The notes under the pieces: model-generated | Database searches by the model: none | What the model was told of the DNA's origin: nothing | The model's input: only the letters and a program-made list of their open reading frames with translations | Shown here: one piece after another, positions 1 to 64,000 of the stretch | Layout of the letters: every line of letters starts with the position of its first letter | Numbering within the stretch: the first letter of the stretch is position 1 | Position numbers and translations under genes: made by a program | Assembly: GCF_027359595.1 (NCBI RefSeq) | Contig: NZ_CP114783.1 | Location: forward strand, 682,001 to 746,000 | Reading direction: 5' to 3' | Origin: Prochlorococcus marinus str. MIT 0912 | Lineage (GTDB): Bacteria > Cyanobacteriota > Cyanobacteriia > PCC-6307 > Cyanobiaceae | Length of the DNA stretch: 64,000 nt

Positions 1-2
1 GT

Positions 3-194
3 TTCATTCTCAAGGCAGGAACCACTACTGGACTTGCAAGAGAAAGAATAAATTTGCATTTAAGTAGATTCTGGATGTTAATAAATGCAATAAAAAACAA
101 TGAAATTATAGATAACAAAATTTTAGAAGGAATAGAAAAAGAGGATTGTATATTTCCTTTAGTTTCGCCTATGGATTGGAAAAAGAAAACCTAA
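3..194 (+). CDS. C-terminal fragment of a GH57/DUF1957 glucan-branching-type enzyme (5' end outside window)
   Basis: An open frame enters from the left edge and stops at 194, giving the last 63 residues of a protein. The fragment begins FILKAGTTTGLARERINLHL and later has a KEDCIFPLV segment. This layout, a K-x-G-T-x stretch, an R-x-x-x-H-x-x-RF helix, an I-E-x-x-D-x-IFP stretch and a stop, resembles the extreme C-terminus of GH57 (DUF1957) 1,4-alpha-glucan branching enzymes, which act on glycogen. The match is from memory of the family and only the tail is visible. Its last 4 bases overlap the tail of the convergent lycopene cyclase gene. Confidence 0.55.
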   Translation, partial: FILKAGTTTGLARERINLHLSRFWMLINAIKNNEIIDNKILEGIEKEDCIFPLVSPMDWKKKT

Positions 195-1435
195 GTTTTT
201 TCAATTTTTTTTATTAGCAAGCCAATCATTCCTAATCTAACTTTAGATGGGGCAATATAAAACAATCTGAGCATAACAATAAATAATCTTGGCAAAGGAA
301 GAGTATTAGTTAGATATCCGTACCAATCTTTCTTGGGTAATTTAAAAAAAGTATCAAAAAAGGATCTTAATAAACATTCATCAAAGCTCATTAGTCTTTG
401 AAGACCAAACTGATAAAGACGATGTCTTTGAACCAATTCAGATGTCCATAAGGTTTTCCATCCTCTTCGGGCTATATAAGATGTTGGCATAAGAGGATCT
501 TTTTTTATAACTTTCGCTAACTCCCTTGCTAATGAGGGTGCTCTCCTTAAAAGGGATCCAACAAGATATCCTGAAGCAGGATGAACCATGCTTGCAGAGC
601 CCCCAAAGGCCAAAAGAGGTTGATCTCTATAAGGCAATGGCAAGTTCATGGGGAAAAGACAATGCTCTTCATGGATAATTTCCTCAATTTGAATGCCTTT
701 ATTGGATAGTCGTGAATTCAACCTTGCTTTTAATGATTCAAATGAAACTGGAGGCGCACATGCTAAAGAGGTTTCTTCTACAAAATAACTCCCATCTCCC
801 AAGTCCATAGCATAAAGGAAAGAAGGTGGCTCTTCCAATTCGTTGGCATTTAAATGGTCTGATCTAAAATCCATCAATACGAAACGATTCTTCTCAACGG
901 GGGGCGCACTAAATTTTCCAACTACTCCATACGCCGCCTGCTTAGCTATGTGATCATGTTTAGGTCTTTTAATAAAAGGAGTTTTGTAACCACTGGCATC
1001 AATAACGATCCTAGCGAAATATTTTTCCCCTGAAGAACAAATAACAACGGTTTCTTTTTCACCAAAATCAATATTTTTGACAGTTTCTACTTGCCAAGAA
1101 AGTCCATTGCATCTCTTAAGAAGAGCCTCCTGAAAATTAATAGAATTGAAAAGGCCATAGTCAAGAGAATGATTTGTAAAATTATTACCCTTTTTACTTA
1201 ATCCATCTCCAAAAAAACTAACAGTATCTTTCCATCTATATTTCAATAATTCCTGCATATTTAAAGACTCAAGTTCAGATGCCCAAATCCCATAAGTATT
1301 TGGCCAAGGTTCTAAAGGAGACTTAGAAGCTATTGCCTGAACATTCAGTCCTTGTTGAACCAGCTCAGCAGTGATGCAAAGAGCAGCTGGTCCTGCTCCC
1401 ATAACTAATACATCAGCAGAGTTATTCAATTTCAA
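191..1435 (-). CDS. crtL: Lycopene cyclase (CrtL type)
   Basis: The 414-residue protein is an FAD-dependent cyclase that would convert lycopene ends to beta-ionone rings in the route to zeaxanthin and alpha/beta-carotene, at the membrane. The N-terminus has a dinucleotide-binding fold ([10 protein letters not shown], about residues 9-18), followed by the WPNTYGIW segment characteristic of plant and cyanobacterial Crt[18 protein letters not shown] motif near residue 280 is the conserved FAD/substrate region. The TTG start overlaps the gyrA stop (TTGA), so the two are probably co-transcribed. Prochlorococcus has two paralogues, CrtL-b and CrtL-e. I lean to CrtL-b from the gyrA neighbourhood, but sequence alone does not settle ring specificity. 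Confidence 0.87.
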
Positions 1436-4050
1436 TTTTTTGAAGTTTGATCAGTATTTATTGATTCTCTCCTTGTGGGTGATTCTTTTTCTTCATCATC
1501 ATTAATTTGTTCTGGAGGAACCAACACAACTTCCGACAACTTATCACCATTATCAAGCTTCTGAATTCTTACACCAGTTGCAGCTCTAGATTGTTGAGAG
1601 ATTTTATCTGCACTAGTTCGAACAATTACCCCTCTTTCACTTACTAATAATAATTCTTCTCCTTTACCTAGGACCCTTAAACCTACAAGTTCATCTCCAT
1701 CTTTTCTGAATTTTATTGCTCTTAAGCCCATTCCTGCTCTTTTTTGCAATCGAAATTGTGTCACAGGGACTCTTTTTCCCAGTCCGCTTCCAGATGCAAC
1801 AAGCACCCAAGGGCCTTCAGACTCTGATGATTCATCCTGTAGTTCTTCTTCTTCACTTTTATCGACATGATCAGCCAACTCAGTAGATAAAACATCCATG
1901 CTCACAAGAGAATCTCCAGACTTAAGATTCATTGACTTAACTCCTCTTGCTGATCTGCCTAAAGGGCGTAATTCAGAATCATTTAATCTAAAATGAATTG
2001 TCATTCCATTTTTGGAACCAATCAAAACACTATCTCCAGACTCAGCCAATCGAACCCAAGTCAAAGCATCACCATCTTCTAATCCTATTGCAATTAATCC
2101 ATTTGCTCTAATCTTGCTGAAAGCTGAAAGAGGTGTTCTCTTTATATACCCCCCCCTAGTAAGCATCAATAAATAGTTTTCATCATCAAAAGAACTCACG
2201 GAAAGCAATGAAGTAATGGCTTCTTCCCGTGGAATTGGAAGCAATTGAACAATAGGTGTACCTTTTGCAGTTCTACTACATTGAGGAACTCTGTAAGCAG
2301 GAAGAGCATAAGCAACGCCTCTATCACTAAAAAGAAGAAGGCTGTCATGGTCATTACAACTAATAAATTTTTTCACCTCTTCCTCTCCTTGGCTTCGCGT
2401 TCCTGCTTTGCCTCTAGTACCTCGACTTGTTGCTTCAAATTCATTAACAGGCATCCTCTTTAAATATCCTGTCTCGGTCAATAAAACGACTGATCTTTCA
2501 TTTGCAATTAAATCAATATCCTCAAGGCCTCCACCAAGGTCAAGAATTTTTGTTCTTCTTGGAGTATTGTATTTTTCTTTTATTTCATTTAATTCTATTT
2601 TTGTTATTTCAAATACCCTTTCTTTCTTATTTAAAATATCTTTCAAATCTTTTATTTTTCTAACCAAGTCCTCATGTTCAAGTCTAATCTTATCAGCTTC
2701 TAAAGCGGTTAGCCTTCTTAACTGCATCTGCAAAATAGCATCAGACTGAATATCTGTTAAGCCATGCAATTCTTGTAATTTTCTTTTAGCAGTTGCCGAG
2801 TCAGAAGCTGATCTGATAAGACTAATTATTTCATCTAACTGATCTAATGCTAGTAATAATCCCAATAATATGTGATCTCTAGCCTCTGCCTTCTTTAATA
2901 GATATTTAGTTCTTTTTTCAATGGTTTCTACTCTAAAATCTAAAAATACTTGCAACATTTTTCGAAGTGACAATATAACAGGCTCACCATTTACTAATGC
3001 AAGCATATTTGCACTGAAATTAGTCTGTAAAGGAGTAAGTTTAAATAAATTATTTAAAACAACTTGAGGATATGAATCTCTTCTTAATTCAACAACAATT
3101 CTCATTCCATCTCTATCACTTTCATCTCTAATATCTGCAATACCTTCAAGTTTTTTATCGTTGACCATATCAGCTATTCGTTCTATTAATCCAGCTTTAT
3201 TTGTTTGGTAAGGAAGCTCAGTAATTATAACTGCATCCCTATCTGGTCTACCTGGATTTTCAATAGTTTCTATTTCAGCGACTCCACGCATTGTGATTGA
3301 ACCTCTACCAGAAAGATATGTTTCCTTAATTCCACTTCTTCCAAGTATTTGTCCACCAGTAGGAAAATCTGGACCTTTAATTATATTCATCAACTCTAAT
3401 TCTTCTAAATTGGGATTAGAAATTAAAGCCATCAATCCATCAATCAATTCACCCAAATTATGTGGAGGTATGTTGGTTGCCATACCAACAGCTATTCCAG
3501 AAGAACCATTTAATAACAATTGAGGAATTCTTGCAGGCAATACTGTTGGTTCTTGCACAGAGCCATCAAAGTTATCGGCGAAATCAACTGTTTCAGATTC
3601 AATATCTTCAAGCAAGCTATCAGTCGTTAAAGATTGCAATCTGGATTCTGTATATCTCATTGCAGCAGGAGGATCATTATCAACAGATCCAAAATTCCCA
3701 TGCCCATCAATTAAAGGCATCTGCATAGAAAAATCTTGGGCCATTCTGACCAAAGCGTCATAAACGGCGGTATCACCATGTGGATGGAATTTACCTAAAA
3801 CTTCTCCAACAACACGTGCGCATTTTCTGTATGGCCTATCACTAGTTAGTCCAAGTTCATACATCGCATAGAGAATTCTTCGATGAACTGGTTTAAGTCC
3901 ATCCCTCGAATCAGGCAAAGCTCTTCCAACAATCACACTCATCGCGTATTCCAAGTAGGAACGCGACATTTCGTTTCTTAAATCAGTCTGGATGATCCGA
4001 TCATCGGATTCCCCGGGACCAGTACTATTAGGTCCCAATGGATCAGCCAT
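1432..4050 (-). CDS. gyrA: DNA gyrase subunit A
   Basis: GyrA cuts and rejoins DNA to introduce negative supercoils together with GyrB. The breakage-reunion domain holds the active-site tyrosine in [10 protein letters not shown] (about residue 130). Upstream is the conserved [20 protein letters not shown] stretch, and the C-terminal half forms a beta-pinwheel with a GyrA-box-like [10 protein letters not shown] segment. The open frame extends to a TTG at 4068, but the ATG at 4050 (MADPLGPNS) is the better start, giving 872 residues. A low-complexity acidic stretch ([14 protein letters not shown]) interrupts the pinwheel. It is translated just ahead of crtL with stop-start overlap and is divergent from the guaB-like gene. 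Confidence 0.96.
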
Positions 4051-4304
4051 ATATAAGGGTTTTACCAATTATAAGAACATCTGAGCATTAATAAACTTTT
4101 TAAAGTAAATAACCATATATCTGAAAGTAAATCACCTCTAACAAAATCAACAATTACAAAAACATGATATAAATTTCGCTCAAAGCATTCCTAAATCATC
4201 TAATCAAAAAGGAAAAATAAGCAAAATCTTGATTATCTATTCCCAACATTTGCTCAATTTGGCACTTCAGTTGGTAGTTTGACGAGAACTTACAAAATTT
4301 AGGT

Positions 4305-5468
4305 GTGAATATTCAACTAGGACGCACCAAAACCGTTCGAAGAGCCTACGGGATTGATGAAATCGCATTAGTACCGGGAGGAAGAACAGTTGACCCTGAA
4401 ATCACAAAAACCAATTGGGAAATAGGTGGGATTGAAAGAGATATTCCCATAATCGCAAGTGCGATGGATGGTGTTGTAGATGTAAAAATGGCAGTCGCTC
4501 TTTCTAAGCTGGGGGCCCTAGGTGTTTTAAATCTTGAAGGAGTCCAAACTAGATACGAAGATCCAGAAAAAGTCCTCGCCAAAATCCAATCAATTGGGAA
4601 AGAGGGATTTGTTCCTTTGATGCAAGAAATATATAAGGAACCAATAAAGGAAGAATTAATTTTAAAAAGAATTGAAGAGATAAAAAATAGTGGAGGGATT
4701 GCTGCTGTAAGCGGCACACCATTAGCTGCAATTAAATATAAAGATTTAGTCAAAGACTCAGATGCAGACTTATTTTTTCTTCAGGCAACAGTTGTTTCAA
4801 CAGAACACTTGGGCAAGGAGGGTAGTCAAAAGCTTGACCTTAATGATCTTTGCGAAAACATTGGCATCCCTGTTGCAGTTGGTAATTGCGTTACCTATGA
4901 AGTTGCTTTAAAACTTATGAGAGCAGGAGCCGCAGCCGTAATGGTTGGCATTGGACCTGGAGCAGCTTGCACATCAAGAGGCGTATTAGGAGTTGGTATT
5001 CCTCAAGCAACTGCTATTTCTGATTGCTCTGCTGCAAGGAATGATTTTCAAAAAGAAAGTGGAAAATATATCCCAATTATTGCTGATGGTGGAATTATCA
5101 CTGGTGGTGATATTTGCAAATGCATCGCCTGTGGTGCTGACTCAGTTATGATTGGATCCCCAATTGCAAGATCTCAAGAAGCTCCTGGCAAGGGTTTTCA
5201 TTGGGGCATGGCTACCCCAAGTCCTGTTCTCCCTAGAGGCACAAGGATTAAAGTTGGAACGACCGGTAGCTTAAAAAGCATTCTTTGTGGTCCTGCAATA
5301 CTTGATGATGGAACCCACAATTTGTTAGGAGCAATAAAAACCTCTATGGGGACTTTGGGTGCTACCGACCTCAAAGAAATGCAAAAAGTTGAAGTTGTTG
5401 TTGCACCTTCTTTGTTAACAGAAGGAAAGGTTTATCAAAAAGCACAGCAACTTGGAATGGGAAAATAA
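4305..5468 (+). CDS. guaB: IMP dehydrogenase, GuaB3/short form
   Basis: The 387-residue TIM-barrel protein is of the IMP dehydrogenase family, which oxidises IMP to XMP in GTP synthesis. The catalytic-cysteine loop is visible as GIGPGAACTSRGVLGVG (Cys near residue 223), and ADGGIITGGDI is a phosphate-binding segment. At under 400 residues it lacks the paired CBS domains of the usual ~490-residue enzyme, as is typical of the GuaB3-type protein of actinobacteria and cyanobacteria. The GTG start follows a short AGG. The small RNA Yfr1 lies immediately downstream, the standard picocyanobacterial arrangement. Direct demonstration of IMP dehydrogenase activity for this subfamily is limited as far as I know. 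Confidence 0.9.
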   Translation: MNIQLGRTKTVRRAYGIDEIALVPGGRTVDPEITKTNWEIGGIERDIPIIASAMDGVVDVKMAVALSKLGALGVLNLEGVQTRYEDPEKVLAKIQSIGKEGFVPLMQEIYKEPIKEELILKRIEEIKNSGGIAAVSGTPLAAIKYKDLVKDSDADLFFLQATVVSTEHLGKEGSQKLDLNDLCENIGIPVAVGNCVTYEVALKLMRAGAAAVMVGIGPGAACTSRGVLGVGIPQATAISDCSAARNDFQKESGKYIPIIADGGIITGGDICKCIACGADSVMIGSPIARSQEAPGKGFHWGMATPSPVLPRGTRIKVGTTGSLKSILCGPAILDDGTHNLLGAIKTSMGTLGATDLKEMQKVEVVVAPSLLTEGKVYQKAQQLGMGK

Positions 5469-5513
5469 AGCTACTGAAAGATTTCAGAATTTAATACAAG
5501 GGCTAGAATTGAG

Positions 5514-5575
5514 TAGTGAGAGCCTTTGCTCTCACACTCCTCACACACAAAATGCCCGACTTGTTCGGGCTTTTC
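5514..5575 (+). ncRNA. yfr1: Yfr1 small regulatory RNA
   Basis: Between guaB and trxA lie two hairpins flanking an unpaired stretch that contains ACTCCTCACACAC (5536-5548), the hallmark of the cyanobacterial Yfr1 RNA. Hairpin 1 pairs GTGAGAGC (5516-5523) with GCTCTCAC (5528-5535). Hairpin 2 pairs GCCCGA (5554-5559) with TCGGGC (5565-5570), is followed by TTTT and doubles as the terminator. A TAGAAT at 5504-5509 is a plausible -10 box that would start transcription near 5516 and give about 55-60 nt. Known Yfr1 RNAs have this size, fold and guaB-trxA location, and act by antisense pairing of the CU-rich loop with mRNAs. Confidence 0.95.
5554..5575 (+). terminator. Rho-independent terminator of Yfr1
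   Basis: A 6-bp G+C-rich stem (GCCCGA/TCGGGC) with a 5-base loop, followed by TTTTC. It is the second hairpin of Yfr1 and may also end guaB transcripts. Confidence 0.9.
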
Positions 5576-5683
5576 TTATTCAAAAAACGCAAATAAATAT
5601 TCAAACTTCGTTTAAAAATGGCAGAAAAACTTTTTATAGGCAAAATACAATTGTTATGATTGAGTTCTTAAGACTTCCAAGGT

Positions 5684-6007
5684 ATGTCCACAGCTTCTGC
5701 AGTAACTGATTCCTCTTTCGAACAAGAAGTCCTCCAGAGTGACGTGCCTGTTTTGGTTGATTTTTGGGCACCTTGGTGCGGACCATGCAGAATGGTTGCT
5801 CCAATTGTTGAAGAGATCTCAAAAGATTTCGAAGGCAAAATAAAAGTATTCAAATTAAACACTGATGAGAACCCAAATGTTGCTAGTCAGTATGGAATCA
5901 GAAGCATACCAACCTTGATGATCTTTAAGGGCGGTCAAAAAGTAGATACTGTTGTTGGAGCAGTTCCTAAAGCCACTCTTTCTGGAACAATCTCCAAACA
6001 TCTCTAA
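5684..6007 (+). CDS. trxA: Thioredoxin
   Basis: The 107-residue protein is a small dithiol-disulfide exchange protein. It carries the canonical [11 protein letters not shown] active site near residues 27-37 and the cis-proline loop [13 protein letters not shown] near residue 70, as in m-type thioredoxins. It reduces Calvin-cycle and other target enzymes in the cytoplasm and is itself reduced by ferredoxin- or NADPH-dependent reductases. A separate NTRC-type reductase-thioredoxin fusion is encoded at 58947 in the same window. The ATG start lies about 110 bases after Yfr1, so it probably has its own promoter. Confidence 0.97.
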
Positions 6008-6065
6008 TCTCAAATTATAAAATTTAAATTTAAAGCCCAATACAAGTGATTCAAAGGTAACCCTT

Positions 6066-6695
6066 TTGGCAAAAATTGGATTAATAGATTATGGAATGGG
6101 TAATCTTTTTTCCGTTCAACAAGCATTTAAAAGGCTTAATCAACCTTTAGATATTATTTGTGATATCAAAACACTCAGGTCATGTGATGCCCTAATTCTC
6201 CCAGGAGTAGGTGCTTTTGATCCCGCAATGATGAATTTAAGACAAACGGAACTAGTACCTTCAATAATTGACTGGATAAATAACGGTAAACCACTTTTTG
6301 GAATTTGTTTAGGATTGCAGCTTTTATTTGAGACTAGTGATGAAGGTACTTCAGAAGGTTTAGGCGTCATCAAAGGTCATATTCGCAAATTGCCTCAAGA
6401 AAGAAATGAAAGAATCCCACACATTGGTTGGTCTCCAATATACAAAACAAACGAATGTCCTATTCTTGAAAATCATCCTGATTCAAATTGGATGTATTTC
6501 GTCCATTCATACTCAGCATGTCCTCTTGAACCAGAAAACATCGTAGCCACAACAAAATTTGGTAAAACTGACGTTACATCTGTTGTTTGGTACAAAAATA
6601 CTGGGGCCTGTCAGTTTCATCCTGAAAAATCAGGAGTCGCAGGACAAAAACTTATTTTTAATTGGATTAATTGGTTAAAAAAAAGTAAATTTTAG
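6066..6695 (+). CDS. hisH: Imidazole glycerol phosphate synthase, glutaminase subunit HisH
   Basis: The 209-residue class I glutamine amidotransferase supplies ammonia to HisF for ring closure in histidine synthesis. The nucleophile elbow is FGICLGLQLLF (Cys near residue 80), and the His-Glu pair of the triad is in CQFHPEKSG near residue 185. The N-terminal IGLIDYGMGNLFSV is the usual HisH start. The start codon is TTG, and the stop lies one base before the TTG start of rsmD, so the two genes form a tight pair. Confidence 0.95.
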   Translation: MAKIGLIDYGMGNLFSVQQAFKRLNQPLDIICDIKTLRSCDALILPGVGAFDPAMMNLRQTELVPSIIDWINNGKPLFGICLGLQLLFETSDEGTSEGLGVIKGHIRKLPQERNERIPHIGWSPIYKTNECPILENHPDSNWMYFVHSYSACPLEPENIVATTKFGKTDVTSVVWYKNTGACQFHPEKSGVAGQKLIFNWINWLKKSKF

Positions 6696-6696
6696 C

Positions 6697-7332
6697 TTGA
6701 AAGGGAAATTGAAACTTATTTCTGGAAAAAGGATAGAAAGTCCTTTAAGCCAAAAGACAAGACCTACCTCCTCAAAAGTGAGAGAGGCAATAATTAATAT
6801 TCTTGGAACCGAAATCAACGGAGCAAGCTGGCTAGATCTTTGCAGTGGAAGTGGAGCCATGGCATGTGAGGTGCTACAAAGAGGGGTAAAAAGGGTACTT
6901 TCAATAGAAAAAGACAGGAGAGTAGTAAAAATATGCAAAAAAAACCTTATGGATGTATCAAATACCATTGATCAGACAATACATATTCAAGTCATATGCA
7001 GTGAATTGATCTCATTTCTAAAAAAAGGACCAAAAAACATAAGAATTGATTTTATCAATGATTTTTCTAACTCTGAAGAAAAATTTGATTTTGTTTTTCT
7101 TGACCCTCCATATGAATCAAGGTTATATGAACTTTCTCAAGAACTTTTATTGACTAAACAATGGATTAAAAAAACATCAACTTTGATATGTGAATGCTCG
7201 TCAAAATCAATGCCAAGAATACATAATGGTTGGGAATTAAATAAAAAGAAATTTTATGGAAACACCTCTCTTCTTTTTCTTATTCCCAATCAGGCATTGA
7301 ACTGCTTCGACGATACTGATTCCATGCACTAA
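6697..7332 (+). CDS. rsmD: 16S rRNA (guanine-966-N2) methyltransferase, RsmD family
   Basis: The 211-residue SAM-dependent methylase has the family N-terminus ([14 protein letters not shown], then [15 protein letters not shown]). The SAM-binding loop is [19 protein letters not shown] near residues 46-64, and the catalytic DPPY is in [13 protein letters not shown] near residue 137. It would modify a guanine of 16S rRNA during small-subunit assembly. It starts at TTG one base after the hisH stop. Its last 53 bases lie antisense over the petG 3' end, so the final residues may be poorly conserved. Confidence 0.9.
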
Positions 7333-7399
7333 CAAAAAGGCCTAATAGTGTTATGGGAACTAGTCCAAGAACAATCCCACATAGCAGAGGCTCAATCAT
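7280..7399 (-). CDS. petG: Cytochrome b6f complex subunit 5 (PetG)
   Basis: A 39-residue ORF reads [20 protein letters not shown] and continues through [11 protein letters not shown] to SMPDWE. This is the single-span PetG subunit needed for assembly or stability of the cytochrome b6f complex in thylakoid membranes. The size and N-terminus fit PetG very well. The 3' end lies inside the 3' end of the convergent rsmD gene (53 shared bases). The divergent neighbour is a c-type cytochrome, so photosynthetic electron transfer genes flank this point. Confidence 0.95.
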
Positions 7400-7455
7400 T
7401 GGCTCGCATTTTTCATCATTACTAGTATCAATTCTTTCATGTCAAAGAGGTTTTC

Positions 7456-7845
7456 GTGAATACTCCGTCATCAAAAGCATTAATTAATAAGGACCAAAAG
7501 ATTAGCTCTTGGCGAATATTCTTATTATCCATAGCCACTGTCGCATGCCTTATCCTTTTTTGGAGAATGGAAGACTTTAAGCAAGATCCTTTCATAACTG
7601 AAACTTTATCTATTCAAGGTGAAGCTTTATCAGGAAGCAAATTATTTAAAATAAACTGTGTTGGTTGCCATGGGATTTCAGCTCAAGGTTTTGTAGGACC
7701 GGACCTCCACGAAGCGACTCAAGAGATGAGTGATAAAAAAATCATCAATCAAGTTATTCGGGGATTGACTCCCCCAATGCCAAGTTTTGAAATTGAACCT
7801 CAATCAATGGCGGATCTATTGGCATATATGCATTCACTCAACTAA
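7456..7845 (+). CDS. cytM: Membrane-anchored class I cytochrome c (cytochrome cM-like)
   Basis: The 129-residue protein has an N-terminal hydrophobic anchor (IFLLSIATVACLILFW, about residues 21-36). A single haem site, CVGCH, lies near residues 68-72, and a methionine ligand candidate is in PPMPSFE near residue 110. It follows the order of class I cytochromes, with a C-terminal helix (MADLLAYMHSLN). Size and uncleaved anchor suggest cytochrome cM, whose role in cyanobacteria is debated. The start is GTG, and it is divergent from petG. It could instead be another low-potential cytochrome c; haem binding itself is clear. Confidence 0.78.
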   Translation: MNTPSSKALINKDQKISSWRIFLLSIATVACLILFWRMEDFKQDPFITETLSIQGEALSGSKLFKINCVGCHGISAQGFVGPDLHEATQEMSDKKIINQVIRGLTPPMPSFEIEPQSMADLLAYMHSLN

Positions 7846-7848
7846 ATA

Positions 7849-8586
7849 GTGTCTACTAAAAAAACTCTAAAAGTTGTACTTGTTGAACCTGCGGGGCCAA
7901 TCAATGTTGGGAGCGTTGCAAGACTATGTGAAAACTTTAGTGTTCATGAATTAAGACTAGTTTCTCCTAAATGCGATTATTTAGGTCTTGAAGCAAAAAA
8001 GATGGCTGTCAGAGGTGCGAAGATATTAGAAAAAGCAAAAGTATATAAGGATCTAAATTCTTCACTTTCAGACTGTTCAAGAATTATTGCTACTTGCGGA
8101 AGAAAAGAACATGGTGAAATTCCACTTAACTCAAATAAAGATGCTTTAAGCTGGGCTTTCAGATCAGAAAGAGAAGAGACAATAGCTTTAGTTTTCGGTA
8201 GAGAAGACCGAGGTTTGTCTAACGAAGAGCTTCTAAAAGCAAATAAAGTGATTAGTCTTAATACAAGCGAGCATTATCCATCATTAAATCTTTCACATGC
8301 AGTAGCAATTGTTCTTCATCAATTCAATCAATTTAATGAGCTTGATTTTTTAAAATCACATACAAAAACAAGCTCTCCTGCAAATTTAATTAAATTAGAA
8401 GATTGTATTAACGATGCAGGTAGTCTTCTATTTGATATTGGTTTCTTAATGAAACATACATATAAAGCTAAAATGACTAAAATCAAAAAATTGCTTTTAA
8501 GAGGTGAGATAAAAGATGATGAAGTTGCACTAATTAGAGGAATAATTAGCCAAACGAGATGGAAAATTAAAAATAAAAGTGATTAA
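7849..8586 (+). CDS. SpoU-class (SPOUT) tRNA/rRNA methyltransferase, TrmJ-like
   Basis: The 245-residue protein opens with VVLVEPAGPINVGSVARLCENF, the motif 1 region of TrmJ/LasT-type 2'-O-methylases. The knotted SAM-binding motifs follow as ALVFGREDRGLSNEEL (near residue 115) and LNLSHAVAIVL (near residue 145). Such enzymes methylate a ribose in tRNA (position 32 in E. coli) or rRNA; the exact target here cannot be read. The GTG start lies 3 bases after the cytochrome stop, so they are probably co-transcribed. Confidence 0.85.
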   Translation: MSTKKTLKVVLVEPAGPINVGSVARLCENFSVHELRLVSPKCDYLGLEAKKMAVRGAKILEKAKVYKDLNSSLSDCSRIIATCGRKEHGEIPLNSNKDALSWAFRSEREETIALVFGREDRGLSNEELLKANKVISLNTSEHYPSLNLSHAVAIVLHQFNQFNELDFLKSHTKTSSPANLIKLEDCINDAGSLLFDIGFLMKHTYKAKMTKIKKLLLRGEIKDDEVALIRGIISQTRWKIKNKSD

Positions 8587-8640
8587 TTAAAATAACAAGC
8601 TACAATAAATAGCAGCAGGTTTATATTTTTTCATTTCAAA

Positions 8641-9705
8641 GTGAAAAGTCACCTCAAAGTTATAACAAATATATTTTTAACAAGCATAGGCTTATCAGTT
8701 TTACTTGGTAGTTTTCTAAGGTTTTTTGGCCCAATAAATCAAAATTATAACTTAAATAAAAAAATTAATAAAGTAGCGAACTCAAGTAGGTCAATTGAAA
8801 AAGAATTAAAAGCCAGAAAATCTAATTTGACATTATTTTACAATGATAAATTCGAAAAACTAGAAAAATTAATTACTCAATGGGAAAGGCTAATAATAAA
8901 AAATCCAGATCTTGATGTTAGTGCTTTTTTCTTATCATTAGATAAAAAAGTCTATGCAGAAATACAATCTGATAAAAAACTATCTGCAGCAAGCAGTATC
9001 AAGGTCCCTATTCTTATAGTTTTACTTAGAATGCTTGAGAAAAAAGAAATACATTGGAATGAAAAGTTGCAACTTTCAAAAGATATAATTGGAAGTGGTT
9101 CAGGCTGGATGGCATATCAAGATATTGGTGAGATTTTTCCTGTGTTTGAAGTAGCCACAGAAATGGTTAGAGTTAGTGATAATACAGCAACTAATTTACT
9201 AATAAAACGCTTAGGAGGAATCAACATAGTCAATCAAAAGTTCAAAGAAATTGGATTAAAAAATACACAAATAAATAACTATCTTCCTGATCTAGATGGA
9301 ACAAATATGACGTCAACTAAAGATTTATCTTTAGCCATGGCCCTTGTCGATAATGGTTATCTACTTGATGTTAATTCTAGAGATATTTTCAGAGAAATAA
9401 TGAGCAAATCAAAAACAAACACATTAATACCTGCAGGGATTTTAAAAGGTCTAGGGAAGGAATCTAAAGACACTGACTATCATCTTTCATTAAAAGGTTA
9501 TTTAGTTCACAACAAAACTGGTGATATTGGAATTTCTTATTCGGATACTGCTTTAATTCAAACTCCTCATAACTCTAGGGTATTCGCAAGTTTTATAGTC
9601 CAAGGTCCTTTTAACGATCCAAGAGCACCCGAGTTGATAAGAAATTTATCGGCAGAATTGGTCCCTTTTCTATCGCCAGATCAAAAAACATCAAATCTAA
9701 ATTAG
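8641..9705 (+). CDS. Serine hydrolase of the class A beta-lactamase fold
   Basis: The 354-residue protein has an N-terminal membrane anchor (about residues 8-27) and then a class A beta-lactamase-like domain. The three catalytic boxes are present in order: S-x-x-K in ASSIKVPIL (about residues 117-121), S-D-N in VSDNTATN (about 178) and K-T-G in HNKTGDIG (about 291). In Prochlorococcus, resistance is less likely than a role in peptidoglycan or other peptide hydrolysis, but this is inference. The start is GTG. It follows the methylase after a 54-base gap and precedes chlI. Confidence 0.82.
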   Translation: MKSHLKVITNIFLTSIGLSVLLGSFLRFFGPINQNYNLNKKINKVANSSRSIEKELKARKSNLTLFYNDKFEKLEKLITQWERLIIKNPDLDVSAFFLSLDKKVYAEIQSDKKLSAASSIKVPILIVLLRMLEKKEIHWNEKLQLSKDIIGSGSGWMAYQDIGEIFPVFEVATEMVRVSDNTATNLLIKRLGGINIVNQKFKEIGLKNTQINNYLPDLDGTNMTSTKDLSLAMALVDNGYLLDVNSRDIFREIMSKSKTNTLIPAGILKGLGKESKDTDYHLSLKGYLVHNKTGDIGISYSDTALIQTPHNSRVFASFIVQGPFNDPRAPELIRNLSAELVPFLSPDQKTSNLN

Positions 9706-9815
9706 ATTTTTTACTGATTTAATAAACTTTTGCTTCTCATTATCATTTTTTTTTTGAACCATATCAATCTAAAGTGGCCTGGTTATGAAACAATCTTGAT
9801 ACCAGTACTAAGAAA

Positions 9816-10904
9816 GTGAGTTCAACTAGAAAACGCAGAGTTTTTCCATTCACTTCAGTGATTGGACAAGAAGAAATGAAGCTAGCGCTTCTTTTAAATG
9901 TTATTGATCCGAGAATTGGCGGAGTAATGATAATGGGTGATAGAGGCACTGGGAAGTCCACTACCATAAGAGCACTTGCTGATCTATTACCTGCTATTGA
10001 AGTTGTTGAAGGAGATCCCTATAACAGCTCTCTTGATGATCCAGATCTTCAAAGCAATGATGTTAGAGAGAGAATTGACAGTGGTAATGAAATTCGAAAA
10101 GGCGAGAAACAAGTTCCAATGATTGATCTACCGTTAGGTGCAACTGAGGATAGGCTTTGTGGAACTATTGATATTGAAAAGGCTCTTAGTGAAGGTGTTA
10201 GAGCTTTTGAACCTGGACTGCTAGCCAAAGCAAACAGAGGGTTGCTTTATGTTGACGAAGTTAATTTGCTAGATGATCACCTTGTCGACGTACTTTTAGA
10301 CTCAGCCGCCTCAGGTTGGAATACAGTTGAACGTGAAGGTATTTCGGTTCGACATCCAGCGAGGTTCGTACTTATTGGTTCAGGAAACCCTGAAGAAGGA
10401 GAATTAAGGCCACAGTTACTTGATCGTTTTGGAATGAGTGTGGAAGTAAGAACAGTAAGAGAAGCAAAACTTCGCGTTCAAGTTGTTGACCAACGCACAG
10501 CCTTTGACAATGATCCTGAATCTTTTAATGATTCGGTTCAGGGGAACCAAGACGCGCTCCAACAAAAAGTGGTTGATGCCCAAAATTTACTTAACGAGGT
10601 TTCTATTGATGAAGATCTCAGACTAAGAATTTCAGCAGTTTGCGGTGAACTTGATGTTGATGGACTTAGAGGAGATATTGTTACAAATAGAGCAGCTAGA
10701 GCCCTTGCAGCCTTTGAAGGGAGAAAAGAGGTAACTGAAGAAGATATTGCTCGTGTCGTTTCGACAGCATTAAGGCACAGACTTCGAAAAGATCCTCTTG
10801 AACAAGTTGATTCTGGAGATAGAGTAATAAAAGCTTTTTGCAAAGTATTTGAAAGAAATGAAAGTAATGATGTATCTGAATTTGAACTAGCAACAATAAA
10901 CTAA
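9816..10904 (+). CDS. chlI: Magnesium chelatase ATPase subunit I
   Basis: The 362-residue AAA+ protein drives Mg insertion into protoporphyrin IX, the first committed step of chlorophyll synthesis, with ChlD and ChlH. Walker A is MGDRGTGKST near residues 40-49, Walker B is LLYVDEVNLLD near residue 142, and sensor/arginine-finger segments LIGSGNPEEGELRPQLLDRFG follow. The start is GTG. The stop abuts the ruvC start with no gap. Confidence 0.97.
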   Translation: MSSTRKRRVFPFTSVIGQEEMKLALLLNVIDPRIGGVMIMGDRGTGKSTTIRALADLLPAIEVVEGDPYNSSLDDPDLQSNDVRERIDSGNEIRKGEKQVPMIDLPLGATEDRLCGTIDIEKALSEGVRAFEPGLLAKANRGLLYVDEVNLLDDHLVDVLLDSAASGWNTVEREGISVRHPARFVLIGSGNPEEGELRPQLLDRFGMSVEVRTVREAKLRVQVVDQRTAFDNDPESFNDSVQGNQDALQQKVVDAQNLLNEVSIDEDLRLRISAVCGELDVDGLRGDIVTNRAARALAAFEGRKEVTEEDIARVVSTALRHRLRKDPLEQVDSGDRVIKAFCKVFERNESNDVSEFELATIN

Positions 10905-11369
10905 GTGAGAATAATAGGAATAGATCCAGGGTTAGCAAGAGTAGGTTATGGAATCGTTGATGAAATAGAAGGAAAAAAAATAATGCTTGATTGCGGGATT
11001 ATAGAGACGGAATCAACACAAAAAGAGGAAGCTAGGCTTTTAGAAATTTCAAATGATTTAACCTCAATAATAAACAAATGGAATCCAAATAATGCTGCAG
11101 TAGAAAAGTATTTTTTTTATCGCTCGAGTACGACAATTAGTGTCGTTCAGGCTCGCGGAGTGATAATAATGACTTTAGGAAAGCACAATCTTCCAATTCA
11201 AGAATTCCCACCAATGCAAATCAAACTTGCTATGACTGGTTACGGTCATTCAGATAAAGATGAAGTATTAAGATCTGTAATGCATGAACTCAGTCTTACT
11301 TCACCGCCAAAGCCAGACGATGCTGCAGATGCACTAGCAATTGCACTTACTGGAATCTATCTTAAATAA
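10905..11369 (+). CDS. ruvC: Crossover junction endodeoxyribonuclease RuvC
   Basis: The 154-residue resolvase cuts Holliday junctions. It starts [19 protein letters not shown] with the first catalytic Asp at about residue 7. The second acidic centre is in [13 protein letters not shown] near residue 65, and the last is in [13 protein letters not shown] near residue 143. The GTG start directly follows the chlI stop. Confidence 0.96.
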
Positions 11370-11397
11370 TTTAATCAATATTTAAAATTTATATTTT

Positions 11398-11994
11398 ATG
11401 AAAAATAAATATGACGCTATAAAATCAATAAAAGAAATCAAAAGAAATAAATATAATTTAATCCGTAACTCAAATTCATCTTTAATACATGAAAAAATAA
11501 AATCAAATGTCAAATCAGCATTAAATATACTTTTAAACAAATATCATGATGAAGGAAAATATATAGGAATTTATTGGCCATTAAAAGGCGAGGTAGACAT
11601 AAGATTTATTAAAGAAATTAACAATCAAAAAGTTGCCTTACCTTCGAGTTCAAAAACAAAAGGTATCACCTATCATCACTGGTCAAATAATCAACTAGAG
11701 ATAGATTCAAACAGCATTCCTGCACCAATAGGAGAAGAGGCAATTAACCCCAATAATATTTCTATTTTATTTGTGCCCGCAATAGCTATAGATCAAGAAG
11801 GTTACAGATTAGGTTACGGAGGAGGATACTTTGATCGTCTTCGACAAAAAGATTTGTGGTTTTCAATTCCATCATTTGTAGTCATCAGTAATAATTGCAT
11901 ATCTAAAAAACCATTACCTAGAGAAAGATGGGACGTGCCATTTAATGGTTGGATTAGTGAAAAAGGTCTTCATCAAATTGAAGCAACTAAATAA
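11398..11994 (+). CDS. 5-formyltetrahydrofolate cyclo-ligase
   Basis: The 198-residue protein makes 5,10-methenyl-THF from 5-formyl-THF using ATP. The family signature RLGYGGGYFDRL lies near residues 136-147, and an IGIYWPLKGEVDIR segment forms the folate-side strand. The N-terminus is very rich in Lys and Asn, reflecting AT bias. It lies 28 bases after ruvC and probably belongs to the same transcription unit. Confidence 0.93.
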   Translation: MKNKYDAIKSIKEIKRNKYNLIRNSNSSLIHEKIKSNVKSALNILLNKYHDEGKYIGIYWPLKGEVDIRFIKEINNQKVALPSSSKTKGITYHHWSNNQLEIDSNSIPAPIGEEAINPNNISILFVPAIAIDQEGYRLGYGGGYFDRLRQKDLWFSIPSFVVISNNCISKKPLPRERWDVPFNGWISEKGLHQIEATK

Positions 11995-12039
11995 TTAGTT
12001 AGGCTTTAGTAAGATAAGTACAATTATTGACATGCAGAG

Positions 12040-12504
12040 GTGATTGAAATCAAAGAAAAATCCTTCATCAATACTTACGGGAGTGATTCATTAGATAATC
12101 TTATAGAGCGTCTACAATCAACTTCAGATCCCAAAAGGCGATACGAATATATATTATGGCTAGCAAAAAGTTTGCCTTTGCTAGATGAAGATCTTCACCT
12201 AGAAACTACTAAGGTAAAAGGTTGCATTTCAGAAGTATATGTTCTTGGAATTCTATTAAATGGAAAAATTCAATGGAAAGGATATTCGGATGCGCTCATA
12301 ACAAAAGGATTGCTAGCTTTTCTAATAAAAGGTTTGAATGATCTAACACCTTATGAAGTACTCTCTATAAGTGAGAAATTTATTGAGATGACAGGACTAA
12401 GTAAAAGCTTAACGCCATCGAGAGCGAATGGTTTTCTCAACATATTCCTAAAAATGAAAGCTCAAGCAAAAAACCTCTCAATATCAAGCTCTGACAATGA
12501 ATAA
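12040..12504 (+). CDS. sufE: SufE-type cysteine desulfurase activator
   Basis: The 154-residue SufE-family protein accepts persulfide sulfur from SufS for Fe-S cluster assembly. The acceptor cysteine is in KVKGCISEVYV near residue 61. The C-terminal half has the expected LTPSRANGFLNIFLKMKAQA helix. The start is GTG (VIEIKEKSF). It stands 46 bases after the folate enzyme and 34 before the homoserine dehydrogenase gene. Confidence 0.92.
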   Translation: MIEIKEKSFINTYGSDSLDNLIERLQSTSDPKRRYEYILWLAKSLPLLDEDLHLETTKVKGCISEVYVLGILLNGKIQWKGYSDALITKGLLAFLIKGLNDLTPYEVLSISEKFIEMTGLSKSLTPSRANGFLNIFLKMKAQAKNLSISSSDNE

Positions 12505-12538
12505 ATAAGCTTTAAACAAAATCATCGCTCAAAAAAAC

Positions 12539-13855
12539 ATGAAAAAAGTTGGAATCGGTTTACTTGGCCTAGGGACTGTTGGTCAGGGTGTTGCAAATAT
12601 CATTAATCAACCAAAAGATAGACATCCTTTGGTTGGAGAACTTGAACTTATTGGTATTGCAGTCAGAAATATCAACAAGAAAAGAGATATATCTATCAAT
12701 GATTCAATACTTACGACAAACCCAAAGGAAATAGTAAATAATCCCAATATTCAAATAGTTGTTGAAGTAATGGGCGGTATAGAACCAGCAAAATCATTAA
12801 TTATCCAAGCCCTTAGAGCAGGCAAATCTGTTGTTACTGCTAATAAAGCAGTAATTGCAAGACATGGTGAAGAAATCTCAAATGAGGCGAAGGCCGCTGG
12901 GGTTTATGTCCTCATTGAAGCAGCAGTAGGAGGAGGGATTCCAATAATTGAGCCTTTAAAACAATCTTTAGGAGGTAATCAGATAACCAAAGTAAGCGGC
13001 ATTATCAATGGAACAACTAATTACATACTCTCCAGAATGGATAAAGAGGGAGTTGACTATGCTGAAGTTTTAAAAGATGCCCAAGCGCTTGGATATGCAG
13101 AAAGTGATCCTGCGGCTGATGTAGAGGGATCAGACGCAGCTGACAAAATTGCAATTCTTAGTGGCCTTGCTTTTGGTGGAGCAATTAATCGAGCTGAAAT
13201 CCCAACTACTGGCATAAACCTACTACAAGCCATAGATGTTAATTACGCTAGAAAGTTAGGTTATGGAATTAAGCTTTTGGCAATATCAGAGAAAGACAAA
13301 ACTCAATCACCTCCTCCAAAGAGTCAACCATTATCTATTTGGGTTGAGCCCACATTGGTTCCAGAAGAAAATCCATTAGCAGGCGTAAGTGGAGTAAACA
13401 ATGCAATACTTGTAGAAGGAAATCCTATTGGCCAAGTAATGTTTTTTGGGCCAGGTGCTGGATCCGGTCCAACAGCCTCAGCTGTAGTTGCAGACATACT
13501 TAACATCGCAGGTATTCTTTCTACAAATGAAGACAAAATATCCAACCTAGACCCACTTCTATCTGCAAAAAGTTGGAGAAGTTGTCACGTTTCAAAAAAG
13601 GAACAAATAACTAAAAAGAATTACATACGGCTAATCGCCGAAGATAGTCCAGGCGTAATTGGGGAAATAGGCACTATTTTTGGACAGAAAAAAATATCTA
13701 TTGAATCAATTGTTCAATTTGACGCAACAGATAAAGAAGCTGAGATAGTAGTTATTACTCACAAAATCAGGCAAGGAGAACTTGAAGAGGCTCTAATAGA
13801 TATAAAAAAAATGTCACAAGTTAAAAGAATTGCAGCAACCATGGGTTGCCTTTAG
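12539..13855 (+). CDS. hom: Homoserine dehydrogenase
   Basis: The 438-residue enzyme reduces aspartate semialdehyde to homoserine, feeding threonine and methionine synthesis. The NAD(P)-binding loop is GLLGLGTVGQGVA near residues 7-19. The catalytic region is EAAVGGGIPIIEPLKQSL with INGTTNYILSRM near residues 130-170. A C-terminal ACT domain (IRLIAEDSPGVIGEIGTIFG, from about residue 364) suggests threonine feedback control, as in stand-alone bacterial Hom. Confidence 0.97.
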   Translation: MKKVGIGLLGLGTVGQGVANIINQPKDRHPLVGELELIGIAVRNINKKRDISINDSILTTNPKEIVNNPNIQIVVEVMGGIEPAKSLIIQALRAGKSVVTANKAVIARHGEEISNEAKAAGVYVLIEAAVGGGIPIIEPLKQSLGGNQITKVSGIINGTTNYILSRMDKEGVDYAEVLKDAQALGYAESDPAADVEGSDAADKIAILSGLAFGGAINRAEIPTTGINLLQAIDVNYARKLGYGIKLLAISEKDKTQSPPPKSQPLSIWVEPTLVPEENPLAGVSGVNNAILVEGNPIGQVMFFGPGAGSGPTASAVVADILNIAGILSTNEDKISNLDPLLSAKSWRSCHVSKKEQITKKNYIRLIAEDSPGVIGEIGTIFGQKKISIESIVQFDATDKEAEIVVITHKIRQGELEEALIDIKKMSQVKRIAATMGCL

Positions 13856-13947
13856 CTCACGAAAACTAGTCAAATCAAAATTAAGTTGCTATTCATATAA
13901 AAGAACAAAGGAAATTTTAATTTAAATTTCTTTTTCGATTCCAAACC

Positions 13948-14166
13948 ATGACAACATCTAAAAACGTAATTGAAAAAATCAGAAAGGAAACAGAAAAAAA
14001 TATTAATCAAGGAGATTGTGTTTATTTAAAGAATCAAGAAAAACTTTTTCAAGTATTAGGAATAGACAATGCTTATGAAAAATGCTGGGTTAGAGAATGG
14101 CCACTTAATCCAAATGGATCTCCAGTTTTCGAGATATCAATCAAACAAGTAACTACGAATCAATAA
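13948..14166 (+). CDS. Small conserved picocyanobacterial protein of unknown function
   Basis: The 72-residue soluble protein has an N-terminal charged helix and then a compact domain with GDCVYLKNQEKLFQVLGI and WVREWPLNPNGSPVFEI. The repeated aromatic and Gly-Pro pattern looks like a real fold, possibly a small beta-barrel. I believe similar short proteins occur in other marine Synechococcus and Prochlorococcus, but I cannot assign a function. It lies between the homoserine dehydrogenase gene and the ABC importer genes. Confidence 0.7.
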   Translation: MTTSKNVIEKIRKETEKNINQGDCVYLKNQEKLFQVLGIDNAYEKCWVREWPLNPNGSPVFEISIKQVTTNQ

Positions 14167-14208
14167 AGATTTAATTGAGATAGAAATTAATATATAATTA
14201 TAAAATAA

Positions 14209-15786
14209 ATGTTAAAAATGAATTATATAAGAAACATTTTAAAAGTCTTAAGTATTACATTAATTATCTTCCAGTTATCATGCGTTCAAAATAAGAAAAG
14301 AGAAAATATTATTGTTGCAAGTGCAGGTAAAATTGAATCCCTTGATCCTGCTCAGGCAAATACTCTTAGGACACTACAAATATTAAGCGCTCTTGGAGAT
14401 ACTTTATACAAAATAAATAAGGAAGGAACTCTTTCCCCAAGTCTAGCTATAGATATACCAAAAGTAAGCAAGAATGGTTTGCTAATAGATATTCCACTCA
14501 GAGAAAATATTACTTTTCACGATGGAAGTATCTTCGATGCTAAAGCGATGAAGTTTAGTCTCGACCGCTTTATGAAAATAGGAACCTTAAAGTATCTATT
14601 AAATGACAAAATAGAAGCTATTGAAGTCATAGATGAATTTCTTCTAAGGATAAAATTAAAAAAACCATCAAGTTCAATAAAAACTCTTCTAACTTCAGTA
14701 AATTTAACTCCTGTATCGCCTAATTCATATTCAGATTACAAAGATAAATTCAATAATAAAAGCTTTATAGGGACTGGTCCATATTTCTTAGAAAGTTTTA
14801 GTTCTAGTCAACAAATAATTAAGCCATTCAATAAATATTGGGGTAGTAAACCACTCAACAAAGGTATTGACTTTGTAAATTTCAATAATTCAAGTACTCT
14901 TTTTGGCGCTATTAAAACCAATCAAGTTGATGTTTTAATATCAAATTCTATAGCTGATATGCATCGTTTGTCATTAAATAACATGGCTAATAAAGATAAG
15001 CTTAATTCAGGAGAAGGTGCACCAACATCAATTGGATACATTACTTTTAAAAGCAACAATTTACCATTATCAAATCAAAAGTTAAGAAAAGCTCTTTCAT
15101 ATACAATTGATAGAGACTTAATTACTGAGAGAGTAAGTTTTGGAACTAGAGAGCCATTATATTCCATAGCTCCTCCGCAATTTTATAAGAAAGAATTTTC
15201 ACCATGGCCATCTTACGACCCTAAAATTGCAAGAACATTATTAAAGAAAGAAGGCTATTGCGAAAACAATATTTTAAATATTCCATTAACATTCAGATCA
15301 ACCGTACCTGCTGATAAAAATCTAGCACTTATATGGCAAGAGCAAATCAAAAGAGATTTATCTGATTGTTTACAAATCACTTTAAATGGAGTGGAATCAA
15401 CAACAGTATATGATCAGCTATCAAAAGGTTCTTTTGAAGCAGTTATATTAGATTGGACTGGAGATTTTTCTGATCCGATTGCATATTTAGCTCCTTTATT
15501 AAGTTGTACTCAGATAAATAATAGTACTTGTCTCAAGGGAGAAGCTGTTTTCAGTGGAAGTTTTTGGGGTGATAAAAAAGTACAAGAAAAATTAGAAAAA
15601 AGTGAAGTATTAGAGGGGGAAAATAGATTAAATACTTTTTTAAAAATCGAACAACTTGCAGAAGAAGGAAGTTCCTACTTGCCAGTTTGGCTAATCAGAC
15701 CTAAAGCTTGGTCGTTAAAAGATATAAGTAAACCAGAATTTTCAGGAGATGGATTAATTATTCTAAAAAACTTAAAAAGAGACTAG
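14209..15786 (+). CDS. Oligopeptide/dipeptide-type ABC transporter substrate-binding lipoprotein
   Basis: The 525-residue protein belongs to the SBP_bac_5 (DppA/OppA) family. The signal peptide ends in a lipobox, IIFQLSC, with the lipidated cysteine at residue 25. The conserved opening IVASAGKIESLDPAQANTL and the signature FHDGSIFDAKAMKFSLDRF near residue 105 follow. It would capture a peptide, nickel chelate or similar solute in the periplasm and pass it to the permease encoded 3 bases downstream. Confidence 0.88.
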   Translation: MLKMNYIRNILKVLSITLIIFQLSCVQNKKRENIIVASAGKIESLDPAQANTLRTLQILSALGDTLYKINKEGTLSPSLAIDIPKVSKNGLLIDIPLRENITFHDGSIFDAKAMKFSLDRFMKIGTLKYLLNDKIEAIEVIDEFLLRIKLKKPSSSIKTLLTSVNLTPVSPNSYSDYKDKFNNKSFIGTGPYFLESFSSSQQIIKPFNKYWGSKPLNKGIDFVNFNNSSTLFGAIKTNQVDVLISNSIADMHRLSLNNMANKDKLNSGEGAPTSIGYITFKSNNLPLSNQKLRKALSYTIDRDLITERVSFGTREPLYSIAPPQFYKKEFSPWPSYDPKIARTLLKKEGYCENNILNIPLTFRSTVPADKNLALIWQEQIKRDLSDCLQITLNGVESTTVYDQLSKGSFEAVILDWTGDFSDPIAYLAPLLSCTQINNSTCLKGEAVFSGSFWGDKKVQEKLEKSEVLEGENRLNTFLKIEQLAEEGSSYLPVWLIRPKAWSLKDISKPEFSGDGLIILKNLKRD

Positions 15787-15788
15787 TT

Positions 15789-16811
15789 TTGTCATCTAAA
15801 AAAGAACTTTTCAAATATATCCTTGCAAGATTAGCTCTATTGCCAATTATGCTTTGGATCATTTCGAGCTTAGTTTTTATATTATTGAGAATCGCACCAG
15901 GCGACCCGGTAGATGCAATTCTAGGCACTCGAGCTAATGAATTGGCACGAGAAAGTCTAAGAATAAAACTTGGATTAAATAAACCTCTAATTAATCAATA
16001 TCTTGAATATTTAAATCATTTAATACATGGAAATTTAGGAAATTCCTTAAACACACAAGAACCTGTAAAAGAAATTATTTCCAAATCTCTACCAGCAAGT
16101 ATCGAATTGGCAATATTTGCAATCTTAATCGCATCACTATTGGGTTATTTGATTGGTTTTTTAGGAGCAGTTAAACCTGAAAGCAAAATAGATTTTTGGG
16201 GAAGAATTTTTGGTATTGGTACTTATGCTCTACCTCCTTTTTGGGCCGCGATGCTAATTCAAATTATTTTCGCTGTATTACTAGGTTGGTTTCCCATTGG
16301 TGGAAGATTACCCCCTGGAGAAAGTCCTCCACCCCCAGTCACTGGATTCTTACTTTTAGATAGCATTTTAAATAAAAATATTGAATTAATTTTTAGTTCT
16401 ATTAAGCATCTGATTTTACCTTCAGTCACTCTAGGGATATTATTAAGTGGGATATTTAGTAGGTCTTTAAGATTAAATTTAGAGGAAGTTTTAAAAAAAG
16501 ATTATATTGAGGCTGCAAGAAGTAGAGGTATAAATGACTCCAGAATATTATTTAAACATGCTTTACCAAATACACTGCTCCCAATATTGACAATTACTGG
16601 ATTAACTGTTTCTTCTTTAATTGGTGGAGCACTTTTAATTGAAATAACATTCTCATGGCCTGGAATTGCCCTAGGACTTAAAGAAGCTATTAGCCAAAGA
16701 GATTATCCTGTCGTACAAGGAATAGTTATTATTATATCTAGCCTTGTTGTCATGATTAGTGTGGGAATAGATATTGCTATTGCATACATTGATCCAAGGG
16801 TCAGCTATTGA
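15789..16811 (+). CDS. DppB/OppB-type ABC transporter permease
   Basis: The 340-residue membrane protein has about six hydrophobic spans. The permease (EAA) loop is EAARSRGINDSRILFKHALP near residue 240, with a DppB-type N-terminus (LRIAPGDPVDAILG). It starts at TTG 3 bases after the binding-protein gene. The partner permease (DppC-like) and the ATPases are not in this neighbourhood and must lie elsewhere if the importer works. Its 3' end overlaps the tail of the convergent hydrolase gene by 7 bases. Confidence 0.9.
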   Translation: MSSKKELFKYILARLALLPIMLWIISSLVFILLRIAPGDPVDAILGTRANELARESLRIKLGLNKPLINQYLEYLNHLIHGNLGNSLNTQEPVKEIISKSLPASIELAIFAILIASLLGYLIGFLGAVKPESKIDFWGRIFGIGTYALPPFWAAMLIQIIFAVLLGWFPIGGRLPPGESPPPPVTGFLLLDSILNKNIELIFSSIKHLILPSVTLGILLSGIFSRSLRLNLEEVLKKDYIEAARSRGINDSRILFKHALPNTLLPILTITGLTVSSLIGGALLIEITFSWPGIALGLKEAISQRDYPVVQGIVIIISSLVVMISVGIDIAIAYIDPRVSY

Positions 16812-18400
16812 ATAATTAGAAGTTTTTCAATTTTAGCCCTATCTAAAATATGAAATTTAAGCTCACCTTTAGTTAGATTAGTATTTGAAGGAATTGATTT
16901 TTTTTCTTCTAATTTCTCTAAGAAGCTAGTTATCTCAAAAGCTAATAAGCTCTGTACAGAAAGTGGATGAAATCCCACAATTGATTCACCTAAATTAAAT
17001 AAATCTTTACCCTCAGACTGATACATCTGCCCCTCTACTCTAATAGGAGAAAAATGACTAGCACCCTCAATCAAAAGAACTCTGCTATATGGACTCGAGC
17101 TAACCGCAAGCAATAGTCCAAGTTGTTCACTCATAGCTGGTGTAACCAAATCGAAAGTTCCTCCAGTGAGGAACAGAGGAATATTTATTTGATTGTCTAA
17201 GTTCTTCTTCCATAAAAAACTACCAAAGCTATTCATACCAACGATGGCTGAAAGGTTTTCTATATTTTCTCTTTCGGTCAAGGTTATATCTGTTAGCTGA
17301 CATTGCAAAAGTGAGGATAAATTAGTAAGAGAAAGATTATCAAGCACCTTTTGACATCTATTTTCAAGCTGATCATCTATTTCTATTCCTGATGCCAAAA
17401 TAGCAGTAAGCGCTCCTAAAGAATGCCCCATCAAGACAACATTCTCTGCTGAAATATCAATCTTTCCTGATTTTTTCGCTTTAAGGACACTCTCTAAATC
17501 ATTAAGTCGATCAGTTAAAACTTCTGCACCAGGGAGAGGAAGTCTTCCTTTCACCAAGGCCTCTAATGCTAATGAATCACTACCTGGATGATCCATCACA
17601 ACAACAGGCCAACCATTATGACTAAGACTTCTTGCAAGCCAATTAAAATGATTACGATCGCCTCCTAAACCTGTCATTAGCAAAACCCAATTTGTCCTAG
17701 TTTTCTCCCTAGAGGAAGGATTCCAAACCTCTAGATTCAAAGGCTCATTTCTATGAGAAACAACTAAAGAAATCATTTCATATTCATTTTCTTTAATCTC
17801 AAAAGGTAAAATATTTCTTTTACTTCTCTTTACTAATATTTCATTAATTGACGCCAAGTTAGACAAGAGTTTTTGTTGTTTATTTAATTCACTTCTCCAA
17901 TTATTTGCGACTTCAATCCACCCATCCAAATCAATATGAATTGCTTTAACAGAAAGTGAATTTAGAAGATCAAAAGTTGTCACCTCATCCTTTTCGTTTA
18001 AAAGATTTTCCAAAGTATCTAAAACCCTTTCGCCAGAGCTGTCTTCATCCATAAGTATCAGATCACTTACTTCATCAAGTAGTTTTCGACCAGACCAACT
18101 TCTCAAAATTTGTCTTGCCATACTTTTATCTTTTACCAAAGGGGTACTTAAAAACTTTGCTAAACCTTTCCTTTCTTTAAAACCAAGTAAATTAAGCCAG
18201 CTGGCTAATTCTGAATTTGTTTCATCTTCACCATTACTCCAATCAATCAATTCTTTTATTGAAATTGGAATAGACATTCCATCAAAATGAATCTCAAATC
18301 TCTCTGCTGCTTGAAGTTTTGGATAAATACAAGAAGGTGCTAGTAAGCTTCCAACTGTTCCAAGAACAACTAATTTTTTAATGAATGAATTTGTTCTCAA
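16805..18400 (-). CDS. Exported alpha/beta hydrolase with N-terminal DUF1400-like domain
   Basis: The 531-residue protein has a signal-like N-terminus (FIKKLVVLGTVGSLLAPSCI). A region beginning RFEIHFDGMSIPISIKELI resembles cyanobacterial DUF1400. An alpha/beta hydrolase domain follows, with nucleophile elbow VLMGHSLGALTA near residue 325 and a final histidine candidate in GASHFSPI. DUF1400 hydrolases are a cyanobacterial family of unknown substrate. The only start that keeps the signal sequence is a TTG at 18400, 16 bases inside the divergent transporter gene. Confidence 0.8.
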   Translation of the reverse strand: MRTNSFIKKLVVLGTVGSLLAPSCIYPKLQAAERFEIHFDGMSIPISIKELIDWSNGEDETNSELASWLNLLGFKERKGLAKFLSTPLVKDKSMARQILRSWSGRKLLDEVSDLILMDEDSSGERVLDTLENLLNEKDEVTTFDLLNSLSVKAIHIDLDGWIEVANNWRSELNKQQKLLSNLASINEILVKRSKRNILPFEIKENEYEMISLVVSHRNEPLNLEVWNPSSREKTRTNWVLLMTGLGGDRNHFNWLARSLSHNGWPVVVMDHPGSDSLALEALVKGRLPLPGAEVLTDRLNDLESVLKAKKSGKIDISAENVVLMGHSLGALTAILASGIEIDDQLENRCQKVLDNLSLTNLSSLLQCQLTDITLTERENIENLSAIVGMNSFGSFLWKKNLDNQINIPLFLTGGTFDLVTPAMSEQLGLLLAVSSSPYSRVLLIEGASHFSPIRVEGQMYQSEGKDLFNLGESIVGFHPLSVQSLLAFEITSFLEKLEEKKSIPSNTNLTKGELKFHILDRAKIEKLLIIQ

Positions 18401-19623
18401 CTTCTAGTGTTAGCAATTATTGGGAAAGATTCCCAGTATCCCTAAGATTGATCATAAAGGCTCGGCTATGGACAGCGATAGGAGCCGGAGGAGTATTGTA
18501 TTTAAGTCCGATAATCTTTAACAATCTTGGCTTTTCAGCTGAACAAATCGGAAGTGGAATAACTACCGCTGCATTTGCTGGTATCACAACAAGGCTGGGT
18601 ACAGGATATTTTCTTGACAAGAAATTTAGTTATGGAAAAGCAATTAAATTTGCATGCGTACTTGCAATATTATCTGATTTTATTCTTTTTTATTCACAAA
18701 CTTATTTATCTTATCTCTCAGGTCAGTTTTTTTTAGGAGCAGCAGCTGGAATTTATTGGCCTTCTGCAGAATTGGCAGTGCCATTGAATTGTAATAGTAC
18801 AATTCAATCAAGTGAAGGTTATTCTCTTGCAAGAAGTGCGGATGCAATTGGTGTAACTTTGGGGGTATTTATAGGTACTCTTGGAACATACTTTAAAATG
18901 ACAAAAATAATATATTTAATAGATATTATTTGCATGTTATATATCTTTTATCTTCTAAGAGAGAAGATAGATAGAGGCAAAAGCAACAATCAATTAGTCA
19001 TGAAAGATACTATAGAAATCAAATATAAAAATACAGAGAATAAATTTAATATAAAATGGATAATCAAGTTATTTCCTTTATTATTAATAACTCTATTCGT
19101 GACAGGAGTAATGAGTTTATTGCAAGTTATCCTACCATTAGATTTAGCAAACGGAGGAATAATAAGGCCACCATTTACAGAGGAAAGAGTAGCTACTTTA
19201 GTAACAATCAAACTTATTTTACTTGCAATCTTTCAATGGCCAGTTGGTTATATTTTAAGGAATAAAAATTCACCTTTTAAATTTAGATTATGCTTGTTTT
19301 CTCTACTAATAGGTTTTATTTTTTTAACAGTTTCTAATTTCTTAAATGATGGATATTTATTAGTACTTATAGCTTTTTTACCTCTAACAATTGCTCTATG
19401 CATATTCTTACCGTCTGCTTCAAATGCGATTATAAAATCTTCTCCTATTAAATCTCAAGGAACGGCAATAGCTTTATATTCTCAGTGTTTTGGAATTAGT
19501 GCTTTAACTGTCCCATGGCTGGCTGGTAAGTTAATTGATAATTTCGATACAGCCTTTCAATTATGGTTAATTGTTAGTCTCATTTGTATGATTTTAATAA
19601 CTAATTGTAAGAATATAAAATAA
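18385..19623 (+). CDS. Major facilitator superfamily transporter
   Basis: The 412-residue protein has about twelve hydrophobic segments arranged as two six-helix halves, with a polar loop near residues 190-215. A GTGYFLDKKFSYGKA segment after helix 2 resembles the MFS motif A loop. The substrate cannot be predicted. The ATG start lies within the first codons of the divergent hydrolase gene, so the two promoters must overlap the coding starts. Confidence 0.85.
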   Translation: MNLFSTSSVSNYWERFPVSLRLIIKARLWTAIGAGGVLYLSPIIFNNLGFSAEQIGSGITTAAFAGITTRLGTGYFLDKKFSYGKAIKFACVLAILSDFILFYSQTYLSYLSGQFFLGAAAGIYWPSAELAVPLNCNSTIQSSEGYSLARSADAIGVTLGVFIGTLGTYFKMTKIIYLIDIICMLYIFYLLREKIDRGKSNNQLVMKDTIEIKYKNTENKFNIKWIIKLFPLLLITLFVTGVMSLLQVILPLDLANGGIIRPPFTEERVATLVTIKLILLAIFQWPVGYILRNKNSPFKFRLCLFSLLIGFIFLTVSNFLNDGYLLVLIAFLPLTIALCIFLPSASNAIIKSSPIKSQGTAIALYSQCFGISALTVPWLAGKLIDNFDTAFQLWLIVSLICMILITNCKNIK

Positions 19624-19640
19624 ATACTCGTTATATATAA

Positions 19641-19991
19641 TTAATTTCTATTCATTTCTTCAATTCTTAATTCCCTTAGATACAAGAAGAGAGGAGCTGA
19701 AAAAGCAAATGCGATTGTAAATGTAGTTAATACAACAATCCATAGATTTTTCATCTCTAGTCTCTTTGATTCTGAAATTATCCAAACAAATACTGCTGTT
19801 GAGCCTATAAAAAGATCTCTAGATAAGGACTGGGAAGCTGGATTATTATTAGCCAACTCTATAAATAATTGAATATCAAAAGCAGGTCCATAACTTTTTG
19901 CAAATTCAATATTTGCAAGTGTAGGTAAAACACCTCCTAATATAGCCAAAAACAAATAAACCCATTTCAACCAGTTGATCTGTCTTATCAT
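19641..19991 (-). CDS. DUF2834-like small membrane protein
   Basis: The 116-residue protein has three hydrophobic segments: WVYLFLAILGGVLPTL, the span near RDLFIGSTAVFVWII, and LWIVVLTTFTIAFAFSAPLFLYL. The pattern and the FIGSTAVFVWI stretch resemble DUF2834, a family of unknown function. It stands alone with an ATG start, convergent with the MFS gene (17-base gap). Confidence 0.72.
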   Translation of the reverse strand: MIRQINWLKWVYLFLAILGGVLPTLANIEFAKSYGPAFDIQLFIELANNNPASQSLSRDLFIGSTAVFVWIISESKRLEMKNLWIVVLTTFTIAFAFSAPLFLYLRELRIEEMNRN

Positions 19992-20123
19992 AGTAAATTT
20001 TTATTTAATAAAAAATAATATATCAGAACTATTATAAAGTTCGTGTATTTTATGAATAAAAAAATATCATAGTTTACCCATGAAGCTAACTAACTATATT
20101 AGAAATAATATAGTTAGTTAAGA

Positions 20124-20966
20124 ATGAAAATTGATGTACCTAAACAAATACTTAGTCTACCTAAACTTAAATTAGCTGTGATTGGTCATGTCGAATGGGT
20201 AACATTCTTAAAAGTTGATCAGCTGCCATTGGCGGGACAAATTTCGCATGCAAAAGATTCCTTTGAAGAAGCCGCAGGTGGTGCAGCAGTCGCCGCTGTT
20301 CAGATGGCAAGATTGACAAATGGACCTGTCGACTTAATCACATCATTGGGCAAAGACAATTACGGTAAAAAATGCTATGAAAGACTTACAAAACTTGGTT
20401 TAAATTTAAAAGTAGCTTGGCGCGAGAAACCAACTAGAAAAGGTATTAGCTTGATTAGTAAAGATGGAGAAAGAGCAATTACAGTTATTGGAGAGAGATT
20501 ACAGCCAATTGCTTCTGACAATCTACCTTGGGGTGATATGAAAAATTACGATGGGATATTTGTTACAGCAACAGATAAAGAAGGAATAAGACTTGCAAGG
20601 GGAGCGAAATTCCTCTCTGCCACACCCCGAACAGGTGAACAAACCTTAAAGAATTCCAAAGTAAAAATCAACGCTTTAATTGGTAGCGGTCTTGATCCTG
20701 GTGAAAAAATAAATCTAGAAGAACTTGAACCTAAACCAGACATATACATTTCAACAAAAGGTAAATTAGGTGGCACAATTTTTCCTGAAAATATTAAATA
20801 CAAATCCATTAAGCCTAGTTCAAAAGAGATCGACAGCTATGGATGTGGAGACTGCTTCGCAGGAGCTGTAACGACAGCTCTCTCAGCGAAACTTAATTTA
20901 GAGCAAGCAATTAATATAGGTGCATATTGCGGCGCTGAATGCTCAACCCATTACGGACCTTACTAA
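20124..20966 (+). CDS. PfkB-family carbohydrate/nucleoside kinase
   Basis: The 280-residue protein has the PfkB fold. The N-terminal region GGAAVAAVQMARLTNGPVDL forms the substrate lid and binding region. The C-terminal signature DSYGCGDCFAGAVTTAL near residues 236-252 contains the catalytic Asp and the anion hole, with Cys replacing Ala in the usual D-x-x-G-A-G-D pattern. The sugar or nucleoside substrate is not evident. Confidence 0.85.
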   Translation: MKIDVPKQILSLPKLKLAVIGHVEWVTFLKVDQLPLAGQISHAKDSFEEAAGGAAVAAVQMARLTNGPVDLITSLGKDNYGKKCYERLTKLGLNLKVAWREKPTRKGISLISKDGERAITVIGERLQPIASDNLPWGDMKNYDGIFVTATDKEGIRLARGAKFLSATPRTGEQTLKNSKVKINALIGSGLDPGEKINLEELEPKPDIYISTKGKLGGTIFPENIKYKSIKPSSKEIDSYGCGDCFAGAVTTALSAKLNLEQAINIGAYCGAECSTHYGPY

Positions 20967-20967
20967 A

Positions 20968-21075
20968 ATGAAAAAGAAAGAAAATAAAAATACAAAACCA
21001 AACAATAAAAATTCTATTACTAGTAATTTTATAATACTAATATTTTCAATTATTTCTCTTTTTTTGAATCAATAA
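20968..21075 (+). CDS. Possible 35-residue membrane peptide
   Basis: A short ORF starts one base after the PfkB-family stop. It has a Lys/Asn-rich head (MKKKENKNTKPNNKNS) and a single hydrophobic tail (FIILIFSIISLFLNQ). There is no clear ribosome-binding site, and such composition arises by chance in AT-rich DNA. Between it and 21256 I see nothing else. Confidence 0.25.
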   Translation: MKKKENKNTKPNNKNSITSNFIILIFSIISLFLNQ

Positions 21076-21256
21076 TAATAATTATCAGTGTATTTAAAAA
21101 AGGTATTGTAAAAAAAGAAATACTTTCAAAAAAAACTGATCTAGGCTTTGACTTGATAATCAAAAGAAAATAAAGAGAAATCAATTAAATAATATGTAAT
21201 CAACTGGCTTTATTCCTAGAAGTTGCTTTAATTAGAAAAGATTATAATTATCAATA

Positions 21257-21619
21257 GTGAAATTAATTCCAATATTTTTAATAATATTTTTTTTATATAT
21301 ATTATTAATTTTAAATAAGAGAAAAAATTTTTCTAATAAAAAGAGTTTGATGGAGAGATTTAAGAACAGGTTCAAAAATATAAATGTTCGTAGAAAAAGA
21401 ATTTCAGAGGAATTTACAAACTCTCTTTTACTTGACCCTTGTAAAAACATTCCATTAGGTACATGGTATTCAGAGGATGAGCTTAGAGAAAAAGCAGGTA
21501 TTCATAGATCTAGATTAACTAAATTTGGTAAATCAAAAATTAATGGCGAAATGCTATTTGTTGGTCCAAAAGGAGGTATTTACAAAATAGGTGATGATGG
21601 AAAGAAAAAATATGTGTAA
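21257..21619 (+). CDS. Hypothetical membrane-anchored protein
   Basis: The 120-residue protein has one N-terminal span (IPIFLIIFFLYILLIL), then a very basic linker, and a C-terminal part with WYSEDELREKAGIHRSRLTKF and GPKGGIYKIGDDGKKKYV. The final G-P-K-G-G-I-Y-K-I motif recurs in phage and cyanobacterial small proteins, but I cannot name a family. The start is GTG with no strong ribosome-binding site. Confidence 0.55.
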   Translation: MKLIPIFLIIFFLYILLILNKRKNFSNKKSLMERFKNRFKNINVRRKRISEEFTNSLLLDPCKNIPLGTWYSEDELREKAGIHRSRLTKFGKSKINGEMLFVGPKGGIYKIGDDGKKKYV

Positions 21620-21872
21620 ATCTTAAAAGACAAAAAGCAATCATTAAAAAAAAAATAATTATTGCTAAAATCACATAAGAATTTTTCAGTCGATTAAAAT
21701 TGAATTTATATCTAACGGTCTCATTTGGAGAGTTAGAGCTATCTAACTTAACTTTTTGGAGCCTAGTTGGTATTACATTGCTATTTGTCGTGTCTTTTGT
21801 TTTATCAACAATTCCTCTTACTAAAAATATACAAGATGCAAAAAATATTTCTTCAAAAAAATAAAATTCAAG
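21540..21872 (-). CDS. Possible small membrane protein or remnant, start unclear
   Basis: An open minus-strand frame contains a gene-like stretch: FFEEIFFASCIFLVRGIVDK, a polar linker (SSNSPNETVRYKFNF) and a second span (SYVILAIIIFFLMIAFCLL). It has no good ATG, GTG or TTG start after the preceding gene's stop, although an AGGAGG precedes it near 21877-21882. That Shine-Dalgarno-like site is in phase with a TTG that opens only a 16-codon frame. A frameshifted or decaying gene is possible. It overlaps the tail of the plus-strand ORF ending at 21619. Confidence 0.3.
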   Translation of the reverse strand, partial: LEFYFFEEIFFASCIFLVRGIVDKTKDTTNSNVIPTRLQKVKLDSSNSPNETVRYKFNFNRLKNSYVILAIIIFFLMIAFCLLRFTHIFSFHHHLFCKYLLLDQQIAFRH

Positions 21873-22164
21873 CAGCCTCCTTGTATTCTGAAAAATCTCT
21901 ATTCGCCCAATGTATTCTTTTAATAGATAGATTCGCAATCGAAATCTTTTCACCTTCTTCTTTCATAGATATTATATTTATATCATCTAAAAGTTGATCT
22001 GAAATTTCATTTGAAGACACTCTAGAGTTGGATATCTTTAAACGATAATTACGAGCAAGTTTTTGAATTGAAAACCCATTTGCTTTAGATCGATGTGGCC
22101 AAAAATTCTTCACGATAAATTCAATATCTTTTCTTAAGAAAACTAAAAAAAAATAAAATAGCAA
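21868..22164 (-). CDS. Hypothetical protein
   Basis: The 98-residue frame starts at TTG. After a hydrophobic N-terminus it has SIQKLARNYRLKISNSRVSS, then DQLLDDINIISMKEEGEKIS and a C-terminal FSEYKEAA. The soluble middle part looks like real protein by its mixed composition; the hydrophobic first 10 residues may be untranslated, with a start further in. No family recognised. It lies 47 bases downstream of the pentapeptide gene stop. Confidence 0.45.
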   Translation of the reverse strand: MLFYFFLVFLRKDIEFIVKNFWPHRSKANGFSIQKLARNYRLKISNSRVSSNEISDQLLDDINIISMKEEGEKISIANLSIKRIHWANRDFSEYKEAA

Positions 22165-22211
22165 CTAATTCTATTTTTTATAACAAATATTTTTCAATCC
22201 ATTCCTAGATA

Positions 22212-22766
22212 TTAAGCAGCCGGCAGAGAAGGTTTATCTCCCTTACATTCAAGACTAGCCCTAGTAGATACCCCTGTAGTGGGATTAACACCGTCTGCAA
22301 TTTTACAGAGGTTTCTTTGGTCTTCACTATCAAGAATCGCAAATGAGAAATCAGCTCCCTCAATTTGAGCACCAGCAAAGCTGCTACCAGATGCAATCAT
22401 ATTTATTAAAATAGAGTTCCTAAGGTCTGTTTTCTGAAAATTAACTCTATCCGAAAGAGTATCGGTTAGGTCTACACCATTGAGATTAGAACCTTTGAGG
22501 TCTGACAAAGTTAATGTTGTTCCATGAAGATCAACGTTGCTGAAATCAGCATCCCTTGCCATTGCGCCAGCGATGGAGGAAAGGTGTAAGTCTTCACCGT
22601 GAAAATCGAATCCAGTGATGTCAGATCGAACATAACTTGGAACTTCGTCACCCTCTCCCTTAACTGCCACATTAGCTCCAGCAAAAACTGGATTCACACA
22701 AAAAAATATTATTAAAAAACTAAGTGAGTATCTGATTAGTTTTGAAAAAAGATGATCAGAATTCAT
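22212..22766 (-). CDS. Secreted/lumenal pentapeptide-repeat protein
   Basis: The 184-residue protein has a cleavable signal peptide ([19 protein letters not shown], about residues 12-31). It is followed by pentapeptide repeats of the A(D/N)Lxx type, for example [43 protein letters not shown] and [15 protein letters not shown], which form a right-handed beta-helix. Two cysteines in the C-terminal tail ([15 protein letters not shown]) may form a disulfide. Such proteins occur in cyanobacterial thylakoid lumens; function unknown. ATG start. Confidence 0.85.
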
Positions 22767-22872
22767 GAGTAAAAGTGATAATCCACCTGATTAGTGCAAT
22801 TATCTCTCCTATCAAACAATTTTAAGTACATTGATAAAACAAATTAATGTAAGAAGAATTACGTAATGCTTC

Positions 22873-23052
22873 TTACAAAAGAGGTCTTCCAGAGATAAAT
22901 TCGTGCATTACAGGGTTCATCCAATATAAACCTACAAATAACATGACAAACAAATTAAAAAATATCAAAGCCCCACCAAGTAAAAAGGTCTGGTCATTTG
23001 AAGTATTATCATCTGTTGTTTTTTGAAGAATGGCTTGAAAATTCTGGTTCAT
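22873..23052 (-). CDS. Small single-span membrane protein (59 residues)
   Basis: An ORF of 59 residues starts MNQNFQAILQKTTDDNTSND, then has one hydrophobic span (FLLGGALIFFNLFVMLFVGLYW) and a tail MNPVMHEFISGRPLL. The orderly layout of polar head, span and Pro/Arg-containing tail, and a proper ATG, suggest a real gene. The tail ending resembles that of small thylakoid chlorophyll-binding-like proteins, but there is no Hlip motif (E-x-N-G-R). Function unknown. The rest of the 22767-23257 interval shows nothing else. Confidence 0.6.
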   Translation of the reverse strand: MNQNFQAILQKTTDDNTSNDQTFLLGGALIFFNLFVMLFVGLYWMNPVMHEFISGRPLL

Positions 23053-23257
23053 TTTTCACAATATGACCAATCTAAGTTACTAGAAAATCAAGAATATTGA
23101 GGCTCTAACAGGAGAATTAACGAGATCTTTCTATTTTTTTAAGATTTGAAAAATATTTCTATCGATGACTTTGGCAGAGGGCTTCTTGGAACTTTCTAAA
23201 TTTTTAAAAATCAATCTCCCATTCGAGTATTAATATCTTTCAAATACTTATTCCCTC

Positions 23258-23599
23258 ATGCCATTCATTCAAATAAACACATCCTCAAAAAGTGTTGTAG
23301 AAAATGATGATTTGCTACAAAAAGATATTTCAAAAATGGTTGCTGATTTAACCGGAAAACCTGAAAATTATGTAATGACGATGATCCAAAGAGATGCAAA
23401 GATGACATTTGCTGGATCCGATGAACCATGCTGTTTTGTCAAGTTTAAATCAATTGGCTCATTGAACCCTTCCTCGATGAGCAAGTCTTTGTGCGAGTTA
23501 ATTGCATCTAAAACAAATATAAATAAAAATAGGATTTATATTGAATTTTTCGACGTTGAAGCCTCAAATTGGGGATTCAATGGTTCAACATTTGGATAG
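23258..23599 (+). CDS. MIF/phenylpyruvate tautomerase homologue
   Basis: The 113-residue protein matches the macrophage migration inhibitory factor fold. It begins MPFIQINTSSK with the catalytic proline at position 2 exposed after Met removal. It contains PENYVMTMIQRDAKMTFAGS with the usual P-x-x-Y-V motif, and ends with YIEFFDVEASNWGFNGSTFG, the typical C-terminal N-W-G-x-N-G-x-T-F. MIF homologues are known in Prochlorococcus and have weak tautomerase activity; their physiological role is unclear. Confidence 0.93.
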   Translation: MPFIQINTSSKSVVENDDLLQKDISKMVADLTGKPENYVMTMIQRDAKMTFAGSDEPCCFVKFKSIGSLNPSSMSKSLCELIASKTNINKNRIYIEFFDVEASNWGFNGSTFG

Positions 23600-23666
23600 T
23601 AATTTTATTAACTTGTGTAATTAATGCTGAAAAAATTTTAATTAAATCAAACAACTATTTGTATAA

Positions 23667-24068
23667 CTAAGAGAGTTCACAATCCTTTTCAGCACATAAT
23701 TTCTCTATAGAAGGTCGAAAAGTTAGTATTAATCTATATTTTGCCCATATCCTATAAATAAACTCAATAAATTTATCAAAAATGGGGATTTTTGTTGGGG
23801 CATAAATCCAACCTAATCCAATCAAAGTATAAGCCTCTTGAAAAACCTTAATATCCTTAATTACTGAACCATCACTTCTCAAAGCATGGATTCTCTCCAT
23901 GGCTTGTTTATAGGTAATTCCATATTTAAGATGTAAATAAAAATCAGAAGTATTTATATCAATAAAACTTAGGTCCCCCTTTTGATTTCTTGATTGCAAG
24001 AAATCAACCTCTCTTTTACACAAAGGACATCCTCCATCAAAAAAAATAGTAAGCTTGGCTGTATTCAT
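23667..24068 (-). CDS. DCC-family (DUF393) thiol-disulfide-type protein
   Basis: From the ATG at 24068 the protein has about 133 residues; the frame also offers a TTG at 24080. The N-terminal FFDGGCPLCKREVDFLQ holds the D-G-x-C-P-x-C motif of DCC proteins. An FIDINTSDF segment and a C-terminal tail with CAEKDCELS follow. These proteins are predicted thiol oxidoreductases of unknown targets. Confidence 0.85.
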   Translation of the reverse strand: MNTAKLTIFFDGGCPLCKREVDFLQSRNQKGDLSFIDINTSDFYLHLKYGITYKQAMERIHALRSDGSVIKDIKVFQEAYTLIGLGWIYAPTKIPIFDKFIEFIYRIWAKYRLILTFRPSIEKLCAEKDCELS

Positions 24069-24196
24069 AAGAAATTTCAATGCTCATAGGAGCTTGATTT
24101 AAGAAAGAAAATCCTATCTTCGTTGTTCAATGTAAATAAAGACTTGTTAGCAACTTAAATAAGAGCGATCTTAATGATATCTAACTGATAAAAAAA

Positions 24197-24838
24197 ATGG
24201 GTGTACTATTTATTTTCATATTAATCTCAGTAGCAGTAGTTTCCGCCTTGCTTTTCTTCAATAAAGGGGATAAGGCGCAAGAGATCAAAAGCACTCTCAA
24301 GGACATATTCGAAAATTTCAAAGAACTTTTCTCAAATTTTAAAAAGCTTTTTTCGATAGTTAATGAGCTCATTCAATCAAAATTAGATCAAGAACCAACT
24401 CAACTGAAAGATGAGTCAATAGTCTCGCAGTCTGACGTGCTCTCTGAACCCGAAGTAACTGCTGTTCCTGAGGTAACTGCTGAGCCCGAAGTAACTGCTG
24501 AACCTGAAGTAACTGCTGAGCCCGAAGTAACTGCTGAACCTGAAGTAACTGCTGAGCCCGTAGTAACTGCTGAGCCCGTAGTAACTGCTGAGCCCGTAGT
24601 AACTGCTGAGCCCGTAGTAACTGCTGAACCTGAAGTAACTGCTGAGCCCGAAGTAACTGCTGAGCCCGAAGTAACTGCTGAGCCCGAAGTAACTGCTGAG
24701 CCCGAAGTAACTGCTGAGCCCGAAGTAACTGCTGAGCCCGAAGTAACTGCTTTTCCTGAAAATATCCAGACTAGCGAAGTAGAAACTTCTGATGAAGATT
24801 CAATTGATGACGAAAATATTGATATAAAAACGGAGTAA
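24197..24838 (+). CDS. Membrane-anchored repeat protein with 17 VTAEPE/V hexapeptides
   Basis: The 213-residue protein has an N-terminal span (LFIFILISVAVVSALLFF), then a coiled helical part with repeated F-x-x-L-F segments (residues 35-55). Seventeen contiguous hexapeptides, mostly VTAEPE with four consecutive VTAEPV, occupy about residues 87-188. The tail is acidic (ETSDEDSIDDENIDIKTE). The Pro/Glu repeat is likely an extended, negatively charged rod reaching from the membrane. No family recognised. The copy number probably varies among strains. ATG start; it ends at a bidirectional terminator shared with the first pcb gene. Confidence 0.75.
   Translation: MGVLFIFILISVAVVSALLFFNKGDKAQEIKSTLKDIFENFKELFSNFKKLFSIVNELIQSKLDQEPTQLKDESIVSQSDVLSEPEVTAVPEVTAEPEVTAEPEVTAEPEVTAEPEVTAEPVVTAEPVVTAEPVVTAEPVVTAEPEVTAEPEVTAEPEVTAEPEVTAEPEVTAEPEVTAEPEVTAFPENIQTSEVETSDEDSIDDENIDIKTE
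24455..24760 (+). repeat. 18-bp in-frame minisatellite, 17 units
   Basis: Seventeen tandem 18-bp units of the form gtaactgctgagcccgaa. Two synonymous variants occur (gagcccgaa and gaacctgaa), plus a block of four units ending gta (Val) at about 24545-24616. Units 1 and 17 have diverged (gttcctgag; tttcctgaa), as expected for array edges. Units remain in frame and nearly identical, indicating recent expansion or homogenisation by slippage or unequal exchange. Confidence 0.97.
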
Positions 24839-24862
24839 TTTTTAATTAAATATTTTTCCAAT

Positions 24863-24894
24863 AAAAAGCCTCATCAAATTTGATGAGGCTTTTT
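24863..24894. terminator. Bidirectional Rho-independent terminator
   Basis: A long perfect stem, AAAAAGCCTCATCAAA/TTTGATGAGGCTTTTT, almost loopless at the centre. It has T-runs on both strands and lies between the convergent repeat-protein gene and the first pcb gene. Confidence 0.92.
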
Positions 24895-24916
24895 GATTGA
24901 AATTTGATTAAATCAA

Positions 24917-25972
24917 CTAACTCTCAGTTGTTGCTAGAGAAGCTACTGATCCAACAACACGACGGAAATCAAAGCCCATAGCTCTAAGAGCATGCCAGAT
25001 ATGACCTTGAATAAAGAAAAATCCAAAGTAATAGTGAACATTTGACAAGGCTGCTCTAGTTGTATGGCCTAAAAACGCAGTGCTATCTGAAACATCTCCT
25101 GTATCTACCCAATAAGGAGAAATTCCAAATTTCAAAGCTAAAGGCTCTCCGTACCAATCAATTGGATAAACAGTTGTATTTTGTGCGCACCAGAATGCAG
25201 CAACAATTGCCATCCAGCCAATTCCAGCAAGAGACCACGAGAGAACTGCTTCTGCTGATAGCAATCCTTTACCTTTAAATTCAGTGTATTCACCTAGCTG
25301 TTTTGTTGCTATGTGCCATGCACCACCACTTATTTGAACGAATGCCAAGAATGCATGGCCGCTCATTACTTCTTCAAGGCTGTCAATGGTTAGGAAGTCG
25401 AACTGGTGACCGTAAACCATTCCAAAATCACCATATCCAGGGAAGATTGTTCTGATTTCACCTATGGCTGGGTCGTAAATCCCATGCCATCTTGCCCACT
25501 CAACAAACCAAATATTAGCTACACCAAAGAAAATCAAATGATGTCCAAGAATAAATGTCAAATTATCTGGGTTGTCCCATTCAAGTTTGAATTTCTTAGT
25601 GGTTGGGATAGGACCATCTTTTAAGTCCGGATCAAATAAGAGTGAATGAGCTAATCCAGCCGTTCCGTATACAGCTGAAAAAATCAAATGAAAAATAGCA
25701 ATTGTTGCTACACCAGCTCCAGTCCATACACCTGCCTCATCAAAGCCAATTCCAAGAGAAGCTAAATGAGCAAGGAATATGGAACTTTGGTGTCCCATTG
25801 GTATTTCTGGATTGTAGCGAGCAAGCTCCCATAGGGTACTTCCTCCAGCCGCAAAGCAAATTAAACCTGTGTGTCCGATATGTGACCCTATGAATCGACC
25901 TGCGCGATTGGTCACCACAGAATTGCCAACCCACCACCCGTAGGTGACGTCTGGGTTTCCGTAGGTCTGCAT
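24917..25972 (-). CDS. pcb: Divinyl chlorophyll a/b-binding antenna protein Pcb (copy 1)
   Basis: The 351-residue protein belongs to the Pcb/IsiA/CP43 family, the main light-harvesting antenna of Prochlorococcus thylakoids, with six membrane spans. It starts with the family motif QTYGNPDVTYGWWVGNSVVT, has conserved His ligands (SHIGHTGLI, FILGHHLIFFG) and ends HYYFGFFFIQGHIWHALRAMGFDF. It lacks the large lumenal loop of CP43. It differs from copies 3-5 in the loop before the fifth span (IRTIFPGYGDFGMVYGHQFDF). Own promoter element (26034-26052) and terminator. Which photosystem it serves cannot be read from sequence alone. Confidence 0.97.
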   Translation of the reverse strand: MQTYGNPDVTYGWWVGNSVVTNRAGRFIGSHIGHTGLICFAAGGSTLWELARYNPEIPMGHQSSIFLAHLASLGIGFDEAGVWTGAGVATIAIFHLIFSAVYGTAGLAHSLLFDPDLKDGPIPTTKKFKLEWDNPDNLTFILGHHLIFFGVANIWFVEWARWHGIYDPAIGEIRTIFPGYGDFGMVYGHQFDFLTIDSLEEVMSGHAFLAFVQISGGAWHIATKQLGEYTEFKGKGLLSAEAVLSWSLAGIGWMAIVAAFWCAQNTTVYPIDWYGEPLALKFGISPYWVDTGDVSDSTAFLGHTTRAALSNVHYYFGFFFIQGHIWHALRAMGFDFRRVVGSVASLATTES

Positions 25973-26004
25973 AATTAAGGAAATGAAGTCGAAATTTTGG
26001 CTAC

Positions 26005-26052
26005 ATTACACTTTTTGGAATTGTTTTTACCAGAATAGTTAGAGGTCTTTAT
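26005..26052 (-). promoter_or_regulatory. pcb copy 1 promoter with shared upstream element
   Basis: On the minus strand ATAAAGACCTCTAACTATT (26034-26052) lies exactly 23 bases upstream of a -10-like TGTAAT (26005-26010), which is 32 bases before the ATG. The element sits next to where a -35 box would be. The same arrangement occurs at pcb copies 2, 3 and 4. Confidence 0.7.
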
Positions 26053-26102
26053 GGTCTATATCAATTTTTACCAAAAAAGAGCTTTTTTTCCTAAAAAAAG
26101 AC

Positions 26103-26131
26103 AAAAAAAATACCCCCCACAAGGGAGGTAT
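26103..26131 (-). terminator. Rho-independent terminator of pcb copy 2
   Basis: On the minus strand ATACCTCCC pairs with GGGGGGTAT (9 bp with one T-G pair) around a short loop, followed by TTTTTTTT. It lies 22 bases after the copy 2 stop. Confidence 0.9.
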
Positions 26132-26152
26132 CTTTAAAATTTTAAAATGAAT

Positions 26153-27265
26153 TTATCTTGGTGCTCGTCCGTTAAAACCTGCACCTTCAACTCTAACAGT
26201 TGCTCCTTGACTGTTACCAATAGCATCGGCAACTTTCTTGAAGTCAAATCCCAAAGCTCTTAGAGCATGCCAAAAATGACCTTGTAAAAAGAAGAAACCG
26301 AAGTAGTAATGAACATTTACTAAAGCAGCTCGGGTTGAGTGACCAAAGAAAGCTGTTGAATCAGAAAGATCACCAGTATCCACCCAATACGGGGCTACAG
26401 AAAACTGTAATTTCAATGGCTCTCCAAACCACTCTGTTGGATATACGGTTGTATTAGTAGCAGCCCAGAAAGCAGCAACAATTGCCATCCAACCAATACC
26501 TGCAAGAGACCATGAAAGTACTGCTTCTGCTGAGAGCAATTCAGCACCTTTAAACTTACTCCATTCGCCTAATCGCTTATTTTCCCACTGAGTTGAACCT
26601 GCAACCATATGAATTGTGGCACCTGTTAATTCAGCAAAAGCAAGGAAAGCATGACCGCCCATTACATCTTCAAGGCTATCAATTTCAATAAAATCAAATT
26701 GACGATTCCAAATCATTGTTAGATCCAAGTTGTAATTAACTTGTCTAACTGCTCCTATAGCAGGATCGTAAATGCCATGTATCCTTGCCCATTCAACAAA
26801 CCATATACATGCAACACCAAAGAAAAATAAATGGTGGCCAAGTATGAAAGTTTGATTATCTGGGTTTTCCCATTCAAGTTTGAATTTTCTAGCGCGAGGA
26901 ACTTCGCTTTCTTCTAGATCAGCATCAAAGTAGACGGCATGCAGAAGAGCTCCTCCTCCATAAACCATTGACAAGATTAAATGAACAATAGCTATTGCAG
27001 CTACACCTACTCCTGTCCAAACACCAGCTTCGTCAAAGCCAATGCCTATAGAGGCTAAATGAGCCAAAAACAAGGAACTCTGATGTCCCATTGGGATCTC
27101 AGGGTTATAGCGGGCAAGTTCCCAAAGAGTGCTTCCACCAGCCGCAAATGCGATTAATCCTGTATGCCCAATATGGGAGGAAATAAATCGGCCTGAGCGG
27201 TTGGTGACCACAGAATTACCAGCCCACCAATCATAGGTAACATCTGGATTTCCATAGCTCTGCAT
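26153..27265 (-). CDS. pcb: Divinyl chlorophyll a/b-binding antenna protein Pcb (copy 2, divergent)
   Basis: At 370 residues this is the longest of the five. It shares the Pcb frame (QSYGNPDVTYDWWAGNSVVT at the start, HYYFGFFFLQGHFWHALRALGFDF near the end). It differs in a 6-8-residue insertion before the fifth span (HMVAGSTQWENKRLGEWSKF where the others have HIATKQ-GEYT-F) and in a basic tail (EGAGFNGRAPR). It also has E-x-x-x-P-R-A-R in the loop after span 3. These differences suggest a distinct docking partner or an iron-stress-type antenna (inference). Own promoter (27301-27348) and terminator. Confidence 0.96.
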   Translation of the reverse strand: MQSYGNPDVTYDWWAGNSVVTNRSGRFISSHIGHTGLIAFAAGGSTLWELARYNPEIPMGHQSSLFLAHLASIGIGFDEAGVWTGVGVAAIAIVHLILSMVYGGGALLHAVYFDADLEESEVPRARKFKLEWENPDNQTFILGHHLFFFGVACIWFVEWARIHGIYDPAIGAVRQVNYNLDLTMIWNRQFDFIEIDSLEDVMGGHAFLAFAELTGATIHMVAGSTQWENKRLGEWSKFKGAELLSAEAVLSWSLAGIGWMAIVAAFWAATNTTVYPTEWFGEPLKLQFSVAPYWVDTGDLSDSTAFFGHSTRAALVNVHYYFGFFFLQGHFWHALRALGFDFKKVADAIGNSQGATVRVEGAGFNGRAPR

Positions 27266-27300
27266 AATTTTTAAGCGATACAGGCGAAATATGCGTGCAG

Positions 27301-27348
27301 ATTACACGCTGCTGAAATGATATGTGCAAAATAGTTAGAGGTCGTTAT
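27301..27348 (-). promoter_or_regulatory. pcb copy 2 promoter with shared upstream element
   Basis: Minus-strand ATAACGACCTCTAACTATT (27330-27348), 23 bases from a TGTAAT at 27301-27306; the ATG is 35 bases further. The element differs from copy 1 by one base. The remaining 27349-27593 interval shows no gene. Confidence 0.7.
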
Positions 27349-27593
27349 TTAGTTTGACTATTTTTGCCCTTTTAAATAATAAAAACGATTTTTATTAAGC
27401 TGAGAAATAATCTCCAAGAAGTAGTAACAATCTTCGTAAGTCTAGTTATAGCTTAATTTAGAAACGAATAATTCTCGACTAATTTTTCAAATAAGCTAAA
27501 TACACAAGATCTAACCAATATTTGACAAAAATTTTTCAACCTTGTATGAGCCAATTAATTTTTTTGAAAACCGTAAAATTAGAAGATAAAAAT

Positions 27594-27629
27594 ATGCAAA
27601 AAAAAAAGAGAGGATTAAATATCCTCTCT
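27594..27629 (-). terminator. Rho-independent terminator of pcb copy 3
   Basis: AGAGAGGAT/ATCCTCTCT 9-bp stem with a 5-base loop. On the minus strand it is followed by a long T-run (complement of the A-run at 27598-27607). It lies 25 bases after the copy 3 stop. Confidence 0.92.
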
Positions 27630-27654
27630 CTTAAAAATAGATTTTTTTAAAAAA

Positions 27655-28701
27655 TCAATAGAGTTGAGCAGGAAGTGGTTCTTTAAGAACTTTCTTAAAG
27701 TCAAATCCCATAGCCCTCAAAGCATGCCATAGATGACCTTGGATGAAGAAGAATCCAAAGTAATAATGTACGTTTGCCAAAGCCGCTCTAGTTGTATGGC
27801 CAAAGAAAGCTGGACCTCCTGATAGATCAACACTATCAATCCAATAAGGAGCGATACCAAATTTCAAGATCAATGCTTCTCCATACCAAGCTTCAGGGTA
27901 AACAGTTGTATTTTGTGCACACCAGAAAGCTGCAACTACAGCCATCCAGCCAATGCCTGCTAGAGAGAAAGAAAGAATTGATTCTGCTGAAAGTAAACCA
28001 GCTCCTTTGAATTTGGTGTATTCACCAACTTGTTTAGTAGCGATGTGGAAAGCTCCACCTGTGATCTCAATAAATGCTAAGAATGCATGACCACCTAAGA
28101 CATCTTCAAGACTATCTATAGCCAAGAAATCAAACTGATGGTTCCAAATATTTGTCAAGTTAAGGTTGTATTCGACTTGTCGAACAGCACCTATTGCAGG
28201 GTCATAAATTCCGTGGATTCTGGCCCATTCAACAAACCAAATACATGCAACACCAAAGAAAAGCAAATGGTGGCCAAGTATGAAAGTCTGATTATCTGGG
28301 TTGTCCCACTCAAGTTTGAACTTTCTAGCTTGAGGAACCTCTGAATCTTGCATATCGCCAACGAATAGCACTGAATGCAATAAACCTCCGGCTCCATAAA
28401 CCATGGAAAGAACCAAATGTACGATGGCAATAGAGGCGACTCCTGCACCTGTCCAAGCACCAGCCTCATCAAAGCCGATACCAATTGAAGCTAAATGAGC
28501 AAGAAAGATCGAACTCTGATGTCCCATTGGGATCTCAGGGTTGTATCTCGCTAGTTCCCAAAGAGTACTTCCACCTGCTGCAAAGGCAATTAGCCCAGTA
28601 TGAGCAATGTGAGCAGCAATGAATTTACCTGATTTGTTTGTAACCCCAGCATTTCCAGCCCACCAACCATAGGTGACATCCGGGTTTCCGTAGGTCTGCA
28701 T
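27655..28701 (-). CDS. pcb: Divinyl chlorophyll a/b-binding antenna protein Pcb (copy 3)
   Basis: The 348-residue Pcb protein opens QTYGNPDVTYGWWAGNAGVT and ends HYYFGFFFIQGHLWHALRAMGFDF. The stretch GAVRQVEYNLNLTNIWNHQF is identical in copies 3, 4 and 5, and the DNA there is also very similar, suggesting recent exchange. It has a unique SVDLSGGPAFFGH loop near residue 295 and a short basic/Pro tail (KEPLPAQLY). Own promoter and terminator. Confidence 0.97.
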   Translation of the reverse strand: MQTYGNPDVTYGWWAGNAGVTNKSGKFIAAHIAHTGLIAFAAGGSTLWELARYNPEIPMGHQSSIFLAHLASIGIGFDEAGAWTGAGVASIAIVHLVLSMVYGAGGLLHSVLFVGDMQDSEVPQARKFKLEWDNPDNQTFILGHHLLFFGVACIWFVEWARIHGIYDPAIGAVRQVEYNLNLTNIWNHQFDFLAIDSLEDVLGGHAFLAFIEITGGAFHIATKQVGEYTKFKGAGLLSAESILSFSLAGIGWMAVVAAFWCAQNTTVYPEAWYGEALILKFGIAPYWIDSVDLSGGPAFFGHTTRAALANVHYYFGFFFIQGHLWHALRAMGFDFKKVLKEPLPAQLY

Positions 28702-28736
28702 GATTTAAGATTTTTGGCGTAATACGGTGAGCACAC

Positions 28737-28784
28737 CTTACAGGCAGCTGAATTCAAAAACTACCAATAGTCATAAGGCGTATA
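28737..28784 (-). promoter_or_regulatory. pcb copy 3 promoter with diverged shared element
   Basis: Minus-strand TATACGCCTTATGACTATT (28766-28784), 23 bases from TGTAAG (28737-28742) and 35 bases before the ATG. The spacing is identical to copies 1, 2 and 4; the element itself is more diverged but keeps its ends. Confidence 0.55.
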
Positions 28785-28878
28785 AACAAGTAGTAAAGTT
28801 TTTTTTCTTCAAATTGGCTTAAACCCCAACTAAACTAGGTTTTCATGGAAATACTCAAGAAAAATTTAAATATCAAAA

Positions 28879-29073
28879 ATGAAATCTGCTTTACAACTTG
28901 AATTACAAGACCTTCATGGACTTCCCTATATCGCAACAATAATTTGGTTTGTTCTGCTTGGAATTTCTCTTTTAGCAGTGATTTTTTATCTTTTTCAGAA
29001 AAATTCCTCATCCAAAGAAAAAGTTGATGAGATTTCTCCTTCTAAGAAGAAATCTCGAGCAAAAGGGTTTTAA
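28879..29073 (+). CDS. Small single-span membrane protein inside the pcb block
   Basis: The 64-residue protein has a short polar head (MKSALQLELQDLHGLPYIA), one span (TIIWFVLLGISLLAVIFYLF) and a strongly basic tail (SPSKKKSRAKGF). This shape is typical of small photosystem-associated subunits, with the positive tail on the stromal/cytoplasmic side, but I match no named Psb or Psa subunit. It is divergent from pcb copy 3, with its start about 95 bases from the pcb promoter element. A role with the antenna is inferred only from position. Confidence 0.6.
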   Translation: MKSALQLELQDLHGLPYIATIIWFVLLGISLLAVIFYLFQKNSSSKEKVDEISPSKKKSRAKGF

Positions 29074-29188
29074 ATGACTAAGAAAATTTTGTTTTTCAAT
29101 GTTAGTTCTCAAATTAATGTAATATCTTCAAACACGGGTTTGGCATAGTGGCCACCTGGGTTAACTATAAAAACAATTTTCTTACTCA

Positions 29189-29395
29189 ATGATTGATTTT
29201 TCTCACCTTCTTGATTTTGCCACTCAGCTTCCACACCCATCAGATATTGGTTTAATCAAACCATCCGGTGGATTTAATATCGCCGCAGCTCTTTGTGGAC
29301 TTGGAGCAGTTTTTGGAGCTTCTCAATTCTTCTACTATTCTGATGATTCAAAAAGGATCGATCCTTGGGCTAAGCCTGAAAACTACAAAAACTAA
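29189..29395 (+). CDS. Small membrane protein inside the pcb block
   Basis: The 68-residue protein starts at ATG (MIDFSHLLDFATQLPHPSDI). It has one moderately hydrophobic span rich in Gly and Ala (GGFNIAAALCGLGAVFGASQFF) and a polar tail ending DPWAKPENYKN. The ordered layout supports a real gene. No family recognised. It shares a bidirectional terminator with pcb copy 4, and with the ORF at 28879 forms a plus-strand pair embedded among minus-strand pcb genes. Confidence 0.6.
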   Translation: MIDFSHLLDFATQLPHPSDIGLIKPSGGFNIAAALCGLGAVFGASQFFYYSDDSKRIDPWAKPENYKN

Positions 29396-29432
29396 AGAAA
29401 GTAAAGAAAGTTAAAAGTTTTTTAATTTTTCA

Positions 29433-29472
29433 CAAAAAAAAAGAGTCTCGTCAAATGACGAGACTCTTTTTT
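29433..29472. terminator. Bidirectional Rho-independent terminator
   Basis: A 14-bp perfect stem AAAAGAGTCTCGTC/GACGAGACTCTTTT with a 4-base loop, T-rich on both sides. It lies between the 68-residue ORF and pcb copy 4, which converge on it. Confidence 0.95.
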
Positions 29473-29493
29473 AATGCTGAAAGAATCAGATAA

Positions 29494-30582
29494 TCAATCA
29501 GAGAGAGTAACTCTTGCCCCATCAAGATTACTAATTGCATCAGTAACTTTTTTAAAATCAAAGCCTAAAGCACGTATTGCATGCCATAGATGTCCCTGAA
29601 TAAAGAAGAAACCAAGATAGTAATGAACATTCGCAAGCCAAGCTCTTGAAGTATGTCCACTAACTACACCAGTCATATCAGCAGTATCAATCCAATATGG
29701 AGAGATTCCAAACTTAAGAGCTAATGTTTCTCCGTACCAAGCCTCTGGGTAAACAGTTGTATTGGTTGCACACCAGAAAGCGGCAATAATTGCCATCCAA
29801 CCAATACCAGCAAGAGACCATGAAAGAACTGCTTCAGCAGAAAGAATATTCTTTCCTTTGAATTCTGTGTATTCTCCTACCTGCTTCGTAGCGATATGGA
29901 AAGCACCACCTGTAATTTCAACAAATGCTAAGAATGCATGACCACCCATAACATCCTCAAGACTATCAATAGCCAAGAAATCAAACTGATGGTTCCAAAT
30001 GTTGGTCAAGTTTAAGTTGTACTCGACTTGTCGAACAGCTCCTATTGCAGGATCGTAAATCCCATGAATTCGAGCCCACTCAACAAACCAAATACATGCA
30101 ACACCAAAGAAAATTAAATGGTGACCAAGAATAAAAGTCTGATTATCTGGATTATCCCATTCAAGCTTGTATCTTGCTGCCTGACGATGTTCAGGACGAT
30201 CATCAGCAAACAAACCTGAACTATTTTGGGTATCTTCGCTAAAAATCAAAGAGTGCAATAGACCTGCACCCGCATAAACCATTGAACAAATCAGATGGAA
30301 TACGCCGATAAAAGCAATTGATGTTCCGTCGAATACTGTTCCAGTTGGATCAAATCCAATACCAATAGAAGCAAGATGTGGGATGCTCACCATTCCTTGA
30401 TGTCCCATTGGAATATCTGGGTTGTATCTAGCTAGCTCCCAAAGTGTGTTAGCACCAGCTGCGAAACAAATCAATCCTGTATGAGCAACATGCGAGCCAA
30501 TAAATCGGCTTGACTTATTTGTTACGACAGAATTACCAACCCACCACCCGTAGGTGACGTCTGGGTTTCCGTAGGACTGCAT
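29494..30582 (-). CDS. pcb: Divinyl chlorophyll a/b-binding antenna protein Pcb (copy 4)
   Basis: The 362-residue Pcb protein opens QSYGNPDVTYGWWVGNSVVT and ends HYYLGFFFIQGHLWHAIRALGFDF. The loop after the third span is longer than in its neighbours and carries SSGLFADDRPEHRQAARYKL. The segment after span 2 reads GMVSIPHLASIGIGFDPTGT in place of the SSIFLAHLASIGIGFDEAG of the others. Its 5' leader is almost the same as that of copy 1 (AAGTCGAAATT block). Own promoter and shared terminator. Confidence 0.97.
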   Translation of the reverse strand: MQSYGNPDVTYGWWVGNSVVTNKSSRFIGSHVAHTGLICFAAGANTLWELARYNPDIPMGHQGMVSIPHLASIGIGFDPTGTVFDGTSIAFIGVFHLICSMVYAGAGLLHSLIFSEDTQNSSGLFADDRPEHRQAARYKLEWDNPDNQTFILGHHLIFFGVACIWFVEWARIHGIYDPAIGAVRQVEYNLNLTNIWNHQFDFLAIDSLEDVMGGHAFLAFVEITGGAFHIATKQVGEYTEFKGKNILSAEAVLSWSLAGIGWMAIIAAFWCATNTTVYPEAWYGETLALKFGISPYWIDTADMTGVVSGHTSRAWLANVHYYLGFFFIQGHLWHAIRALGFDFKKVTDAISNLDGARVTLSD

Positions 30583-30615
30583 AATTGAGGAAATTGAAGT
30601 CGAAATTCGACCTAC

Positions 30616-30663
30616 CTTACATTTAGTGCAATAAATTTGCTTGAAATCGTAAAAGGTCTTTAT
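30616..30663 (-). promoter_or_regulatory. pcb copy 4 promoter with shared upstream element
   Basis: Minus-strand ATAAAGACCTTTTACGATT (30645-30663), exactly 23 bases from TGTAAG (30616-30621) and 33 bases before the ATG. The first 11 bases equal the copy 1 element. Confidence 0.68.
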
Positions 30664-30782
30664 TTATTGCCACAGCTAATCAATAGAAGAGCTGCGATTA
30701 TTGATTTATTTTCCTTACTAAAGAAGCTCGCAAATCAAATTTTAAAAATCCTCGTGCAAGATCAGACTATTTTTTAATGCAT

Positions 30783-30818
30783 AAAAAAAAGCCCCATAAA
30801 AGATTTATGGGGCTTTTT
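30783..30818 (-). terminator. Rho-independent terminator of pcb copy 5
   Basis: A 15-bp perfect stem AAAAAGCCCCATAAA/TTTATGGGGCTTTTT with loop AGA, T-rich on both strands. It lies 25 bases after the copy 5 stop. Confidence 0.95.
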
Positions 30819-30843
30819 GGAGTCTCAAAAGAGTTAAATTTAG

Positions 30844-31908
30844 TTAGTCATTTAGAGTGATTTGCGCTCTATCCAAACCGGCTACAGCATTTGTAACTCT
30901 CCTAAAGTCAAAGCCTAATGCACGGATTGCATGCCATAAATGACCTTGTAGGAAGAAGAACCCAAAATAATAATGGACATTTGTCAATGCAGCTCGTGTG
31001 GTGTGACCTGCAAATGCAGTGCTATCACTCACATCAACAGTATCGATCCAATAAGGAGAAATACCAAACTTCAGAGCCAAGGGCTCTCCATACCAAGCCT
31101 CGGGATAAACAGTTGTGTTTGTTGCGCACCAAAAAGCTGCAACAATTGCCATCCAACCAATACCCGCCAATGAGAAAGATAAAACAGCCTCGGCAGAGAG
31201 GATACTCTTGCCTTTGAATTCTGTGTATTCGCCTACCTGCTTCGTAGCGATATGGAAAGCACCACCTGTAATTTCAACAAATGCTAAGAATGCATGTCCA
31301 CCAAGGACGTCTTCGAGATTATCAATAGCCAAGAAATCAAATTGATGATTCCAAATATTGGTTAGATTTAGGTTGTACTCGACCTGTCGAACAGCTCCTA
31401 TTGCAGGATCGTAAATTCCATGAACTCTGGCCCATTCAACGAATGCAATACAAGCAACCCCAAAGAAAATCAAATGGTGTCCCAAAATAAATGTCAAATT
31501 ATCGGGATTGTCCCATTCAAGCTTGAATTTTTGAGTAGTAGGTCCTGGGCCATCAGCTAAATCGCCATCAAAGAGAAGAGAATGAGAAAGAGCTCCTCCT
31601 GCATAAACAAGCGAAGCAATAATATGGACAATTGCTACTGAAGCAACATTCGCTCCAGTCCAAACACCTGCATCGTCAAATCCAATTCCAATCGATGCAA
31701 GATGAGCAAGAAAGATAGAACTTTGATGCCCCATGGCTATTGAAGGATCAAACCTAGCCAACTCCCAAAGAGTGCTGGCTCCCGCTGCAAATGAGATTAG
31801 GCCCGTATGACCTGCATGAGCTGCAATAAATTTTCCAGCGCGGTTAGTAACCCTTGAATTACCAGCCCACCACCCATAAGTGACATCTGGATTTCCATAG
31901 GTCTGCAT
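30844..31908 (-). CDS. pcb: Divinyl chlorophyll a/b-binding antenna protein Pcb (copy 5)
   Basis: The 354-residue Pcb protein opens QTYGNPDVTYGWWAGNSRVT and ends HYYFGFFFLQGHLWHAIRALGFDF. It shares its tail pattern (LD-ARxTL) with copy 4 and the GPGPTTQKFKLEWDNPDNLTF loop with copy 1. A TGTAAA (31933-31938) could be its -10 box, but the upstream element of the other copies is not clearly present, so its regulation may differ. Own terminator downstream. Confidence 0.97.
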   Translation of the reverse strand: MQTYGNPDVTYGWWAGNSRVTNRAGKFIAAHAGHTGLISFAAGASTLWELARFDPSIAMGHQSSIFLAHLASIGIGFDDAGVWTGANVASVAIVHIIASLVYAGGALSHSLLFDGDLADGPGPTTQKFKLEWDNPDNLTFILGHHLIFFGVACIAFVEWARVHGIYDPAIGAVRQVEYNLNLTNIWNHQFDFLAIDNLEDVLGGHAFLAFVEITGGAFHIATKQVGEYTEFKGKSILSAEAVLSFSLAGIGWMAIVAAFWCATNTTVYPEAWYGEPLALKFGISPYWIDTVDVSDSTAFAGHTTRAALTNVHYYFGFFFLQGHLWHAIRALGFDFRRVTNAVAGLDRAQITLND

Positions 31909-32118
31909 ATAAAAACAGGGGGGAATATATATTTTACAGACTACAAGTTAGTCGACTTTTTAACTATCTAAAACCCAAAGAAACGGGCAATGATTAATAA
32001 TCTAATATCATTTTATACTCGTACATAAGTAAAACTTAACAATGAAAATGGTAACAATCTATACAATTAAAATCTGTAAGATAAGCTCACTGTTTTAAAA
32101 CGAGACAACAGATAAGAT

Positions 32119-32295
32119 ATGCTTAACTATAAACAAAGTTTTTTTGATTACTGGGAAAGCGCAAGCACTCTCCCAGTGTTGACAGGGAAACGAACTTCGA
32201 CTTCAATTCCTATCAACATGAACTGTCATAACAAAAATCAATCCTTAGTGCGAGAACAAATAATTCATTTCAAACATCCAAAACAAATTGATTAA
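32119..32295 (+). CDS. Possible 58-residue small protein, or structured RNA
   Basis: This is the main content of the 31909-32376 gap. The ORF reads MLNYKQSFFDYWESASTLPV and continues with LTGKRTSTSIPINMNCHNKN to a stop at 32295. The same DNA forms a hairpin, ACTGGGA/TCCCAGT (32150-32177), and then a TGACAG/CTGTCA long-range pair enclosing AGGGAAACGAAC. That GGAAAC element recalls marine cyanobacterial Yfr2-type small RNAs, but I cannot confirm it. Either reading is tentative. Confidence 0.35.
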   Translation: MLNYKQSFFDYWESASTLPVLTGKRTSTSIPINMNCHNKNQSLVREQIIHFKHPKQID

Positions 32296-32376
32296 AAGGG
32301 ATTTTATAAATTCAACAAAAACATTAGAGATATGCGTACACATGGATTAAAAATATTCCTTGTAGGATTTTCTTAA

Positions 32377-32634
32377 TTGTTATTGAAAATCATAACTAAA
32401 CATTTTGATATAGCCGAAGTTGATCGCATCATTGAAATGGCATGGGAGGATAGGACCCCTTTTGAAGCGATCGATTTTCAATTCAACCTAAAGGAGAAAG
32501 AAGTTATTCAGTTAATGCGATCGAATTTAAAAATATCTTCTTTCAAAATATGGAGAAAAAGAGTTAGCGGAAGAAAATCAAAGCATGGCTTTCCTAAACA
32601 AAAGACCAGGTTCAAGTCAGCGAACCAAAAGTGA
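32377..32634 (+). CDS. DUF2805 / TIGR03643-type small protein
   Basis: The 85-residue protein contains [20 protein letters not shown] near residues 12-31 and [20 protein letters not shown] near residue 48, the signature of the DUF2805 family. The tail is strongly basic ([17 protein letters not shown]). This family habitually sits beside DUF2256 and photolyase/cryptochrome genes in marine bacteria, as here. The function is unknown; the size and basic tail suggest nucleic acid contact. The start is TTG. Confidence 0.88.
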
Positions 32635-32789
32635 AAATTAAATTGTCAAAAAAATGTCCAACTTGTCTAAGAGATTTTCAATGGAGAAAAAAATGGACTA
32701 AAAACTGGGAAAATGTCATTTATTGCTCAGAAAGATGTAGAAGAAGAAGAAGAAATCAAAAAATCATAATGAATAATTCTCCCACTTAA
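32631..32789 (+). CDS. DUF2256 small cysteine-containing protein
   Basis: The 52-residue ORF starts at GTG, overlapping the DUF2805 stop (GTGA). It reads [16 protein letters not shown] then [14 protein letters not shown]. Two C-x-x-C/C-x-x-x-C pairs form a likely zinc knuckle and the Arg run is typical of DUF2256. It is translationally coupled to the DUF2805 gene and lies 75 bases before the photolyase-like gene. A nucleic acid-binding role is inferred from the zinc knuckle and basic tail. Confidence 0.88.
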
Positions 32790-32864
32790 CAAAGATTCCA
32801 GTTATTTTAATTATCTAACTTCTTAAATATTCTAAAAGAAGTAACAAATTCATTATCAAAAAAA

Positions 32865-34355
32865 GTGAGAAAAATATTCTTGATTTTTCCAAACCAATTA
32901 TTCAAATTAGAAAATCAATTTTCTGATATTAAAAATATTGCTTTAATCCAAGATAACTTATTTTTCGGTAGCGATTCTCAATGGAAACAAAAATTTCATT
33001 GTCAAAAAATCATTTTCCATAAAGCAACTATGGATTATTACGAAGAAGAGCTTAAAAGAAAAGGTCATAGTGTAATTTATATAAAACATAGATGGGAAAA
33101 TAGAACAGAAGATTACCTTAATGATTTACTAAAAAAAGGTTTTAATCATTTCATTACTTATGAACCTTTTGATTGGTCACTAGAAAAAAGAGTTAAAGAT
33201 TTCTCTTTAAAAAATAATGTAAAGCTAGAGATTATAACAAGTGAAATGTTTTTAACATGCAAAAGTATATCTGAGGAAATAATTAATCAAAAGAAAATTT
33301 ATGGTATGCAGAAATTCTATAGAAATCAAAGAAAAAATCTAGATATTCTTATTGAAAAAAATGGTTCTCCAACCGGAGGAGATTGGAGTTATGACAAACT
33401 AAATAGAAAAAAATTACCAAGTTCAATCAAAGTCCCAAAAATACCAAATTTAAAAACAAACAAATTTGTAGCTAAAGCTAACAAAGATGTTTCTATTAAC
33501 TATGGGGAATATTATGGAAACCATGAAAATTTTAATTATCCCATAACTCACAAAGATGCAGAAGAATGGTTGGATAATTTTTTAATTGAAAGATTTAATT
33601 TATTTGGAGATTACGAAGATGCAATACATTCAAATCATAGAACACTTTGGCATAGTATTCTTTCTCCCTTAATTAATTCTGGATTACTTACTCCAAGACA
33701 AATAATAGATAAATCTTGGGACTTTTACCAATCCAATAATATTGGGATTAATTCTTATGAAGGATTTGTTAGACAAATTATTGGCTGGCGTGAATTTATC
33801 TTATTAATTTATAAACGAAATAGTTTAGAGCTCAGAAATGGGAATTTCTGGAATTTCGAAGATAAGCCAATACCATCTAGTTTTTACACTGGTCAAACAG
33901 GAATAAGGCCTTTAGATGACTCAATACAAAATATTTTAGAAACCGGATATACACACCATATAGAAAGACTAATGATAATTGGAAATTTAATGCTTTTATG
34001 CAGATTCCATCCAAATCAAGTCTACAAGTGGTTTATGGAATTATTTATAGATTCATATGATTGGGTTATGGTTCCAAATGTTTATGGAATGAGTCAATTT
34101 TCAAATGGAGGACTATTTACAACTAAACCATATATTTCTGGTTCTAATTATATTCGAAAAATGTCTAACTATAAATCTGAAGATTGGTGCTTGACTTGGG
34201 ACAGTCTTTTTTGGACATTTATAGATGACTATAAAAATAAGTTCAAAGACCAATATCGATTATCTATGATTTTAAGAACTCTAGAAAAAATGGATCCTAA
34301 TAAGAAAATGAATCACAGAAAAAATGCTAATGATTTCTTATCTAAACTAACATAA
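32865..34355 (+). CDS. Cryptochrome/photolyase-like protein of the DPRP family, apparently without the Fe-S cysteines
   Basis: The 496-residue protein has the N-terminal alpha/beta domain of deoxyribodipyrimidine photolyase-related proteins (IFLIFPNQLFK). The C-terminal FAD domain contains RQIIGWREFILLIYKR, YTHHIERLMIIGNLMLL and GGLFTTKPYISGSNYIRKMS. Characterised members (Agrobacterium PhrB, Rhodobacter CryB) bind a [4Fe-4S] cluster by four cysteines. Here the expected C-x-x-C loop after the KMSNYK stretch is absent, reduced to KSEDWCLTWDSLFW, and the NCM position reads DDSIQN. Only four cysteines exist, and none is paired. Activity as a 6-4 photolyase or a photoreceptor is open. The start is GTG. 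Confidence 0.85.
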   Translation: MRKIFLIFPNQLFKLENQFSDIKNIALIQDNLFFGSDSQWKQKFHCQKIIFHKATMDYYEEELKRKGHSVIYIKHRWENRTEDYLNDLLKKGFNHFITYEPFDWSLEKRVKDFSLKNNVKLEIITSEMFLTCKSISEEIINQKKIYGMQKFYRNQRKNLDILIEKNGSPTGGDWSYDKLNRKKLPSSIKVPKIPNLKTNKFVAKANKDVSINYGEYYGNHENFNYPITHKDAEEWLDNFLIERFNLFGDYEDAIHSNHRTLWHSILSPLINSGLLTPRQIIDKSWDFYQSNNIGINSYEGFVRQIIGWREFILLIYKRNSLELRNGNFWNFEDKPIPSSFYTGQTGIRPLDDSIQNILETGYTHHIERLMIIGNLMLLCRFHPNQVYKWFMELFIDSYDWVMVPNVYGMSQFSNGGLFTTKPYISGSNYIRKMSNYKSEDWCLTWDSLFWTFIDDYKNKFKDQYRLSMILRTLEKMDPNKKMNHRKNANDFLSKLT

Positions 34356-34481
34356 TAATTTCAACTAACATGTTAAGAGTTGGTCAATTTCAATTATATT
34401 TGTCTAGGTGATGTTTTTACGCCAAAGGAAAGCTCTCGAAAAAAAAAGAATTAACTATAATTTGATTTTGGTTTTTACATA

Positions 34482-34931
34482 GTGAAGCTGAAAATTGGTG
34501 ATCAGATTCCATCTTTTTCCTTAAAAGATCAAAATGGAAACATAAGAACATCTAATAAAGTGAGTAAGTCCCTAGTTTTGTTTTTTTACCCAAAAGACGA
34601 TACTCCTGGTTGCACTATAGAAGCTTGTGGTTTCCGAGATAAATATGATCTTTTCAAAATTCTAGGGGCTGAGGTATGGGGAATAAGCAATGGTAGTAGT
34701 CAAAGTCATCTTGGATTTGCAAATAAAAATAAGCTTCAGTATCCATTACTTTGCGACCAAAATAATATTCTTAGAAAAAAATTTGGTGTACCCAAGAAGT
34801 TAGGATTAATTGAAGGAAGAGTAACATATATAATCAACTCCGATGGAATAATCATTCATATTTTTGAGGATCTTTTAAATGGTCCAGCTCATATAAAAGA
34901 GGCCATAAAAGCATTAAAGAAACTCCAATAA
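34482..34931 (+). CDS. Thioredoxin-dependent peroxiredoxin (Bcp/PrxQ type)
   Basis: The 149-residue protein detoxifies peroxides using a thioredoxin-reduced cysteine. The peroxidatic Cys is in YPKDDTPGCTIEACGFRD, where Cys-Thr-x-x-x-Cys is the resolving pair typical of BCP/PrxQ. The conserved GRVTYIINSDGIIIHIF follows. The GTG start reads VKLKIGDQIPSFSL. Its place between two photolyase-like genes suggests a shared light/oxidative stress regulon. Confidence 0.93.
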   Translation: MKLKIGDQIPSFSLKDQNGNIRTSNKVSKSLVLFFYPKDDTPGCTIEACGFRDKYDLFKILGAEVWGISNGSSQSHLGFANKNKLQYPLLCDQNNILRKKFGVPKKLGLIEGRVTYIINSDGIIIHIFEDLLNGPAHIKEAIKALKKLQ

Positions 34932-34959
34932 TAAGCTAATAATCAATATTAATACTCAG

Positions 34960-36075
34960 ATGAATATTTTTAAAGAAGCCAATTATTTATTAGATAATTT
35001 TATTATCAATCACCTTGGTTCATATCATCAGCAAAGGAATTATGATTACGGAGTAGAAAATAGAACTAATGTTTCTCAGATTTCTAAATATACATCTCAT
35101 AGAATACTTTACGAATACGATATCATTGAAAAATTAAAAAAGTTTGACAAGAAAAAAAAGTATACTGATGAAATTCTCTGGAGAAGTTATTGGAAGGGTT
35201 ACCTTGAAAATTACAAATCAATATGGGTTGAGTATATAAATTTTAAAGAGAGCTCATGTAATTCAAACTTAATTAGTTCTGCGGTAAATGGTAAGACAGG
35301 TTTAGATTGCTTTGACACATGGATAGAGGAACTTAGAGAAAATAACTATTTACATAATCACTCAAGGATGTGGTTTGCGAGTATCTGGATTTTCACTTTA
35401 GGGCTTCCATGGCAACTAGGGGCAAGGCTTTTTCTGAAACATCTATTTGACGGGGATGCTGCATCAAACACCCTTAGCTGGAGATGGGTAGCTGGTATGC
35501 ATACAAATAAGAAGCCCTACTTAGCATCTATAGAAAACATCAATAAGTACACAGTTAATCGATTCAGAAAAAATCCAATTAGCTTATCGAATAAAATAAA
35601 TATAATAAAAAATAATCAACATCATTCTAATAAACTTCCTATTCAAAGAAATTTCCCTAATAGTAATATCCTTCTAATGTTCGACAACGATATGAATATT
35701 ATGAACAGATCTAAGTTATTTAATTCATACTCAAAAGTTTATATATTGAGTAATGGAATTATAAATAATGGATTTGAACTAAGTGAGAAAGTACATCAAT
35801 TCAAATTAGACATAATAAAAAATATAAATAACTTAATCCCAAACTCAGAAATATTAAAATCAAACTATATGGCAAGCTCTTTGCGCGGTTATAGGTGTAT
35901 TGATGTTATTTACCCAGGAGTTGGACATAATCTAGATTTGATAAATAATCATGCCAACCAAAATAAAATAATTATTAATTATATATATAGAGAAGAAGAT
36001 CTTAAATATTGGAATTATGCAAGTTCAGGATTTTACAAATTTAAGACATCATTTTATAGGCATAATAAGAAATAA
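34960..36075 (+). CDS. Photolyase-type FAD-binding domain followed by a C-terminal alpha/beta domain
   Basis: The 371-residue protein begins directly with a photolyase FAD domain: VENRTNVSQISKYTSHRILY, LWRSYWKGYLENYKSIW, NNYLHNHSRMWFASIWIFTL and DGDAASNTLSWRWVAG near residues 165-180 match the FAD/DNA-binding helices. The usual N-terminal antenna domain is absent. From about residue 220 comes a Rossmann-like stretch (NILLMFDNDMNIMNRSKLFN) that looks like an alpha/beta domain moved to the C-terminus. Domain order is thus reversed relative to canonical photolyases. Related proteins exist in marine bacteria; the function is unproven. Confidence 0.82.
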   Translation: MNIFKEANYLLDNFIINHLGSYHQQRNYDYGVENRTNVSQISKYTSHRILYEYDIIEKLKKFDKKKKYTDEILWRSYWKGYLENYKSIWVEYINFKESSCNSNLISSAVNGKTGLDCFDTWIEELRENNYLHNHSRMWFASIWIFTLGLPWQLGARLFLKHLFDGDAASNTLSWRWVAGMHTNKKPYLASIENINKYTVNRFRKNPISLSNKINIIKNNQHHSNKLPIQRNFPNSNILLMFDNDMNIMNRSKLFNSYSKVYILSNGIINNGFELSEKVHQFKLDIIKNINNLIPNSEILKSNYMASSLRGYRCIDVIYPGVGHNLDLINNHANQNKIIINYIYREEDLKYWNYASSGFYKFKTSFYRHNKK

Positions 36076-36176
36076 CTTCTTATTATGTTATATTAAATCA
36101 ATAAAAACAAAATAAGCCTCATTTACCACAATTAAATAAAATGGTAATTATAGTATAATGTAAATATTTAAAGACT

Positions 36177-37079
36177 ATGGTTAGATTAAGTGAAATCAAA
36201 AGGCAAGACGAAAAAGTATTCATAATCACTGGCGCAAATAGCGGTCTTGGTTATGAAACTTCAAGATTCCTTCTAGAAAGGGGTGCAACAGTAATCATGT
36301 GTTGCAGAGACTTAAATAAAGGAGAGAAATCAAAACAAGCACTTTTAAAATATAATTTCTCAGGAAAGATTGAACTAGTTGAATTAGATTTATCCGATTT
36401 AAAAAACGTTAAGAAATTTGCCGAATATATCAACAATAAATTTGATTATTTAGATGTGCTAATCAATAATGCTGGAATAATGGCTCCACCTAAGACTGTG
36501 AGTAAGCAAGGTTTAGAAATACAGTTTGCGGTTAATCATCTTGCTCATATGAGTTTAACGTTGGAATTACTACCCATGCTTGAAAAAAATAATAATTCTA
36601 GGGTAGTCACGGTAACCTCGGGAGTTCAATATTTTGGAAAAATTCAATGGGACGATCTTCAAGGGAATCTTAAATACGATCGTTGGGCTTCATATGCACA
36701 GAGCAAGCTTGCAAACGTAATGTTTGGATTGGAGCTCAATTCAAAACTTAAAAAAAGAAATTCACAAACATCTTCACTACTTGCTCATCCAGGATTTGCA
36801 CGAACAAATTTACAACCAAAGTCGGTTGAGGCTAATAAATCATGGCAAGAAGGACTTGCTTATAAGTTGATGGATCCAATGTTTCAAAGCGCGAAAATGG
36901 GTGCATTGCCTCAAATATCAGCCGCTACATTACCTACTGCTAAAGGAGGAGAACAATATGGGCCTAGATTTAACTTCAGAGGTTTTCCAAAAATATGTAG
37001 AAATGCACCAAAAGCATTAAATCAGACTTCAAGAAAAAGATTGTGGGAGACAAGCGAAATGCTTATAAAAGCTGTTTGA
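36177..37079 (+). CDS. Short-chain dehydrogenase/reductase (retinol dehydrogenase-like)
   Basis: The 300-residue SDR has the cofactor loop FIITGANSGLGYETSRFLL near residues 15-33, the LDVLINNAGIMAPP strand and the catalytic Y-x-x-x-K in SYAQSKLANVMFG near residue 175. The cofactor is probably NADP(H), given the CCRD segment after strand 2. It resembles retinol dehydrogenase/protochlorophyllide reductase-like SDRs, but the substrate is unknown. It closes the photolyase-type cluster on the same strand, about 100 bases after the previous gene. Confidence 0.88.
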   Translation: MVRLSEIKRQDEKVFIITGANSGLGYETSRFLLERGATVIMCCRDLNKGEKSKQALLKYNFSGKIELVELDLSDLKNVKKFAEYINNKFDYLDVLINNAGIMAPPKTVSKQGLEIQFAVNHLAHMSLTLELLPMLEKNNNSRVVTVTSGVQYFGKIQWDDLQGNLKYDRWASYAQSKLANVMFGLELNSKLKKRNSQTSSLLAHPGFARTNLQPKSVEANKSWQEGLAYKLMDPMFQSAKMGALPQISAATLPTAKGGEQYGPRFNFRGFPKICRNAPKALNQTSRKRLWETSEMLIKAV

Positions 37080-37086
37080 TATCCTC

Positions 37087-37680
37087 TCAAAGATAAGAAA
37101 TTAATTCTTCCCCTCTATCACATATTTCTTGTTGTGAAGGGCATGCTGTTATTCCAGTCCAATTGATTAAGCCTTTTCTTATTGAGCAATTACATTTATC
37201 ATCACCAGTTAATTCATTAAGTTCTTTACCGGTCCAAGGAGATGGTTTATCGCTAATCATTATTTCTTTCAATCGATCAGAAAACGACTGGTTTAGATTT
37301 TCATAAACTTGTACTGATTTAAGAAAATCATCAAATGCCTCGGATTTATTGTCAAAATTTCTTTTTTCTAATTCTTTATCAAAAACACCTCTCATAAAAT
37401 TTGTACAATTAATGGCTTCTGAATTAGTAAATGGTTTTAACTTTTGACTTAAGTATTCCCGATTCCTAACTATTGATTCTAGAGACAATACCCTTTTTTC
37501 TAAATCCCTAATCTTATCAACTGAAGACGAATTTGTATTTTGGGAACCATTATCATTTAGGGAATTAGTAACTAACTCAGTAACATGTTCAGTTAGACTT
37601 TTGCCTGACATCATTGCTTGACGCTTAACTCTAATCAATAAGTCTTTTGAAATTTTTATATTAAACTGACTTTTAGTCAT
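37087..37680 (-). CDS. Ribbon-helix-helix-like protein with Cys-containing C-terminal domain
   Basis: The 197-residue protein starts with FNIKISKDLLIRVKRQAMMSGKSLTEHVTELVT, a ribbon-helix-helix (Arc/MetJ) DNA-binding pattern within the first 40 residues. A coiled-coil (VDKIRDLEKRVLSLESIV) and a helical C-terminal region with DKCNCSIRKG and TACPSQQEICDRGEE follow. The four cysteines could bind a metal or sense redox. A 16-bp palindrome lies about 62 bases upstream and a 54-bp palindrome beyond it, both candidate operators. Confidence 0.7.
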   Translation of the reverse strand: MTKSQFNIKISKDLLIRVKRQAMMSGKSLTEHVTELVTNSLNDNGSQNTNSSSVDKIRDLEKRVLSLESIVRNREYLSQKLKPFTNSEAINCTNFMRGVFDKELEKRNFDNKSEAFDDFLKSVQVYENLNQSFSDRLKEIMISDKPSPWTGKELNELTGDDKCNCSIRKGLINWTGITACPSQQEICDRGEELISYL

Positions 37681-37742
37681 TTTCCCTCAGACATGACTGG
37701 GCTAACTATAATCATTTCTTTACTAATAACAATAAATTTAAG

Positions 37743-37758
37743 AGAAAAGGATCCTTTT
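37743..37758. repeat. 16-bp perfect palindrome GAAAAGGATCCTTTTC
   Basis: Perfect two-fold symmetry with no loop. It lies upstream of the ribbon-helix-helix gene start (37680), a plausible operator for its own product. Confidence 0.75.
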
Positions 37759-37770
37759 CGAACAAGGAAC

Positions 37771-37824
37771 AAAGTAACTATTTAATCTATTTTTACTAGT
37801 AAAAATAGATTAAATAGTTACTTT
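37771..37824. repeat. 54-bp perfect palindrome, arms 27 bp with no spacer
   Basis: The left arm begins AAAGTAACTATTTAATC and meets the right arm at the central ACTAGT (37795-37800); all 27 pairs match. It lies 12 bases after the transglutaminase gene stop (minus strand). It could form a giant hairpin at that mRNA's 3' end, a cruciform, or a multi-site operator. No T-run follows it on the minus strand, which argues against a simple terminator. Confidence 0.95.
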
Positions 37825-37835
37825 AGTTTTATAAA

Positions 37836-38681
37836 TTAAGTAATTTCGATATTCCAATTTAGTTCACTTTTTAATTTAGAAGGTCCAACAAAAGTCCCTC
37901 TCACTGGTGCTACTAGTTCAGACATTGAAGAAGAAGCCAAAGCAACATAATTTTGATTAATAAGTCCGCAACCACTTGGGTCAAAACCTCTCCATCCCAA
38001 ACCAGGTATAAAAACCTCTGTCCATGCATGAAGTTCATATTTATTAGGAGGTTGATCCATAAATTGATATCCACTAACGAAACGGCTTGGTATGCCTACG
38101 CATCTACAAGTTTCCATTAACAATATTGCTAAATCTCTACAAGAACCAACCCTCTCGCTCAGAGTCCTTCCAGAAGTCCATGCTGGTCCAAGATGCCTGG
38201 GAGTATACTTAACTCTATCTTTAATTAATTCAATTAATTGATATAAAAAATCCAATACATTATTATTTATTCCTGCCAAAGCTTCTTGGGCAATTTTAAT
38301 AGCGGCAGGATCATGCTGACCATTAGGGAACCATCCTTTAATAAATCCAATCAATGTATTATTGGATTCAATCTTCAAAGGTAAACTTAAGTCATAGTTA
38401 TTTTCCAACTGAAATAAGTCTGGGTGAACCTTTGTTTCTATTTCACTTTTAGATTTTATTGTAAGAGAATTTGTAGACCCAGAAAAAACCACTTTAAAAA
38501 TATCATCTCCATTTTCTGAGAGCATAGGGAAAATAGAATGTGAAGATGGGAAGATTTCAAGCTCGTAATTACATAATTTCTGAAACCCATTAGATCTTGG
38601 TTTAAGACAAATTAAATGCTCATCAAGTGATACAGGAATTTCATACGTATAAACCAATGTATGGGTTATTTTCTTTTTCAT
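37836..38681 (-). CDS. Transglutaminase-like cysteine peptidase-fold protein
   Basis: The 281-residue protein has a beta-rich transglutaminase N-terminal region (residues 1-120). The catalytic core has Cys in RVGSCRDLAILLMETCRCVG (about residue 180), His in ELHAWTEVFIPGLGWRGFDPS (about 218) and Asp in the same block (about 235). It is the third member of a conserved operon with an Alpha-E protein and a circularly permuted ATP-grasp protein. Such operons are predicted, from comparative genomics, to build or trim a peptide by amide ligation; the product is unknown. Confidence 0.92.
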   Translation of the reverse strand: MKKKITHTLVYTYEIPVSLDEHLICLKPRSNGFQKLCNYELEIFPSSHSIFPMLSENGDDIFKVVFSGSTNSLTIKSKSEIETKVHPDLFQLENNYDLSLPLKIESNNTLIGFIKGWFPNGQHDPAAIKIAQEALAGINNNVLDFLYQLIELIKDRVKYTPRHLGPAWTSGRTLSERVGSCRDLAILLMETCRCVGIPSRFVSGYQFMDQPPNKYELHAWTEVFIPGLGWRGFDPSGCGLINQNYVALASSSMSELVAPVRGTFVGPSKLKSELNWNIEIT

Positions 38682-38683
38682 TC

Positions 38684-39652
38684 TTATAAAGATTCAATAT
38701 CAAATCTTTTATCATTTGTAAAATAAATTCCATGTATAAGATCATGCAACTTATTTAAATCAATTTGAAGACTATCAATAGCCTCATGCAAACCATCTTT
38801 AATCAAGTGATCTATTCTTACAAAGCTCCATTTTGAAAGTAACAAGCCGATTAAACATTCAAGATCATTTGGCTTTTGAGAAATAGGCGAATTTTGAATC
38901 TTTCCCAAAGATTCTTTAATACCTTCAAGGCAAAATCTAACTGATCTTGGAAAAATAGGGTCCAACAACAAAAAACTAGCTATTGCATTTGGCGTTATTG
39001 ATCCTTGCTGAGAAATCCTAAACATCTGATAAGCTCCCGCTGATCGTAATAAGGAAATCCACTGAAGCTCATCCAAGGCGCCTCCAAGTTCTTTTAGATT
39101 TGGTAAAAGTAAAAAATATTTTACATCTAATATTCTAGAAGTTTTATCAGCTCTCTCAATTAACCTTCCTAATTTACTAAAATCCCATGCAATATCATGA
39201 CTAAAAGTAGCATCAGTAACTCCATAAAATAGTTGACAACCTCTTCTAATTTCAAATAATTGTTCTTGAGCAGGTTGATGCCAAATAACCTCCCCTTCTT
39301 GAATACTCCAATATAAACTATTAATTTGTTCCCACATCTCAGAAGTAATAACATCTCTTATTTGACGAGCATTTTCTCTTGCCATACAAACACAACTGAA
39401 AATACTATTAGGATTCTCTCTGTCTTTAATAAGAAAATTAGTTACATCGCTAGGAGTTTTATTTAGATAACTTTCATCAAACTTATTTCTATCTCCACTT
39501 GCGTCGACAAGAGGTAGCCAAGGTTCAGCACTTCCAGGAGGACAATCTAGCGCCATTGACTCACTTACCTCAACAAATCTAGAAATATTCTCTGCACGTT
39601 CGAGATATCTGTTAATCCAATAAAGTGATTCAGCGACTCTACTAAGTAACAT
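38684..39652 (-). CDS. Alpha-E domain (DUF403) protein
   Basis: The 322-residue all-helical protein starts LLSRVAESLYWINRYLERAE, the diagnostic start of Alpha-E proteins, and has DRENPNSIFSCVCMARENAR near residue 75. Alpha-E proteins are found next to circularly permuted ATP-grasp ligases; their function is not established. The gene begins 5 bases after the ligase stop and ends 2 bases before the transglutaminase start, so the three are co-translated. Confidence 0.92.
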   Translation of the reverse strand: MLLSRVAESLYWINRYLERAENISRFVEVSESMALDCPPGSAEPWLPLVDASGDRNKFDESYLNKTPSDVTNFLIKDRENPNSIFSCVCMARENARQIRDVITSEMWEQINSLYWSIQEGEVIWHQPAQEQLFEIRRGCQLFYGVTDATFSHDIAWDFSKLGRLIERADKTSRILDVKYFLLLPNLKELGGALDELQWISLLRSAGAYQMFRISQQGSITPNAIASFLLLDPIFPRSVRFCLEGIKESLGKIQNSPISQKPNDLECLIGLLLSKWSFVRIDHLIKDGLHEAIDSLQIDLNKLHDLIHGIYFTNDKRFDIESL

Positions 39653-39657
39653 TTTAA

Positions 39658-41091
39658 TTATTTACTCACAACCCAAGTGTCCTTACAGCCACCTCCTTGA
39701 GATGAATTAACAATTAAAGAATCTCTTTTCAAGGCTACTCTTGTTAATCCTCCAGGGCTTACCCAAGTATTCTTGCCTCTGAGGACATAGGGTCTTAAGT
39801 CAACATGGCAGGGGTAAACTACGCCTTCACTAAGTGATGGAACTGTAGATAAATCTAATGTTGGCTGAGCTATATAATTTCTTGGATTAGCTTTTATTTT
39901 TGCTGAAAATTTATCTATATCTATTTGAGAGGAGTGTGGGCCAATTAACATTCCATATCCGCCCGCTTCAGATACACTTTTTACAACTAATTTTTCAAGG
40001 TTTTCTAATACAAAGTTCAGATCATTTCTTCTTGCACAAACATATGTTTTAACATTATTAATTCTTGGTTCCTCTTTTAAATAATACCTAATCATTTCAG
40101 GAACGAAAGTATAAATTAATTTATCATCTGCCAGCCCTGTCCCAGGAGCATTTGCAATAGCGACTCTACCTTTTCTCAAAACCTCAATAAGACCTGGAAC
40201 ACCTAGCATTGAATCTTTTCTAAAGAACTTAGGATCTAAGTAATCATCATCTATTCGACGATAAATTACATCAACTTTTTTAATGCCAGAAGTAGTTTTC
40301 AAATAAACATTTTGGTTCTGACAAACTAAATCATTTCCTTCTACTAATTGAACCCCCATTTGTTGAGCTAAGTAACTGTGCTCAAAATATGCACTATTAA
40401 AAACTCCAGGAGTTAGCAGAACAACTTTTGGGGTATCCGTCCACACTGCTAATTCCTGAAGTGATTTCAGTAAATATGAAGGATAATCATCAATAGGCCT
40501 AACAACTCTTCCATTAAAAAGGCTTGGAAAAATCCTTTTCATAACTAATCTATTTTCTAAGAAATAAGCAACACCTGAAGGGCAGCGAAGATTATCCTCT
40601 AAAACCAACCACTCCCCTTTGCCATCTCTAATAAGATCAAGACCAGAGACATGGCACCATTTCCCTAGTGGAAGAACAAAGCCCTTCATCTCAGGTCGCC
40701 ATCCATCAGAACTCTCAATGAGATCTCTTGGAATAATCCCATCTTTAATTATCTGCTGTTTTCCATATACGTCTGCTAAAAATAAATCTATTGCTTCGAG
40801 TCTTTGTATTAGTCCTATCTCTAAATCTAACCATTCTGAAGCACCAATAACTCTAGGAAGAGGGTCAAAAGGCAGAATCCTTTCAGAACCTTTGTTACCA
40901 GAATCATTTAGACGGAAAGTTGCTCCATGGCGAAGAAGAAGTTTTCTTGCGACTTCATGACTTATGTTCAACTGATCTAACCCCATCTCTCCTAAAGAGG
41001 AAAGTAATGGCTCTAGAGATGATCTAGGTAAAAAATCGTCAGAAGAAAAGTACTCGTCATATCCTTTTTTGGGCTGATAATTTTTAAACAT
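39658..41091 (-). CDS. Circularly permuted ATP-grasp type 2 protein (DUF404/DUF407)
   Basis: The 477-residue predicted amide ligase begins with DEYFSSDDFLPR and has FRLNDSG near residue 78, LVLEDNLRCPSGVAYFLENR near residue 172, IDDDYLDPKFF near 280, SEAGGYGMLIGPHS near 370 and the conserved RPYVLRGKNTWVSPGGLTRVAL near residue 430. These are typical motifs of the permuted ATP-grasp family that accompanies Alpha-E and transglutaminase proteins. It is first in the three-gene operon. ATG start. Confidence 0.93.
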   Translation of the reverse strand: MFKNYQPKKGYDEYFSSDDFLPRSSLEPLLSSLGEMGLDQLNISHEVARKLLLRHGATFRLNDSGNKGSERILPFDPLPRVIGASEWLDLEIGLIQRLEAIDLFLADVYGKQQIIKDGIIPRDLIESSDGWRPEMKGFVLPLGKWCHVSGLDLIRDGKGEWLVLEDNLRCPSGVAYFLENRLVMKRIFPSLFNGRVVRPIDDYPSYLLKSLQELAVWTDTPKVVLLTPGVFNSAYFEHSYLAQQMGVQLVEGNDLVCQNQNVYLKTTSGIKKVDVIYRRIDDDYLDPKFFRKDSMLGVPGLIEVLRKGRVAIANAPGTGLADDKLIYTFVPEMIRYYLKEEPRINNVKTYVCARRNDLNFVLENLEKLVVKSVSEAGGYGMLIGPHSSQIDIDKFSAKIKANPRNYIAQPTLDLSTVPSLSEGVVYPCHVDLRPYVLRGKNTWVSPGGLTRVALKRDSLIVNSSQGGGCKDTWVVSK

Positions 41092-41234
41092 ATCAACTCC
41101 AAATAACTTTATAGAATATGAATCAAGTTATTAATTAGCCTGGTATCTAAAAATACAAGTACTTAATATTTGTTGCCCGCCGAACAAAGACCAGCTAAAA
41201 AAAGTATCAACTACTACAATCCTGGCTTCGACCC

Positions 41235-41372
41235 ATGATCAATGAAAACCTTGTAGAAATCCTCCTCGCTGCAATTCTTGTCTCAAATACCTATGACAAG
41301 GATCAGTCTGTAATTAAATGGGGTGGAATTGTAATAGCCGTTGCTGGTGTAGCTTCAGCTTTATTTGGTTAA
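41235..41372 (+). CDS. Small one-span membrane protein (45 residues)
   Basis: The ORF starts MINENLVEILLAAILVSNTY and continues DKDQSVIKWGGIVIAVAGVASALFG, with one clear glycine/alanine-rich span and a weaker hydrophobic helix at the start. It is followed at 41428 by a terminator, which supports a real transcription unit. No family recognised. It lies in the otherwise gene-free 41092-41692 interval and is divergent from the ATP-grasp gene. Confidence 0.6.
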   Translation: MINENLVEILLAAILVSNTYDKDQSVIKWGGIVIAVAGVASALFG

Positions 41373-41427
41373 GAATCAAAATCCATCGATTTTTGCATAA
41401 TTCAAATAAATCAAAATTCTTAATCTA

Positions 41428-41453
41428 AGCTGCAAATATTTTGCAGCTTTTTT
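41428..41453 (+). terminator. Rho-independent terminator
   Basis: AGCTGCAAA pairs with TTTGCAGCT-type sequence around a TAT loop, followed by TTTTTT. It lies about 55 bases after the 45-residue ORF. Confidence 0.88.
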
Positions 41454-41530
41454 ATGCATTCAATTAATAAAAATTTGAAAATTTTTTCTAACTAAATATC
41501 CAAGAATATTTAGTAACAATTGTGCCTTAG

Positions 41531-41556
41531 ACGTTGAATAAAAACTCCATTACGTC
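41531..41556. repeat. Left copy of the 26-bp ychF 3'-end direct repeat
   Basis: Contains GTTGAATAAAAACTCCAT and equals 44209-44234 in 25 of 26 bases (T at 41551 where the other copy has C). It is an orphan copy of the last codons of ychF, outside any gene. Confidence 0.9.
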
Positions 41557-41692
41557 AAACATACCAGTTGGTTACAGTCAAAAAATAGGGTTAGACATAA
41601 ACGCTAAAAAGTTAGACAACCAGACGAGCCATCTTTAGATTCCAATAAGTCTTTGAACTGAACTATCCTTAAAATTCTTTCGGAAAGAATGG

Positions 41693-42406
41693 TTACGCGA
41701 ACCCTCGCCCTCTGGATTTAGTGACATCACCCACCGTTAAGAAGTGAGTCTGATCACTGCCAACGTCATAAAGGGTGTAATTAGCCCCTGCTCCAATTCC
41801 TATCACTGCACGTTTAGGAAGAGTATGTTCCTGGTTTCGTTTTCCATTTAAATCTTTTACTTTTGAGTCAACTACAGCATCAGTCAACTCAAGATGAAAT
41901 TGCTGTTTACTTCTAGCTGTGAATAATCTATTCACATTAAGGCGAGTAATTCGATCAAGAAGAGTAAGTGGAGGTGTTTGCATTGTCAGAATGTCTCCTA
42001 CATCTTTTGAACTTCCATGAATCAAACCACAATCAAGTTCTACAAATCCAAATTGTAGTGATGATATCCATCCCAAATAATATGGATCTACAGCATTCAT
42101 AAGAGCATTGACAGCATCGTCTCCTTTATTGAGTCGTAAAGCATCTGCCTTTCTCTCCCCACGGTAACCTGATTCTGCCAATAATTGTTCCTCCCACCAG
42201 CCATAGATACAGTGAGGTTTCAAATCACCACGATGAGGATTTACTAATCTATTTAAAAGTGCATCACAATTCTTATCTGGTCCTACAACGTCTCCTAAAA
42301 CAAAAAGAGTTATATCTCCGCGAGTATTTTTTAAATCTTTTTGAATCAATTCATAGGTCTCAAGATCACCCATAAGACCACTTAAAAGTGCCCAACGTTC
42401 AATCAT
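41693..42406 (-). CDS. Metallophosphoesterase-like protein with eroded metal site
   Basis: From the ATG at 42406, which overlaps the upstream stop as ATGA, the protein has 237 residues; a GTG at 42415 is the alternative. It contains FVLGDVVGPDKNCDALLNRL and LDCGLIHGSSKDVG, the second and third motifs of the calcineurin-like phosphoesterase fold. The first D-x-H motif reads LLSGLMGD, so the primary metal ligands are missing. It may be a non-catalytic partner of the upstream phosphoesterase. Confidence 0.7.
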   Translation of the reverse strand: MIERWALLSGLMGDLETYELIQKDLKNTRGDITLFVLGDVVGPDKNCDALLNRLVNPHRGDLKPHCIYGWWEEQLLAESGYRGERKADALRLNKGDDAVNALMNAVDPYYLGWISSLQFGFVELDCGLIHGSSKDVGDILTMQTPPLTLLDRITRLNVNRLFTARSKQQFHLELTDAVVDSKVKDLNGKRNQEHTLPKRAVIGIGAGANYTLYDVGSDQTHFLTVGDVTKSRGRGFA

Positions 42407-43218
42407 CGTTCGCACACGTGGCTAGCATCTTCAGCCAGTTCAGCAAATTCAAAACCGTTGCTCAAACGCCATGCAAACACATGGGGTAGACCAGCCTCAA
42501 TAATTGCCTCACATGTTCGATCAATGTCGTAAGCAACTTCTCTAATCTCAACATTATTCTTTATATCGTCATGAATAACATAGGTAGCATTTACTCCTCC
42601 ATGACGAGGTTCTCCGACAGATCCAGCATTTACAATTCTTCTAATAGGTAAAGTCATTTTTTTATCTTCTCTTTCACGATCGGAAGCATTTTTAATATGT
42701 ACGCGAATTGATCCATTCCCTAATTCACGTACATATGGGAGATGAGTATGACCGCAAAACAAAGTATCGGCTCCACTCATCTCAACTCGTTCTAATGCTG
42801 CGAATGCATCCATTTCTGGAAGCAGATACTCATGCTGACTGTTGGGACTTCCATGTACGAATAATGATCTACCTCTTCTAATCGAGGTTGGGAGACTAGC
42901 TAGAAATTCTTTGTTTTCATCAGTCAACTTCTCCGTTGTCCATTGATGAGCTATATGACCTCGCCTTTCTGCAAGCTGAGATGGATAGCTGCAATCACAA
43001 GCATCAAGACCATCAATTATGTCTTCATCCCAGCAACCCTGACAGGTTTCTATCTTCCTATCTCTAATAAGATCAACAACTTCATTTGGCTGAGGACCAT
43101 AGCCAACAAGATCGCCAAGACATGTAATCGTCTCAATTCCTTGCCGATCAATATCACCTAGCACAGCTTCTACTGCTGAGAGATTGGCATGTAAACAAGA
43201 AATTACTGCGTGTTTCAT
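42403..43218 (-). CDS. Calcineurin-like metallophosphoesterase with D-to-C change in motif 1
   Basis: From the ATG at 43218 the protein has 271 residues. The motifs are GDLVGYGPQPNEV, FVHGSPNSQHEY and CGHTHLPY. Motif 1 reads VISCLHANLSAVEAV, so the usual metal-ligand Asp of D-x-H is Cys. Additional cysteines occur in ETCQGCWDED and LDACDCSY. Cys/His ligands favour zinc. The start lies 4 bases after the upstream CobW-like stop and its stop overlaps the next start, so the three genes are an operon behind a Fur/Zur-like box. Confidence 0.82.
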   Translation of the reverse strand: MKHAVISCLHANLSAVEAVLGDIDRQGIETITCLGDLVGYGPQPNEVVDLIRDRKIETCQGCWDEDIIDGLDACDCSYPSQLAERRGHIAHQWTTEKLTDENKEFLASLPTSIRRGRSLFVHGSPNSQHEYLLPEMDAFAALERVEMSGADTLFCGHTHLPYVRELGNGSIRVHIKNASDREREDKKMTLPIRRIVNAGSVGEPRHGGVNATYVIHDDIKNNVEIREVAYDIDRTCEAIIEAGLPHVFAWRLSNGFEFAELAEDASHVCER

Positions 43219-43222
43219 ATCG

Positions 43223-44020
43223 TCAAGTTGAATAACTAGGCTGCATTTGTGTATCTCTAAGAGGGGCTTGATGAAGCTCCAAAACTGAATCATTCAAGAG
43301 ACAAAGCTGAATAGTTGATTCAATTTGTACGGAGTCAAGATTTTTCCCTTGAACAACAAGTTCAGATATTCTTGTAGGTCTACCACTAGGAGGTGAGACA
43401 GTATTAAGAGGTAAAAATTGCGAACCTTTTTGGCTAACAATCCAGTTAAAAAACATAGATCTACCATCGGGGATATTCATCAAGGCTTTAGCTCTATAAA
43501 CATCTCCATAAGCACCATTAACCAGCTCGAACCAAAAGGTATTCAGACTAGGTGGATCCCAAACATTCCGATGAAGCTTGAACCTGCATGATTCAATTTG
43601 ATTAAAATTCAATGTGTCATTAATGGGTAATTCCCTATCAAGTCCAAAATGAAGATATTTATCTGGTTCGAGATTTAAAGTTGCAAGTTGTTTGATTACG
43701 CGCGGGTCAATTCCAGCCAAACCAAGCTCTTTAGGAATTCGAAACTGAGGAAGCTCAATAAATATAAAAGAATCATCTTGATGCGAAATAGAGTCTGAAC
43801 TGGACCTTGATAAATCTATTAATTGAGGAATTTGATCTTTAAGAAAGGCATAGTCAATATCTGTAGAAGCTACTTGCTGTAGATCAATATCTCCGTAACC
43901 AGATAGACGTAAAAAACCACAACGACCTTTGTGTGACTTGAGATTATTAAGAATCCAATTCGTTTTGCCACAGCCTGGCGGTCCTGAAATCAGCCACGAA
44001 TTGCTGCCCATACAGCACAT
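43223..44020 (-). CDS. CobW-like P-loop nucleotide-binding protein
   Basis: The 265-residue protein has Walker A LISGPPGCGKTNWILNNL near residues 10-27 and a Walker B-like FIFIELPQFRIP near residue 95. The C-terminal NGAYGDVYRAKALMNIPDGR resembles the CobW C-terminal domain. COG0523/CobW proteins are metal-handling GTPases, several under Zur control. It lacks the canonical C-x-C-C metal motif, although its N-terminus is MCCMGS. A Fur/Zur-like box lies 32-56 bases upstream, consistent with metal regulation. Confidence 0.72.
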   Translation of the reverse strand: MCCMGSNSWLISGPPGCGKTNWILNNLKSHKGRCGFLRLSGYGDIDLQQVASTDIDYAFLKDQIPQLIDLSRSSSDSISHQDDSFIFIELPQFRIPKELGLAGIDPRVIKQLATLNLEPDKYLHFGLDRELPINDTLNFNQIESCRFKLHRNVWDPPSLNTFWFELVNGAYGDVYRAKALMNIPDGRSMFFNWIVSQKGSQFLPLNTVSPPSGRPTRISELVVQGKNLDSVQIESTIQLCLLNDSVLELHQAPLRDTQMQPSYST

Positions 44021-44051
44021 AAATCAATGTATAAGAATATACACTGAACAT

Positions 44052-44076
44052 GAAAACGATAATCATTATTGTTTTA
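44052..44076. promoter_or_regulatory. Fur/Zur-like operator upstream of the CobW-like operon
   Basis: GAAAACGATAAT-C-ATTATTGTTTTA is an inverted repeat with 10 of 12 arm positions paired, centred on 44064. It contains the ATAATNATTAT core of cyanobacterial Zur boxes and Fur-type sites. It ends 32 bases before the CobW-like ATG. Zur rather than Fur is inferred from the downstream genes. Confidence 0.65.
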
Positions 44077-44147
44077 TTACCTAGATATTTGATTATTTAG
44101 ACACCCTGTCTCAAAAAAACAACCTTCCCCGTCTCAAAAAGTTAGAC

Positions 44148-44180
44148 AAAAGGTTAGACAAGCGTTTTGTCTAACCTTTT
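44148..44180 (-). terminator. Rho-independent terminator downstream of ychF
   Basis: A 14-bp perfect stem AAAAGGTTAGACAA/TTGTCTAACCTTTT with a 5-base loop, followed by TTTTTG on the minus strand. It lies about 25 bases after the ychF stop. The sequence AAAAAGTTAGACAA next to it (44136-44149) recurs at 41607-41620. Confidence 0.88.
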
Positions 44181-44204
44181 AGAAGCCTTGGTATAAATAG
44201 TCTT

Positions 44205-45296
44205 CTATACGTTGAATAAAAACTCCATCACGTCGCCTTCATTCACTACATATTCTTTCCCTTCACTTCTTAACCAACCTTTGTTACGAGCTTCCGCCAA
44301 AGATCCTGCGTCAAGTAGTTTTTTATATGAAATTGTTTGAGCTCGAATAAATCCCTTTTCAAAATCTGTATGAATTACCCCAGCTGCTTGAGGAGCTGTC
44401 ATCCCATCAGAAATAGTCCAAGCTTTAGTTTCTTTTTCTCCAGTAGTGAAATACGTGCTTAACCCCAGCAATCGATATGTAGCTTTAATAAGACTAATTA
44501 AACCTCCTTCTTCAACTCCTAAACCATTTAAATAATCATCTCTTTCCTCCTCACCCAATTCAATCAGCTCAGACTCAACCTGAGCTGAAATCTTCACGCA
44601 TTCAGAACCCTCTTTGGTTGCAAGTATATTTACTTCTTCTGAAAAGGAATTACCCTTCGCAAGTTCATCCTCACCAAGATTAGTTGCATAAATAATTGGT
44701 TTTTCCGTTAACAAGCCTAATGGTTTAATTAATTTTTTTTCTTCATCAGTTAATGAAACACTCCTAACTGCATTTTCATTTTCAAGGGCTTCGCTTAATT
44801 TTTCCAAAACCTCATCTTCTAGCTTAGCTTCCTTATTGGTACCTATTTGTTTTTTTAATCTAGTTCTGCGTTTTTCTATCTGATTCAAATCTGATAACGC
44901 TAATTCTAAATTTATTATCTCAATATCTCTTAATGGGTCTACTGATCCAGAAACATGAATAACATCATTATCTCTAAAACATCTAATCACATGAACTATT
45001 GCATCCACCTCCCTTATGTTTGCTAAGAATTTGTTGCCCAATCCTTCCCCTTTACTAGCTCCCTTAACAAGACCAGCAATATCGACAAATTCTATCCTAG
45101 TTGGAATAATTTGTTTACTGTTACTGAGTTCACCAAGCAAATTCAAACGTTGATCGGGTACAGAAACAGAACCTACATTGGGTTCAATCGTACAAAAAGG
45201 AAAGTTTGCTGCTTGAGCTTGAGCATTCGCGACAAGAGCATTAAATAAAGTGGACTTTCCAACATTTGGGAGTCCTACAATTCCGGCCTTAAGCAT
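44205..45296 (-). CDS. ychF: Ribosome-associated ATPase/GTPase YchF (OLA1)
   Basis: The 363-residue protein has the P-loop [20 protein letters not shown] at the N-terminus, the [18 protein letters not shown] switch region and a C-terminal TGS domain ([15 protein letters not shown]... ending EFLFNV). YchF binds ATP and the ribosome and is tied to redox and stress responses. The last codons of this gene are duplicated 2.7 kb away at 41531. Confidence 0.97.
44209..44234. repeat. Right copy of the 26-bp direct repeat, in the ychF 3' end
   Basis: Encodes the last residues of YchF on the minus strand. Together with 41531-41556 it brackets the three-gene CobW/phosphoesterase operon, about 2.65 kb. 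Confidence 0.9.
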
Positions 45297-45462
45297 TGAA
45301 ATTGGTCTTTGAAAGAAGCCAGCTGATTAATTTGACTAAATTAAACCCAATAGTGCCCTTTAACAGCGAAAATATAGTTATAAATCTCCAAAGGAAAGTT
45401 TTTAAACTTTTTCTTTACATCATCAAAACTTCTAAAACTCTTGAGAACTTGATTTTCACAAA

Positions 45463-46536
45463 ATGATCTGGAAAAACATCAAAAAGAAAAAATTTTTAGG
45501 CCTCATTGCACTTTCAGTCTTAAGTGTTGGTGGAATTAGTTTTAAACTTTCACAAGGGAATGGATCTAATAAAGACATAACTGAATTTACAATTTCAGCG
45601 AAAAGCGGCAGCTTGCCTGGACTGATAACAGCAAGTGGTGAATTAAAAGCAAATAAAAGCGTAAATGTAAGTCCAAAAAGACAAGGAATACTTGATGAGA
45701 TTTTCGTGGAGGAGGGAGATCAGGTTAAGAAAGGAGATCTAATTGCAAAAATGGATTTTGGAGACTTGGAATTTAGAATTGACGAGATAAAGGCTAATTA
45801 TGAGACTCAAAAATCGAGTTACCTAAGAAGGAAGATGCTCTTCAATGAAGGGGCTATTAGTGCAGAAGAGTATGAAGAATATAAAAATAAATTTTTAAGC
45901 AGCGAAGCTAAATTCAAACAAATAGAAGTCGAAGAGAATGAGACAAACATACGAGCACCATTTAGAGGAGTAATAACTAGCAGATACGCAGTTCCTGGAG
46001 CTTTCGTAACTCCTACTACCTCTGCTTCTTCATCAAGAGAGGGTGGGGCTACTAGTTCATCAATAGTCAAACTTTCTCAAGGGCTTGAAATAGTTGCGAA
46101 AGTTCCTGAGAGTGATATTGGAAGAATCAAAACAGGTCAAGAAGCAAGTATCAGAGTAGATGCTTTTCCTGATAAGCGCTTTAAAGCCGTTGTTTCCAAA
46201 ATTTCTCCGAGTGCAATCAAAAACAACAACGTAACTTCATTTGAAGTTACGTTGTTGTTGGGCAATAGGCCTAAAGATTTACGGTTAGGAATGACATCTG
46301 ATATCAACTTTCAAACAGGAGCGACCAAAATCAACACTCTTATCCCAACTGTTGCAATTGTCACGGAAGAGGGGAAAACTGGAGTTCTTATAGTTGGCAA
46401 AAACAATCAACCAGAATTTAAAAAAGTTGAATTAGGAATAAGCAGCGGTAGCAAGACTGCAATAATATCTGGATTAGAACCAGGAGACAAAATTTTCATT
46501 GATCTTCCTCCTTGGGCTAAAAAAAGGAAAAATTAA
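45463..46536 (+). CDS. HlyD/RND-type periplasmic adaptor protein
   Basis: The 357-residue membrane-fusion protein has an N-terminal anchor (KFLGLIALSVLSVGGISF). A lipoyl/biotinyl-type half motif GILDEIFVEEGDQVKKGDLIAKMD lies near residue 75. A helical hairpin (ETQKSSYLRRKMLFNEGAIS), a second lipoyl half (IRAPFRGVITSRYAVPGAFV) and a beta-barrel domain follow. It would link an inner-membrane exporter to the outer membrane. No transporter gene is adjacent. The coding region contains an 18-bp perfect inverted repeat at 46222-46259. Confidence 0.88.
   Translation: MIWKNIKKKKFLGLIALSVLSVGGISFKLSQGNGSNKDITEFTISAKSGSLPGLITASGELKANKSVNVSPKRQGILDEIFVEEGDQVKKGDLIAKMDFGDLEFRIDEIKANYETQKSSYLRRKMLFNEGAISAEEYEEYKNKFLSSEAKFKQIEVEENETNIRAPFRGVITSRYAVPGAFVTPTTSASSSREGGATSSSIVKLSQGLEIVAKVPESDIGRIKTGQEASIRVDAFPDKRFKAVVSKISPSAIKNNNVTSFEVTLLLGNRPKDLRLGMTSDINFQTGATKINTLIPTVAIVTEEGKTGVLIVGKNNQPEFKKVELGISSGSKTAIISGLEPGDKIFIDLPPWAKKRKN
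46222..46259. repeat. 18-bp perfect inverted repeat inside a coding region
   Basis: AACAACAACGTAACTTCA and its reverse complement are separated by two bases. It lies within the adaptor protein CDS, encoding NNNVTSFEVTLLL. Confidence 0.93.
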
Positions 46537-46562
46537 TAACTTAATCTCATAATGAATGTTTC

Positions 46563-49520
46563 ATGAAAGAAATAAAAAAGCCAACTTTATTATTGGTTGA
46601 TGGCCATTCTTTAGCTTTTAGAAGTTTTTATGCTTTTAGCAAAGGAGGTGAAGGAGGTCTTACCACAAAGGAAGGATTGCCTACAAGTGTGACCTATGGT
46701 TTTCTAAAAAGCCTTTTAGATAATTGCAAATCTATCGAGCCTAAAGGAATCACAATTGCTTTTGATACTGCTGAGCCAACATTTCGCCACAAGGAAGATC
46801 CAAACTACAAAGCCAATCGAGATGTAGCACCAGATGTATTTTTTCAAGATTTAGATCAACTAGAGGAGATTCTCAAAGAAAGTCTGAATCTATCTATATG
46901 CAAAGCCCCAGGATATGAGGCTGATGATGTCTTAGGAACACTCGCCAATGATGCCGCTGATAAAGGATGGAGTGTCAGAATCCTTTCTGGAGATAGAGAC
47001 CTATTTCAATTAGTGGATGACAAAAGAGATATCGCAGTCTTGTACATGGGTGGTGGTCCTTATGCAAAAAGCGGAAATCCTAGACTGATTAATGAAGAGG
47101 GTGTGAAGGAGAAACTTGGCGTCAATCCAAACAAAGTAATAGATCTGAAAGCCTTAACTGGGGATAGCTCAGATAATATTCCTGGCGTCAAAGGAGTAGG
47201 TCCAAAAACAGCAATAAATCTTTTAAACGAAAACAATGATCTTGATGGAGTCTATAAATCACTCCAGGAGCTAGAGAAAGAAGGGGAAAAAGCTAAAAGA
47301 GGCGCCATAAAAGGAGCAGTAAGATTAAAGCTAAAAGCAGACAAAGATAATGCATATCTCTCAAGAAAACTTGCAGAAATATTAATTAAAATTCCTATAA
47401 GTCCAAAAATAGAACATAACTTAAAAGGTATTAATGAATCAAAACTAAATGAAAGCCTTGAAAAACTTGAGTTACATAGTTTATTAAAACAAGTTTCAAC
47501 TTTTAAAGCTCTATTTTCTAAAGAAGGTTTATCAGAAAAAGACAACATAAACTTACCAAAAGAAAGTAAGATTGCTAATAGTAAGAGCGATAATATTCAA
47601 CTAACTAGGCTTAATAAAATAACAGAGATTCCTCAGATAGAGCCTAAGATTATAAATAATCTGGCAGAACTTAATAATTTTGTTGAGAAAATAATGAAAC
47701 ATAAAGATGAGATGAAACCAATAGCAATCGATACCGAAACAACCAATTTGAATCCTTTTAAAGCTGAACTTGTAGGCTTAGGGTTTTGTTTTGGTGAATC
47801 ATTAAAAGATATAGTTTATATACCAATAGGACATCAAAATAAAGAAGATTTAATAGAAATTAATCATAGAAATCAATTAAAGATTGAAGAAGTTATATAT
47901 GCACTTCAGGATTGGTTCTCTAGCAATGAAAATCCTAAAACACTACAGAATGCAAAATACGACAGACTGATTTTACTGAGACATGGAATCATATTAAATG
48001 GCGTAGTAATTGATACTTTACTTGCAGATTACATATTTGATGCGACTCTTAAACATAGTTTAGACGAAATTGCTTATAGAGAATTTGGATTTAAGCCCAA
48101 AAGTTTTTCTGATGTTGTCAAAAAAGGAGAAGACTTCTCTTATGTGGACATTAAGTCTGCGAGTATGTACTGCGGGATGGACGTTTATTTAACAAGAAAA
48201 TTAGCAATTATTTATATTAATAGATTAAAAGGAACAAGTACAAAATTAATAAAATTACTCAAAGAAGTTGAACAACCTCTTGAGCAGATCCTAGCAGAAA
48301 TAGAATCCACAGGCATCATTATTGATATACCTTATCTAAAAGATTTATCTTTAGAGTTAACAAAAACATTAGATACCATCGAGGAAGAAGTTTATAAGAT
48401 TGCAGGAAGTGAGTTTAACCTTTCATCACCTAAACAATTAGGTGAATTACTTTTTGAGAAACTTGATTTAAATAGGAAAAAATCAAGAAAAACAAAAACT
48501 GGATGGAGCACAGATGCAGGTGTATTGGAAAAACTGGAATCAGACCATCCAATAGTAAAAATGATCATTGAACATCGCACTATAAGTAAGTTGCTTAATA
48601 CTTATGTAGATGCTTTACCTCAGCTTATTGAAAAAGAAACGGGAAGAGTACATACAGACTTCAATCAAGCCGTAACCGCTACTGGAAGATTAAGTAGTAG
48701 CAATCCAAATCTCCAAAACATCCCTATTAGAACTGAATTTAGTAGACGAATAAGAAAAGCTTTTCTTCCGCAAAAAGATTGGAAACTTCTAAGCGCAGAC
48801 TATTCACAAATTGAACTTCGTATACTCACACACCTTTCAGGTGAAGAAGTACTAAAAAATGCTTATTTAAAAAACGAAGATGTTCACTCTTTAACAGCAA
48901 AAATTTTATTTGAAAAAGATGCTATTGACGCCGATGAAAGAAGAATAGGAAAAACAATTAATTTTGGTGTTATTTATGGTATGGGGGCTCAAAGGTTCGC
49001 AAGATCAACAGGTGTTTCATTAATAGAAGCAAAATATTTTTTAAGCAAATTCAAAGAACGTTATCCAGCCGTTTTTAAATTTTTAGAATATCAAGAAAGA
49101 CTTGCTCTAAGCCAAGGGTTTGTTGAAACATTGCTTGGAAGAAGACGGTATTTTCATTTCAATAAAAATGGGCTTGGAAGACTTCTTGGAACCCCACCAA
49201 ATGAAATTGATTTAACTACTGCTAGAAGAGCAGGTATGGAAGCCCAACAATTAAGAGCCGCGGCAAACGCACCTATTCAAGGATCTAGTGCAGACATAAT
49301 TAAGCTTGCAATGATTCAATTGCATACCGCTTTGAGAAAAACTGGATTAGCAGCGAAAATTCTACTTCAAGTACATGATGAACTCGTGCTAGAAGTTGAT
49401 CCCAAAGATTTAAAAGAAACAAAACTACTTGTCCAAAACACTATGGAGAATGCTGTAAAACTTAGCGTCCCTCTTATCGTTGAAACAGGCGTTGGAGTAA
49501 ATTGGATGGAGGCAAAATAG
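46563..49520 (+). CDS. polA: DNA polymerase I
   Basis: The 985-residue enzyme has three domains. A 5'-3' exonuclease (residues 1-300) has LLVDGHSLAFRSFYAF and ALTGDSSDNIPGVKGVGPKTA. A 3'-5' exonuclease opens AIDTETTNLNPFKAELVG near residue 390. The polymerase carries motif A LLSADYSQIELRILTHLSGE, motif B RRIGKTINFGVIYGMGAQRF and motif C LLQVHDELVLEVD. DTET and YCGMDVYLT suggest that the proofreading site is intact. It functions in repair and Okazaki fragment processing. ATG start. Confidence 0.98.
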   Translation: MKEIKKPTLLLVDGHSLAFRSFYAFSKGGEGGLTTKEGLPTSVTYGFLKSLLDNCKSIEPKGITIAFDTAEPTFRHKEDPNYKANRDVAPDVFFQDLDQLEEILKESLNLSICKAPGYEADDVLGTLANDAADKGWSVRILSGDRDLFQLVDDKRDIAVLYMGGGPYAKSGNPRLINEEGVKEKLGVNPNKVIDLKALTGDSSDNIPGVKGVGPKTAINLLNENNDLDGVYKSLQELEKEGEKAKRGAIKGAVRLKLKADKDNAYLSRKLAEILIKIPISPKIEHNLKGINESKLNESLEKLELHSLLKQVSTFKALFSKEGLSEKDNINLPKESKIANSKSDNIQLTRLNKITEIPQIEPKIINNLAELNNFVEKIMKHKDEMKPIAIDTETTNLNPFKAELVGLGFCFGESLKDIVYIPIGHQNKEDLIEINHRNQLKIEEVIYALQDWFSSNENPKTLQNAKYDRLILLRHGIILNGVVIDTLLADYIFDATLKHSLDEIAYREFGFKPKSFSDVVKKGEDFSYVDIKSASMYCGMDVYLTRKLAIIYINRLKGTSTKLIKLLKEVEQPLEQILAEIESTGIIIDIPYLKDLSLELTKTLDTIEEEVYKIAGSEFNLSSPKQLGELLFEKLDLNRKKSRKTKTGWSTDAGVLEKLESDHPIVKMIIEHRTISKLLNTYVDALPQLIEKETGRVHTDFNQAVTATGRLSSSNPNLQNIPIRTEFSRRIRKAFLPQKDWKLLSADYSQIELRILTHLSGEEVLKNAYLKNEDVHSLTAKILFEKDAIDADERRIGKTINFGVIYGMGAQRFARSTGVSLIEAKYFLSKFKERYPAVFKFLEYQERLALSQGFVETLLGRRRYFHFNKNGLGRLLGTPPNEIDLTTARRAGMEAQQLRAAANAPIQGSSADIIKLAMIQLHTALRKTGLAAKILLQVHDELVLEVDPKDLKETKLLVQNTMENAVKLSVPLIVETGVGVNWMEAK

Positions 49521-49563
49521 TTGCTGACAAATTCAATATTTGCTCACATTTTTATCTAAGAAA

Positions 49564-51066
49564 TTGTCCTTAAAATTCACAAACACCTTATCCAAAAAGA
49601 AAGAGGATTTTACTACTATAAATCCTAATCAAGTTAAGATATATTGTTGTGGTGTAACTGTTTATGATCTTTGTCATCTTGGACATGCAAGAAGTTATCT
49701 CAATTGGGATGTATTGAGACGGTTTTTAATTTGGAAAGGATTTGAAGTTAAATTTGTGCAAAACTTCACTGATATTGATGACAAAATTATTAATCGAGCA
49801 GAGAAAGAAGGGTGTTCTACTGATGAATTAAGTGAAAGAAATATTGATGAATTTCACAAAGATATGGATACTCTTTCCATTCTTAGACCAAGCAGCATGC
49901 CAAGAGCAACAAAATGCCTACATCAAATCATTAATTTCATAGAAGAATTAGAACAAAAGAAAGTAGCTTACTCATCAAATGGTGATGTTTATTTTTCAGT
50001 AGGTAAACATAAAAATTATGGGAAACTTAGTGGTAGAGAAATTGAAAATCAGATAGATAATGCCGCAGGTCGATTAAAAGTAAATCAAGAAGTAAGTAAA
50101 AAGAATTCACTTGATTTTGCTCTCTGGAAAAAGTCCAAACCAGGGGAGATTAGTTACTCTTCTCCTTGGGGGCATGGCAGGCCAGGATGGCATATTGAGT
50201 GTTCAGCAATGGTTAAAGAAGAATTAGGAGAAAGTATTGATATTCATCTTGGTGGATCAGACCTGATATTTCCTCACCATGAGAATGAAATAGCTCAATC
50301 TGAAGCATGTAATGGAAAAGAGTTAGCAAAATACTGGCTTCACAATGGAATGGTTAACGTTGGGGGTGAAAAGATGAGTAAATCACTAGGGAATTTCACA
50401 ACCATAAGATCTTTATTAGAGGAAGGTATTTCACCTATGACTTTGAGATTTTTTGTCTTACAAACTAACTATCGAAAGCCCTTAGATTTTACTGAAGAAG
50501 CTCTAAAAGCTGCTTCAAAAGGATGGGAAAGATTAAATAATTGCCTTTCTTTTGGTTATATTTATAAAATTAAGTATCAAGCTAAAAAAGAAATCAACCT
50601 AGATCAACCTATAAAAAGATCTGCCAACAATAAACTTGATAAAGAATCATTTAAATTATTATCAGACTTTGAAAACTATATGGATGACGATCTAAATACA
50701 TCTGGAGCTTTATCTATACTTTTTGAATTGTCTCAACCTATTAGAAAGTGTATAAATTTATTAAAAGGAAAAAATATCAATGAAGTTGACGAAGATATTT
50801 TAAATCAAGTTTTTAATAAATGGGAATTACTCTCTGAGTTGGCAGGAGTTCTGGGCTTAAAAGTAGATTTAAATCAAGAGAAACCAAAAAACAAGACTGA
50901 ATTTGACACTAATAAAATTGAACAACTTATCAAGAAAAGATCCTTAGCAAAAGCTAATAAAGACTTTTTACTCGCTGATAAAATAAGAGCTGATTTGAAA
51001 AATATTGGAATTGATTTAATTGATAAACCTAAAGGGGTTACTGAATGGAAACAAATTTCAGATTAA
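49564..51066 (+). CDS. cysS: Cysteinyl-tRNA synthetase
   Basis: The class I synthetase charges tRNA-Cys. The HIGH-type motif is CHLGHARSYLNWD, preceded by the zinc ligand in VKIYCCGVTVYDLCHLG. The KMSKS loop is GGEKMSKSLGNF, and GWHIECSAM with PHHENEIAQSE carries other zinc ligands. The frame opens at TTG 49540, but TTG at 49564 (LSLKFTNTLSKKKEDF) matches the usual N-terminus, giving 500 residues. The 3' end overlaps the next gene's tail by 4 bases. Confidence 0.96.
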   Translation: MSLKFTNTLSKKKEDFTTINPNQVKIYCCGVTVYDLCHLGHARSYLNWDVLRRFLIWKGFEVKFVQNFTDIDDKIINRAEKEGCSTDELSERNIDEFHKDMDTLSILRPSSMPRATKCLHQIINFIEELEQKKVAYSSNGDVYFSVGKHKNYGKLSGREIENQIDNAAGRLKVNQEVSKKNSLDFALWKKSKPGEISYSSPWGHGRPGWHIECSAMVKEELGESIDIHLGGSDLIFPHHENEIAQSEACNGKELAKYWLHNGMVNVGGEKMSKSLGNFTTIRSLLEEGISPMTLRFFVLQTNYRKPLDFTEEALKAASKGWERLNNCLSFGYIYKIKYQAKKEINLDQPIKRSANNKLDKESFKLLSDFENYMDDDLNTSGALSILFELSQPIRKCINLLKGKNINEVDEDILNQVFNKWELLSELAGVLGLKVDLNQEKPKNKTEFDTNKIEQLIKKRSLAKANKDFLLADKIRADLKNIGIDLIDKPKGVTEWKQISD

Positions 51067-52388
51067 GCAAATGTATCTATTGTAGATAAGACTGTTAAAT
51101 AAAGTCCTATAGCAATAACTGGTGGAGACACCCAGCGCAGCATAAACTTTAGATACCTTCTAACTCTTAAATTAGAATTAGAATTTGCAAGATCCTCATC
51201 ATAACGATTTGGAACAATCCAACCCAAAAGAATTGAAATCAGAAGACCACCTAATATCAAGAGTGTATTACAGATAGCATCGGACTTGCCTAAAAAGTCT
51301 GTAGAAATAGCAGATGGTATTCCAATCAAAAAGATCAATAATGTTGAAGTCCAAACGGCCTTTTTCCTACTCCAATTCAGCCTGTCCATTAAAGAAGATA
51401 CTGGTACTTCCATTAATGAAATAGAAGAAGTAATAGCAGCTATAAAGGCCAATCCGAAGAAAACGGCAGCAATCAATCTCCCAAACAATCCAAGATTTGC
51501 AAATCCAGTTGGAAGAGCAATAAATAAAGTCCCAACAGTTGATTCACTGATAACATCTTTCAAACCAAAACTCATAACGACAGGGAATGTAATAAGCCCG
51601 GCAAGTAAGCCCACAGCAGTATCCAAAGTTGCAACTCTCAAAGCTTCTTTAGGAAGATGATTTTTACGGTTTAGATATGAAGAATAGGCAACCATAATTC
51701 CAATACCCAAACTTAAAGAAAAGAAAGCTTGTTTAAATGCATTACTTATTGTGTTTTTATCAAAAAGTTGAGATGAATCCCATTTAAGTAAAAATGATGT
51801 ATATCCTTCCCATGACCCAGATAAAGTTGCAGCCCATATAGCTAACAACAAAAGGAGTCCAAATAAAAATGGCATTGCCCATTTTGTTAGTTTTTCTATA
51901 CCTCCACGAACGCCTGCAACAACAACAAAAGCAGTTAACAATAAGCTGATTATTTGACCTACAAATACACTATTACCACTGCTAATTTTACCAAAAAATT
52001 CTCCCGCCTCAGTCATATCTGAGGGTAGGCCGATAAATAAGGAATGGAAGAAAGTATCAATTGTCCATCCCATTATCACTGCGTAATAAGAAAGAATTCC
52101 ACAAGAAGCTATTGCAAATAACCAGCCTAGAGGCTTCCAATTCTCTCCAGCAGCTTTGATTGGAGCAAGGAAAGGACTACTTGCAGTGCTTCTCCCCAAG
52201 ACCATCTCTGCAACTAAGACAGGTAGGCAAACAACTAAAACAACCAATACATAAAGAATAAGAAAAGCAAGTCCACCGCCTTGAGATGACCTATAAGCAA
52301 AGCCCCAAAGATTTCCAAGGCCTACAGCACTACCGGCCGCGGCGAGTGCGAATCCCAGTCCTGATCTCCATTGTTCCCTTTCTTGCAT
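51063..52388 (-). CDS. Sodium-dependent symporter of the SNF (NSS) family
   Basis: The 441-residue protein has about eleven to twelve hydrophobic segments. It starts WRSGLGFALAAAGSAVGLGN, the canonical NSS helix 1 with its unwound Na+/substrate site, followed by LWGFAYRSSQGGGLAFLILY. FKQAFFSLSLGIGIMVAYSSYL is the helix 6 region. NSS carriers take up amino acids or osmolytes with Na+; the solute is unknown. ATG start. Confidence 0.93.
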   Translation of the reverse strand: MQEREQWRSGLGFALAAAGSAVGLGNLWGFAYRSSQGGGLAFLILYVLVVLVVCLPVLVAEMVLGRSTASSPFLAPIKAAGENWKPLGWLFAIASCGILSYYAVIMGWTIDTFFHSLFIGLPSDMTEAGEFFGKISSGNSVFVGQIISLLLTAFVVVAGVRGGIEKLTKWAMPFLFGLLLLLAIWAATLSGSWEGYTSFLLKWDSSQLFDKNTISNAFKQAFFSLSLGIGIMVAYSSYLNRKNHLPKEALRVATLDTAVGLLAGLITFPVVMSFGLKDVISESTVGTLFIALPTGFANLGLFGRLIAAVFFGLAFIAAITSSISLMEVPVSSLMDRLNWSRKKAVWTSTLLIFLIGIPSAISTDFLGKSDAICNTLLILGGLLISILLGWIVPNRYDEDLANSNSNLRVRRYLKFMLRWVSPPVIAIGLYLTVLSTIDTFA

Positions 52389-52480
52389 AATAAATCTCTA
52401 TTAAAATCCAGAAGAAACTGGTAAATATATAACTGGGTTATACCTTTAAATGGGAGACTGGTCATACTTGACTTCACAAT

Positions 52481-53725
52481 GTGAAAGCCATAAGCGTTTT
52501 AGGCTCAACAGGATCTATTGGAACTCAAACCCTTCAAATTGCAGAAGAGTTTCCTGATCAATTCAAAATTGTTGCACTAACAGCAGGAAAGAACCTTGAT
52601 TTAATAATCAAACAAATTGAAACTCATCAACCTGAAGTTGTTTCACTAGCCGATGAATCGCTTTTGCCAGAACTCACTAGGCGAATAAATAGTCTCAATA
52701 AAAATTCAAAAATATTCAAGAAGCCCTTATTGATGGCGGGAGCTGAAGGACTTAATACTGCAGCAGCCTGGAAAAGTGCAGATCTTGTTGTAACTGGAAT
52801 AGTTGGCTGTGCTGGCCTCTTACCAACACTTGCCGCTATTGAAGCAGGGAAGGACCTGGCTTTAGCAAATAAAGAAACTCTTATTGCAGCAGGACCAGTT
52901 GTCATTCCTGCTTTAAAAAAAAGTGGAAGTCGGCTCTTACCAGCTGATTCTGAACACTCAGCGATATTTCAATGTCTACAAGGAACGCCATGGGCTGACA
53001 ATGCAAGGCTCTCAACAGGAATACCAACTCCTGGATTTAAATCCATACAATTAACTGCATCAGGTGGAGCTTTTCGAGATTGGAAAGCAGAAGATTTAGC
53101 AAAAGCAACTGTCGAGGATGCGACTAGCCATCCTAATTGGAGCATGGGAAAGAAAATAACTGTAGATTCTGCAACCCTTATGAATAAGGGACTAGAAGTT
53201 ATTGAAGCGCATTATCTTTTTGGTCTTTCATATGATCAAATCGAAATCATTATTCATCCACAAAGCATCATTCATTCGATGGTTGAATTGGATGATTCAT
53301 CAGTTTTAGCTCAATTGGGATGGCCAGATATGAAGCTCCCTATTTTGTATTGTTTAAGTTGGCCTAATCGGCTTAAAACGCCATGGCCAAGATTAAAGCT
53401 TACTGAGGTAGGTAATTTAACTTTCAAGGAACCTGATACTAAGAAATATCCATGCATGGAACTTGCATACTGCGCAGGTAGATCAGGAGGAACCATGCCA
53501 GCAGTGCTTAATGCCGCTAATGAAAAAGCAGTAGAACTTTTCCTAGAAGAAAGATTTAAATTTATCGATATTCCAAAAGTAATTGAAGCGATTTGCGAGA
53601 AACATAAATGCGACCTTAATCTAAATCCAAGCCTTCGAGAAATTCTTGAAATTGACAGCTGGGCAAGAAAAGAAGTCTTAGATTATTCAGAAAAAAATAT
53701 TACAAAAATTGCATTTTCAGATTAA
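52481..53725 (+). CDS. dxr: 1-deoxy-D-xylulose 5-phosphate reductoisomerase
   Basis: The 414-residue enzyme catalyses the second step of the MEP pathway, feeding isoprenoids for carotenoids and phytol. It shows the NADPH loop [35 protein letters not shown], the substrate/metal site [17 protein letters not shown] and [16 protein letters not shown]. The start is GTG. The 3' end overlaps the tail of the convergent hydrolase gene by 4 bases. Confidence 0.98.
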
Positions 53726-54828
53726 ATAGTTTTCAAAGATAAAAACCATTTTGAAACAACTTGATCCCCCCAACAACCATGAACTCCATGAAAGCCATTA
53801 TGTCCACCTTTCTGAGTAAAAATAAATTTATTAGCTTTTTGATTATTATAAAATTTCATTTTTTCCATGAGTTTTTTAGCAGCTAAAAAAGGAACCCAGG
53901 GATCATCTTTGGATTGAATAAATAATGTTTTAGGAAGAGATTTTTTATTTTTTATAAGAGAGAAAAAAGGGGATGCCTTCGAATAATATTCATCAACATC
54001 TTTATATCCCCACCTTGGAGCAGTTATCAAATCATCAAAAGATCTAATGTTATTTATTTTTCTTTTTTTATCTCTTTTATTTATTAATAATGCTTTCTTT
54101 TCTCTTTCTTCTATCCCAAAAGGATCTTCTAAAGTTTGCCTAATCAAACGATTTAACAACCATTTTTGATAAATAAAATTTCTTGGTCTTTCAATAGAAG
54201 TACTACATTCATTCAAATCCAAAGGACTACTAATACATACCAGTCCATCTAATAAAGACTCATCACACATACAAGCATTTAAAAGAATAGTTCCACCTAA
54301 AGAGATCCCAGCACCAAAAAGAGGAATCCTTTTTACAGATTTGTACTCAGAAGTTAGTTGATATGAAATTTCTCTGGCTCGCTTTAAGACAGGGATTAAA
54401 TCGCTATTGCACTCAGCAGCATAGGTACCATCGACAAAATTCCTACAAGGATCTGAACCTCTCAAATTAAGTTTCAGAACAGCGAAGTTTGATTGCACCA
54501 AAGCACTCGCCATTCTAGTCAAACCTCTTCTACGAGTGGACCCACCAAGTCCATGCAGAAGCAGAACTAAACCATTAATGCTCAATACACTTGATGGTCT
54601 ATCCAAATAGGCAACTAATGAACCTCCTCCTGTTTTTCTACTTTTAAGAGGTGGAACATTTATACGAATTTCCGATGAATTGACATCAGGCAATGCATCG
54701 GAGGCAAATGTATCTCGTAGTGTCTGAAGGTCAGGTCCAATCCAAGGTAAACGCTCTTTAAAAGGCCTTATTCCTAAATCAGAAAGTAAATCTTCTCTTT
54801 TAAAATTATCCTTTACTTCCAACTCCAA
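53722..54828 (-). CDS. YheT-family alpha/beta hydrolase
   Basis: The 368-residue protein matches the YheT/ABHD1 family. [20 protein letters not shown] carries the oxyanion region, LNLRGSDPC follows, the nucleophile is in [13 protein letters not shown] near residue 173, and the final residues are [12 protein letters not shown] (Asp) and [11 protein letters not shown] (His). The physiological ester is unknown. The TTG start at 54828 overlaps the pntB 3' end by 23 bases. Confidence 0.88.
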
Positions 54829-56245
54829 GCTCCTTTAATTCCAACAAAAGATCTCCAAGAACTTTTTTTGCATCGCCAAAAACCATGGAAGTATTTTGCA
54901 AATCAAAAAGATCATTTTTAATTCCTGAATATCCAGCACTCATTCCTCTCTTAACAACAAATACGGTTCTGGCCTCTTGTACATCTAAAACTGGCATCCC
55001 ATACAAGGGGGATGTCTGATCATTCTTGGCCTGAGGGTTAACCACATCATTAGCTCCTAGAACTAATACAACATCCGTAGCAGGAAATTCAGGATTAATA
55101 ACATCCATTTCTTTTAATTGCTCATAAGGAACATCTGCTTCCGCCAAAAGAACGTTCATATGACCAGGCATTCTTCCAGCGACAGGATGAATAGCATATG
55201 TGACTTCAATATCGGCAGTCTCTAAAACCCTGGTAACCTCTCTTAGCGTGTGCTGAGCTTGAGCCACCGCAAGACCATAACCAGGAACAATCACGACTTT
55301 CTCTGCTGCCTCAAGGGTGAGAGCACATTCTTCTGGGCTACAACTAGTGATATTTGTATATTCTCCCCCTCCACCTCCTGAGGCAACAGAACTAGCACCA
55401 AGTGCACCTCCAAATAATACAGAAACCAAAGATCTGTTCATGCCATCACACATCACTTGAGTAAGTATTAATCCAGCAGCGCCAACCATTGCGCCAGCTA
55501 CAATCAAAAGTTGACTGCCAACAACAAAACCCGCGGCGGCGGCGGCAACTCCTGAGTAGCTATTTAACAAGGATATAACTACTGGCATATCTGCCCCTCC
55601 GATAGGAAGAGTCACTCCGATACCAAGCAAAGATGAAGCAACTACAATAAGAAAAAGACCATTTTGTCCATCGATTGAAAGATAGATACCACCTATCAAA
55701 GCAAGAACCGCACAAATAATATTAAAGAAATGCCTGGCGTTACTCTGAGTCCAAGAAGGTGTAGAAAGCCAACCTTGAAGCTTGGCCATTGCAACTATTG
55801 ATCCAGAGAATGTAATGGATCCAACAAAGAGTGAAACGACTATTGAAAAATTTCTAACAAGTTCACCCACTGCACTAACTGAGCCGTCTGAAGAGGGGAA
55901 CAAAGCTACACCGAGCGCCACCAATAACGATGACATTCCACCACAACCATTAAACAAAGCCACTATCTCAGGCATCGCAGTCATTGGAACCCTTTTTGCT
56001 GTTAAAGCCCCTAAGAGGCCTCCAACCAAAGTTCCACAAATTATCCAAATCCAAGAGTTAATAGAAATGCCTATGGTTCCTTGAGAGTTAAGCAAAACTC
56101 CAAAAGCAGCCAATATCATTGCAATGGCAGCAAGCCTATTTGCCTCTCTTGCTGATCTAACTTTTGAAAGGCCTTTAATACCTAAAGCAAGCAATAAAAC
56201 TGCCAGCAGATCAATAGCAAACTTAACGGGAGCAATAAAAGTCAT
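54806..56245 (-). CDS. pntB: Proton-translocating NAD(P) transhydrogenase subunit beta
   Basis: The 479-residue protein has about eight to nine membrane spans and a C-terminal NADP(H)-binding domain with IVPGYGLAVAQAQHTLREVT and VVLVLGANDVVNPQAK. Together with PntA it transfers hydride from NADH to NADP+ using the proton gradient. It lies 11 bases after the small PntA subunit gene, in the order pntA1-pntA2-pntB. Confidence 0.97.
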   Translation of the reverse strand: MTFIAPVKFAIDLLAVLLLALGIKGLSKVRSAREANRLAAIAMILAAFGVLLNSQGTIGISINSWIWIICGTLVGGLLGALTAKRVPMTAMPEIVALFNGCGGMSSLLVALGVALFPSSDGSVSAVGELVRNFSIVVSLFVGSITFSGSIVAMAKLQGWLSTPSWTQSNARHFFNIICAVLALIGGIYLSIDGQNGLFLIVVASSLLGIGVTLPIGGADMPVVISLLNSYSGVAAAAAGFVVGSQLLIVAGAMVGAAGLILTQVMCDGMNRSLVSVLFGGALGASSVASGGGGGEYTNITSCSPEECALTLEAAEKVVIVPGYGLAVAQAQHTLREVTRVLETADIEVTYAIHPVAGRMPGHMNVLLAEADVPYEQLKEMDVINPEFPATDVVLVLGANDVVNPQAKNDQTSPLYGMPVLDVQEARTVFVVKRGMSAGYSGIKNDLFDLQNTSMVFGDAKKVLGDLLLELKELGVGSKG

Positions 56246-56256
56246 AAGAAATAATC

Positions 56257-56550
56257 CTATTTACGAGTTTTTTTACGACTAAACATTGCAAGCATCCTGT
56301 CTGTAACCAGGAAGCCACCAATCACATTAAATAAAGCGAATCCAAGAGATATTGATCCAATTATTAGTAAAGGTAAATTGTCTCCTGATTTTATTATTAA
56401 TGTTAAAGCTGCAAGCATCGTTATGCCTGAAATTGCATTAGCTCCACTCATTAGTGGAGTGTGCAAAGTTGGTGGGACCTTGCCTATAAGCTCCAATCCC
56501 AAAAGGCTCCCAAGTAGAAGCACCCAAAGAGCTTCACTAAAAAAACTCAT
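56257..56550 (-). CDS. pntA2: NAD(P) transhydrogenase alpha subunit, membrane part
   Basis: The 97-residue protein has three hydrophobic spans, with VPPTLHTPLMSGANAISGI as the conserved segment. It is the split C-terminal membrane portion of PntA, as usual in cyanobacteria and Rhodospirillum. It overlaps the upstream PntA1 stop by 4 bases. Confidence 0.95.
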   Translation of the reverse strand: MSFFSEALWVLLLGSLLGLELIGKVPPTLHTPLMSGANAISGITMLAALTLIIKSGDNLPLLIIGSISLGFALFNVIGGFLVTDRMLAMFSRKKTRK

Positions 56551-57692
56551 GATTTAGTTCCTCCATTCTCAATAATCTCAGATTTAAGTATTACTCCATC
56601 CTTACTAATCAAAGAACCGACAATAAGCTCATCATCGTTATCAATTAAAAACTTACCCTCTTTAATCATTGGTTGAAGAAGAGACAATAAATTTCTTGAA
56701 TATAAAGAACTGGCATGATTTGGTATTGAACAAGGAAGGTTTGAAGCACCAACAATCTTGACCCCATTCCTAACGATGGTTTCACCTGGCATTGAACATG
56801 CGCAATTACCACCACTAAGCACAGCAAGATCAATCACTACCGAACCAGGTCGCATATCATCCAACATCGTTTCATCAATAAGTTTTGGGGCTTTTTTGCC
56901 CGGCACCTGAGCAGTACAAATAGCAACATCAGCCTCAGACAATTGCTTTGCTAATTCTTGTCTTTGCTTGACAAGAAATTCATTGGAGACTTGTTTTGCA
57001 TATCCACCTGATTCTGATGGGGTTTCATCAATCTTTGGAAGCTCAATGAATCTTGCTCCTAATGATTCAACTTGCTCCTTTACCGCCTCTCGAATATCAC
57101 TCACATAAACAACAGCGCCAAGTCTTTTTGCTGTTGCAATAGCTTGCAATCCTGCTACCCCAGCTCCTAAAACAACAACTTTTGAAGGTTGAATAGTACC
57201 AGCAGCAGTCATCAACATTGGAAAATATCGATCAAGAGCACTAGCTGCTAAAAGTACAGATTTGTATCCAGCTATATTCGCCTGAGAAGATAAGGCATCT
57301 GATGATTGAGCTCTGCTAATTCTCGGAAGTAACTCCAAAGATATTGCCGAAATTTCATGGGATTTTAATATTTCGGCTAATGATTGATTCCCGTAAGGAT
57401 CTAATAATCCCACGAGTAAGCAGCCCGGTTTTAAATGTGAAAGAAATTTTTCTTCCGGAGGCTGAACGCAAAGAACAATGTCAACATTTTTTTTTACCTC
57501 ATTATTTTCCTTTTCAATTAATTCGGCGCCAGCATCCAAATAAGAATTATCTAAGAAACCAGCGGCCTCTCCTGCCCCTTTTTCAAAAAATACTTTACAG
57601 CCCAAGCCCAAAAACTTTTTAACAGTCTCTGGAGTGGCTGAAACGCGTGTTTCCCCCAAAGCTGATTCGAAGGGAATTAAGAAACTAACCAA
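56547..57692 (-). CDS. pntA1: NAD(P) transhydrogenase alpha subunit, NAD-binding part
   Basis: The 381-residue soluble domain begins SFLIPFESALGETRVSATPE, as in PntA and alanine dehydrogenase relatives. It holds the NAD-binding loop VVVLGAGVAGLQAIATAKRLG near residue 172 and RPGSVVIDLAVLSGGNC. It docks on PntA2/PntB at the membrane. The start is TTG. It is first in the three-gene pnt operon. Confidence 0.95.
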   Translation of the reverse strand: MVSFLIPFESALGETRVSATPETVKKFLGLGCKVFFEKGAGEAAGFLDNSYLDAGAELIEKENNEVKKNVDIVLCVQPPEEKFLSHLKPGCLLVGLLDPYGNQSLAEILKSHEISAISLELLPRISRAQSSDALSSQANIAGYKSVLLAASALDRYFPMLMTAAGTIQPSKVVVLGAGVAGLQAIATAKRLGAVVYVSDIREAVKEQVESLGARFIELPKIDETPSESGGYAKQVSNEFLVKQRQELAKQLSEADVAICTAQVPGKKAPKLIDETMLDDMRPGSVVIDLAVLSGGNCACSMPGETIVRNGVKIVGASNLPCSIPNHASSLYSRNLLSLLQPMIKEGKFLIDNDDELIVGSLISKDGVILKSEIIENGGTKS

Positions 57693-57825
57693 AGTAAAAA
57701 TATTGATCCTCTTTAAGATTAGGAGAGGAAACGTTTGAATACCAGCATTTTTAGTTAAGAAAGGTTTTCCTAATAGTTTTTCTTGGCTATGAAGGAAATG
57801 AGAAAATGTTATCGATCAAGAAAAA

Positions 57826-58404
57826 ATGAGCCTCACCGCGATCGAATGTCCAGATGGTGTTTGTCATAGCCATCACGGTGGGCATGCTGTACCAAGAACA
57901 GCCATGCAAAAAAATCTACAAAGTCACGGAAAAGAATGGTGCGAAAGACTAGCAGAACGAATTTACGAAATGTCAGTAGACACTTTTTCTCAGACAGTTA
58001 TGCCAAGTCTTCATTCCTCCGGATGGCAGCGGAAACATCTTGACTGGGAGTTCAAACTTGCCAATAATGAATCTGAACCAGACGAAGCTTTGGTTGAGGG
58101 GATCATCAACGCTACTGAGAGTTTTTTAAAAAGTAGCGAGGTTCATCGATTATTCATTCAAGAACTTGTACAAGGAACGTTTGCCGAAGCAAAAGATGAC
58201 AAATTGCCATCTAAAGCTGTCAGAAAAGTAATAGAAAATGAAATAATAGTAATGATCGAAGGAAGGAAAGAAGAGTTAACTAATAAGATTGCTAAAGCAT
58301 TGGAAGAAGAAGCAAATGGAGATTTTGAATTAGCGAAGAATGCAGCAGTTGAAGGTATAAATGATGTTGAAAAACTGTTAATAAATCATACAGAGGCGGT
58401 ATAA
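57826..58404 (+). CDS. Conserved hypothetical protein with N-terminal Cys/His motif
   Basis: The 192-residue, mostly helical soluble protein begins MSLTAIECPDGVCHSHHGGH, which could bind a metal through Cys8, Cys13, His14, His16, His17 and His20. The remainder includes LAERIYEMSVDTFSQTVMP and an acidic C-terminus. I believe orthologues occur in marine picocyanobacteria, but no function is known to me. It is divergent from the pnt operon, about 130 bases apart. Confidence 0.72.
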   Translation: MSLTAIECPDGVCHSHHGGHAVPRTAMQKNLQSHGKEWCERLAERIYEMSVDTFSQTVMPSLHSSGWQRKHLDWEFKLANNESEPDEALVEGIINATESFLKSSEVHRLFIQELVQGTFAEAKDDKLPSKAVRKVIENEIIVMIEGRKEELTNKIAKALEEEANGDFELAKNAAVEGINDVEKLLINHTEAV

Positions 58405-58612
58405 TAATACCCCACTAGATATTGACATAAAAACTTAAATCGATTAAAGCTAATAACATAAATTCAAAAGAATATTGCTTCTGTTCCAAATATAAAGGAA
58501 ATCTAAAATCTTAAGTGATAATTTCGTTTTCCAGACAAAACGCAAATTTGTACCAAAAAACACAAGTTAATCTCCCATTGGCATGTCAAGGTGAGCTCGT
58601 TGGGGATTAATT

Positions 58613-58843
58613 ATGAATGCTGCTTTCAACAAGAGAATAAGTATTGCAAGCTGTTGGGCAGCAAGCCGAATAGCTATACTTGATAGCGTAGAAAGATATG
58701 AAGATAGTTACGCTATCAGTCAAGAATTCTGTGAGTGGATCACTTGTATAAACACTTACCCAGAGGGGCTAGAAGCCTCAACCTTACAAGTTCCTAATTT
58801 TCAAAAAGAGAATTTTGACGCTGATGAACTTTTAGAACTTTAG
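58613..58843 (+). CDS. Small hypothetical protein
   Basis: The 76-residue protein starts MNAAFNKRISIASCWAASRI and has three cysteines, an EFCEWITCINTYPEG segment and an acidic tail (FDADELLEL). The mixed, non-biased composition supports a real gene. No family recognised. The 208 bases before it contain no gene. Confidence 0.5.
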   Translation: MNAAFNKRISIASCWAASRIAILDSVERYEDSYAISQEFCEWITCINTYPEGLEASTLQVPNFQKENFDADELLEL

Positions 58844-58946
58844 TTTTAAATAAATTTAAAATCTAAAAATGATCCAATCTTTTTCTTTAAATACACTTTC
58901 AAGATTTTTTCTTATATCGTATAAATACGTTTAATTTTGCTTTGGC

Positions 58947-60323
58947 ATGCCAGCCGAGAAAAAAGAATTAAAAACAGAGAATTTAGTAATCGTAGGTTCA
59001 GGACCCGCTGGATACACAGCAGCAATATATGCGGCAAGAGCAAATCTTCAACCTTTGCTTATTACTGGTTTTGAAAAAGGTGGAATCCCCGGTGGTCAAT
59101 TAATGACAACAACATTTGTTGAAAATTTCCCAGGTTTTCCAAATGGAGTTCAAGGACCAGAATTAATGGATTTAATAAAAGCTCAAGCTCTGAGATGGGG
59201 GACAAAGCTAATTGAAGAAGATGCCATATCAATTGACTTAAGCAAAAGACCATTTTCTATTGTGACATCAACTCAAAATATTAAATCTAATTCCTTAATT
59301 ATCTCTACGGGAGCAAGCGCAAATCGGTTAGGTCTTAAGAACGAGAATTCATTCTGGAGTAAAGGTATTAGCGCCTGTGCAATTTGCGATGGGGCAACTC
59401 CTCAATTTAGGAATGAAGAACTTGCAGTAGTCGGGGGAGGAGACTCAGCATGTGAAGAAGCTGAATATCTCACCAAATATGGTAGCCATGTACATTTATT
59501 AGTCAGATCAAAGAAGTTAAAGGCATCAGCTGCAATGGCCGATAGAGTGAAAGCAAACTCAAATATTACTATTCATTGGGAGACTGAGCTTTTAGATGTT
59601 TTAGGCAATGAATGGCTAGAAAAATTAAAAGTTAAACGAAAAGTTACTAACCAGGAAGATGAAATTGCAGCTAAGGGTCTTTTTTATGCAATAGGACATA
59701 CTCCCAACACGTCTTTGTTCGCCAACCAGTTAAATACAGACTCAAAAGGTTATTTAATAACAGAACCTGGAAGGCCAGAGACCTCTTTGGAAGGTGTTTA
59801 CGCTGCAGGAGATGTTGCCGATTCTGAATGGCGTCAAGGTGTTACCGCTGCAGGCAGTGGTTGCAAAGCTGCTCTGGCAGCTGAAAGATGGCTAGCAAAA
59901 AATAAACTAGCAACCCTTATCAAACGAGATGAATTAGAACCATCAAAGGCAGAGACAACAAAAACTTTAGAAACTAGTAACGAGGAAAATTTCAACCCAG
60001 ACAACACATGGCATAAGGGAAGTTATGCACTAAGAAAGTTGTATCATGAGACAGATAAACCTCTTTTCGTAATATATACATCAAGTAGCTGTGGACCTTG
60101 TCACATTCTCAAGCCCCAACTTCACAGAGTCCTTAACGAATCAAAGGGTAAAGCTATAGGTGTTGAAATTGATATTGAAATAGACCAAGTCATTGCTAAA
60201 CAAGCTGAAATTAGCGGTACTCCAACTGTACATCTGTTTAAAAACAAGGAGTTAAAAAAACAATGGAAAGGGGTTAAAGCCAGAAGTGAATATAAATCCG
60301 CATTGGAGGAACTAGTTTATTAG
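58947..60323 (+). CDS. trxB: NTRC-type thioredoxin reductase-thioredoxin fusion
   Basis: The 458-residue protein joins an NADPH-thioredoxin reductase (residues 1-320) to a thioredoxin (about 350-458). FAD loop VIVGSGPAGYTAAIYAARA, redox pair SACAICDG (about 145), NADPH loop AVVGGGDSACEEAEYL and GVYAAGDVADSEWRQGVTAAG are all present. The thioredoxin end has the active site TSSSCGPCHILKPQ and cis-Pro loop ISGTPTVHLFKN. NTRC reduces 2-Cys peroxiredoxins and chlorophyll-pathway enzymes in the dark or low light. Confidence 0.94.
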   Translation: MPAEKKELKTENLVIVGSGPAGYTAAIYAARANLQPLLITGFEKGGIPGGQLMTTTFVENFPGFPNGVQGPELMDLIKAQALRWGTKLIEEDAISIDLSKRPFSIVTSTQNIKSNSLIISTGASANRLGLKNENSFWSKGISACAICDGATPQFRNEELAVVGGGDSACEEAEYLTKYGSHVHLLVRSKKLKASAAMADRVKANSNITIHWETELLDVLGNEWLEKLKVKRKVTNQEDEIAAKGLFYAIGHTPNTSLFANQLNTDSKGYLITEPGRPETSLEGVYAAGDVADSEWRQGVTAAGSGCKAALAAERWLAKNKLATLIKRDELEPSKAETTKTLETSNEENFNPDNTWHKGSYALRKLYHETDKPLFVIYTSSSCGPCHILKPQLHRVLNESKGKAIGVEIDIEIDQVIAKQAEISGTPTVHLFKNKELKKQWKGVKARSEYKSALEELVY

Positions 60324-60338
60324 CTAGCTATTAAGGGT

Positions 60339-60608
60339 TTATCTTTTTCTTGGGCCTCCTGGTCTATTTCCACCCTGTCTTCCTCCTCCAGGGCCTACGT
60401 TTCTTTCTCTATATGTAATTCGACCTCGTGTTAAATCATAGGGACTAATTTCAACAAGAACCTTATCTCCGGCAAGCAATTTTATTCTAAATTTTGTCAA
60501 TTTTCCTGCGGCCCTACACAAGCATTGATGTCCAGCGGGCTGTTCAAGAGTTACAAGATAGAATCCATTGCCTTGCTCTTTTTCAATAACGCCGGATGTT
60601 TCAATCAT
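60339..60608 (-). CDS. infA: IF-1-like S1/OB-fold protein with Gly/Arg-rich tail
   Basis: The 89-residue protein contains GKLTKFRIKLLAGDKVLVEI and SPYDLTRGRITYRER, the strongest IF-1 motifs. The N-terminal half (MIETSGVIEKEQGNGFYLVT) differs from canonical IF-1, and a tail GGGRQGGNRPGGPRKR is added. Picocyanobacteria usually also have a standard infA in the ribosomal protein cluster, so this is probably a divergent second copy. ATG start. Confidence 0.85.
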   Translation of the reverse strand: MIETSGVIEKEQGNGFYLVTLEQPAGHQCLCRAAGKLTKFRIKLLAGDKVLVEISPYDLTRGRITYRERNVGPGGGRQGGNRPGGPRKR

Positions 60609-60684
60609 GTGTTTTTTTTTGCATCACTAATTAACTAAAATGATTGTATTCTACAAAGTCTTTAATTAAACAATAAATGTATAT

Positions 60685-60903
60685 TTAACTAAAAACGTCT
60701 TGCAACTCTCGAGCAGTTTGAAATTGTCCATAATAATAATTCGCAGAAGCTCTTAGGCCTGCATCAGCTAAACCATCAAAGGCTTCAAATCCAATACTTT
60801 TCCATAACTCATTACCACATAACTTATCAAGTTCAGAAGAAGCTTCCTTAGATAGATTTTCCAATCTTCTATTAAGGTTCTTAATTTGACTAATAGACAT
60901 CAC
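60685..60903 (-). CDS. Small conserved hypothetical protein
   Basis: The 72-residue helical protein contains SQIKNLNRRLENLSKEASSE and ASANYYYGQFQTARELQDVF. Heptad-like Leu/Ile spacing in the first half suggests a short coiled coil. No family recognised; the composition and ATG start support a gene. It lies between the IF-1-like gene and the Ycf39-like gene on the same strand. Confidence 0.6.
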   Translation of the reverse strand: MMSISQIKNLNRRLENLSKEASSELDKLCGNELWKSIGFEAFDGLADAGLRASANYYYGQFQTARELQDVFS

Positions 60904-60953
60904 AAAAAACGAATATCCTCAATAGTACATATTAACTATATTTTTGCAATAGC

Positions 60954-61916
60954 TCAAATGGGGAATTTCTTTTTTTCTTCAATGTCCAAATCAACACCAA
61001 TATCTTTAAGCCTTTTTAATATTACTCCGTAGTACTCTTTTATATAACCCTCCATGGTCGTTGAATCAGCTTGATCCAAGCCAAAAGCAGTGTAAGTATC
61101 CTCCATAGGAGCATCTAGCAACCCTCCGCTACCACTTAATTCAGAGAAAGAGAGCCTCTCTGCAACATTTAGGGTTGGTTCAAAAAAAGAAACAACTGAT
61201 TGGGCAATAGAAATTATTGTTGGAGAAACTTTTAATACTCTTGCTCTTTTTTCACTGAACTTCTCACATAAACTCACCAATTCTCTAGCACTCCATGCTT
61301 TGGGGCCAACTATAGGGAATCTTCCTTTTATTGTTTGAGGCCTATCTAAAGCTGCAACGGCAAAACGTGCTATATCCTGCGTATTCATATAAGCAATATC
61401 AGTAGGATTTCCACTTATCCAAACCGGTTCATTATTTAAAATAGGAATAGCAAATTGACCTATTACGCCTTGCATGAAAGCAACACCTTGAAGGATGGTG
61501 TAGTCCAAAGATGAACTGGCCAATAATTCTTCAGTACAAAATTTAATATCCATTAATGGTATTTTTCTATATTTTTCTGCTGCTAACAAAGATAAAAAGA
61601 CTACTCTTTTAACATTTTTTTCTTCACAAGAGTTGTATAGATTTAATTTCCCATCCCAATCTATTTCGTAAACGCTGCGAGGATCATCAGGTCGGCTTGT
61701 TGCTGCATCAATAACAGCATCAACACCATCAAGAGCGTACTCAATATCTTCTTTGTTGATTAAATTGCCACGAGTTAATTCACAACCCCACTCTTGAAGA
61801 AATGAAGCAGCTTTTGGTTTCCTAACCATGCAGCGCACTTGATACCCTGCATCTATGGCGTTTTTGGCTATTTGGCGACCAAGGGTTCCTGTGCCACCAA
61901 TCACCAGAACTTGCAT
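60954..61916 (-). CDS. ycf39: Ycf39-like NAD(P)-binding protein (atypical SDR)
   Basis: From the ATG at 61916 the protein has 320 residues; an ATG at 61928 is the alternative. It begins MQVLVIGGTGTLGRQIAKNA, a Rossmann loop, followed by CMVRKPKAASFLQEWGCEL, which is typical of Ycf39/HCF244 proteins. The atypical SDR family lacks an obvious Y-x-x-x-K. Ycf39/HCF244 helps D1 synthesis and chlorophyll delivery to nascent photosystem II. petM lies directly upstream on the same strand. Confidence 0.87.
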   Translation of the reverse strand: MQVLVIGGTGTLGRQIAKNAIDAGYQVRCMVRKPKAASFLQEWGCELTRGNLINKEDIEYALDGVDAVIDAATSRPDDPRSVYEIDWDGKLNLYNSCEEKNVKRVVFLSLLAAEKYRKIPLMDIKFCTEELLASSSLDYTILQGVAFMQGVIGQFAIPILNNEPVWISGNPTDIAYMNTQDIARFAVAALDRPQTIKGRFPIVGPKAWSARELVSLCEKFSEKRARVLKVSPTIISIAQSVVSFFEPTLNVAERLSFSELSGSGGLLDAPMEDTYTAFGLDQADSTTMEGYIKEYYGVILKRLKDIGVDLDIEEKKKFPI

Positions 61917-61971
61917 AGTTGAATTCATTACAAGAGTGGAGCCTAAATGGACAAACTAAGGATTGTGGAAA

Positions 61972-62070
61972 TTAATCACCTTGAAGTTTCAAAAGAAGGA
62001 CTCCTCCTAAAAGCCCAACGGGAATTAAAACCCAAAAGACTGCAGCGATTCCAAAAATTTCTGATGCCAT
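61972..62070 (-). CDS. petM: Cytochrome b6f complex subunit 7 (PetM)
   Basis: A 32-residue ORF starts [20 protein letters not shown] and ends [12 protein letters not shown], with one membrane span. Sequence and size match PetM, a small subunit of the cytochrome b6f complex. It precedes the Ycf39-like gene. Confidence 0.92.
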
Positions 62071-62162
62071 TCAGATAATTTAACTCATTTACCATTAAAA
62101 CCTAAAGCCCTGACATTCAGACAACAATCGAAAGGCATAAGCAAATTTTTAAAATAAACTTA

Positions 62163-62213
62163 AAATGAAATTAAAAATAAAACTCAAAATCAAAATCAAA
62201 GTCAAAGTGGATA
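62163..62213. repeat. AAAATC/AAAGTC low-complexity stretch
   Basis: An irregular run of AT-rich hexanucleotides (aaaattaaaa, then actcaaaatcaaaatcaaag, then tcaaagt) just upstream of the alpha/beta hydrolase start. It may be a remnant of slippage. Confidence 0.6.
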
Positions 62214-62222
62214 CTGAACTTA

Positions 62223-63194
62223 ATGCAGCCAAATATTTCTAGTAAAGAGACTTTTCTTGGATCCCCAGATTGGGGTGAGTCTAAATATTGGAGCTACAAA
62301 GATCTTAAGGTTCACTACAGAGTGACTGGAAAGGAATCAAACCCATCGATTATTCTAATTCATGGCTTTGGAGCTAGTAGTGATCACTGGAGAAATAATG
62401 CAGAAATATTTGCATCAGAAGGGTTTAGGGTCTTTGGACTAGATTTAATAGGTTTTGGCAAATCAGCACAAAATCTTCGAAGAAAAATAAAGCACTTAGA
62501 TAATCAATTTTGGGCAAATCAATTATCTTCTTTTCTGGATGAAGTTGTAGATATTAAAAAGAACGGAAAGGTTATATTGATTGGAAATTCATTAGGTGCT
62601 TTAACCGCAATTACAACCCTCTCTGAAAGACCAGAGTTAATAAAAACCATTATTGCAGCACCACTACCCGAGCCAGTTTTTGTTACTCCAATTAAATTTT
62701 ATTTTCCAACTTGGCTTGTAAGAGTTAAAAGTTTTCTGATAAAAATTGTTTTTCATTTATTTCCACTTAAGAGCTTAGTAAATTTAATATCAAGAACAAA
62801 ATTAATTACTATTGCTCTTCAAAGCGCCTATTTTAGCTCAATTTCAAATGACACTCCATTAAAGAGGATAGTTACAGTCCCCGCCAGGAGAGTAAACGCC
62901 TCAAAAGCTCTCAGGGCAATGTGCATTGGAATGAGCATTAGACCAGATTCTGCAAAAGGTCCATCTATTATCGAAAAGATTCAAAATCTTCCCAATCGCC
63001 CACCAATTTTATTAATTTGGGGAAAGCAGGATAAATTGATACCTATATTTTTAGCAAAAAAACTAATAAAGCTCCATCCTTGGCTTAAATTAACTGTAAT
63101 TAATGAAGCAGGCCATTGCCTACACGATGAATTACCCAAACATTTCAATCAAATTGTTCTGAAATGGCTGAAGAACTTAAAAAATTCTAAGTAA
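62223..63194 (+). CDS. Alpha/beta hydrolase
   Basis: The 323-residue protein has the HG oxyanion loop [20 protein letters not shown] near residue 44, [11 protein letters not shown], the nucleophile elbow [15 protein letters not shown] near residue 125, an Asp in [12 protein letters not shown] near residue 272 and the final His in [10 protein letters not shown]. It resembles plastid/cyanobacterial esterases of the pheophytinase-like or lipase group; the substrate is open. ATG start, 5 bases before ilvH. Confidence 0.88.
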
Positions 63195-63199
63195 AAGAT

Positions 63200-63709
63200 A
63201 TGAAGCACACACTTTCAGTTTTAGTTGAAGATGAGTCTGGGGCATTAAGCAGGATTGCAGGCCTTTTTGCACGAAGAGGATTTAATATTGATAGTTTGGC
63301 TGTTGGCCCTGCAGAAGCCAAAGGAATATCGAGATTAACAATGGTCGTTCAAGGTGACGAATCAACACTTCAACAAATGAGCAAACAACTCAACAAATTA
63401 ATAAATGTTTTAGAAGTCCTTGATTTAACGACTCTACCAGCTGTAGAAAGAGAGTTAATGCTATTAAAAGTTTCTGCATCATCTGAAAATAGAGGAAAAA
63501 TTTTAGATCTTGTTCAAGTTTTCAGAGCAAAAGTTGTAGATGTTTCAGATAACGCTCTTACACTTGAAGTTGTTGGAGATCCTGGCAAACTTGTTGCTCT
63601 AGAAAACTTATTGAAGCCCTATGGAATATTAGAAATTGCCAGGACGGGAAAAGTTGCTCTTAAAAGGGCTTCGGGAGTAAATACAGAAATGTTAAAAGCT
63701 AAAAAATAA
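63200..63709 (+). CDS. ilvH: Acetolactate synthase small (regulatory) subunit
   Basis: The 169-residue protein starts [20 protein letters not shown], the ACT domain that binds valine and gives feedback control to IlvB. The region [20 protein letters not shown] and the C-terminal [18 protein letters not shown] match IlvH. It serves branched-chain amino acid synthesis. The gene starts 5 bases after the hydrolase gene. Confidence 0.97.
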
Positions 63710-63720
63710 TATTTTTCTTT

Positions 63721-64000
63721 TCAAGAATCGACTCTTTTTGCTTCAATGATAAAATCTTCTTCTTCAATTAAATCAACAATATCCATTCCACTTATAACTT
63801 TTCCAAAAACAGCAAATCTTCCATCAAGTTCTGGTAAGGATTTTAGTAAAATATAAAATTGTAAATTTGCTGAATTAACTGCTTGAGATCTCGCCATAGA
63901 TAAATATGATCTTTTATGCTTAAGTTCAATATTATTTATTTGACTAGACGAATCAATTACTCTTCCGTATGTTGGCAAATTGTTCTTTTTTAATTTAATT
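63721..64000 (-). CDS. Cyclophilin-type peptidyl-prolyl isomerase, 5' end outside the window
   Basis: The frame stays open to the right edge (IKLKKNNLPTYGRVIDSS), so only the C-terminal ~92 residues are seen. SYLSMARSQAVNSANLQFYI and LPELDGRFAVFGKVISGMDI are the conserved cyclophilin core (A-R-x-x-x-x-x-S-A-x-x-Q-F-Y/F and L-D-G-R/K-F-A-V-F-G-K-V). It catalyses proline isomerisation; a signal peptide cannot be checked. Convergent with ilvH, 11 bases apart. Confidence 0.93.
   Translation of the reverse strand, partial: IKLKKNNLPTYGRVIDSSSQINNIELKHKRSYLSMARSQAVNSANLQFYILLKSLPELDGRFAVFGKVISGMDIVDLIEEEDFIIEAKRVDS

Follow-up and report, generated by a model that had tools for sequence, protein, structure and literature searches.

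The open reading frame at positions 34960-36075 of the window, by which we mean the whole 64,000-nucleotide stretch of Prochlorococcus marinus str. MIT 0912 DNA analysed here, encodes a protein (Phr7) in which an FAD domain comes first and an alpha/beta domain second, and in which the antenna domain is absent at the N-terminus. Its gene, phr7, very probably specifies a photolyase of the NewPHL/SPL type, predicted by analogy with relatives to use light to repair pyrimidine dimers, its substrate most likely being single-stranded DNA. Membership in the NewPHLs is supported by similarity to uncharacterised homologues and by Haney et al. (2022, mBio; PMC9426592), who described phr7 in Prochlorococcus HL and LLI strains as encoding an N-terminal FAD domain and a C-terminal Z-domain, found it to lack the Fe-S cysteines, and identified its product with the CPD photolyases acting on single strands that Emmerich et al. 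described in 2020. Both architecture and gene are already known: the inverted order has appeared in print under the names NewPHL (Emmerich et al. 2020 NAR) and SPL (Xu et al. 2021 MBE), both as cited in PMC13274461, PMC8948257 and PMC9649867, and, in 2022, as Prochlorococcus Phr7, such that the novelty implied by a preliminary description of this sequence does not hold. A 2026 paper (PMC13274461) credits NewPHLs/SPLs with CPD repair in single-stranded DNA and an inverted domain topology, and according to PMC9426592 single-strand-specific CPD repair is reported for the D. shibae and M. mesophilicum members. The protein of the window shares with the Prochlorococcus Phr7 of Haney et al. the N-terminal FAD domain, the short C-terminal domain, the lack of a complete Fe-S cysteine set and an origin in one of the additional photolyase-family genes that HL and LLI strains carry, and we saw no difference between the two proteins. 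The gene and the parts of its product are as follows.

34960..36075, + strand: phr7, probable NewPHL-type inverted photolyase, 371 aa, ATG start, TAA stop included
34960..35559, + strand: N-terminal catalytic FAD domain, residues 1-200, all helical (Pfam, PDB photolyases, AlphaFold2)
35560..35667, + strand: linker, residues 201-236, of lowest model confidence (block means about pLDDT 69-83)
35668..36072, + strand: C-terminal alpha/beta domain (Z-domain), residues 237-371, in which helices alternate with five strands and two more helices follow
36028..36045, + strand: terminal GFYKFK motif (family form GFF/Y-x-FK), a signature of the C-terminal domain

The start Met is shared by close orthologues in the alignment. 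Pfam FAD_binding_7 matched residues 70-191 (E 1.2e-19, 71 bits against a cutoff of 27), the match spanning just model positions 3-130 of 203, and PDB photolyases aligned with residues 11-189; the last ~190 residues matched no Pfam family. The AlphaFold2 model, computed from a 30-sequence homologue alignment (pLDDT 89, pTM 0.88), consists of helices only over residues 1-200 and thereafter of beta 237-240, alpha 251-255, beta 259-264, alpha 276-290, beta 296-300, alpha 301-307, beta 313-317, alpha 323-335, beta 338-342 and two C-terminal helices. When folded in isolation, the C-terminal domain adopted the same elements (pLDDT 84). Neither Pfam, the PDB alignment nor AlphaFold2 revealed a PF00875 (DNA_photolyase) antenna domain ahead of the FAD domain. 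The matches listed by a fold search of the full-length model against the PDB are photolyases and cryptochromes, with alignments the size of the FAD half. The preliminary description had read from the letters a helical FAD-binding domain at residues 1-200, an alpha/beta segment behind it and a missing N-terminal antenna domain, and these analyses bear out all three.

This layout is beyond chance, since well over a hundred genomes conserve it at full length (38-81% identity). The close named relatives are from Prochlorococcus. Full-length orthologues within the genus are 58-81% identical, and 113 of the 151 genomes sampled from the sister genus carry a full-length match at about 39-45% identity (row count). 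Homologues that include the C-terminal domain occur in SAR86, SAR116, SAR11 and Rhodobacteraceae (38-44% identity), while more diverged relatives in other Alphaproteobacteria, one of them full-length and encoded on the megaplasmid of Ruegeria sp. TM1040, retain the N-terminal FAD domain and a terminal W..A..GFF.FK..IP motif, C-terminal similarity to these more diverged proteins being weak apart from that motif. No relative was found in the viral contigs searched, and phage records yielded matches to the FAD domain only (about 24-32% identity). Although Pfam and AlphaFold2 confirm the reversed order, there is next to no probability that it is a novel circular permutation which arose independently and is confined to this lineage: the same order recurs in many genomes of two phyla and is published, which refutes lineage specificity. 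The recurrence of the same C-terminal domain throughout the NewPHL/Phr7 family likewise speaks against the earlier suggestion of a fusion to a new effector domain.

Had a neighbouring gene supplied the N-terminal domain separately, the inversion proposed from the sequence would have lost its basis. Other genes of the window that bear on this or on its surroundings are the following.

30844-31908: chlorophyll-binding antenna protein of the Pcb/IsiA kind (by inspection of the window's ORFs)
32865..34355, + strand: Phr2-like complete photolyase with a DPRP N-terminal domain, PF04244 (Pfam)
34482..34931, + strand: peroxiredoxin (AhpC/TSA, PrxQ/Bcp-like), ending 28 bp 5' of phr7 (Pfam and ORF list)

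Upstream of phr7 thus lie a peroxiredoxin gene and the gene for a complete DPRP-type photolyase, a distinct family member which, unlike Phr7, has the canonical domain order. The MIT 0912 genome is a single 1.9 Mb contig and was searched throughout with profiles; its sole PF00875 protein (C1:1671305-1671769) is part of a canonical photolyase, so that no upstream antenna gene completes Phr7. Only three FAD_binding_7 proteins and the single PF00875 domain were found genome-wide, so that phr1, a gene which Haney et al. 2022 (PMC9426592) report from LLI strains, was not seen in this genome with PF00875. Within window positions 32865-36075, the Phr2-like gene and phr7 stand on either side of the peroxiredoxin gene, on the same strand and within 3.3 kb. 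This grouping may represent a light/UV-stress cluster, and the 28 bp gap suggests that the prxQ-like gene and phr7 may be transcribed jointly.

Residues of Phr7 were mapped onto the Synechococcus elongatus photolyase and compared across 45 rows of the NewPHL/Phr7 family.

35170..35184, + strand: E71..W74-R75 (S. elongatus E283, W286, R287), lesion and FAD contacts, invariant in 45/45
35347..35373, + strand: YLHNHSRMW motif with N133 (N349, FAD contact) and M137 (M353), both invariant in 45/45
35410..35481, + strand: W151 (W367), D164/D166 (D380/D382), N170 (N386) and W174 (W390), FAD-binding residues and two electron-chain Trp

All ten positions (E283, W286, R287, N349, M353, W367, D380, D382, N386 and W390) have identical counterparts in Phr7 and in every family row. 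R350 of the S. elongatus enzyme is replaced by His in Phr7 and in 45/45 rows, and the third Trp, W314, has no Trp counterpart in Phr7 or the family rows, leaving a dyad (the equivalents of W367 and W390) instead of a triad. Met at position 353 is the residue typical of CPD photolyases. Compared with class I CPD photolyases (E. coli PhrB, S. elongatus Phr), Phr7 has the FAD domain and most catalytic residues in common and differs in its reversed order, the missing third Trp and the last ~70 positions of FAD_binding_7, which go unmatched. NewPHLs/SPLs resemble Phr7 in their inverted topology, the lack of an N-terminal alpha/beta domain, the Trp dyad (the D. shibae enzyme is reported with a "mere Trp dyad"; PMC8948257) and CPD-type residues; they differ in that the characterised members are alphaproteobacterial, whereas Phr7 of the window is cyanobacterial and 38-44% identical to marine proteobacterial homologues.

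Retention of the lesion-contact residues also bears on whether Phr7 might be a repair-dead light sensor, i.e. a cryptochrome whose output part would be the C-terminal domain. The position of an unnamed domain behind the FAD domain would suit such a role, and the location of phr7 28 bp past a peroxiredoxin gene could hint at oxidative-stress signalling. However, the C-terminal domain matches no output-domain family and accompanies the enzyme in different phyla, and published accounts describe the family as repair enzymes (PMC9426592, PMC13274461), all of which makes a sensor very improbable.

The reading that we favour, a light-driven repair enzyme, would operate as follows. By analogy with characterised relatives, the N-terminal helical domain would bind both FAD and the damaged DNA site. 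Reduced FAD, once excited by blue or near-UV light, would pass an electron to a cyclobutane pyrimidine dimer and so break it apart, the DNA concerned most likely being single-stranded. Photoreduction of FAD would proceed via the Trp dyad (W174, W151). The C-terminal alpha/beta domain is expected from the same relatives to pack on the catalytic domain and close the FAD site, replacing the C-terminal helices of the canonical FAD domain that are missing from Phr7; Emmerich et al. are said to have assigned it the role of sealing that site.

A second reversed-order photolyase, encoded by phr4/phr5 or the fused phr6, is reported in Synechococcus and Cyanobium (Haney et al. 2022; PMC9426592), and Phr7 might be conceived as a fused protein of this Phr6 (Phr4-Phr5) type, its C-terminal part being a Phr5 antenna domain that has degenerated yet keeps a light-harvesting chromophore, and the whole possibly a (6-4) enzyme. 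The marine Synechococcus/Cyanobium proteins share with Phr7 the order of an FAD domain followed by an alpha/beta domain, and their FAD domains are related, that of Phr7 being a clear relative of Phr4 (hhalign E 6.7e-34). Phr4 and Phr6, unlike Phr7, carry four Fe-S cysteines; only the first has a counterpart in Phr7 (C117), which is itself not kept in the sister genus, and counterparts of the other three (C251, C254 and C261 of the Phr4 set, located after the FAD motifs) are absent from the Phr7 alignment. Moreover, the Met equivalent to M353 points to CPD repair rather than (6-4) repair. An FAD-domain phylogeny, as the preliminary description had recommended, joined the Phr7 family to the short photolyases of Alphaproteobacteria (100/100), represented by uncharacterised homologues, and set it apart from canonical photolyases; a long branch (100/100) divides it from the Phr4 proteins, those of cyanobacteria included. 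We accordingly regard a Phr6-type identity as unlikely, though slightly less so than a sensory role. As an observation in its own right, the split pair phr4 + phr5 occurs in several cyanobacterial families, well beyond marine Synechococcus (loci L023 1264-2663, L026, L031, L024, L027, L022, L025 and L030); the two ORFs overlap by 4 nt at L023 (2193-2196), and no Phr5 was found adjoining Phr4 at L028 and L029.

That Phr7 and Phr5 might nevertheless share a C-terminal module was addressed with HHalign: three profiles of the Phr7 C-terminal domain, each more diverse than the last, were compared with Phr5 and with canonical N-domains. Shallow profiles gave nothing significant against either. The diverse family profile aligned with Phr5 in colinear register (positions 3-97 to 4-90) at a probability of only 2.4%, and its score of 19.3 lay above those of 199 of 200 column shuffles although the HHalign match itself is not significant; against canonical N-domains 8 of 200 shuffles scored as high. 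HHalign probabilities for the domain as an antenna domain stayed below 3%. As a positive control, Phr5, a recognisable antenna domain unlike the C-terminal domain of Phr7, matched canonical N-domains with a probability of 96.5% (hhalign E 8.9e-10). The shuffle result and the order of strands and helices in the AlphaFold2 model, which fits a five-stranded alpha/beta domain, are what a Phr6-type protein would predict; the low HHalign probability speaks against it.

Among the best 50 Foldseek matches of the C-terminal domain alone in the PDB there was no photolyase, the best being phosphopantetheine adenylyltransferases of the HUP class (TM about 0.5). Three of the best 50 matches among viral models, from salmon gill poxvirus, fowlpox virus and a nucleopolyhedrovirus, bear the annotation photolyase or photolyase alpha/beta domain, as a Phr6-type relationship might also lead one to expect, and the same 50 include myxoma M127L, which we take to be a photolyase homologue; these photolyase-type matches have TM values of 0.40-0.54 and none falls below E 0.001. 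Given that the HUP class includes the photolyase alpha/beta domain, the two domains likely share a common fold class, and common descent within photolyases is possible. The natural circular permutation raised in the preliminary description hence stays plausible, with profile scores to the antenna domain that are suggestive only and folds that match the broad HUP/Rossmann class. We tentatively entertain, while thinking it somewhat less probable than its negation, a broader scenario in which the Phr7/NewPHL C-terminal domain is an antenna domain that has diverged strongly and sits at the C-terminus, the same two ancestral modules make up NewPHL, Phr4/5/6 and canonical photolyases in opposite orders, and the Prochlorococcus copy came in one transfer from a SAR86/SAR116-like marine proteobacterium, replacing the Phr4/Phr5 pair of its Synechococcus relatives.

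In the full-length maximum-likelihood tree, the two Prochlorococcus genera form one clade (94/90) nested in SAR86, SAR116 and other marine gammaproteobacteria (98/96). This nesting within marine proteobacterial NewPHLs makes horizontal acquisition probable. On the simplest reading, Prochlorococcus obtained the gene once from a marine proteobacterium, passed it on vertically thereafter and lost it in some cases. An initial FAD-only tree had suggested that each of the two genera acquired it separately (90/69 and 94/74), an explanation dropped because the full-length tree, with more SAR86/SAR116 rows, gave one clade.

Over twelve close orthologues the FAD part had a median dN/dS of 0.13 and the C-terminal domain one of 0.29, indicating purifying selection on both halves; the linker had the highest value (0.30). 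Within the genus, phr7 carries in-frame stops in two genomes, G022 (L020, G022:C5) and G034 (L014, G034:C32), is reduced to short fragments in two others, G026 (G026:C4) and G016 (G016:C10), and has no full match in some near-complete genomes (G005, G031, G039). Such absence or decay in several relatives indicates that the gene is dispensable. We also note a related Prochlorococcus genome (L021, G028:C8, 1028-1935) in which the FAD half has been lost and an ORF for the C-terminal domain alone remains, 143 aa long, beginning at a Met equivalent to residue ~245 and 26 bp past the peroxiredoxin stop codon.

The domain inversion noticed from raw sequence is thus genuine, in a gene whose family already has a name. 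What the present analysis adds is evolutionary: the same enzyme occurs in SAR11, SAR86, SAR116 and Prochlorococcus, which are among the most abundant lineages of the surface ocean, and in Prochlorococcus it appears to have been horizontally acquired and to be decaying in some relatives. A structure of Phr7 would bear directly on whether the antenna module can move between the ends of photolyases.
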